From a virus, in IMG/VR virus record IMGVR_UViG_3300023281_001906, positions 1 through 30,606 of that record: DNA of 30,606 nucleotides, one strand, 5' to 3'. The notes below the pieces were generated by a model. It saw only the letters and a list, made by a program, of their open reading frames with translations. It ran no database searches and was not told the DNA's origin. Made by a program: the position numbers and the translations under genes. Below are positions 1 through 30,606 of the stretch, piece after piece; within the stretch, counting starts at the first letter, position 1, and each line of letters opens with the position of its first letter.

Positions 1-47
1 TTAATTCTTTTTAAAAGTTCTCTGGTTCTTGCTGTTCCTGTTTGCAT
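1..47 (-). CDS. 5' end of unidentified phage gene downstream of gp4 (partial)
   Basis: On the minus strand the stop codon of gp4 overlaps an ATG (TAATG), and an open frame runs from there off the window edge. The visible residues are MQTGTARTRELLKRI, a basic and probably helical N-terminus. The TAATG overlap is typical of translationally coupled phage genes, so this is probably the next gene of the gp4 operon. Only about 15 residues are visible, too few to name a family. A head or tail completion protein would fit the T4-like neighbourhood, but that is a guess from position. Confidence 0.55.
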   Translation of the reverse strand, partial: MQTGTARTRELLKRI

Positions 48-499
48 TACTTAATTCCGAGTTCCGATTCGGTGATAACACTAAACTTAATTAAATGATC
101 GTCACACCATTCTTGAATTGCTTTCCATTTAGATTGATTCACTGCATAAGTATTCACTTCATTAATGTAAGTTTTTGTTCTTTTATTTCCTTGTACTGGT
201 GGAAGTGTTTGTCTTTTTGGTTTTATTTCTATCACATACTTCTGGATTTTTCCATTACTTTCCAAGACTTCAATAATAAAATCTGGAAAGTATCTACACA
301 CTTTTTGTTTTACTGGATTATAATAAGGTATGCAAAACTCTTCAGATCCATAACGAATAATATTGGAAGACCTATCGCACCACTGCATAAACTTAAGTTC
401 CCAGCTGCTGCGATAGATTATATTTTGAACGTCTCCAATATACTTGTTTGGATTCTGTGGATGAAATCTTCCTTGATGATATTTTGAATCCCTCGGCAT
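47..499 (-). CDS. 4: T4 gp4-like head completion protein with PD-(D/E)xK nuclease signature
   Basis: A 150-residue protein, the same length as T4 gp4, which acts at the head vertex after DNA packaging so that heads can join tails. The sequence shows a PD-(D/E)xK-type nuclease signature: an upstream acid at E34 (SSWELKFM), P72-D73 (YFPDFIIE) and E91-I-K93 (VIEIKPKRQ). This resembles TnsA-like endonuclease folds, so the protein may trim DNA at the portal. The gene runs opposite to everything else in the window. A perfect T4-type late box (TATAAATA on the minus strand, 547-540) lies about 40 nt upstream of the ATG. The stop overlaps the next minus-strand start. Family assignment is fairly confident; nuclease activity is inferred from the motif. 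Confidence 0.82.
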   Translation of the reverse strand: MPRDSKYHQGRFHPQNPNKYIGDVQNIIYRSSWELKFMQWCDRSSNIIRYGSEEFCIPYYNPVKQKVCRYFPDFIIEVLESNGKIQKYVIEIKPKRQTLPPVQGNKRTKTYINEVNTYAVNQSKWKAIQEWCDDHLIKFSVITESELGIK

Positions 500-539
500 C
501 TTTCTTATTTCTGTTATACATAATATATAAGATTAAAAG

Positions 540-547
540 TATTTATA
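540..547 (-). promoter_or_regulatory. T4-like late promoter box (TATAAATA) for gp4
   Basis: On the minus strand, 547 to 540 reads TATAAATA, the exact T4 late-promoter -10 consensus recognised by gp55-type sigma factors. It sits about 40 nt upstream of the gp4 start at 499. It lies between divergent genes and nearly touches the plus-strand start at 549. Confidence 0.6.
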
Positions 548-548
548 G

Positions 549-1409
549 ATGCCTAATAGAAGAGACGTATCTTACATAAAATCACGACTCTTAAGACCTG
601 CTCTTACTTCTTATTTTGAAGTAGAGATTGGAATTCCTGGTGGAGACTTTGGTAGATTTTTAAAAAATAATAGTATTCAATTAAATCCTGCTACAGATCA
701 ATCCAAATTACACTTACTATGTTCTGAAGCAACACTTCCCGGATCAAATTTAGCAACACTTGAGATTAATAATGATTTTACTGGAGTTACAGAAAGACAC
801 GCATATAGAAGAGTCTATGATGATCGTATTGATTTAACTTTTTATGTTGATGCTGAAGATTATTTACCGATTAGATTTTTTGAAGTCTGGATGAAGTACA
901 TTGCCGATGAAAGTGTGGCAATGCAACCAGATAAAGATGTTGGATCTAGGGATACTAATTATTTCTACAGAATGAGATATCCGGATGGTACTGATGGTTA
1001 TACTGCCCAGGGACTGAAAGTCATAAAATTTGAAAGAGATTATAAAGAACAATTGGTTTATGAGTTTATAAAGTCATATCCAATCAGCATTTCCTCTATG
1101 CCGGTTTCTTATGACTCATCTTCTCTATTAAAGTGTAACGTTTCTATGACTTATATTAGATATCTAATGGGTGGAGATGTGACCAAAGATGGGTCTCCGG
1201 ATCAAACAACCAACTCAAACTTCAATCTTACTGCACAGGAATTAGCAGCATTAAATTCTTCACAGGTATTTGGTAATCCTAATTTGAGAAATCTTAACTT
1301 TGGTGACTTTACTACAACAGGTGGAGTTAATTTTAATCCAACATTAGCAAGTGGAAATTCAATTAATGTCCAAGATGCTTATTCCGGTAACTTTACTTTA
1401 AATGGTTGA
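549..1409 (+). CDS. 48: Baseplate/tail-tube initiator, gp48/gp54-like tail-tube-fold protein
   Basis: A 286-aa protein resembling the tail-tube-fold family of T4 gp19, gp48 and gp54. The clearest pattern is a beta-strand plus helix, LTFYVDAEDYLPIRFFEVWM, near residues 97-118, followed near 175-205 by YPISISSMPVSYDSS and a strand ending in TYIRYLMGG. T4 gp54 has a comparable HPISVSSPELSYD strand pair. Such proteins cap the baseplate hub and nucleate the tail tube. The C-terminal ~70 residues are Asn/Thr-rich and low in complexity. The gene starts right after the divergent intergenic region with no clear Shine-Dalgarno. It precedes gp26, consistent with a baseplate block. gp48 is preferred over gp54 from my recollection of cyanophage gene order, so the symbol is less sure than the fold. 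Confidence 0.7.
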   Translation: MPNRRDVSYIKSRLLRPALTSYFEVEIGIPGGDFGRFLKNNSIQLNPATDQSKLHLLCSEATLPGSNLATLEINNDFTGVTERHAYRRVYDDRIDLTFYVDAEDYLPIRFFEVWMKYIADESVAMQPDKDVGSRDTNYFYRMRYPDGTDGYTAQGLKVIKFERDYKEQLVYEFIKSYPISISSMPVSYDSSSLLKCNVSMTYIRYLMGGDVTKDGSPDQTTNSNFNLTAQELAALNSSQVFGNPNLRNLNFGDFTTTGGVNFNPTLASGNSINVQDAYSGNFTLNG

Positions 1410-1424
1410 GGATTAAATACTCCT

Positions 1425-1432
1425 CATAAATA
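1425..1432 (+). promoter_or_regulatory. Putative late promoter box CATAAATA upstream of gp26
   Basis: CATAAATA matches the T4-like/cyanophage late box NATAAATA. It lies in the short gap after the gp48-like gene, 33 nt before the gp26 start at 1465, the distance expected for a late -10 element with a short leader. Confidence 0.5.
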
Positions 1433-1464
1433 AAGTAACTGAATTGATTGAATTTTAAAAAAAT

Positions 1465-2184
1465 ATGGGACTTCCTAAAATTGCTACACCATCTTATGAA
1501 CTTGAATTACCATCTACAGAAGAAGAGATTCAATATAGACCTTTTCTAGTTAAAGAAGAAAAACTATTAGTTATTGCTTTAGAAAGTGAAGATACAAAGC
1601 AAATTACTACAGCAATTAAAACAGTAATTAAGAACTGTATTCTTACCAAGAATATTAAAGTTGAAGCACTTCCAACTTTTGATATTGAGTATCTTTTTCT
1701 GAATATTCGCGGTAAGTCAGTTGGTGAAGAACTTGAAATAAATATCATCTGCCCAGATGATGGAGAAACTCAAGTTCCTGTAAAGATTAATTTGGATGAT
1801 ATCAAAGTTCAAAAGAACGAAGATCATACCAATAAAATTAAAGTAGATAAAAGTATTATGATGGAAATGAAATATCCATCATTGGACCAGTTCATTAAAA
1901 ACAATTTTGATTTTACAAATAAAAGTGCAATGGATCAGTCATTTGATTTGATTGCTTCTTGTATTGATAAAATTTTTACAGAAGATGAAGTATGGTCTAC
2001 TGCTGATGTGACTAAAAAAGAACTAACGGACTTTTTAGAGTCAATGAATTCTTCACAGTTCAAAGAGATTGAAAAGTTCTTTGAAACAATGCCCAAACTT
2101 TCACATAAGATTGCGATTACAAACCCAAAGACTGAAGTTGAAAGTGAAGTTATTTTAGAAGGGTTAGCATCTTTTTTCGCATAG
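1465..2184 (+). CDS. 26: gp26-like baseplate hub assembly protein (tail assembly chaperone type)
   Basis: A 239-aa protein of the T4 gp26 type (T4 gp26 is about 208 aa). The N-terminus LPKIATPSYELELPSTEEE, followed by a segment reading QYRPFLVKEEKLLVIALE, is the hallmark pattern of this family. A middle segment has a paired-cysteine-like NIICPDDGE strand. A helical C-terminus (residues 130-239) follows. gp26 helps assemble the baseplate hub and is probably a chaperone rather than a major virion component. The last codons read TCT TTT TTC GCA TAG. The U-UUU-UUC heptamer would let ribosomes slip -1 into the next ORF, giving a protein of about 303 aa. This layout is known for tail assembly chaperones of many long-tailed phages. 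The late box at 1425 is probably its promoter. Confidence 0.82.
   Translation: MGLPKIATPSYELELPSTEEEIQYRPFLVKEEKLLVIALESEDTKQITTAIKTVIKNCILTKNIKVEALPTFDIEYLFLNIRGKSVGEELEINIICPDDGETQVPVKINLDDIKVQKNEDHTNKIKVDKSIMMEMKYPSLDQFIKNNFDFTNKSAMDQSFDLIASCIDKIFTEDEVWSTADVTKKELTDFLESMNSSQFKEIEKFFETMPKLSHKIAITNPKTEVESEVILEGLASFFA
2172..2178 (+). other. Candidate programmed -1 ribosomal frameshift site (T TTT TTC)
   Basis: In the gp26 reading frame the codons are TCT TTT TTC GCA TAG. The heptamer T-TTT-TTC fits X-XXY-YYZ with both tRNAs able to re-pair after a -1 slip. In the -1 frame the codons CGC ATA GGA follow with no stop and run directly into the ORF at 2187. Function is inferred. Confidence 0.6.
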
Positions 2185-2186
2185 GA

Positions 2187-2375
2187 ATGATCCATATGGA
2201 TCTTGAGAATTATTTTCGTCTCAATTTTTCGTTAATGCAGTATCATAAATATTCATTAACAGAAATAGAAAATCTCATACCTTGGGAGAGGGATATCTAT
2301 GTTGGATTATTACAACAGCATCTTGTAGAAGAAGAATCAAAACAAAAACAACAGATGAGCAATGCCCAATTCTAA
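2187..2375 (+). CDS. 51: Short gp51-like tail assembly protein, possibly made as a gp26 frameshift extension
   Basis: A 62-aa ORF starting 2 nt after the gp26 stop and lying in its -1 frame. The core DLENYFRLNFSLMQYHKYS plus LIPWERDIYVGLL looks like the short helical protein that follows the gp26-like gene in marine T4-like phages, and is compared here to T4 gp51. The PWER-IY segment resembles short partner ORFs of tail assembly chaperones (lambda GT, P2 E'-type). T4 gp51 is about 249 aa, so the homology call is tentative. Two possible independent starts exist, ATG 2187 and ATG 2196. The only Shine-Dalgarno-like bases (AGGA, 2183-2186) suit 2196. Alternatively it is translated only after a -1 slip on the heptamer at 2172-2178. 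Its 3' end overlaps the next gene by 14 nt. Confidence 0.62.
   Translation: MIHMDLENYFRLNFSLMQYHKYSLTEIENLIPWERDIYVGLLQQHLVEEESKQKQQMSNAQF
2189..2202 (+). other. 14-nt perfect palindrome downstream of the slippery heptamer
   Basis: GATCCATATGGATC is a perfect palindrome starting 10 nt after the slippery heptamer. As RNA it can form a 5-bp hairpin with an AUAU loop holding part of the second candidate start codon. It could stimulate frameshifting or limit internal initiation; both roles are inference. Confidence 0.4.
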
Positions 2376-4509
2376 TCAAAAAGAAGTTATTGATACTAGA
2401 ATACTAGGGTTGATTGGTCTTGAGGATATTTTTGATTTAGATTATGAAACTTATCTAACGCTTCTTAAGGAAGCAATGGTTAAAGGTAGGATGGCTAAAA
2501 CAGCAATTCCTACTGAAGAGGTTGAACTTTTAACGAACGAATATAAAAGAGTTAAGACAAAAAAAGATAAAGGTAGATTTGAAGTAAAACCAAAAAAAAT
2601 AACTGCAGGTTCTTTTGCAGTTGGAAGTATAAAAGCAAAACTAGCAGGAACAAAATCAAAGGGACTTCTTCCTGCTGCAATAGGAAAGTCGCCCATTGCA
2701 AGTAGTTTAACTGATAGTATTGCTATAATTACTTCTGCAGTAACTTCAATTTTAGACACACTTAAAGCACAGAAAGCATTATCTGAGGGTGCTACTGCTT
2801 TTGATAGGAAAAAAACAGAACAAGATAAAAGAGCACTTGCAGAAAGTAAACTAGAAAAAAGATTTGAAGGATTAAAGAAAGCAGCGGAGAAGATAATTGC
2901 ACCTGTTAAATCTTTACTGGATAAAATATTAGAATTCTTTACAACAGTTATTCTTGGTAGAATTGTATATAAACTAATTGAATGGTTAGGGAATCCGGAG
3001 AATGCAAATAAAGTAAAATCTATTATAAGATTTTTTGGGGATAACTGGCCAAAACTTCTTGCACTTTATATTGCATTTGGAACTTCTTTTGGGAAGTTTG
3101 CAAGAGGTTTAATTGGTGTAGTTATAAAGGGAACTGGTGCATTAATTAAAGGTGCAGTTGGTCTTGCAGCGAGAGCAGGAATTAAAGGTGCTGGTGGTGC
3201 TCTTAAGTTTCTTGGTGGTCCAAAAGGAAAATTAATTGGTGCAGGATTAGAACTTGCTGCAGTTGCTGGAGGAACATTTGCATTAAGTAAAGGATTAGAA
3301 AACTTTGGTGGTATTGGTGGAGAAGCAAAAGAAACTCCCACACCAACTGCAAAATTTTCTGGTGGTGGATTTGCAAATTTTAAAAATCTATTTGGTGGAT
3401 TTTTTAACGGTCTTGTAAATGGAGAAAAAGGAATAGACAAAGTTCCTGCAATGCTTACTGACGGCGAGTTTGTAATGTCTCGTGGAGCAGTTCAAAAGTT
3501 TGGTGTAGATACGTTAGAAGGAATGAATGCTGCTGGAGGTGGAACGAATAGACCAAAAGTAGTTCAGGGAACCACTTATGCTGCAGGTGGTGGATTGGTT
3601 GGTTATGCTGGTAATATGATTAAGCATCACGAAGCACTTTCATCCTTAAAACCAGATCAAAACTATTATGTTTCATTAAAAAGTCCAGAGTATAAAAAAG
3701 TAAATGATAGCACAAAAATATATCCATATTTGGATAGTGTGAAAGTTCCTACAATAGGATGGGGTGCAACTTATTATGATAAAATTTCAAATGGAAAAAA
3801 ACCAGTAAAACTAACAGATCCTCCAATTACAAAGAAAGCGGCTGATGGTCTTTTGAATAAACATCTTGGAGAAATTATTCCTCTTGCTAAATCTAAACTT
3901 CCTTTATGGAACAAGATGTCTCCTCAACAACAAGGAACTGTTATTTCTTTTATGTACAATGCCGGTCCAAATTCAATCAATCCTTCAGGTCCTTATCCAA
4001 AATTTTCTAAATATTTGATTGAAGGAAATATGAAAGGGGCTGCTGGAGAAGTGAATAGAAGGGGTCCTGCAGTATCTAGAATAAATGAAGAAAAAAGATT
4101 ACTAACATCAGGTCCTTTAGATTTAAAAAAGGCAGTAGCAGCAAAACCAAAAGAAGAAAAAAAATCTTCGGGAATATTGGACAGGATTTCCTCTGGATTT
4201 AACTCTCTTTTTACTCCTCCTGCAGCAGCAAAAGAACCACGATATGCAAAAGGAGGAATGGTAGATTCTCCAGTAAATCCTATTGATACACCAAAAACAC
4301 CAGTTAAAGCAAATATTGCACCATCTAAACCAAATCGTATATCACCTGGACCTCTTCCAAGATCAATGCCCAAATCACAAGTTCTTCCATCTGGCGGAGC
4401 AGGTAGAAAGAGAAATGTTAGAGGTGGTGGAACAGTTAGCACTCCAAGTTTTAGCGCAACTACTAAAGGTGGTAGTGCAAAACAACAAACTCTTGGGTTG
4501 AATAGGTAA
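2362..4509 (+). CDS. Tape-measure-like tail protein with GH24 (T4 lysozyme-type) domain
   Basis: A 715-aa protein. Residues 1-190 are charged and helical. About 190-320 hold hydrophobic, Gly/Ala-rich segments that look membrane-active (KLLALYIAFGTSFGKF, GAVGLAARAGIKGAGG). Around 345-385 comes KVPAMLTDGEFVMSRGAV, a motif common in tape-measure proteins. Residues 415-590 resemble a phage lysozyme, with E424 (KHHEAL), D458 (PYLDS) and T464 (VPTIGWGAT). D-x5-T matches the T4 lysozyme D20/T26 spacing, but about 25 extra residues separate E from D. A Pro/Ser/Gly-rich tail follows. It probably sits in the tail lumen, sets or helps set tail length, and digests peptidoglycan during entry. T4 carries this lysozyme on gp5 instead. 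No gp29 homology is evident, so the tape-measure role is inferred from composition and position. Confidence 0.7.
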   Translation: MPNSNQKEVIDTRILGLIGLEDIFDLDYETYLTLLKEAMVKGRMAKTAIPTEEVELLTNEYKRVKTKKDKGRFEVKPKKITAGSFAVGSIKAKLAGTKSKGLLPAAIGKSPIASSLTDSIAIITSAVTSILDTLKAQKALSEGATAFDRKKTEQDKRALAESKLEKRFEGLKKAAEKIIAPVKSLLDKILEFFTTVILGRIVYKLIEWLGNPENANKVKSIIRFFGDNWPKLLALYIAFGTSFGKFARGLIGVVIKGTGALIKGAVGLAARAGIKGAGGALKFLGGPKGKLIGAGLELAAVAGGTFALSKGLENFGGIGGEAKETPTPTAKFSGGGFANFKNLFGGFFNGLVNGEKGIDKVPAMLTDGEFVMSRGAVQKFGVDTLEGMNAAGGGTNRPKVVQGTTYAAGGGLVGYAGNMIKHHEALSSLKPDQNYYVSLKSPEYKKVNDSTKIYPYLDSVKVPTIGWGATYYDKISNGKKPVKLTDPPITKKAADGLLNKHLGEIIPLAKSKLPLWNKMSPQQQGTVISFMYNAGPNSINPSGPYPKFSKYLIEGNMKGAAGEVNRRGPAVSRINEEKRLLTSGPLDLKKAVAAKPKEEKKSSGILDRISSGFNSLFTPPAAAKEPRYAKGGMVDSPVNPIDTPKTPVKANIAPSKPNRISPGPLPRSMPKSQVLPSGGAGRKRNVRGGGTVSTPSFSATTKGGSAKQQTLGLNR

Positions 4510-4514
4510 AATAA

Positions 4515-7325
4515 ATGGCTGTCAATATTCAAAAGTTTTTACCATCAGCAGCATCAAAAGGGGGAGCACTTTCAAAGGTCTCTCAAAACATTTCTAAAGG
4601 AAGTTCTTCGCTAGGAATTACAGAATCTGCTCAAAAAAATATTGGTATTATTAGTGTTAAGGTTGTTGAAATTGATAAGATTCTAAAAGGAACTCTTGCT
4701 TCCCAGAAGAAACAACTTGATAATCAAAAAAGACAGCAAAGTAGTAAGAGAAGAGAGAAACAAGAAGAAAAATTAGAAACAAAACCACAAGCAGAGAAAG
4801 GTTCAATTAAAATGCCCAAACTTCCAAAGTTGGGTATTTTTGATTGGATTAAGAACTTTATTGGTAATGTGGTTCTTGGATATTTTGCAGTTAGATTGGT
4901 AGACCATCTTCCAAAGATTATCCCTATCGTCAAATTTCTTGGAACTGCAACTGATTTAGTTCTTGGTCTTGGTGGAGACTTGCTTAATGGATTGATTACT
5001 TTTGTTGATTGGGGATACAAGGCATATGATTTTACAAAAAATCAATTAAAGAATTTTGGTGGAGATAATTTTATTAAAGTCTTTGATGCATTTACTGGTG
5101 CTATAGATGGAGTTGTAATTGCTGCACTTGCTGCATCATTTGCTCTCGTTGATATGATGGGAAGTAGAGATGGTGGTGGTGGTGCTGATATTAAAAAAGG
5201 TGGAAGACCAAAAGTAACAACGAGTGGTGGTGGTAGTAGAAATCCATTAAGACAAAGACCTAAAGTAACTTTTGGTGGTGGAAATAAAGCATTACTTTCT
5301 TCAGTAAAACCCTTTACAAAAAGACTTCCAGTTATTGGTGCTCTATTAGATTTTGGTCTTTCAGTTGCATTGGGCGAACCTGTTGGAAGAGCAGCATTCA
5401 AGGCAATTGGTGCCGGTCTTCTTGGTTCAATTGGTGCCGCATTAGGTGGCCCATTTGCAATTCTTACTGGTATTGCTGGTGGTATGGCGGGTGACTGGGC
5501 TGGTGGTGCATTATATGATCTATTCTTTGGTGGTAAAAAGTCATCAAATAGAGGTATTGCAAAGGCAGCAGGTGGAGGACAACCATCAACAAGAGGTGGA
5601 AGAACAGTTGATGGTGGACCATCTAGAAGAATTAAAAAATCAAAAACAAAAAGAACAGTATCAGTTCAACCAACTCCAATTAAACCTGGTGCAAATGTTG
5701 GTGGTGAAAAAAATATAGAGAAAGTATTTCCAAAATCAACAGATAAAACAAAGGTAAGTCCTTTGGATTATATTGAAACTTCACATAAGAAAATAGGCGA
5801 AGAACCCTTCTTTGGTCCACTGATGAATATCTCAACCAAAGCTTTGGTTGGTCAAAAAGCCAGTAAAGTTGATTATAAAAATGCAGCACAGGGTTTAAGT
5901 AACTGGATGAATGTTACATTTAGTGATGAGATATTAAGAACTGGTGCTCTTTATGCTGCTGGTGGTGGAGAGATTGATGCAAAATTATTAGAAAGTAAAA
6001 GTGGTGATATGACTGATGCGATTGCAAAGTCACTTGAAGATAATATTTCTAAAAGGATTGATGGGACTATCAATGATCTTATGAAACAGATGATGTTGAA
6101 ACAACCAACTAAAGAATTGGACAAAACTGATCCAACAATTGATACCGAAGAAGATGTCCCTTCAGAATTAACTAAAGGGCAGTGGGGACCTCTATTGGAT
6201 CTTATTGCAGGTAAAGAATCTGGTGGAAATTATGAAGCAATGTATCCAAGCACTACTCTTCCGGGTGCAACAAAAATGACTATTACTGAAGTTGCAAGAA
6301 GGGCAACTGGTGCAGTTGGCAAATATCAACAACTTCCACAATATCTTGTCGGAAGAGCAAAGGCTGCAGGTCTTAATCCGGATAAAGATCTTTATAGTCC
6401 AGAAAATCAAGAAAAGATTATTATTAATGTTAATATTAAAGGTAGGGGTGGAGAAAAGTGGTTAAGAGGAGAAATAAGTGACGAACAATTTATGCAGGGG
6501 TTGTCTCAAGAATTTGCTTCTTTACCAAATTCCCAGGGCAAGTTTTATTATACAGGACAAAGAAGTGCTATGACTCCGGAGAAAGTAAAGGCGTCTCTTT
6601 CTAAAGTTAGAGGTGGTGGGTATTCTCAACAAGAATTAGCAGAATCTCAACAAAATATGATACCAGGAGGAAAATCTGGCGTCATTGAATACATAACAGG
6701 AGATAGAAATCACTCAAACTTTGAATTAAGAGGTCACGGCCTCCCCGGAAATTATCATGATCACATTGCATTTTCTTCAATACAAGAAAAAGAAAGAGCT
6801 AAAAGAAATTTAATATCCGCTGGTATTAAAATTGGAAGTGAACTTCGCCCTGGGGATCGTGGATATCATGGAAGAAATCTAGCGATTGATATTCCGGGAT
6901 ATCAATGGGGTGGAAGTGGTTCTATTGGTGATAAAGAATTCGTTGGATCTAAAAGAGTTCGCCAAATTTTGGGTATTGGTAATGAGGTTCCCTTTGAAAA
7001 AGGTGGAAAGGTAAATGGATTTACGAGAGCAATTCTTGGTGAAAAAGGTCCAGAGTTTGTTATTGATGCAGATTCTACAAGAGCATTAGAAGAAAATTTC
7101 CCAGGATTTTTAGGTGCATTAAATAGAGCAAACTATGAAAATGCATTAAAAGTTTTAAGAAACTACACCAATTATGAAATGCCTTCTCCGGAGGTTGTTT
7201 ATATTCCATTTCCAATTCCAAGTAATGTAGAAGAAGATTATTCGTCACAATCTTCAGGTGGTCTTGCAATGTTTGCTGGTGGAGAATCTGATGATCCCTT
7301 TAAGACTTTATATCAAGGCACTTAA
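4515..7325 (+). CDS. Second tape-measure-like tail protein with lambda-type lysozyme-like and M15-like domains
   Basis: A 936-aa protein starting 5 nt after its neighbour. N-terminal ~100 residues are charged and coiled-coil-like. About 105-170 and 265-345 hold hydrophobic Gly/Ala segments (FIGNVVLGYFAVRLVDHL; LLGSIGAALGGPFAILTG). Residues ~560-710 resemble the lambda endolysin/transglycosylase fold, with E568 in GKESGGNYE, then GAVGKYQQLP and SPENQEKI. Residues ~725-815 resemble a metal-dependent M15-type domain: H748-D-H750 (YHDHIAF) and H785-x6-D792 (HGRNLAID, compare HxxGxAxD), followed by QWGGSGSIG. The C-terminus has AILGEKGPEFVIDADSTRAL, a tape-measure-like tail motif. Together with the preceding protein it may form the lumen-filling core of the tail and clear a path through the wall. 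Enzyme activities are inferred from motifs. Confidence 0.66.
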   Translation: MAVNIQKFLPSAASKGGALSKVSQNISKGSSSLGITESAQKNIGIISVKVVEIDKILKGTLASQKKQLDNQKRQQSSKRREKQEEKLETKPQAEKGSIKMPKLPKLGIFDWIKNFIGNVVLGYFAVRLVDHLPKIIPIVKFLGTATDLVLGLGGDLLNGLITFVDWGYKAYDFTKNQLKNFGGDNFIKVFDAFTGAIDGVVIAALAASFALVDMMGSRDGGGGADIKKGGRPKVTTSGGGSRNPLRQRPKVTFGGGNKALLSSVKPFTKRLPVIGALLDFGLSVALGEPVGRAAFKAIGAGLLGSIGAALGGPFAILTGIAGGMAGDWAGGALYDLFFGGKKSSNRGIAKAAGGGQPSTRGGRTVDGGPSRRIKKSKTKRTVSVQPTPIKPGANVGGEKNIEKVFPKSTDKTKVSPLDYIETSHKKIGEEPFFGPLMNISTKALVGQKASKVDYKNAAQGLSNWMNVTFSDEILRTGALYAAGGGEIDAKLLESKSGDMTDAIAKSLEDNISKRIDGTINDLMKQMMLKQPTKELDKTDPTIDTEEDVPSELTKGQWGPLLDLIAGKESGGNYEAMYPSTTLPGATKMTITEVARRATGAVGKYQQLPQYLVGRAKAAGLNPDKDLYSPENQEKIIINVNIKGRGGEKWLRGEISDEQFMQGLSQEFASLPNSQGKFYYTGQRSAMTPEKVKASLSKVRGGGYSQQELAESQQNMIPGGKSGVIEYITGDRNHSNFELRGHGLPGNYHDHIAFSSIQEKERAKRNLISAGIKIGSELRPGDRGYHGRNLAIDIPGYQWGGSGSIGDKEFVGSKRVRQILGIGNEVPFEKGGKVNGFTRAILGEKGPEFVIDADSTRALEENFPGFLGALNRANYENALKVLRNYTNYEMPSPEVVYIPFPIPSNVEEDYSSQSSGGLAMFAGGESDDPFKTLYQGT

Positions 7326-7348
7326 ATAGAAGTAGGAGATAATAACAA

Positions 7349-8689
7349 ATGGCCAATCAAGTTGTTTCAAAAAGTGCAGAAGCCTCTTTTATTGATAGAA
7401 TTGATATCATCTCAAATAAAGATCCAAGCAAGACTGTAAGTGTTGCTAATGGTACAATACGTCTTATGTACTATGAGAGCATCCTACAAGACACTATAAG
7501 AGCAACAGTTACTTTTGCTGATACCGGTAATGCAATTGATAATAAAACTGCACTTGAAGGACTACCAATTGTTGGACAGGAAAAAGTTCAAATCAAGTTT
7601 AGAGATAATAATGAACAAACTTTAGATCTTGTTTTGTATGTAAATAAAGTCACTCCACTTTCTGATGATACAACCAAGTCCATGGTTCAACTTGATTTGG
7701 TCTCAAAGGAATATATTTTAAATGAAAAGATAAGACTCAATACAAGATTTGATGGAAAGATTTCAGATCATATTCGTAAAATTTTAACAGATCAAAATTA
7801 TCTTGCAACTGAAAAGAACGTAGATATTGAAGACACTTCCAATACTTATAACTTCATTGGTAATAATAAGAAACCATATTATGCAATGAACTGGTTATCC
7901 AAAAAGTCTGTTCCTAATCTTACTGAAGCAAAAGGAAATACTGCTGGATATTTCTTCTACGAAACTGCTGAAGGATTTAAGTTTAAGTCAATTGATTCAA
8001 TGTTGAGTCAGGAAAAAAAGAAATCAATCATCTATAATCAAACTCCAGATTCTAGAGGTGCAAATCTACCTTCAGGATATGATTCAAAGGCATTAGATTA
8101 TTCAAAAGATAATCGTGTGGATGTTCAAGAAAAATTACAGATGGGAGCATTCTCAACTCGCACTGTTTTGTTTGATCCATTCACTTGTTATTATGAAGTT
8201 CTTACGCCAAATGCAAAAGAAAAGGAGAAGTCGTTAAAACTTGGTGGGAAAGAACTTCCTGTCTTAAATCCAGAGTTTAATAGAACTGGAGCAAATAAAG
8301 ATTTCTCTAGAACAACTTATATGTTACTTGATAAAGGAACTATGCCTACTGGAGATACAAAACAGCAAATAGAAAAATCAGGAAAGGAAAACTTTGAACC
8401 AAAAGATATTTTAAATCAGGCAATTATGAGGTACAATCAGTTGTACTCAATCAAGACTACAATTACAGTAGCAGGAGATTTTTCTTTACACGCTGGCGAT
8501 GCAATTTTTATGGATGCACCAGAACTTGCAACTGAAACAAAGGATGTAAGTAAGGAAAATGGAGGTCTATATATTATAGCAGATTTATGTCATTACGTTT
8601 CAGTAAAAGAAACCTATACAAAACTCAATTTAGTGAGAGATTCTTTTGGTCGAATTGGTAATCACACTTCCGGCAAAATTCCATTATGA
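7349..8689 (+). CDS. 27: gp27-like baseplate hub protein
   Basis: A 446-aa protein (T4 gp27 is 391 aa). gp27 forms the trimeric hub that holds the gp5 spike and adapts sixfold baseplate symmetry to the threefold needle. Supporting features are the N-terminal pattern of beta strands around TIRLMYYESILQDTIRATV, the segment MVQLDLVSKEYILNEKIRLN (residues ~112-131), and a YYAMNWLSKKSVPNLTEA region (~172-190) followed by GYFFYETAEGFKFKSID. Mid-gene insertions account for the extra length. A good Shine-Dalgarno (AGGAG, 7334-7338) lies 10 nt before the ATG. The stop overlaps the next start (ATGA), implying coupled translation. Location between the tape-measure-like genes and gp5 is as expected for a hub gene. 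Confidence 0.84.
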   Translation: MANQVVSKSAEASFIDRIDIISNKDPSKTVSVANGTIRLMYYESILQDTIRATVTFADTGNAIDNKTALEGLPIVGQEKVQIKFRDNNEQTLDLVLYVNKVTPLSDDTTKSMVQLDLVSKEYILNEKIRLNTRFDGKISDHIRKILTDQNYLATEKNVDIEDTSNTYNFIGNNKKPYYAMNWLSKKSVPNLTEAKGNTAGYFFYETAEGFKFKSIDSMLSQEKKKSIIYNQTPDSRGANLPSGYDSKALDYSKDNRVDVQEKLQMGAFSTRTVLFDPFTCYYEVLTPNAKEKEKSLKLGGKELPVLNPEFNRTGANKDFSRTTYMLLDKGTMPTGDTKQQIEKSGKENFEPKDILNQAIMRYNQLYSIKTTITVAGDFSLHAGDAIFMDAPELATETKDVSKENGGLYIIADLCHYVSVKETYTKLNLVRDSFGRIGNHTSGKIPL

Positions 8690-8904
8690 CAAACAAAACT
8701 ATTCAGCAACACATTAATGATGATCACAACGAACTAGATAATCCAAATACAAATGGTCAACGTCGTCGTCATCTAGAAGGTGAATTAGAATCCTTGAAAA
8801 AATATAAGGAAACACACCCTGAAGACAATCACGACCCAACACCCATAGAACTTTATTGTAATGAAAATCCCGATGCTCTTGGATGTAAAATTTATGAGAT
8901 ATAA
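8686..8904 (+). CDS. Small hydrophilic protein between gp27 and gp5, function unknown
   Basis: A 72-aa, highly charged protein with a helical middle (QRRRHLEGELESLKKYKE) and a C-terminal ELYCNENPDALGCKIYEI segment with two cysteines nine residues apart. The start overlaps the gp27 stop as ATGA and the gene ends 6 nt before gp5, so it is translationally tied to the hub genes. I think I have seen a similar short ORF in this position in cyanophages, but no function is known to me. It could be a hub assembly factor. Confidence 0.6.
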   Translation: MTNKTIQQHINDDHNELDNPNTNGQRRRHLEGELESLKKYKETHPEDNHDPTPIELYCNENPDALGCKIYEI

Positions 8905-8910
8905 TAAGTA

Positions 8911-10671
8911 ATGGAAGGTGGATCTTTATTTAACTCTGGATTTCTGGGTGCAAGTTTTAACTGGTGGATAGGACAGATCGCCAGTGACTCAACCTGGCGC
9001 GATAATATTCTTCCAGGAAAATTTGAAAGTAAGGATCAAATTCCAGGATGGGGTAGAAGATATAAGGTAAGAATTATAGGTCTTCACGACCAAGGAGAAA
9101 CTGAAATTCCATCAGATCAATTACCTTGGGCACAGGTAATGTATCCTGTGACCGCTGGTGGTGGACAGGGAGGAGCATCCCAAACACCAAACCTACGTCA
9201 AGGTAATATGGTATTTGGTTTCTTCCTGGATGGACAGGAGCAGCAAGTTCCTGTGATTATGGGAGTGCTTGGAAACAATGCACAGACACCACTTGCAACC
9301 AAAATAGGTGACGGAAAAGTTACCAACACTCAACCTGGAAGTCTTGCAACCAGTGGATTTGCAGAACCTGCTGATGGAAATAAGGACCCAAATATAAAGG
9401 TTCCTGATGCTTCATTGGTTATCAATAAACCAAAAGATGCGGAACAATCTAAAGAATGTTCGCCACCACCCGCAGGAGTTGTAGTTAATCAGTTTGGATT
9501 GAGATCTGATCTATCACTTACCAAGGCACAATTCCAAGATCAACAGAGTGCAAGAATAGAGGCAGAAGCAAGAGGTCTAACGGGTCTTGTAAGAGATGAG
9601 TTTATTCAGCAAGCAGTTTCTAGTGGAATTAAAAACAGATGCGAACAAGCAAACTCTCCATCATCTCCAACTAAACCAGGTGCAACAAGAGAGAATGCTG
9701 ATGCAGTTCACGAACAAAGTAATGCAGATACAAAAAGACTTGATTTATATCTCAAAAAAACAGTACTCTTAAATCCCAATGATCTTCCAGGATCTGCAAT
9801 GAAAGCAATGCAGACTGAAATAGAAAATCTTACTAGAGAAATTGATAAAATTCTTCAAGCAGCAATAAGTTATGTAGATGCAGCATCTCAAATTTTAAGA
9901 GATATTAAAGCATTGATTGCAGATTTTGCTTGTAAAATTGCAAAATATATGAAGATTATTTTTGATAAGATCTTTGAGTATATAATGAAGAAAATTAATA
10001 AGGAACTATCAAAGACTGTTGATATAATGTTTCCAAATCAAAGAAATCAATATCTTGATATAAAAGAAACAATAACTGAACTTATTCGATGTCTTTATAG
10101 TAAAATTACTGGTAATCTATGTGGACAAATACAAGGAGCTTTAAATGATATTTTAGACACTCAAAATCCATCACCAAACAATACTTCACCTTTTGTTCCC
10201 ATATGCTCTGTAGAAAAATTAACTGGGGATGTGATTTCATCAAATATGGGAGATATGACTAATGCTGTTGATGATATTTTGGGAAATGTTAATCAATTTT
10301 TAACTGATATTCAAGATGGTCTTTCTTTAGTAACAGGAGAACTTGGTGGTATTAGTATTCCTAATATAAATGGAAGTATTGCATCTGCCTTTTCTTTTGA
10401 AAATATTACTTTGGACATTTTTGGATGTGATCTAAAACCAAATGCGGCCGTGTCTGATTTTTATACTTTACAAAATGGTAGTGGTGCTGCAGAAGATGCA
10501 CAACTACCCAGACCAGGTGAAGTTAATAAGGCAGCACAAGGTTCATCTACAGTTAGCCCAGCAGAACAAGTTCCTTTTGCAACACCAAGAAAAGATGCTG
10601 CAGATCTTGATCCACGAGCAGATGCAAGTTCACCAGAGCAAGTTCAACAAAGAACCTCTGGTCTTGCATAA
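8911..10671 (+). CDS. 5: gp5-like baseplate hub protein: OB domain present, no lysozyme or beta-helix
   Basis: A 586-aa protein. Residues ~10-130 match the T4 gp5 N-terminal OB fold: FNWWIGQI, YKVRIIGLHDQGETEIPSDQ (residues 51-70), LPWAQVMYPVT and GNMVFGFFLDGQ. In T4 this domain binds gp27 and is followed by a lysozyme domain and a triple beta-helix needle. Here the rest is different. About 150-290 is Pro/Ser-rich linker. About 295-375 is a long helical, coiled-coil-like stretch (TEIENLTREIDKIL, AKYMKIIFDKIFEYIMKKI). A mixed region follows, and then a Pro/Ala/Gln-rich tail. No E/D/T lysozyme triad is visible. The lysozyme and beta-helix functions appear on the 715-aa and 207-aa proteins nearby. 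OB domain identity is confident; the role of the C-terminal part is unknown. Confidence 0.8.
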   Translation: MEGGSLFNSGFLGASFNWWIGQIASDSTWRDNILPGKFESKDQIPGWGRRYKVRIIGLHDQGETEIPSDQLPWAQVMYPVTAGGGQGGASQTPNLRQGNMVFGFFLDGQEQQVPVIMGVLGNNAQTPLATKIGDGKVTNTQPGSLATSGFAEPADGNKDPNIKVPDASLVINKPKDAEQSKECSPPPAGVVVNQFGLRSDLSLTKAQFQDQQSARIEAEARGLTGLVRDEFIQQAVSSGIKNRCEQANSPSSPTKPGATRENADAVHEQSNADTKRLDLYLKKTVLLNPNDLPGSAMKAMQTEIENLTREIDKILQAAISYVDAASQILRDIKALIADFACKIAKYMKIIFDKIFEYIMKKINKELSKTVDIMFPNQRNQYLDIKETITELIRCLYSKITGNLCGQIQGALNDILDTQNPSPNNTSPFVPICSVEKLTGDVISSNMGDMTNAVDDILGNVNQFLTDIQDGLSLVTGELGGISIPNINGSIASAFSFENITLDIFGCDLKPNAAVSDFYTLQNGSGAAEDAQLPRPGEVNKAAQGSSTVSPAEQVPFATPRKDAADLDPRADASSPEQVQQRTSGLA

Positions 10672-10677
10672 TAAATA
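10670..10677 (+). promoter_or_regulatory. Putative late promoter box AATAAATA
   Basis: AATAAATA matches NATAAATA. It overlaps the end of gp5 and lies about 42 nt upstream of the next start at 10719, in an AT-rich 47-nt gap with no other gene. Confidence 0.45.
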
Positions 10678-10718
10678 TGTTATGACTTATAAAGAAAGTA
10701 AGAATATAAAAATATAAA

Positions 10719-13700
10719 ATGACATTTAATTTGTTCGGTCCACCAACAAAAGATGATATACGAGTAGGATATGTTGATCCTAACTTGGGATTTGTTGAAG
10801 GATTCACAATTTGTGAAGCAAATGAATATGCGATTAAAAATCCTGGAACAACTTTTGTTTTTAGAAATGGTAATAATATCATTCAATATTTGAATGTTAA
10901 TGAAGTTAATCAGTTAGATCCTAATGTTCTAGTGTCTACTGATGAGTGTGGTGGTATAAATCAAAAGAAAGAATGTGGTCCTCCTAAAATTCAATTATTT
11001 GGTGGGGGTGGAGTAGGTGCCGCAGGAAATCCAATCATAGGTCGTGATGGTGCATTGCTTGCAGTTGATATTGTTCGTGGTGGAAATGGTTATCAGTATC
11101 CACCAATAGTTGCTGCAAGAGATGATTGCAACTATGGAGCGGGTGCAACACTAACTGCAATTTTAGGTGAAGTCACTGAAACTATTGAGACTTATGAGAA
11201 TGAAAGTGACTTTGAGGATTATGAACTCTGCGAAGATACTGATGTTGGTTATGGAAGAAGATACGGACCTGATGGCGAAGACTTAGGAGCATGGGAACCA
11301 AAATTATATACAGATCCAGGTCAAGATCCAATTCGTAAAGAAGTTGAAGAGTTTGAAAAAATTGTAAGGCGACTAGCAAGGACACCTTTTTGGTCCACAA
11401 GAAGTGTAAAACCAACAAAAATTACTTCTAGTAACACAAGGACAATACCTCAAAAATATGATGTAACAGATAAAACTTATAGAGATTTTCAAGATAGAAA
11501 AGGTAATACTGGGTATGTTGCTCTTGGTCAAGTCTGGAGTAAGTTTATGAACACTTACGCCATATCTCCAGTTTCACCTTCTAGTTTTCCCGGAACTGAT
11601 TATGCTACTGATTTGTTTATATTTGAATGGGAAGAAGAATTTCCACATGATGGCGAATATATTTTTAGAGGGTCTGCTGACGGAGCGATCAAACAACTTT
11701 ATATCGATAACCTTAATGTAGGCACTCTTTCAAGTTATAATGAAGCACCAAAATTATTTAAAAAAACTATTAGTAAAGGTATTCATAAAATAAGATTGGA
11801 TCTTTTAAATGGTGCTCTTGATGCACTATCAACTGTTGAGACAAGAAAAGTTTTTGATACTTTAAATTTTAGTGGAAAGGCAAATCGCACTTTATGGAGA
11901 GTAAAACCATTTGCAGAAGGAACTTCTGGATTTACTTCTTTATTAACTAAAAGTGGAATTCTCCCTTTTGATCCTGATAGTAGTGAGGCACAAAGACAAA
12001 ATTATGGAGGAGAACATTTAATTTCTTGGTCAAATATAAATTTCCCAATTGATGGAATTTATACAATTGAATTTGCGGTAGATGATGCGATAGATTTAAC
12101 GATTGGTGATTTTAAAATTGTTGCTTCTGGGAATGATGGAAGAAGATGGCGAGAGATTACAAAAACACATTTTTTTAAAGCAGGAACATATTCAATTAAT
12201 GCAGTATTAAAACAAAGTTTTCAGGGGGCACTATCAAGAGGGAATCCAATGGGATTTGCAATGCAAATTACTGTTGGAGAAATTGTAAGTGGTATTGTTT
12301 CTCCTAATTCTTGGAATAATAATCCAATGGGAGTTTCATTAACAATTGATGCACCTGAACCTACAGTTCCCAAAGAACCCGCACCTGTTCAGGAAGGAAG
12401 ATGTCCACCAAATCCAATCTGGACTACAAGATTTCCTGGTGCAAAGGAAACTTGGTATCCTGTAAAATTTAATGGATCAAAAAGCCCTCAAGGTAAAAAG
12501 GATCCTTGGGGAAAATTTTTCAATCGTTATGCAATCTCACCAGTTCGTCCATTAGACACTCCTGGAAGTGATGCTGGAGGAATTGTATTCACAAACTCCT
12601 GGGAACTTGATATACCTTATGATGGTTTTTATAAATTTGCTGTAGAAAGAGATAACACAGCAAGAATTTATGTTGATGGAAATTTAGCATTTGATATAAA
12701 AACTTCTGGTGATGATATCTGGAGAGACTTTAGAAATAAACCAAAGTTTCAAAAAGTTTTTATTGCAAAAGGTCGTCATACAATTGGAATAGAACTTCAA
12801 AATACTAAGACAGAAAGTTTTTCCCAAATATCACAGAAAATCTTTAGAACCAAAGACTGGCAAACATCCGCAAAACCAGTAGCAAGTACACTAGATGTAG
12901 ATTTTAATGTTAGAACTGTAAAATCATCTAGTTTTGCAAGTTCTTTTAAAATTGCAGATCTAGGTATTAGTGTATCAAAACCATCTAGAACTTTAATTAA
13001 TCAAAATATCTCTAAAAAAGTTGAAGTTAATAAAGTTTATACCATAGAAATTGAAGTTCCTCAAAGTAAAGGTATTACTTTACAGGCAAAAGGAACTACT
13101 TTAGAAGTTGAAGATTTGCGAAGTAGCACTGCTAGAGATTTATTCGTTTCCGTAAGTAGAGGTACATTTTTTGACGTAGTTAATGGACGCACAAAGGCAA
13201 CTTGCAAATTCATTATTGAGAGTGGGGGTGAAGTTAATTTAACCGGACTGACTGGTGGAACTGCAAAAGATGGTGTGACTTATGAAGGTCCTCCACTTTT
13301 CAATTATAAAGAACCTAGGTGGGGAGAGTTTATGAATAATCATTCAGTGTCTCCACTACTACCACCACTTGATGCAGAAAATCCTGAAATTAATGGAGTA
13401 AAAAAATATAATTGGAAAGGAGTTAAATTCCCAGAAAGTGGCCAGTATGATATTACATTTCTTGCTGATAATGATGCAAAGTTAATTATAGGAGGAAAAG
13501 AAGTTTTGATCTCTCAAGGATTTGCAGAAAATCCTCAAACTTTTAAGGTCAATATCACTCAAGGAACTTATAATGTTTTGGTGGAATGTAATAATATTCC
13601 AGGTAGAACAAGCATTTTTGGGAATAATCCAACAGGATTTGGATTAGTTATTCGTAAAAATGTATCAGTTAGAGGTAGTGTTGGAAAATCTTGGGATGAA

Positions 13701-14378
13701 AATCCAATTGGTATTGGTGCAATTTTAATTCCTCCACCCTGCCCAAGAAGAATACGTGGAAGAGGTGTTGTAACTGATGTGATTGTAAATGATCCTGGTA
13801 ATGGATATTTACCACCAGGATCACGAGAACTAGGATATCCAGTTACATTAAGATTAAAGCAAGTCATTGTAGAAAATCCTGGAATTAATTATTCTGGTAC
13901 AGATCAAATACAAATTACTCCTAGTAATAGTGCGATTCTTGAACCAGTTTTTGGTCCTTTTGGAACAGTAGAATCAGTGAATGTTCTCAATCCTGGACTT
14001 GGATTTACTGAATATCCACAGATCAGATTAATTTCTGAAACAGGAGTCAATGCATCATTTAGACCAGTTTTTGAAGTTGTAAGAGATCCAATTGTACTAC
14101 CAGAGAGATTAATTCAGGTGACTGATTTGGTTGGTCTTAAGCAAACTGGTTATGTGGATGGAAGAGCATATTATGGTTCTGTTTATTATGATCAAGGTGT
14201 TCGTTATGCGGGTTTCTATGAGACTGTTGGAGACCTTGTACAAGTTTATGATACTCTTCAAGAAAGCATTGCCGCAGAAATTACCACACCGCCAAGTGCA
14301 ATTCAAAGACAGGGTACTGATATTACAAGTAATGATCCAAGACTTAATATTCCAGGTACTCCACAAAACCTTATCTAA
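10719..14378 (+). CDS. Large structural protein with PA14-like repeats, likely baseplate/adhesin
   Basis: A 1219-aa protein built mainly of beta-rich repeats. At residues ~273, ~597 and ~868 a W-[SG]-x-F-[MF]-N motif followed by SP and a D-rich strand recurs: WSKFMNTYAISPV, WGKFFNRYAISPVRP and WGEFMNNHSVSPL. Each leads to an F/IP-[YHIE]-[DS]-G-x-Y strand and a stretch like the PA14/GLEYA sugar-binding fold (FAVERDNTARIYVDG). A degenerate fourth copy lies at ~430-452. NNPxG-type loops (FGNNPTGFGL, SWNNNPMGVS) close some repeats. Other segments (VRGGNGYQYPP, VNDPGNGYLPP, LNPGLGFTEYPQ) form a second repeat type seen near both ends. It sits between gp5 and the spike-like ORF, so it is probably a virion protein. 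Carbohydrate binding to the host surface is inferred from the fold resemblance. Confidence 0.6.
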   Translation: MTFNLFGPPTKDDIRVGYVDPNLGFVEGFTICEANEYAIKNPGTTFVFRNGNNIIQYLNVNEVNQLDPNVLVSTDECGGINQKKECGPPKIQLFGGGGVGAAGNPIIGRDGALLAVDIVRGGNGYQYPPIVAARDDCNYGAGATLTAILGEVTETIETYENESDFEDYELCEDTDVGYGRRYGPDGEDLGAWEPKLYTDPGQDPIRKEVEEFEKIVRRLARTPFWSTRSVKPTKITSSNTRTIPQKYDVTDKTYRDFQDRKGNTGYVALGQVWSKFMNTYAISPVSPSSFPGTDYATDLFIFEWEEEFPHDGEYIFRGSADGAIKQLYIDNLNVGTLSSYNEAPKLFKKTISKGIHKIRLDLLNGALDALSTVETRKVFDTLNFSGKANRTLWRVKPFAEGTSGFTSLLTKSGILPFDPDSSEAQRQNYGGEHLISWSNINFPIDGIYTIEFAVDDAIDLTIGDFKIVASGNDGRRWREITKTHFFKAGTYSINAVLKQSFQGALSRGNPMGFAMQITVGEIVSGIVSPNSWNNNPMGVSLTIDAPEPTVPKEPAPVQEGRCPPNPIWTTRFPGAKETWYPVKFNGSKSPQGKKDPWGKFFNRYAISPVRPLDTPGSDAGGIVFTNSWELDIPYDGFYKFAVERDNTARIYVDGNLAFDIKTSGDDIWRDFRNKPKFQKVFIAKGRHTIGIELQNTKTESFSQISQKIFRTKDWQTSAKPVASTLDVDFNVRTVKSSSFASSFKIADLGISVSKPSRTLINQNISKKVEVNKVYTIEIEVPQSKGITLQAKGTTLEVEDLRSSTARDLFVSVSRGTFFDVVNGRTKATCKFIIESGGEVNLTGLTGGTAKDGVTYEGPPLFNYKEPRWGEFMNNHSVSPLLPPLDAENPEINGVKKYNWKGVKFPESGQYDITFLADNDAKLIIGGKEVLISQGFAENPQTFKVNITQGTYNVLVECNNIPGRTSIFGNNPTGFGLVIRKNVSVRGSVGKSWDENPIGIGAILIPPPCPRRIRGRGVVTDVIVNDPGNGYLPPGSRELGYPVTLRLKQVIVENPGINYSGTDQIQITPSNSAILEPVFGPFGTVESVNVLNPGLGFTEYPQIRLISETGVNASFRPVFEVVRDPIVLPERLIQVTDLVGLKQTGYVDGRAYYGSVYYDQGVRYAGFYETVGDLVQVYDTLQESIAAEITTPPSAIQRQGTDITSNDPRLNIPGTPQNLI

Positions 14379-14401
14379 ATATGTTGTTAAATTGAGTTAT
14401 T

Positions 14402-15025
14402 ATGCCCACACCGCACAATAGAAATCCTACGAGAGTATTACCAGAAAATAATACCTCCAAAAAGAACTATACTGCAATTACTTATGGAAATGATCACGGA
14501 GGAATTACTTTTGGTCACATTCATAAGGATGCTGCAGTCACTAGTGATGTTCTTCTTCAGGGATCTGATGGAAGACACGGATTTACAATGGATAAGGATG
14601 GTCCAAGAAAAGGTTGGACAACACTTACAAGTCCAGGAAATGTATCTATTAAGGCAGGTCTTGATAATGTAGAAGCACAAGATACTATCTTTATTAATGC
14701 TGAAAATGGAAATATTAATATTATTGCAACCAATGGTAAATTAAGATTACAAGGAACTGATATTGAATTAATTGCAGTAGGTGAAGGAGGGTCAAAAGGA
14801 AATGTAAGAATTAAGGCAAATGAAAATATCGAACTTGATGCAGATAATAAAGTTTTAATCAATGCAAAAACGATGTATAAACTTGCAAGTGCGGGTAAGG
14901 CAGAGATTGTTGCAAACAGTTGTATGACGATTTATGCATCAGTTATTCGTGGAGTGAGTGATGCAGTAGCAAATAAGGACTCAAAAGTTGGTGGGCAAGA
15001 TTTCCAAAGAAAACAAAACAAGTAA
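14402..15025 (+). CDS. Beta-helix spike-like protein resembling the gp5 C-terminal needle
   Basis: A 207-aa protein. The N-terminal half (to ~80) is mixed, with GNDHGGITFGHIHKDAA and HGFTMDKDGPRKGWTT. From ~85 to 190 it is a regular series of short alternating strands such as GNVSIKAG, NGNINIIATNGKLRLQGTDI, GNVRIKANENIELDADNKV and AKTMYKLASAGKAEIVA. This is the pattern of the trimeric beta-helix in T4 gp5C and VgrG needles. The domain is missing from this phage's gp5, so this gene is a candidate for a detached needle or membrane-piercing spike. No PAAR tip protein is apparent in the window. It could instead be a baseplate wedge or fibre-like protein. No strong Shine-Dalgarno precedes ATG 14402. 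Confidence 0.5.
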   Translation: MPTPHNRNPTRVLPENNTSKKNYTAITYGNDHGGITFGHIHKDAAVTSDVLLQGSDGRHGFTMDKDGPRKGWTTLTSPGNVSIKAGLDNVEAQDTIFINAENGNINIIATNGKLRLQGTDIELIAVGEGGSKGNVRIKANENIELDADNKVLINAKTMYKLASAGKAEIVANSCMTIYASVIRGVSDAVANKDSKVGGQDFQRKQNK

Positions 15026-15037
15026 AGGAGGAAACAA

Positions 15038-15724
15038 ATGGCTTTTTTAATGGATGATGTTGCATCAGGTGGTCAATTAATAGTTGGTGCAGGAAAACCA
15101 GGAGCACTTGGAGTTGGACCAAATAAAATTAGAGGTTCTGCATTTATTGAAGGACCCTTGCAGATTGGTAAGGCAGGTGCATATGGTAAAGTTCAATCCA
15201 CAGTAATGATTGGGCAACTTGGTAATAGTGATACCTCTTCACAAACTTATTCTTTATGGGTCAAAGATAAGGCAAGATTTCAAAGTAATGTAAGAATTGA
15301 TAGTCTCTGTAAAGCAAAAAGATTTGAAAGTCAAACTGGAAGAATTGATTCTATTCGTGGGAACTCCTTACGTTATGGTTCCAAGAGTTTCCTGATAGAT
15401 CATCCAACCAAACCAGGAATGAAACTGGAGTATGGATGCCTTGAAGGTCCAGAGCATTCTGTTTATTGTAGAGGTAAGGTATTAAATCGTGATTACATTG
15501 AACTTCCACAAGAATGGACGGGTCTTGTAGATGATACAACAATCACTGTTTCATTAACACCAATTGGAGCACACCAGGACATTATTGTAAAGAGAATTGG
15601 AGAAAATAAAGTATTTCTTCAATCAAAAGGTGGAATGCCCATTCATTGCTTCTATCACGTCTTTGCAACCAGAAAAGACATTCCAAAACTTACTACTGAA
15701 TATTATGAGGAGGAAAATACCTGA
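15038..15724 (+). CDS. Virion structural protein with C-terminal 'CLEGPE' domain (paralogue 1)
   Basis: A 228-aa protein preceded by a near-perfect Shine-Dalgarno (AAAGGAGG, 15024-15031). The N-terminus (1-115) is Gly-rich and beta-like (GGQLIVGAGKPGALGVGPNK). The C-terminal ~115 residues begin SFLIDHPTKPGMKLEYGCLE and contain CLEGPEHSVYCRGKV, LPQEWTGLVD and SLTPIGAHQDIIV. The same domain ends the next protein, so the pair arose by duplication or domain sharing. I associate this domain with cyanophage tail-fibre-like proteins but know no function for it. Its stop overlaps the next start (TGATG). Confidence 0.6.
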   Translation: MAFLMDDVASGGQLIVGAGKPGALGVGPNKIRGSAFIEGPLQIGKAGAYGKVQSTVMIGQLGNSDTSSQTYSLWVKDKARFQSNVRIDSLCKAKRFESQTGRIDSIRGNSLRYGSKSFLIDHPTKPGMKLEYGCLEGPEHSVYCRGKVLNRDYIELPQEWTGLVDDTTITVSLTPIGAHQDIIVKRIGENKVFLQSKGGMPIHCFYHVFATRKDIPKLTTEYYEEENT

Positions 15725-16575
15725 TGGGAATTGTTAATAATCAAGGAGTTTTTATTGCACCTCCTTTGGGTGAAGGTGAAGGTACAACACTCACAAGTTT
15801 TAGAGATGATGATGATTTCAGTACTGAAATCTTTGACCAGTCAATTGTTCTTCCAAGTTTTCCAAATAATGTAGGTATTGCATTTGTAAAGACTTCCGAT
15901 TCTCCTGAAGATTATCTAACATTTTCTTTGAATGGAACTGATACTTCAACAGTTTATGTGGAGAATACTGCAAGTATTGCAAGTCTTGCAGTATCTAATA
16001 ATGTTTATGTTGGATATAAGGCAACACCTACTGGAATTTCGGGTATAGGAATTACTGGATATTTGTATGTAAACGATGATGCATATGTGGGCGGTAATGT
16101 TATTGCTACTGGTGATGTTATTGCTACTGGTGATGTTACTGCTACTGGTGATGTTACTGCTACTGAAGTTACTGCAAGCGGAATTACTTTAACTTCCAGA
16201 AAAGCATTTGATATTCCACATCCATCAAAAGAAGGGTGGAGGCTTCGTCACATTTGTTTAGAGGGTCCAGAGTCTGCTGTCTATTATCGAGGAAGACTTG
16301 CAGATTCGAATGTTATTACTCTTCCCGAATATTGGGTTGGACTTGTGGATCCAGAAAGTATAACTGTAAATCTAACTCAAATTGGATTTTCTCAAGATTT
16401 GATTGTTGAAAAAATAGAACAAGGTAAAAAAGTATTCATTAAATCTAATAATGCATCAAATATTGATTGCTATTTCCTGATTCATGGAGAAAGAACTGAT
16501 GGTGAAAAGTTGATTGTAGAATATGAGGGCGAGGAATATCCTGGTGATAATGACCAATACAGTCTCAATAGATAA
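15724..16575 (+). CDS. Virion structural protein with C-terminal 'CLEGPE' domain (paralogue 2) and tandem repeats
   Basis: A 283-aa protein whose start overlaps the previous stop (TGATG) and which has its own Shine-Dalgarno (GAGGAGG, 15707-15713). Residues 1-120 are beta-rich and not recognised. Residues ~126-151 are a short tandem repeat of VIATGD/VTATGD units. From ~160 the domain shared with the preceding gene appears: AFDIPHPSKEGWRLRHICLE, GPESAVYYRGRL, LPEYWVGLVDPES and NLTQIGFSQDLIVE. Sharing of the C-terminal domain with different N-terminal halves suggests modular structural proteins, perhaps fibre or baseplate appendages. It is the last structural gene before the accessory island. 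Confidence 0.6.
   Translation: MGIVNNQGVFIAPPLGEGEGTTLTSFRDDDDFSTEIFDQSIVLPSFPNNVGIAFVKTSDSPEDYLTFSLNGTDTSTVYVENTASIASLAVSNNVYVGYKATPTGISGIGITGYLYVNDDAYVGGNVIATGDVIATGDVTATGDVTATEVTASGITLTSRKAFDIPHPSKEGWRLRHICLEGPESAVYYRGRLADSNVITLPEYWVGLVDPESITVNLTQIGFSQDLIVEKIEQGKKVFIKSNNASNIDCYFLIHGERTDGEKLIVEYEGEEYPGDNDQYSLNR
16099..16167 (+). repeat. 18-bp tandem repeat (about 4 copies)
   Basis: Units of GTTATTGCTACTGGTGAT occur at 16099-16116 and 16117-16134, with GTTACTGCTACTGGTGAT at 16135-16152 and a shortened unit at 16153-16167. They encode VIATGD/VTATGD in frame, so copy-number change would alter protein length without frameshift. Confidence 0.85.
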
Positions 16576-16590
16576 ACTTTCCCAAAGACC

Positions 16591-16619
16591 TTGACGCCAG
16601 GACCCAGATGCCCTATAAT
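16591..16619 (+). promoter_or_regulatory. Sigma70-type promoter P1 (TTGACG-17-TATAAT)
   Basis: TTGACG at 16591-16596 and TATAAT at 16614-16619 are separated by 17 bases: one mismatch from the full bacterial consensus at optimal spacing. The predicted start (~16626) lies about 20 nt before the 60-aa gene. This host-type promoter sits between late structural genes. Confidence 0.75.
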
Positions 16620-16645
16620 ACATAGGTAATCAACAGACGAACCGA

Positions 16646-16828
16646 ATGCAAGACGAGTACCTGACACGATGCGTGGTTGATCCACTCAAACGTACTGTGT
16701 ATCTTTATTCTAGTGATGGAGATGAGAAGCAAGTGTCCTGTGAGACCGTTGATCAGTTTATGAATGTCTTAGAGTTTGTTCGTGCAACAGTGGGAGAAGA
16801 AACTCTGTCATACGCAAATCCACTTTAA
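16646..16828 (+). CDS. Small conserved-looking phage protein (60 aa), function unknown
   Basis: A 60-aa protein with one compact alternating fold: CVVDPLKRTVYLYSSDGDE, then a strand and a helix around TVDQFMNVLEFVRATVGEE, ending LSYANPL. I believe similar short proteins are common in cyanophages, but I know no function. It is the first gene after the strong sigma70-type promoter at 16591-16619, with a leader of about 20 nt, so it is likely expressed early by host RNA polymerase. No clear Shine-Dalgarno is present. Confidence 0.7.
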   Translation: MQDEYLTRCVVDPLKRTVYLYSSDGDEKQVSCETVDQFMNVLEFVRATVGEETLSYANPL

Positions 16829-16891
16829 GTTCCATTTTTGGTCGAAAAAAATCTCCCGGTATTTTTTGCTCCTATTACTTTTTTAAATGGT

Positions 16892-17098
16892 ATGAATCTT
16901 TACAAAATTGATATGAAATCACTGAAAGAAATTGCAGTGAAAACAACTCCTGATAATGTTAAGGAAGCAAATGAGGCACTGTTTTATTCTAAAATGAACC
17001 TTCCTCAAGCTGCAAATCACTGTGGAATGTCGCACAAAGAAATGCGATTAACCTTCTTTGAGTACTTGAAGTATCATCCAGCAACTTATTCTGGGTGA
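16892..17098 (+). CDS. Small helix-turn-helix-like protein
   Basis: About 68 aa from ATG 16892. The C-terminal part, MNLPQAANHCGMSHKEMRLT followed by FFEYLKYHPATY, looks like a small helix-turn-helix: a helix with L and AA positions, a CGM turn, and a recognition-like helix. A DNA-binding regulatory role is possible but unproven. The frame is open upstream to a TTG at 16838, but that segment is a T- and A-rich leader and has no Shine-Dalgarno, so I prefer 16892; ATG 16913 is also possible. It follows the 60-aa gene and precedes a tRNA, probably in the same P1 transcript. Confidence 0.6.
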   Translation: MNLYKIDMKSLKEIAVKTTPDNVKEANEALFYSKMNLPQAANHCGMSHKEMRLTFFEYLKYHPATYSG

Positions 17099-17106
17099 GT
17101 TTTTAT

Positions 17107-17179
17107 GCCCGTGTAGTCCAGCGGCAGAGACAGGGCGCTTAAAACGCCTCCAGGGTCAGTTCGAATCTGATCACGGGTA
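17107..17179 (+). tRNA. tRNA with UAA anticodon (nominally tRNA-Leu), short variable loop
   Basis: A 73-nt cloverleaf. Acceptor GCCCGTG/CACGGGT has a G-U first pair. The D arm starts GTCC and closes GAC. The anticodon stem GGGCG/CGCCT encloses CTTAAAA, giving anticodon TAA at 17140-17142. The variable loop has only five bases (CCAGG). The T arm is GTCAG-TTCGAAT-CTGAT and the discriminator is A. No CCA is encoded. Anticodon UAA reads leucine UUA, but bacterial leucine tRNAs normally have a long variable arm, which this lacks. It would support the AT-rich codon use of the phage. Confidence 0.85.
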
Positions 17180-17181
17180 TT

Positions 17182-17189
17182 AATAAATA
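17182..17189 (+). promoter_or_regulatory. Weak late-box match AATAAATA
   Basis: AATAAATA lies just after the tRNA and only 12 nt before the ATG at 17202. The spacing is too short for a normal leader, so this may be a chance match in AT-rich DNA. Confidence 0.2.
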
Positions 17190-17201
17190 ATAAAAAAACC
17201 A

Positions 17202-17480
17202 ATGAAATATAAGATCACATCCTCTTATAATTGGTATCAAACTGATGAAGAAAAGTTTATTATTAAGACATTTTATATAAATCATATTCCATTTACTTTC
17301 GACGAATTACCCTCAATTATACAAGACGATCCAGAAATTATTGCTTGGGCAAACGAACAACTTACAATGAATCCTGAAATCTTCTTTCAAAAATCATTCT
17401 ATCTTATAGATGAATTATGCCATCCTTGTTTATTTGATTTGGATCTGGAAAATCCAGAGGCACTTGACGAAATGCTTTAA
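17202..17480 (+). CDS. Unknown acidic protein between the two tRNAs (92 aa)
   Basis: A 92-aa acidic protein with aromatic residues near the N-terminus (SSYNWYQTDEEKFIIKTFYI), a FDELPSIIQDDPEIIAWANE helix, and an acidic C-terminus (LDLENPEALDEML). I recognise no family, signal peptide or membrane segment. It sits 22 nt after the first tRNA. Its last codons overlap the -35 of the promoter serving the second tRNA. It may be a small host-takeover protein, as unknown early phage genes often are, but nothing in the sequence proves this. Confidence 0.55.
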   Translation: MKYKITSSYNWYQTDEEKFIIKTFYINHIPFTFDELPSIIQDDPEIIAWANEQLTMNPEIFFQKSFYLIDELCHPCLFDLDLENPEALDEML

Positions 17481-17492
17481 ATATCTTATAGT
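17464..17492 (+). promoter_or_regulatory. Sigma70-type promoter P2 (TTGACG-17-TATAGT) directly before a tRNA
   Basis: TTGACG at 17464-17469 lies in the last codons of the 92-aa gene. TATAGT at 17487-17492 follows with a 17-base spacer. The predicted start (~17499) is 2-4 nt before the mature 5' end of the tRNA at 17502. Confidence 0.68.
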
Positions 17493-17501
17493 GTTTTTAT
17501 T

Positions 17502-17585
17502 GCTGGAGTTGCATAGAGGTCGATTGCACCGGTTTTGTAATCCGGATCCGAAAGGGCACCGCAGGTTCAAATCCTGTCTCCAGCT
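17502..17585 (+). tRNA. tRNA with UGU anticodon (nominally tRNA-Thr) and a long, class II-like variable arm
   Basis: An 84-nt cloverleaf. Acceptor GCTGGAG/CTCCAGC is a perfect 7 bp. The D arm is GCA...TGC with an AGAGGTCGA loop. The anticodon stem CCGGT/TCCGG has a T-T mismatch at its top and encloses TTTGTAA, giving anticodon TGT at 17536-17538. The variable region is 15 nt (17546-17560). The T arm is GCAGG-TTCAAAT-CCTGT and the discriminator is T. No CCA is encoded. The anticodon reads threonine ACA, but the variable arm and D-loop look like serine or leucine tRNAs. Confidence 0.8.
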
Positions 17586-17627
17586 TAAGTTCCATAAGAA
17601 TCCTAATATATTCCCAATATAAAAATA

Positions 17628-17786
17628 ATGATTATTAATCTTTGGTTCAATAAAGATATGAATCTGTGGAGATGGACTCTTACAGATCCAAAAACTTTTG
17701 ATATGGAATCCGGACAGCAAGAGGATCTTCGTATTGCAATGGAAGATATTGCAAATACTGTTGAATATCTTATCAGTAAACCCTAA
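17628..17786 (+). CDS. 52-aa small protein, function unknown
   Basis: A 53-codon ORF, ATG 17628 to TAA 17784-17786, encoding MIINLWFNKDMNLWRWTLTD and later DMESGQQEDLRIAMEDIANT with a VEYLISKP end. The composition (WRWTL strand, amphipathic acidic helix) looks like a real compact protein. It lies in the gap between the second tRNA and the Mom-like gene and would share the P2 transcript. I think I have seen similar short proteins in cyanophages; function is unknown to me. Confidence 0.62.
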   Translation: MIINLWFNKDMNLWRWTLTDPKTFDMESGQQEDLRIAMEDIANTVEYLISKP

Positions 17787-17792
17787 CATTAA

Positions 17793-17808
17793 TAAGTAAA
17801 AATACTTA
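17793..17808 (+). other. Inverted repeat directly before the Mom-like gene start
   Basis: TAAGTA-AAAA-TACTTA forms a 6-bp inverted repeat ending one base before the ATG at 17809. No Shine-Dalgarno is present there. It could be an operator half-site pair or a weak mRNA hairpin; the evidence is only the symmetry. Confidence 0.3.
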
Positions 17809-18453
17809 ATGAAGGAAGATTTTTTTATAGATAAAGTGAAGAAATGCGAAGTAAAAGATCTTCTTAATACTTTCCATTATCTCAAAGACGAATCCAAAGA
17901 TTTTAAAGTAAGTCCCTACTCTTATGGTCTCTACCGAAACAGTGTTACAGATATTCTGCATATTGGTGGTCCTCTTGCTGTGTGCATTTTTACGGGTCTC
18001 CCAGTCCCCGAAATCGCAGTAGGTGCATTTGGTCTCCAGAGACACGAGCAGGAGGGTCTCTATGAACTCTCAAGACTCTGTGTGCATCCAGACATCCAAA
18101 AGACAGAGTATAATATCACATCTTGGTTTGTAAGTCGTTGTATCAAAAGGTTTCGTAAAGATGCAAATGTTCGCTGTATTCTTAGCTACGCTGATTCTTC
18201 TCGCCACGACGGAACTATATACCGTGCTTGTAATTTCAAGTATTACTCATTAACAGATTCTAAAAAAGACTTCTATTATGCTGATGGAACTAAACATTCT
18301 AGAGGTAGCGTTAAAGGTGTTGATGGTGAGTGGAGGGATAGGTCTCGTAAACATCGTTATCTTATGGTCTTTGAAAAAGAACTTCAAAAACGATTGACGT
18401 GGAAAGAAGAGAAGTGGTATAATACTCAAGACGATATTGAATCGTTACAGTGA
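17809..18453 (+). CDS. Mom-like DNA modification protein (GNAT-fold acyltransferase family)
   Basis: A 214-aa protein resembling phage Mu Mom, the GNAT-fold enzyme that adds a carbamoylmethyl (glycinamide-type) group to adenine N6 in phage DNA and so blocks many restriction enzymes. The shared pattern is ELSRLCVHP (86-94), NITSWFVSR (102-110), ILSYADSS (124-131) and GTIYRACNFKYY (135-146), which parallels Mu Mom's ELNRLVL..., ISYAD... and IYQA-type segments. Mu Mom is about 240 aa. It lies among small genes served by host-type promoters, fitting modification before or during replication. The end of the gene contains a promoter-like sequence (18394-18423), and a terminator follows 19 nt after the stop. 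The exact modification in this phage cannot be read from sequence. Confidence 0.75.
   Translation: MKEDFFIDKVKKCEVKDLLNTFHYLKDESKDFKVSPYSYGLYRNSVTDILHIGGPLAVCIFTGLPVPEIAVGAFGLQRHEQEGLYELSRLCVHPDIQKTEYNITSWFVSRCIKRFRKDANVRCILSYADSSRHDGTIYRACNFKYYSLTDSKKDFYYADGTKHSRGSVKGVDGEWRDRSRKHRYLMVFEKELQKRLTWKEEKWYNTQDDIESLQ
18394..18423 (+). promoter_or_regulatory. Sigma70-type promoter P3 (TTGACG-18-TATAAT) inside the Mom-like gene end
   Basis: TTGACG at 18394-18399 and TATAAT at 18418-18423 with an 18-base spacer, inside the last codons of the Mom-like gene. Predicted start is near 18430. It uses the same -35 hexamer as P1 and P2. Confidence 0.6.
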
Positions 18454-18495
18454 CCCGAAACGTGTGACTTCAAAGCCTCCTCTGGGAGGTTTTGT
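18430..18495 (+). ncRNA. Candidate ~65-nt small RNA between P3 and the terminator
   Basis: A transcript from P3 would start near 18430 and end at the terminator at 18472-18493. Its 5' end can form a 5-bp hairpin (ACGAT-ATTGA-ATCGT, 18431-18445), followed by a single-stranded middle and the terminator hairpin. No ORF of useful length fits. This is a promoter-plus-terminator prediction only. P3 could instead read through into the fibre gene. Confidence 0.35.
18472..18493 (+). terminator. Factor-independent terminator after the accessory island
   Basis: AAAGCCTCC-TCTG-GGAGGTTTT forms a 9-bp stem (one G-U pair) with a 4-base loop, and the T-run TTTTGTT follows. The A-run on the 5' side gives some bidirectional potential. 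It ends the Mom-like gene's transcript just before the 1939-aa fibre gene. Confidence 0.75.
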
Positions 18496-18500
18496 TGTAT

Positions 18501-18508
18501 GATAAATA
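18501..18508 (+). promoter_or_regulatory. Putative late promoter box GATAAATA before the giant fibre gene
   Basis: GATAAATA matches NATAAATA and lies 8 nt after the terminator and 28 nt before the ATG at 18537. The arrangement (terminator, then late box, then structural gene) separates island transcription from late transcription. Confidence 0.5.
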
Positions 18509-18536
18509 AGTCATAAGGAACTTATAAAATAATAAG

Positions 18537-21500
18537 ATGGGTTTATCCAGATTAGAAAATTTCATAAAATCTGTACGTGGTTCGATCATATATGTTGATC
18601 CTAATAGTCTTGATGCTACTGATAGTATTGAAAACCAAGGCAATAGCTTAACTCGTCCGTTTCGCACCATAGCCAGAGCATTAATAGAGTCCTCCAGATT
18701 TTCGTACCAGAAAGGACTTAATAATGATAGATTTGCAAAGACTACTATTCTTGTATTTCCTGGTGATCACTTAATCGATAATAGGCCGGGTTGGATTCCG
18801 GACGGTTCAAACAACTTTAGATTAAGAAATGGATCAACAAGTAACGACTTTCCACCCTTTGATCTAACCACTGCTTTTGATTTAAGAGATCCAAACAATC
18901 AACTTTATAAGTTAAACAGTGTTCACGGTGGTGTTATAATTCCAAGAGGAACATCTCTTGTAGGTCTTGACTTACGCAAAACGAAAATAAGACCTCTATA
19001 CGTTCCTAATCCAACCAACGATAACATTGATAGATCTTGTATCTTTAGAGTAACCGGTGGTTGTTATCTCTGGCAGTTCTCAATGTTTGATGCAGATCCA
19101 AATGGTATCTGCTATATTGATTATACAAGCAATACATTTGTTCCTAACTTTTCCCATCATAAACTCTCTTGTTTTGAGTATGCTGATGGTGTAAATCCAG
19201 TCGTTATTAATGATGTCTTTCAGTCATATTCAACGGATCGCACAGATCTTGAGATGTACTATGAGAAAATTGGTCTTGCATACGGTCAATCATCAGGTCG
19301 CACAATTGAACCTGATTATCCAAGTGCTGGAATTGATATTCAACCAAAAATTGATGAGTTTCGTATTGTTGGTTCAATAGGAGAATCTGCAGGAATTTCA
19401 AGTATTCGTGCAGGAGATGGAGTAGTCTCATCCAATATCATTACAGTTACTACAACAACTGCAGTACCTGGTCTAGATGTTGATACTCCATTTAGAATTA
19501 ATGGAATCACTGCACCCGGTTATAATGGTCAGTTTGTAGTCAATGAAAAAATAAGTGATACTGAACTTAGATATCAGGTTCAAAATGCACCAGCAAATCC
19601 TCTACCATCAATCACCGGTTCAGTTCTTACGCTCAATAGTGATACTGTAACCTCTGCATCACCATATATCTTTAACGTATCTCTACGTTCTGTTTTTGGT
19701 ATGTGCGGTCTTCTTGCTGATGGTGCAAAGGCTACTGGATTTAAGTCAATGGTTGTTGCACAGTTCACTGGAATTGGACTGCAGAAAGATGATAGTGCCT
19801 TTGTTCTTTATGATGCGGATACCGGAACCTATCAAGACAGTACTGTTCCTGGAAATGAGACCATCAGTACTAATTCTAGGTCAATCTTCAAACCAGAATA
19901 CAGAAACTTTCACATTAAAGCAATTAACGATGCGTTCATTCAAAACGTATCAGTATTTGCAATTGGTTATGCAGAACACTTTACTGTTGAAAGTGGTGGA
20001 GATATGTCCATCACCAACTCCAACTCCAACTTTGGTGCAAAGGCACTGGTTGCTGATGGATTTAGAAGAACTGCATTCCCACAAGACGACCAAGGATATA
20101 TTACTCATATTATTCCACCAAAGGAAATCTCAAAAGTTGAAACCTCTATTGAATTTAATGCAATTGATGTTGTTAAGACAGTAGGTGTTGCATCTACCGG
20201 ACATCTTTATCTTTATGTGCAAACAAACCCAGATGTTCCTCCAGAAAATGTTTTAGAAGGATATCGTATTGGTGCAAGAGAAAATGATGCACTGAATGTA
20301 TTGATTTCAACTGGAGGAACTCCGGTTGAATATAATGCAAGAATTGTAATGCCTGGTTCACAAACCAGTAGTGAAAAGGAATTCTTTGTTGGTAGAAGTG
20401 GTAGTGTTAATAGCATTACAAGCAATACTTTAACTCTTACCACAGCACATACATTTGGAAATGGTGAAAGTATTCGTATTCTTGGTGATACTGGTCAAAT
20501 TCCTGATGGATTAAGACCAAATACTGTTTACTATGCAATCACTGATGCAAATCCAAGTAGTGGAATTACGACCAACACTCAAATTCAAATCGCACAAACA
20601 CAGAATGATGCAATTAGTGCAAATGAGTTAATTATTAATGCAAAAGGTGGTAACTTAAGTGTTGTAAGTCGCGTCAGTGATAAGAACCCCGGAGACATTG
20701 GGCATCCAGTTCAATTTAATGAGAGTGAAAATCAGTGGTATATTAATGTCTCAACTGCATCCACTGAAAATACCATTTATTCAACGATTGTAAGTCTTGG
20801 TGCAAGTGTTCTAGGTGATGCAACTCCAAGAACATTTATTAATCGTCTTGCAGATAATCGCAATGCAGTAGATACCATTTATCGGGTTCGTTATGTAATA
20901 CCTGCAAACTCTGGTGCAACAGCAAGGCCTCCAAGTGATGGATTTATTCTTCAAGAAAGTAATTCAACTATTGGTGCAACGAATAGTGAAATCCAAACTT
21001 ACTTTGGTGCAGGTTCAATTACGAATGTAAATGAGCAGAGAAACTTTAAGTTCATTGCAAACGCAACTTGGTTATCAAATGTTGCAAGTATTACCACAGA
21101 ACTTCCACACAATCTTTCTGTTGGTTCTCAAGTTGAGATTGTAAATGTAAAAAGTACTAATAATACTTTAGGTACTGCAAATCTTGGATTTAATGGAACA
21201 TTTACTGTTACGTCAGTTGCAAACTCAAAGCAGTTTAGATATGCGCTTACAACAAATCCAGGAACTTTTACAAGCGATACTACATCCAGGACTACTTCAT
21301 TACCATACTTTAGAAGAAAGAGATTTAATAACACATACTTCGTCTTTAGGAATGAAGAGGCACAGAGATATATTGCAGGAGAACAGGATGGTATTTATTA
21401 TCTCACTTTAGTCAATGCATCAAACTCTCCAAGTGTTGCACCATTCACTGAAGAAAAGTTCTCTCAACCAGTCAAAGAACTATATCCTCAAACCAATCGC

Positions 21501-24356
21501 GATAATCCACTTGCAGATCCAGAAGAGACCAAATCTTTTGCATCTTCTTCGTTGATTGGTGAGGTTACTGTAAATGATGTTCGTAATAGTCTTACCAAAG
21601 AAACAATCAATAAATCACTGAAGGATAGTGATATTGGTATTGGACTGACTGATATCCGTTCAACGTCTGCTACTTCACACGACATTTATACTTCATTAGA
21701 TCACAGTCTCAATCGTATCACAAGAGTTTCCATTACAAGTCCTGGAACATCTTATGGTTCTGGAACTCCTGGGGATTTCTATAATGCAACTCTGGTGGGT
21801 TTTGCCGGTTCAACTGTCGGTCAACACGCAACTGCAAAAGTTACTGTAGATGGTTCGGGTAGCATTACTGATGTAAAGGTAATGGATGGTGGTAGTGCAT
21901 ATGGAATTGGTAATACTCTTACAGTTACTGGTATTGGAACCTATGGTGGTTTTAGTGAAGCAACTCTTACAGTCACTCAAATTTATAATAACGTTGGTGA
22001 TGTAGTTAAGATTTCTGGCGTCACTTCTACTTCATATCAAGATTACAACAATCTCTATCGTATTACTAATGTTGGTTCTGCAATAAGTTTCAGTGCAGTC
22101 TCTGCAACATCAGTATCTGGAATTTCAACTACAGTTGGTCCATCATTCACTTTCAACTCAATTGCTTATTTTACTGGAGAAGCAATTCGTATTAGTTCGC
22201 TTGTTTATGATAACACAGTAGGACTTGCAACCATTACTACAGTTAATAATCATGGACTTAAAGTAGATAATAAGGTTCAAATTACTGGAGCAAATGAAGC
22301 ACTTTATAATGGCGACTTTGTTGTTACTGAAAACTTAAGTCTTACATCATTCATAGTCAATATCGGGGTTTCTACCAGTGCTCCAACTGCAACAGGAACT
22401 CTCTTTGCATATCGTGAAGGTGTTACATCTAATGAAGGTGTTATTACCAGAGACAATGAAAATCTCAATGGTAGAATGGTTCCTACTTATGCAGGTATTA
22501 CGACCACACTTTCTGCACTTATTCCCGATGCAGTCATTGATGAGATTAATCTTCTTAATGTGGAAAATCTTGATATTAATATTGGAGATTATCTGGTCAT
22601 TGATGATGAGATTGTAAGAGTAAAGACCAATGTTGCAAGCACTCCTACAAATCCAATCTATGTCTTCCGTGGTGTATTAGGCACTCGTGCAGTCAATCAC
22701 GCAATTAACAGTGTTGTAAGAAGAATACGTATTGATCCAGTTGAATTAAGAAGACACTCTATTATGAGAGCGTCTGGGCATACTTTTGAGTATGTTGGAT
22801 ATGGTCCTGGTAACTATTCTACTGCATTCCCAGACAAACAAGATCGTCAAATATCTGCACAGGAAGAACTGCTAGCCCAATCTACACGTAAGGAAGGTGG
22901 GGTGAATTTCTTCACTGGTATGAATGATAAAGGTATTTCTTATGCAGGTAATAAGAAAGTAAGTAGTGTTACCGGCCAGGAAGAAATCTTTGATACTCCT
23001 ATTCAAACGGTGACTGGTGAAGATATTGGAAATCTTCCTGGTCTCAATGTGATTAATGCAATTGAAGGTGATTTTGGAAGATCCATTAATGTTAGTGGTG
23101 GTGCAGATGGTAAGGCACTCTCATCCTTTAATGGTCCTGTAGTCTTTAGTAATAAAGTTACATCAACGTCTTCTTCAGGTCTTGAAGCAAATTCATTATT
23201 ATTGCAAGGTGACGCAACAGTTTCTAGAAAGTATACTGTAGGAATTACTGACCCAACACTGTCTGGAAACCCAGGAGATATTGTTTACTACAGCAATCCT
23301 ACAAAAGGTGGTTATGTTGGTTGGATTTATACATTAGACAACGATTGGTATCGTTTTGGTAATGTAAGTATCTCTAAATCTGCAAATATTAATATTTTTG
23401 ATGCAGTTGGTATTGCAACGAATGATCCAGGTGATTGTAAGTTGAGAGTTGGTTCAGGAACATCATTATTCTGTGTTGATTTTAATGGAGTTGGTATTGG
23501 AACCACTGCAAACCAATATAAACTACACGTTATTGGTGATACTAATATTGTTGGAAATGTTTATGGTTCATTCTTTATTGGTGATGGTAGTGGATTAACA
23601 AATCTAAATCCAACAGCAACTGGTTGGACTAACATTACTGGTGGTATTTACAACACCAATTTAAATAATGTTGGTGTAGGTACTTCTGTTCCAAGATTTA
23701 ATCTTGAAGTTGGTTCAATTGGATCCGGCGGAACTTCACTTTGGGTGAATAATAATGCAAGATTTGATGATTTCTTAAGTGCAAATAATGTAACAATCAC
23801 TGGAATTATTACTGCAAGTTCTTACACTTTCTCCGGTGGAACTGGAACAATTAATGCAGGAATTGTTACCTCAAGTACATTGATTGTTGGTAGTGGTGGA
23901 ACTACAGTCACTACAAGTGGCGCAAATGTTGGTATTGGAACCACAGTACCAAGATCAAAACTGGATGTTGAAGGAACTTTAAGAATTAAGACCTCAAGAG
24001 AAGCAGTTGAAACTCTTTCAATTGCATTTAATGTGGTGACTGTAGATCTTTCAAGAGGACAGAACTTCTTGTTATCTGCAACTGCAAATGTTAATTCCTT
24101 CACAATTACAAATCCACCAACAGAGGCAAGTTCCTTTACGATTCGAATTACTCAAGATGCAACTGGTGGAAGAGTCATAGATATTGATGACTTTAGAACT
24201 TCTGGTGGATCATTGATTCCTGTCTATTGGCCTGGTGGTGGAGTTCTTCCAATTATAACTCCAACTGCTAATAGAAGTGATATCTACACCTTCAAGACCT
24301 TTGATGGTGGATCCACTTGGTATGGTGTTGTTGTAGGTCAAAACTTTACAAACTAA
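18537..24356 (+). CDS. Giant (1939 aa) beta-rich virion/fibre protein
   Basis: The largest gene in the window. The N-terminus has GSIIYVDPNSLDATDSIENQ, then LTRPFRTIARALIESSRFSY and TTILVFPGDHLIDNRPGWIP. This is the start pattern of pectate-lyase-like parallel beta-helix domains, and I have seen it in giant structural proteins of cyanophages. The middle is a long series of beta-rich modules, including ITSPGTSYGSG and VMDGGSAYGIGNTLTVTGIG segments. From ~1625 fibre-shaft repeats appear: VGIATNDPGDCKLRVG, VGIGTTANQYKLHV, VGVGTSVPRFNLEV and VGIGTTVPRSKLDVEG. The C-terminus ends with a PVYWPGGG and FKTFDGGSTWYGVVVGQ strand pair. It is probably a long fibre or baseplate appendage. No enzymatic motif is evident. 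Confidence 0.65.
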   Translation: MGLSRLENFIKSVRGSIIYVDPNSLDATDSIENQGNSLTRPFRTIARALIESSRFSYQKGLNNDRFAKTTILVFPGDHLIDNRPGWIPDGSNNFRLRNGSTSNDFPPFDLTTAFDLRDPNNQLYKLNSVHGGVIIPRGTSLVGLDLRKTKIRPLYVPNPTNDNIDRSCIFRVTGGCYLWQFSMFDADPNGICYIDYTSNTFVPNFSHHKLSCFEYADGVNPVVINDVFQSYSTDRTDLEMYYEKIGLAYGQSSGRTIEPDYPSAGIDIQPKIDEFRIVGSIGESAGISSIRAGDGVVSSNIITVTTTTAVPGLDVDTPFRINGITAPGYNGQFVVNEKISDTELRYQVQNAPANPLPSITGSVLTLNSDTVTSASPYIFNVSLRSVFGMCGLLADGAKATGFKSMVVAQFTGIGLQKDDSAFVLYDADTGTYQDSTVPGNETISTNSRSIFKPEYRNFHIKAINDAFIQNVSVFAIGYAEHFTVESGGDMSITNSNSNFGAKALVADGFRRTAFPQDDQGYITHIIPPKEISKVETSIEFNAIDVVKTVGVASTGHLYLYVQTNPDVPPENVLEGYRIGARENDALNVLISTGGTPVEYNARIVMPGSQTSSEKEFFVGRSGSVNSITSNTLTLTTAHTFGNGESIRILGDTGQIPDGLRPNTVYYAITDANPSSGITTNTQIQIAQTQNDAISANELIINAKGGNLSVVSRVSDKNPGDIGHPVQFNESENQWYINVSTASTENTIYSTIVSLGASVLGDATPRTFINRLADNRNAVDTIYRVRYVIPANSGATARPPSDGFILQESNSTIGATNSEIQTYFGAGSITNVNEQRNFKFIANATWLSNVASITTELPHNLSVGSQVEIVNVKSTNNTLGTANLGFNGTFTVTSVANSKQFRYALTTNPGTFTSDTTSRTTSLPYFRRKRFNNTYFVFRNEEAQRYIAGEQDGIYYLTLVNASNSPSVAPFTEEKFSQPVKELYPQTNRDNPLADPEETKSFASSSLIGEVTVNDVRNSLTKETINKSLKDSDIGIGLTDIRSTSATSHDIYTSLDHSLNRITRVSITSPGTSYGSGTPGDFYNATLVGFAGSTVGQHATAKVTVDGSGSITDVKVMDGGSAYGIGNTLTVTGIGTYGGFSEATLTVTQIYNNVGDVVKISGVTSTSYQDYNNLYRITNVGSAISFSAVSATSVSGISTTVGPSFTFNSIAYFTGEAIRISSLVYDNTVGLATITTVNNHGLKVDNKVQITGANEALYNGDFVVTENLSLTSFIVNIGVSTSAPTATGTLFAYREGVTSNEGVITRDNENLNGRMVPTYAGITTTLSALIPDAVIDEINLLNVENLDINIGDYLVIDDEIVRVKTNVASTPTNPIYVFRGVLGTRAVNHAINSVVRRIRIDPVELRRHSIMRASGHTFEYVGYGPGNYSTAFPDKQDRQISAQEELLAQSTRKEGGVNFFTGMNDKGISYAGNKKVSSVTGQEEIFDTPIQTVTGEDIGNLPGLNVINAIEGDFGRSINVSGGADGKALSSFNGPVVFSNKVTSTSSSGLEANSLLLQGDATVSRKYTVGITDPTLSGNPGDIVYYSNPTKGGYVGWIYTLDNDWYRFGNVSISKSANINIFDAVGIATNDPGDCKLRVGSGTSLFCVDFNGVGIGTTANQYKLHVIGDTNIVGNVYGSFFIGDGSGLTNLNPTATGWTNITGGIYNTNLNNVGVGTSVPRFNLEVGSIGSGGTSLWVNNNARFDDFLSANNVTITGIITASSYTFSGGTGTINAGIVTSSTLIVGSGGTTVTTSGANVGIGTTVPRSKLDVEGTLRIKTSREAVETLSIAFNVVTVDLSRGQNFLLSATANVNSFTITNPPTEASSFTIRITQDATGGRVIDIDDFRTSGGSLIPVYWPGGGVLPIITPTANRSDIYTFKTFDGGSTWYGVVVGQNFTN

Positions 24357-24361
24357 AATAA

Positions 24362-26260
24362 ATGGTAAGTAAGCAGACAACTTTAGACCTTAATGGTCCT
24401 ATTCTATCATTTATACAGCAACCACAGTCTGTAACCATTGATAATGGTACAACCACTGCGCTTATTGGAATTGCAACAGCAACATTTCCAAATCAGGACC
24501 CATCAAACTCTGCGTTAAGTACTGGAACTTTATCCTATCGTTGGAATGTTGAAGGAGTTGGTCCACTTACTGATGGACCCTTTCGTGGAGCAACAATTTC
24601 TGGAACTGCATCTACAACTCTTACAGTTTCGAATGCTATAAGTCCTGATACAAGTCAAACAAATTTCTTCTTATCTGTAGATTATATACCCTCTGCATAT
24701 TCACAACCTGTAGGGTCTGCTGTAACTGAAGGAACTGCAAGGTCAACAGGTAATGTAATTAATGAAATTCTAAATTCTAGTGGTGCAACTCTTATAGTTA
24801 ATCCTTTTATTACTATTGTATCTCAACCACAAAATGATACTACTGCTATTGGTAGTAGGGCAAATTTCTTTGTAGATGCTATAATTAGTGATAGTAGATT
24901 TGGTGGTTTAATTTATCAGTGGCAGCTAAACAATCAAAACTTAACAGACCGTAGTGATATCAGTGCATTAATCAGTGGTTCGAATCAACCAGGATTAATT
25001 ATCACACCAACTCCAGAAGTTCCAGGAATTTCTACAGTAAGAGTTCTTGTTTCAAATCCAAGCGCAGGGGCAGTAATATCTAATAATGTAACTCTAAATG
25101 TTGTAAATCCTAGAAATATTCTTATTATTGAAGGGTATACTCCTCAAAATAATTATGATATAAGAGAAGTAAATTTGGATGGTGGAGCAAGTTTTACATT
25201 AACTGATGAAACATTTGGGTCAAATTTTAGTATTATTACTTTTTATGCTCCAGAAAATGATTTAGATTTAGAAATAGATATTCGTACATCAAAAGGAACT
25301 GATAAAGGTTCTTATACTGGAGGTCAAGGAGGAACATCAAGAATAAGAACTACTTTAAGAAGAAATGATGAGTATACAGTATTAGGAATTTCTAATAACT
25401 CCGGATTGTTTATCTATCGTGGTGCAAGTCTTATTTCTGTTGTTGGAAGGGGCGGTGATGCAGGTTCTGTGGGAAATGGTGGTATAGGTGGTGGAGTAAG
25501 TAATTCTGGCGAAAATGGTTCTGGAAGGGGTGCTGGAACTGGAGGAGTAAGACCTTCAGCGCAATTAACACTGAATGGAATTTTTGGGTCAACTTCAACA
25601 GTATCAAATATTCTTTCTGGTGATAGTATAGCACCAATTCCTAATGGAGGAAGAACTATATCCTGCCCTAAAGGTTCTTATTGGGTAGGACAAGGAATAC
25701 AACCTTGCAGTATCATAGGAAATATTCAATTTCGTAATACTGATGGGACATTAATTTCACAAAGTGCATTAATTAATAGAGGATTTAAACCAGGATATAC
25801 AATTACAACCACTGCAGGAAAAGCACTTTCTACTGGTGGTAATGGTGGTGTTGGTGCAACTGGTGGTTCTGGTGGAAATGAAGGTGGTGGTGGAGGAGGT
25901 AGTGGGTACAGTGATGGTTCTTATACCATTTTTTCTTCTACATCTGGCGGAAACAATACTCTAAAATCTACAATTAACTTTAAGATTTTTGTTCCACCAC
26001 CTCCTCCTCCACCACCACCCGCTCCATCACCATCAAGTTCTCCTTCACCTGCAACTTACGATGGAGTTGCTGGAGGGTTCAATCAAAACTCTGGATTTAG
26101 TCAAAGTCAAATTTATAATCCTGGAGGAGCAACTATTGGGGCGGCTGGAGTTGAACGTGCTTTAAATAGTGGATTTAGTATTAGTGAAGTTCAGTCTTGG
26201 GTTGATCGTACCGGCGCGGGTGTTGGCGTAGCAGCAAGAAATATTTACGGTCTTAGATAA
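24362..26260 (+). CDS. Fibre/adhesin with Ig-like domains, Gly-rich segments and a poly-Pro linker
   Basis: A 632-aa protein starting 5 nt after the giant gene. Residues ~14-145 and ~150-250 each look like an immunoglobulin-like domain (IQQPQSVTIDNGTTTALIG; IVSQPQNDTTAIGSRANFFV, then LIYQWQLNNQ). Residues ~255-360 are beta-rich. Gly-rich stretches at ~363-400 (GRGGDAGSVGNGGIGGGV...) and ~493-520 (GGNGGVGATGGSGG) resemble the polyglycine-helix tips of phage adhesins such as T4-type gp38. A run of nine prolines (~545-553) and Ser/Pro linker precedes a 60-residue C-terminal domain (GFSISEVQSWVDRTGAG). It is likely a host-recognition protein; receptor and adhesin roles are inferred from architecture. 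Confidence 0.55.
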   Translation: MVSKQTTLDLNGPILSFIQQPQSVTIDNGTTTALIGIATATFPNQDPSNSALSTGTLSYRWNVEGVGPLTDGPFRGATISGTASTTLTVSNAISPDTSQTNFFLSVDYIPSAYSQPVGSAVTEGTARSTGNVINEILNSSGATLIVNPFITIVSQPQNDTTAIGSRANFFVDAIISDSRFGGLIYQWQLNNQNLTDRSDISALISGSNQPGLIITPTPEVPGISTVRVLVSNPSAGAVISNNVTLNVVNPRNILIIEGYTPQNNYDIREVNLDGGASFTLTDETFGSNFSIITFYAPENDLDLEIDIRTSKGTDKGSYTGGQGGTSRIRTTLRRNDEYTVLGISNNSGLFIYRGASLISVVGRGGDAGSVGNGGIGGGVSNSGENGSGRGAGTGGVRPSAQLTLNGIFGSTSTVSNILSGDSIAPIPNGGRTISCPKGSYWVGQGIQPCSIIGNIQFRNTDGTLISQSALINRGFKPGYTITTTAGKALSTGGNGGVGATGGSGGNEGGGGGGSGYSDGSYTIFSSTSGGNNTLKSTINFKIFVPPPPPPPPPAPSPSSSPSPATYDGVAGGFNQNSGFSQSQIYNPGGATIGAAGVERALNSGFSISEVQSWVDRTGAGVGVAARNIYGLR

Positions 26261-26264
26261 TTTT

Positions 26265-26272
26265 TATAAATA
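26265..26272 (+). promoter_or_regulatory. Late promoter box TATAAATA
   Basis: Exact T4 late consensus TATAAATA in the 54-nt gap after the Ig/Gly-rich gene, 42 nt before the start at 26315. Confidence 0.62.
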
Positions 26273-26314
26273 GTTAAAATCTAAACGGAGGGATAGTGAA
26301 CTCCAGGAGAACCA

Positions 26315-28498
26315 ATGGCTATCAATAAAGCATTCGTAGTAAAAAACGGATTTGAGGTCTCTACCGATCTCATTCTTGCAAATGCAGATACAAGAAGAGT
26401 TGGTGTAGGATTCACAAATCCACAGTTTCTTTTAGATGTTGCTGGTGGTATTGGAGCAACTGATTTTTATCTTACAGGAATTGGTACTTTTGTTGATACC
26501 TTGAATGTAGGACTTGGAGGAACCGTTCTTACAGTTCTTGGTGTAGGAAACTCTATTGGTATTGGAACTGCACTACCTGCATACCTGTTAGACATAAGGT
26601 CTCCAGTATCCACAGGACAGACAGCACTTTATGTTGAAGGTGACGTAAGGATTACTGGCGACTTAAGTTTAGATGACGTAACTCTTGATGATGCAGAAAT
26701 TCAAGACCTGACTGTTACAGATACTTTTATTGTTGCAGGTCTGTCTACATTTAACTCTAATGTTTTTATTGATGCAGATTTAAATGTATCTGGAGTTACT
26801 ACATTAGGTGCTTATGTTGATATCAATGATTCTGTTGATATTGCAGTAGACTTAAATGTAGTTGGATTAACAACCCTTGGTGGTTATGTTGATATTAATA
26901 ACTCTGTTGATATTTCTGGAGCACTTAATGTAGTTGGATTAACTACTCTTGCAACAGTTGATATTAATGCAGGAGACATTGAAGTCTCTAATGTTGATAC
27001 CACAGATTTATATGTCTCTGGAATCTCAACACTTGGAACAGTATTAATCAACTCTGGGATTATTACTGCAGCATCAGGAATTGTTACTTATTATGGTGAC
27101 GGACAGTATCTCGACTTAACCAACAATTCTTCTACAGGTATTGGTATTGGAACCACTGGTGGTATTGTTGGTTATGGTATTACCTTTATTAATTTCTATG
27201 GTACAGGTGTTTCCTCTGCATTTTATGATTCCGGTGTAGGTATTGCAACCATCTTCTTTGAGGGTGGTGGTGGAGGTAGTGGAACTATTGGTATTGGAAC
27301 CGAGTTTCCAATCAGTTCTGTAAATGGAGATTTATTCTATAGTGCAGAGTATGGAAGAATATTCGTTTATTATGATGAACTTGAAATTGGTATTGGTACT
27401 GATGCATATTGGGTAGATGCAGCACCATTTAATGTTGGTATTATCACTTCATTAACCAATGTTTCCTTTGCACCAGGAAGCGCAGTAGATCCATCAATGT
27501 ACTTTATTGGTTATCCTACAACTGGGTTCTTCTCACCTGGTTCGGGACAATTTACTATAGTCTCTTCTGGTTCTTCAATTCTCAATATTAATCCTAATGG
27601 TATTGTTGTTACTGGAGTTGCAACAATTGGTAATGTTACTGTCGGTGGTGCAACAACTGATTTAATTGTTAATGGAGATGCAAGAGTTACAGGTATTCTT
27701 ACTGTTGGTTCAAGTAGTTTAACATTAAATGGAGATACTAATACAATTAATGGAGTTACCATTAGTTCTGGTATTATTACTGCATCAAGTTTTGTTGGTG
27801 CCCTAACTGGAAATGCAACAGGACTTTCTGGAACTCCTAATCTAACTGTTGGGGTAGTCACAGCAACTTCATTCTCTGGTGCAGTAACTGGAACTGCAAC
27901 AAGTACAACTAATATTCCTAACTTATCAGGAGACCTTACTTCTGCAAATACAGTCACTACATTAGCAACAGTCAATGGTAACACTGGAAGTTTTGGTTCT
28001 GGTAGTGCAATTCCAACCATTACTGTTAATGCTAAAGGTTTAATTACTGCGGTCACAACAACTGCTGTAACTTCTGGAACAACAATTACTGATGATACAA
28101 GCACTGATGCAACAAGATACATTGTATTTGAAGATATTACATCAGGAACTAGTTCTGCTGCAAACGTAAGTTCTACTAAACTGACTTATAATCCTTCAAC
28201 AGGAACTCTTACTGCGATTGATTTAAACGCTACTAGTGATATTAATCTCAAAGAGAATATTCACACAGTAGAAAATGCATTAGAAACTGTAAGTTCTCTT
28301 CGTGGTGTCTCATTTGATTGGAAAGAAACTGGTAAGAGTTCTTATGGAGTAATCGCACAGGAACTTGAGGAAATATTACCAGAACTCGTAAAACAAGGTG
28401 AGGTTAAATCAGTGAATTACAATGGTATTATTGGAGTTCTTATAGAGGCAGTGAAAGAACTTAAGAAAGAAGTAGAAGAACTTAAAAAAACTAAATAA
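26315..28498 (+). CDS. Tail fibre with C-terminal S74 intramolecular chaperone (endosialidase-type)
   Basis: A 727-aa protein with a good Shine-Dalgarno (AGGAGA, 26305-26310) and an upstream late box. The N-terminus (AINKAFVVKNGFEVSTDLIL...) leads to fibre-shaft repeats: VGVGFTNPQFLLDVAG, IGIGTALPAYLLDI and two 24-residue units around VDINDSVDIAVDLNVVGLTT. A long Thr/Ser/Gly beta region follows. The C-terminus is a clear S74 domain. The Ser-Lys pair S641/K646 (SDINLKEN) has the five-residue spacing of endosialidase chaperones, and then come GVSFDWKETG, YGVIAQELEEILPELV, VNYNGIIGVLIEAVKEL and a short coiled coil. Such chaperones trimerise the fibre and then cut themselves off before the serine, which here would release 87 residues. 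Confidence 0.84.
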   Translation: MAINKAFVVKNGFEVSTDLILANADTRRVGVGFTNPQFLLDVAGGIGATDFYLTGIGTFVDTLNVGLGGTVLTVLGVGNSIGIGTALPAYLLDIRSPVSTGQTALYVEGDVRITGDLSLDDVTLDDAEIQDLTVTDTFIVAGLSTFNSNVFIDADLNVSGVTTLGAYVDINDSVDIAVDLNVVGLTTLGGYVDINNSVDISGALNVVGLTTLATVDINAGDIEVSNVDTTDLYVSGISTLGTVLINSGIITAASGIVTYYGDGQYLDLTNNSSTGIGIGTTGGIVGYGITFINFYGTGVSSAFYDSGVGIATIFFEGGGGGSGTIGIGTEFPISSVNGDLFYSAEYGRIFVYYDELEIGIGTDAYWVDAAPFNVGIITSLTNVSFAPGSAVDPSMYFIGYPTTGFFSPGSGQFTIVSSGSSILNINPNGIVVTGVATIGNVTVGGATTDLIVNGDARVTGILTVGSSSLTLNGDTNTINGVTISSGIITASSFVGALTGNATGLSGTPNLTVGVVTATSFSGAVTGTATSTTNIPNLSGDLTSANTVTTLATVNGNTGSFGSGSAIPTITVNAKGLITAVTTTAVTSGTTITDDTSTDATRYIVFEDITSGTSSAANVSSTKLTYNPSTGTLTAIDLNATSDINLKENIHTVENALETVSSLRGVSFDWKETGKSSYGVIAQELEEILPELVKQGEVKSVNYNGIIGVLIEAVKELKKEVEELKKTK
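26813..26955 (+). repeat. Two tandem ~72-bp imperfect repeats in the S74 fibre
   Basis: Two in-frame copies beginning TTATGTTGATAT at 26813 and 26884 encode VDIN-SVDI-LNVVGLTTL units. They are imperfect (third-position and some coding changes), suggesting an older duplication in the fibre shaft. Confidence 0.7.
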
Positions 28499-28529
28499 TA
28501 AGGAGATAAAAACGAGTGGAAACACGAAG

Positions 28530-29624
28530 ATGTCTATAAAAATCTCAGGGACAACAGTTATTGATAATAGTAGAAATATTGCAGGAGTAGCGATTACAGT
28601 AACTTCTGCTCTTGATGTACCTGACGGAAATGTAGCAGCAAGACCTGCATCACCTGGTATAGGAAGTTTAAGATATAATTCTGAATACACAAGACTAGAA
28701 TTTTATAATGGAACTATTTGGATTCCATTACATTCATTACCTTTAGTTCCAAGTCCTACAGATACTGGTGTCTTTGGTGGAGGATCTCCAGGAGACCAAA
28801 GCGTAATGGACTATATTACCATTGCATCCACCGGTAATGCTACTGACTTTGGATACCTTTCTGTTGCTCGTAGTAATCTTTCTGCTTGTTCTTCAAGTAC
28901 TCGTGGAGTCTTTGGTGGTGGTAGTCCAGGACCATTCAACGTAATAGACTACATTACAATTGCATCAACAGGTAATGCAACTGACTTTGGAGACCTTACT
29001 TTTGTTCGTCAAGAACTTGCTGCTTGTTCCTCAAGCACTCGTGGAGTCTTTGGTGGTGGTTTTGTTGGACCAAGGACAAACATAATAGACTACATTACTA
29101 TTGCATCCACCGGTAATGCATTGGACTTTGGAGACCTTTCTGTTGTTCGTGATGGTGCTCTTGCTGCTTGTTCTTCAAGTACTCGGGGAGTCTTTGGTGG
29201 TGGTTATACAAACGTAATAGACTACATCACCATTGCATCTACTGGTAATGCAACTGACTTTGGAGACCTTACTTTTGTTCGTCAAGAACTTGCTGCCTGT
29301 TCTTCAAGTACTCGTGGAGTCTTTGGTGGTAGTAGTGCTCCTGGATCTCCGGGATTTTCAAACGTAATCGACTACATTACCATTGCAACAACAGGTAATG
29401 CAATTGACTTTGGTGATCTTACTGTTGCTCGTGGTGGTGCGCGAGCATCTACATCCAATTCAACAAGAGGAGTCTTTGGTGGTGGTGCAAATTTTGGTGG
29501 AAATCAAAACGTAATCGACTACATCACCATTGCATCCACTGGTAATGCAACTGACTTTGGAGACCTTACTCGTGCTCGTACTGGTCCTACTGCCTGTTCT
29601 TCAGCCCATGGAGGATTACAATAA
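28530..29624 (+). CDS. Repeat-array fibre protein A (kelch-like ~46-aa repeats)
   Basis: A 364-aa protein. Residues 1-75 are a module (ISGTTVIDNSRNIAGVAITV, RPASPGIGSLRYNSEYTRLE, FYNGTIWIPL) shared with the next two genes, probably the attachment part. From residue ~78 to the end are six copies of a ~43-50-residue repeat with pattern GVFGGG-x(n)-NVIDYITIASTGNATDFGDL followed by a V/ARxxLAACSSSTR segment. FGGG strands and regular length suggest a beta-propeller or kelch-like blade, but this is inference. The last copy ends ACSSAHGGLQ. An AGGAG lies at 28501-28505, 24 nt before the ATG, unusually far. The stop overlaps the next start (TAATG). Confidence 0.66.
   Translation: MSIKISGTTVIDNSRNIAGVAITVTSALDVPDGNVAARPASPGIGSLRYNSEYTRLEFYNGTIWIPLHSLPLVPSPTDTGVFGGGSPGDQSVMDYITIASTGNATDFGYLSVARSNLSACSSSTRGVFGGGSPGPFNVIDYITIASTGNATDFGDLTFVRQELAACSSSTRGVFGGGFVGPRTNIIDYITIASTGNALDFGDLSVVRDGALAACSSSTRGVFGGGYTNVIDYITIASTGNATDFGDLTFVRQELAACSSSTRGVFGGSSAPGSPGFSNVIDYITIATTGNAIDFGDLTVARGGARASTSNSTRGVFGGGANFGGNQNVIDYITIASTGNATDFGDLTRARTGPTACSSAHGGLQ
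28761..29606 (+). repeat. Six-copy in-frame repeat array in fibre protein A
   Basis: About 130-150 bp units containing GTCTTTGGTGGTGG and GACTACATTAC...GCATC...GGTAATGCA. Copies 2 and 4 are almost identical across the stretch around GACCTTACTTTTGTTCGTCA and the following bases, a sign of recent duplication or gene conversion. Confidence 0.85.
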
Positions 29625-29842
29625 TGGCTATACAAATCTCAGGAACAACTGTTATCGATAATAGTAGAAATATTGTTGGAGTTGCAGTTACTGCATCCAC
29701 AAATTTAACTATTCCAAGTGGTACTACTTCTGGAAGACCATCACCCGCAACAACGGGAAGTGTGAGGTATAATACTGATAGTCAACTAATAGAATATTAT
29801 AATGGAAGTGCTTGGTTTGGTGTTAGTTTAGGAGGTTTATAA
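29624..29842 (+). CDS. Small protein equal to the shared N-terminal fibre module alone
   Basis: A 72-aa protein almost entirely made of the N-terminal module of the genes on both sides: IQISGTTVIDNSRNIVGVAV, RPSPATTGSVRYNTDSQLIE, YYNGSAWFGVSLGGL. It lacks the repeat array. It starts inside the previous stop codon and ends 2 nt before the next start. It may be a free-standing attachment or cap protein, a competitor for assembly sites, or an acceptor cassette for repeat arrays. Intact frame and tight spacing argue against decay. Confidence 0.6.
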   Translation: MAIQISGTTVIDNSRNIVGVAVTASTNLTIPSGTTSGRPSPATTGSVRYNTDSQLIEYYNGSAWFGVSLGGL

Positions 29843-29844
29843 TA

Positions 29845-30606
29845 ATGTCTATAAAAATCTTAGGAACAATAGTTATTGATAATGGTAGAAATATATTAGG
29901 AGTTGGAGTTACTGCAACTACAAACTGCGATTTACCCAATGGAACCACTGATGAAAGACCAGCGTCTCCGGTAATTGGAAGTATACGATACAATTCTACC
30001 ATCGGTGGTTTAGAGGTGTATGATGGAACTGCTTGGAAGGTTTTAGGATCTAATAGTTATACTCCAAGTCCTGCAGATACTGGTCTTTTTGGTGGTGGAT
30101 CTCCAGGAAACTCAAACATAATAGACTACATCACCATTGCATCCACTGGTAATGCAACTGACTTTGGAGACCTTTCTCGTACCCGGCGCCAGGTGGCATC
30201 CTGTTCTTCAAGTACTCGTGGGGTCTTTGGTGGTGGTTATGCTCCAGGAAACTCAAACATAATAGACTACATCACCATTGCAACCACCGGTAATGCATTG
30301 GATTTTGGAGACCTTACTGCTGCTCGTCGTGGTCTTGCTGCTTGCTCTAGTTCCACAAGAGGGGTCTTTGGTGGTGGTTATGTTCCCTGGATAAACGTAA
30401 TCGACTACATCACCATTGCATCAACCGGCAATGCAACTGACTTTGGAGACCTTACCAATATTCGTACTTTACTAACTGCTTGTTCTAGTTCCACAAGAGG
30501 AGTCTTTGGTGGAGGAAGTCTTGGAGGTCCAGCATATACAATCCTAAACGTAATAGACTACATCACCATTGCATCAACCGGTAATGCAACTGACTTTGGA
30601 GACCTT
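29845..30606 (+). CDS. Repeat-array fibre protein B (kelch-like), 3' end beyond window
   Basis: An open frame from ATG 29845 to the window edge (254 codons, no stop), preceded by AGGAGG at 29830-29835 and 2 nt after the previous stop. The N-terminus (MSIKILGTIVIDNGRNILGV... RPASPVIGSIRYNSTIGGLE) is the same module as in the two preceding genes. From codon ~78 it carries the same repeat as protein A, four copies so far (GLFGGGSPGNSNIIDYITIA; GVFGGGYAPGNSNIIDYI; GVFGGGYVPWINVIDYIT; GVFGGGSLGGPAYTILNVID). The final copy is cut by the window. The total repeat number is unknown. Confidence 0.66.
   Translation, partial: MSIKILGTIVIDNGRNILGVGVTATTNCDLPNGTTDERPASPVIGSIRYNSTIGGLEVYDGTAWKVLGSNSYTPSPADTGLFGGGSPGNSNIIDYITIASTGNATDFGDLSRTRRQVASCSSSTRGVFGGGYAPGNSNIIDYITIATTGNALDFGDLTAARRGLAACSSSTRGVFGGGYVPWINVIDYITIASTGNATDFGDLTNIRTLLTACSSSTRGVFGGGSLGGPAYTILNVIDYITIASTGNATDFGDL
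30076..30606 (+). repeat. Repeat array in fibre protein B (at least four copies, truncated)
   Basis: Same ~140-bp unit as at 28761-29606, with long identical stretches such as GACTACATCACCATTGCATC and CTGACTTTGGAGACCTT. Shared near-identical blocks between two genes make them substrates for homologous exchange. Confidence 0.85.

Follow-up and report, generated by a model that had tools for sequence, protein, structure and literature searches.

We propose that the virus whose DNA is described here, which infects marine cyanobacteria, programs a -1 ribosomal frameshift at the 3' end of its gene 26 and thereby would make two forms of a tail-assembly chaperone. Judged from the DNA and its relatives, we hold this reading to be highly probable, and on bioinformatic grounds the evidence for a programmed -1 frameshift is very strong. 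In the window, by which we mean the entire stretch of DNA analyzed (30,606 nucleotides), the zero frame of gp26 occupies positions 1465-2184 on the plus strand, encodes 239 amino acids (the candidate short chaperone, TAC-N) and ends TCT TTT TTC GCA TAG, with the stop codon at 2182-2184. The heptamer T TTT TTC at 2172-2178 stands in the right phase for tandem -1 slippage, just as the original prediction had it. Following such a slip the message would be read as CGC ATA GGA ATG ATC CAT ATG GAT..., a frame that stays open through the 62-aa ORF starting at 2187 and up to a stop codon at 2373-2375. The fusion protein that had been estimated at about 303 residues comes to exactly that length (238 + 65), its 65 post-slip residues being encoded by positions 2178-2375 of the plus strand, and its predicted residues across the slip are ..EGLASFFR / IGMIHMDLENYFR.. 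(..EGLASFFRIGM..).

The surrounding genes, all on the plus strand, are arranged in the order tail tube-like gene, gp26, C-terminal domain and tape-measure candidate, the last of which is weak by sequence. The tail tube-like gene lies at 549-1409 (PF23849 Phage_TTP_2, E=1.3e-10; phrog_45 tail tube, E=1.3e-30). The gp26 product matches PF12322 (T4_baseplate, the T4 gp26 family) with 255 bits against a gathering cutoff of 24.5 (E=6.8e-76), as well as phrog_150 (E=2.1e-78). The -1 extension, which in the records of relatives is annotated as a separate gp51, matches phrog_634 (baseplate hub assembly catalyst, E=3.1e-27) and also the last ~40 columns of phrog_150 (columns 241-279); since the latter is the gp26 family itself, fused forms must exist. 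The next gene, at 2362-4509, encodes 715 amino acids with a lysozyme domain (PF00959, E=4.9e-9), and from its position and its weak matches to tape-measure PHROGs (best E=0.0015) it probably encodes the tape measure. This product and that of the following gene (4515-7325, 936 aa) are consecutive large proteins that both have endolysin-type PHROG matches, with the phage lysozyme domain located in the first of the two, and either or both could be tape-measure proteins bearing cell-wall-degrading domains. Elsewhere in the window, two adjacent ORFs at 15038-16575 (228 and 283 aa) both match PHROGs 17490 and 28536, which suggests a tandem duplication with no function assigned, and a 214-aa ORF at 17809-18453 matches PHROGs for Mom-like DNA modification and for HNH/homing endonucleases.

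The heptamer by itself is not unusual in the window, which is AT-rich (14 occurrences of TTTTTTC versus 19 expected); we therefore place the case on its conservation. Alignment across relatives had been named as a check, and we carried it out on 148 distinct junctions collected from two scans of viral contigs and from sixteen annotated phage regions. TTTTTTC is present at 145 of them, including those of P-SSM2, S-SSM7, S-CAM4, Aeromonas PX29, Vibrio PVA23, Stenotrophomonas Mendera and Acidovorax ACP17. The three junctions that do not have it at the site are those of T4, Vibrio phage 1.255 and Sinorhizobium phiM19, the last of which has T TTT TTT instead, placed two codons closer to the 5' end and with the -1 frame still open. 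The codon preceding the heptamer varies (TCT at 82 junctions, AGT at 48, GGT at 6, GAT at 5, AAT and GCT at 2 each) and yet its last base is T at every junction that has the heptamer, across all six codons.

Perceivably, the T6C string could be a mere by-product of a conserved Ser-Phe-Phe C-terminus combined with AT-rich codon usage, with no recoding involved. Its lack of over-representation in the window would agree with this, as would the invariance of Phe-Phe and the general preference for TTT over TTC (1204 versus 462 Phe codons elsewhere). Codon-level data, however, already refute this explanation, which we regard as barely credible. Among 53 loci thinned to below 80% nucleotide identity, the TTT and TTC of the site are the sole invariant codon columns out of 44 well-conserved degenerate ones (mean heterozygosity 0.43), while both TTT and TTC occur in each of five further conserved Phe columns; moreover, it is the rarer codon, TTC, that is fixed in the second Phe position. 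Neither the fixed third-position T of the preceding codon nor the -1 frame that is open wherever the heptamer is present is accommodated by it.

The same pattern extends to more distant relatives. Scanning genome contigs with the C-terminal domain of P-SSM2 returned 27 loci, 26 of which were readable across the junction, and all 26 have T6 at the identical position, as TTTTTTC (17 loci), TTTTTTT (7) or TTTTTTA (2), each of which is a classical -1 heptamer. The slippery run, whose conservation the original prediction asked to be tested, is kept in close and divergent relatives alike. A conserved homopolymer also invites the thought that RNA polymerase slips on the T run, such that insertions or deletions in the mRNA join the two frames, and runs of at least seven T's do occur in some divergent loci (L184, L188, L189, L199 and L202). 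In nearly all close relatives, though, the run is exactly six T's followed by C, which is short for such slippage, whereas UUUUUUC/U/A suits tandem slippage of tRNAs, and the covarying hairpin and the biased Shine-Dalgarno (SD)-like codons described below fit a ribosomal mechanism. We thus consider transcriptional slippage exceedingly improbable. As a separate observation, loci L177-L203 are T4-like gp26/gp51 junctions in contigs labelled as metagenome-assembled genomes of Flavobacteriales, Euryarchaeota, Chloroflexi and others, with L198 being a strain genome of Nonlabens xiamenensis; the contigs with such metagenomic labels are probably phage contigs that were binned with, or that infect, the named organisms.

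Maintenance of the -1 frame contrasts with the erosion of any start signal for the second ORF. Counted over the 148 junctions, the frame runs on for 57-70 codons with a single exception, and it is open in every relative that has the heptamer. The main competing explanation treats the 62-aa ORF as a normal gene in its own right, whose translation would begin by termination-reinitiation at TAG-GA-ATG (2182-2189) or from a second ATG at 2196. It can draw on the retention of ATG at 2187 in 101 of the 148 junctions and at 2196 in 132, by reason of which some independent initiation is possible, on gp26 stop codons that overlap or abut an ATG in some non-cyanobacterial relatives, and on the annotators' labelling of this ORF as gp51. 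Many relatives nevertheless have a non-start codon at position 2187, mostly Leu (CTG, CTA, CTC, CTT or TTA), such that the protein alignment shows Met or Leu there, as expected for an internal residue of a fusion. Among the 26 divergent loci, ATG is absent at the putative start in 19 (CTT, CTC, CTG, CTA, TTA, TTC or TGT instead), and a search for ATG or GTG from -9 to +45 found none in 11; likewise, none is found near the junction in L155, S-RIM2, P-RSM1, S-CAM4 and Aeromonas PX29. Nor does an SD sequence point to this start, a 4-nt core preceding it in only 27 of 141 cyanophage-type loci and being absent in the remaining 114. Hence the strong independent start that would have spoken for a separate gene is not what the relatives display. 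Existing annotation is itself unsettled, for many phage records either split off the C-terminal domain as a gene of its own, with starts that differ from record to record, or leave it out: the start annotated in S-RIM2 falls deep within the conserved domain, and in S-CAM4 and P-RSM1 nothing is annotated at the domain at all. A separate gene would in addition leave the invariant heptamer unexplained, and we deem it very unlikely as an alternative to frameshifting.

Further support for a programmed frameshift comes from what lies on either side of the slippery site. Downstream, the palindrome GATCCATATGGATC occupies positions 2189-2202, 10 nt past the heptamer, with GATCC and GGATC on either side of ATAT, so that the hairpin-forming 14-nt palindrome noticed originally is confirmed and, what is more, its base pairs covary. 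In 72 aligned junctions, all five pairs change on both sides, giving 28 double-change cells versus 5.9 in shuffles, and 86% of hairpin cells are paired; all of these measures drop when the partner is displaced by 1-3 columns. No other part of the junction region is as structured as this hairpin, a candidate stimulator, whose mean z over 101 thinned loci is -2.25. The window's own downstream fold is unexceptional (z = -1.31), and the stem has only 5 bp at a spacing of 10 nt, slightly far from the heptamer. In the more distant isolates P-SSM2, S-SSM7 and ACG-2014f the stem is longer and begins about 5-6 nt after the heptamer (alignment columns 28-37 with 47-56). A single long consensus stem formed by these columns across the alignment was considered and rejected, only 44.9% of it being paired, and the geometry of the hairpin is thus lineage-specific. 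The 26 divergent loci have a mean z of -1.31, versus -0.10 in control stretches, and several of them are without a clear stem. RNAalifold, run on the whole junction alignment, returned nothing but base pairs of the SD-like run with the T run, in which two-sided changes are lacking, and an Rfam search of positions 2050-2450 gave no match. A second small stem of 6 bp is predicted directly after the palindrome, at 2203-2224.

Upstream, the SD-like sequence GAAGGG at 2158-2163 ends 8 nt before the heptamer and represents the second candidate stimulator. An SD-like core of at least 4 nt, in the form of GAGG or AAGGG, is found 8-9 nt before the heptamer in 140 of 141 loci. Glu-Gly is conserved at this site, and conservation of the SD-like core is therefore partly coding. 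Even so, codon choice there is strongly biased, to either GAG-GGN or GAA-GGG: the Glu codon is GAG in 39 of 52 cases versus 339 of 1086 elsewhere (p = 3e-10, ignoring shared ancestry), and where it is GAA, the next codon is GGG in 9 of 13 cases versus 2 of 39 (p = 9e-6, likewise ignoring shared ancestry). With an SD-like element upstream and a covarying hairpin downstream, the arrangement resembles the -1 cassette of E. coli dnaX, which consists of an SD sequence, the slippery heptamer A AAA AAG and a hairpin (PMC5600365). The likeness lies in this three-part layout; the window differs in using U UUU UUC, in having a short and lineage-dependent hairpin, and in that the cassette sits in another gene and serves another purpose.

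What the two products are is best understood from T4. There, gene 26 is on the strand opposite to that of gene 51 (in the T4 region, L161, gene 51 at 1692-2441 and gene 26 at 2492-3118), and the two look like divergently placed paralogues. T4 gp51 is one uninterrupted ORF of 249 amino acids that comprises a gp26-type domain (PF12322, E=7.7e-55, residues 1-201) followed by the C-terminal domain (phrog_634, E=8.2e-24), whereas in the window the latter is encoded in the -1 frame; in keeping with this homology, T4 gp51 aligns across the junction of the cyanophage-fusion profile, with E-values that refer to two sequences only. It follows that T4 has one gene for the short form and another for the long, whereas the cyanophages would obtain both from a single frameshifted gene. 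The proposal of a gp26/gp51 frameshift in T4-like phages thus stands for the relatives in which the heptamer is conserved and falls for T4 itself, which, judging by the strands of its genes, does not frameshift there. Vladimirov and colleagues are said to have found the frameshift conserved in several T4-like groups and separate genes 26 and 51 in T4, and with the latter our strand layout and gp51 domains agree independently. Because T4 gp51 is a gp26-like domain joined to the C-terminal domain, gp26 is most likely the short tail-assembly chaperone, by analogy to lambda gpG, and the frameshift product the long one, by analogy to gpGT; homology and gene order together make a chaperone role likely. 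Family scans found no sequence homology between lambda G/GT and the window proteins, and the slippery heptamer of lambda G/GT is G GGA AAG in place of the U UUU UUC of the window. A structural model of gp26 (pLDDT 85) had no significant Foldseek match in the PDB, the top one being the HK97 tail assembly chaperone 2OB9 (non-significant E=0.8, TM 0.35-0.40), while in BFVD it matched mainly gp26 relatives.

Frameshifting at lambda G/GT is well documented (Levin 1993; Xu 2004, 2013, 2014; reviewed in PMC5009743), and the 2016 review PMC5009743 describes the G-T frameshift as widespread and general in long-tailed phages 'except T4'. The original prediction knew of no described example for the T4-like gp26/gp51 pair, and on this point it has to be amended. 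According to PMC12846349 and PMC10885494, Vladimirov, Gautam and Davidson (Virology 2022) recognized which genes of T4-like phages encode the TACs; the former cites them for -1 frameshift signals of the poly-T kind within the TAC-N genes of these phages and the latter for the occurrence, in some T4-like phages, of distinct genes for the short and the long form. Going by these two citing papers, the main claim, a frameshift at the T4-like chaperone gene, is correct but was already described in 2022. What may go beyond that earlier description is the covariation of the hairpin, the bias of the SD-like codons and the lineages without any start codon. PMC12846349 also describes a TAC frameshift at a GTTTTT motif in Pakpunavirus/Vandenendeviridae, which likewise is predicted to be a -1 slip on poly-U within the TAC gene of a myovirus, one that had long been annotated as two genes, but concerns a separate virus group. 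Finally, Sullivan et al. 2010 (PMC3037559) noted that cyanophage gp51 has about 20% of the length of its T4 counterpart and that gp51 of cyanophages and marine vibriophage lacks the first ~200 residues; the word 'frameshift' is absent from that paper. Our model would explain this apparent truncation, in that gp26 would supply these residues through the frameshift.

In the model that we favor, most ribosomes would terminate at the TAG at 2182 and release the 239-aa gp26 (TAC-N), while a smaller share would be held up at the heptamer, both by the hairpin at 2189-2202 and by the pairing of their anti-Shine-Dalgarno sequence with GAAGGG at 2158-2163. These ribosomes would slip from U UUU UUC to UUU UUU and continue in the -1 frame to produce the 303-aa gp26-gp51 fusion (TAC-NC). 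By analogy to lambda gpG and gpGT, the role of TAC-N would be to coat the tape-measure protein, and that of the C-terminal domain of TAC-NC to recruit tail-tube subunits. That ribosomes shift frame here inside the cell, how often they do so, what each stimulator contributes and that the products act as chaperones are all inferences of ours.

More broadly, we give roughly an even chance to the proposition that cyanobacterial T4-like phages share a full dnaX-style cassette, made up of a selected SD-like element, U UUU UU(C/U/A) and a covarying stem-loop, of which other relatives, among them those of Sinorhizobium, Vibrio, Aeromonas and Stenotrophomonas, retain the heptamer while the T4 lineage carries a pre-fused gene 51, and that the stimulators may be undescribed, as may the lineages with no apparent way other than frameshifting to make the C-terminal domain. 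Taken together, the frameshift reading would bring T4-like phages under the general tail-assembly-chaperone scheme, with two evolutionary routes leading to a short and a long chaperone, one by frameshifting and the other by way of a separate, pre-fused gene.
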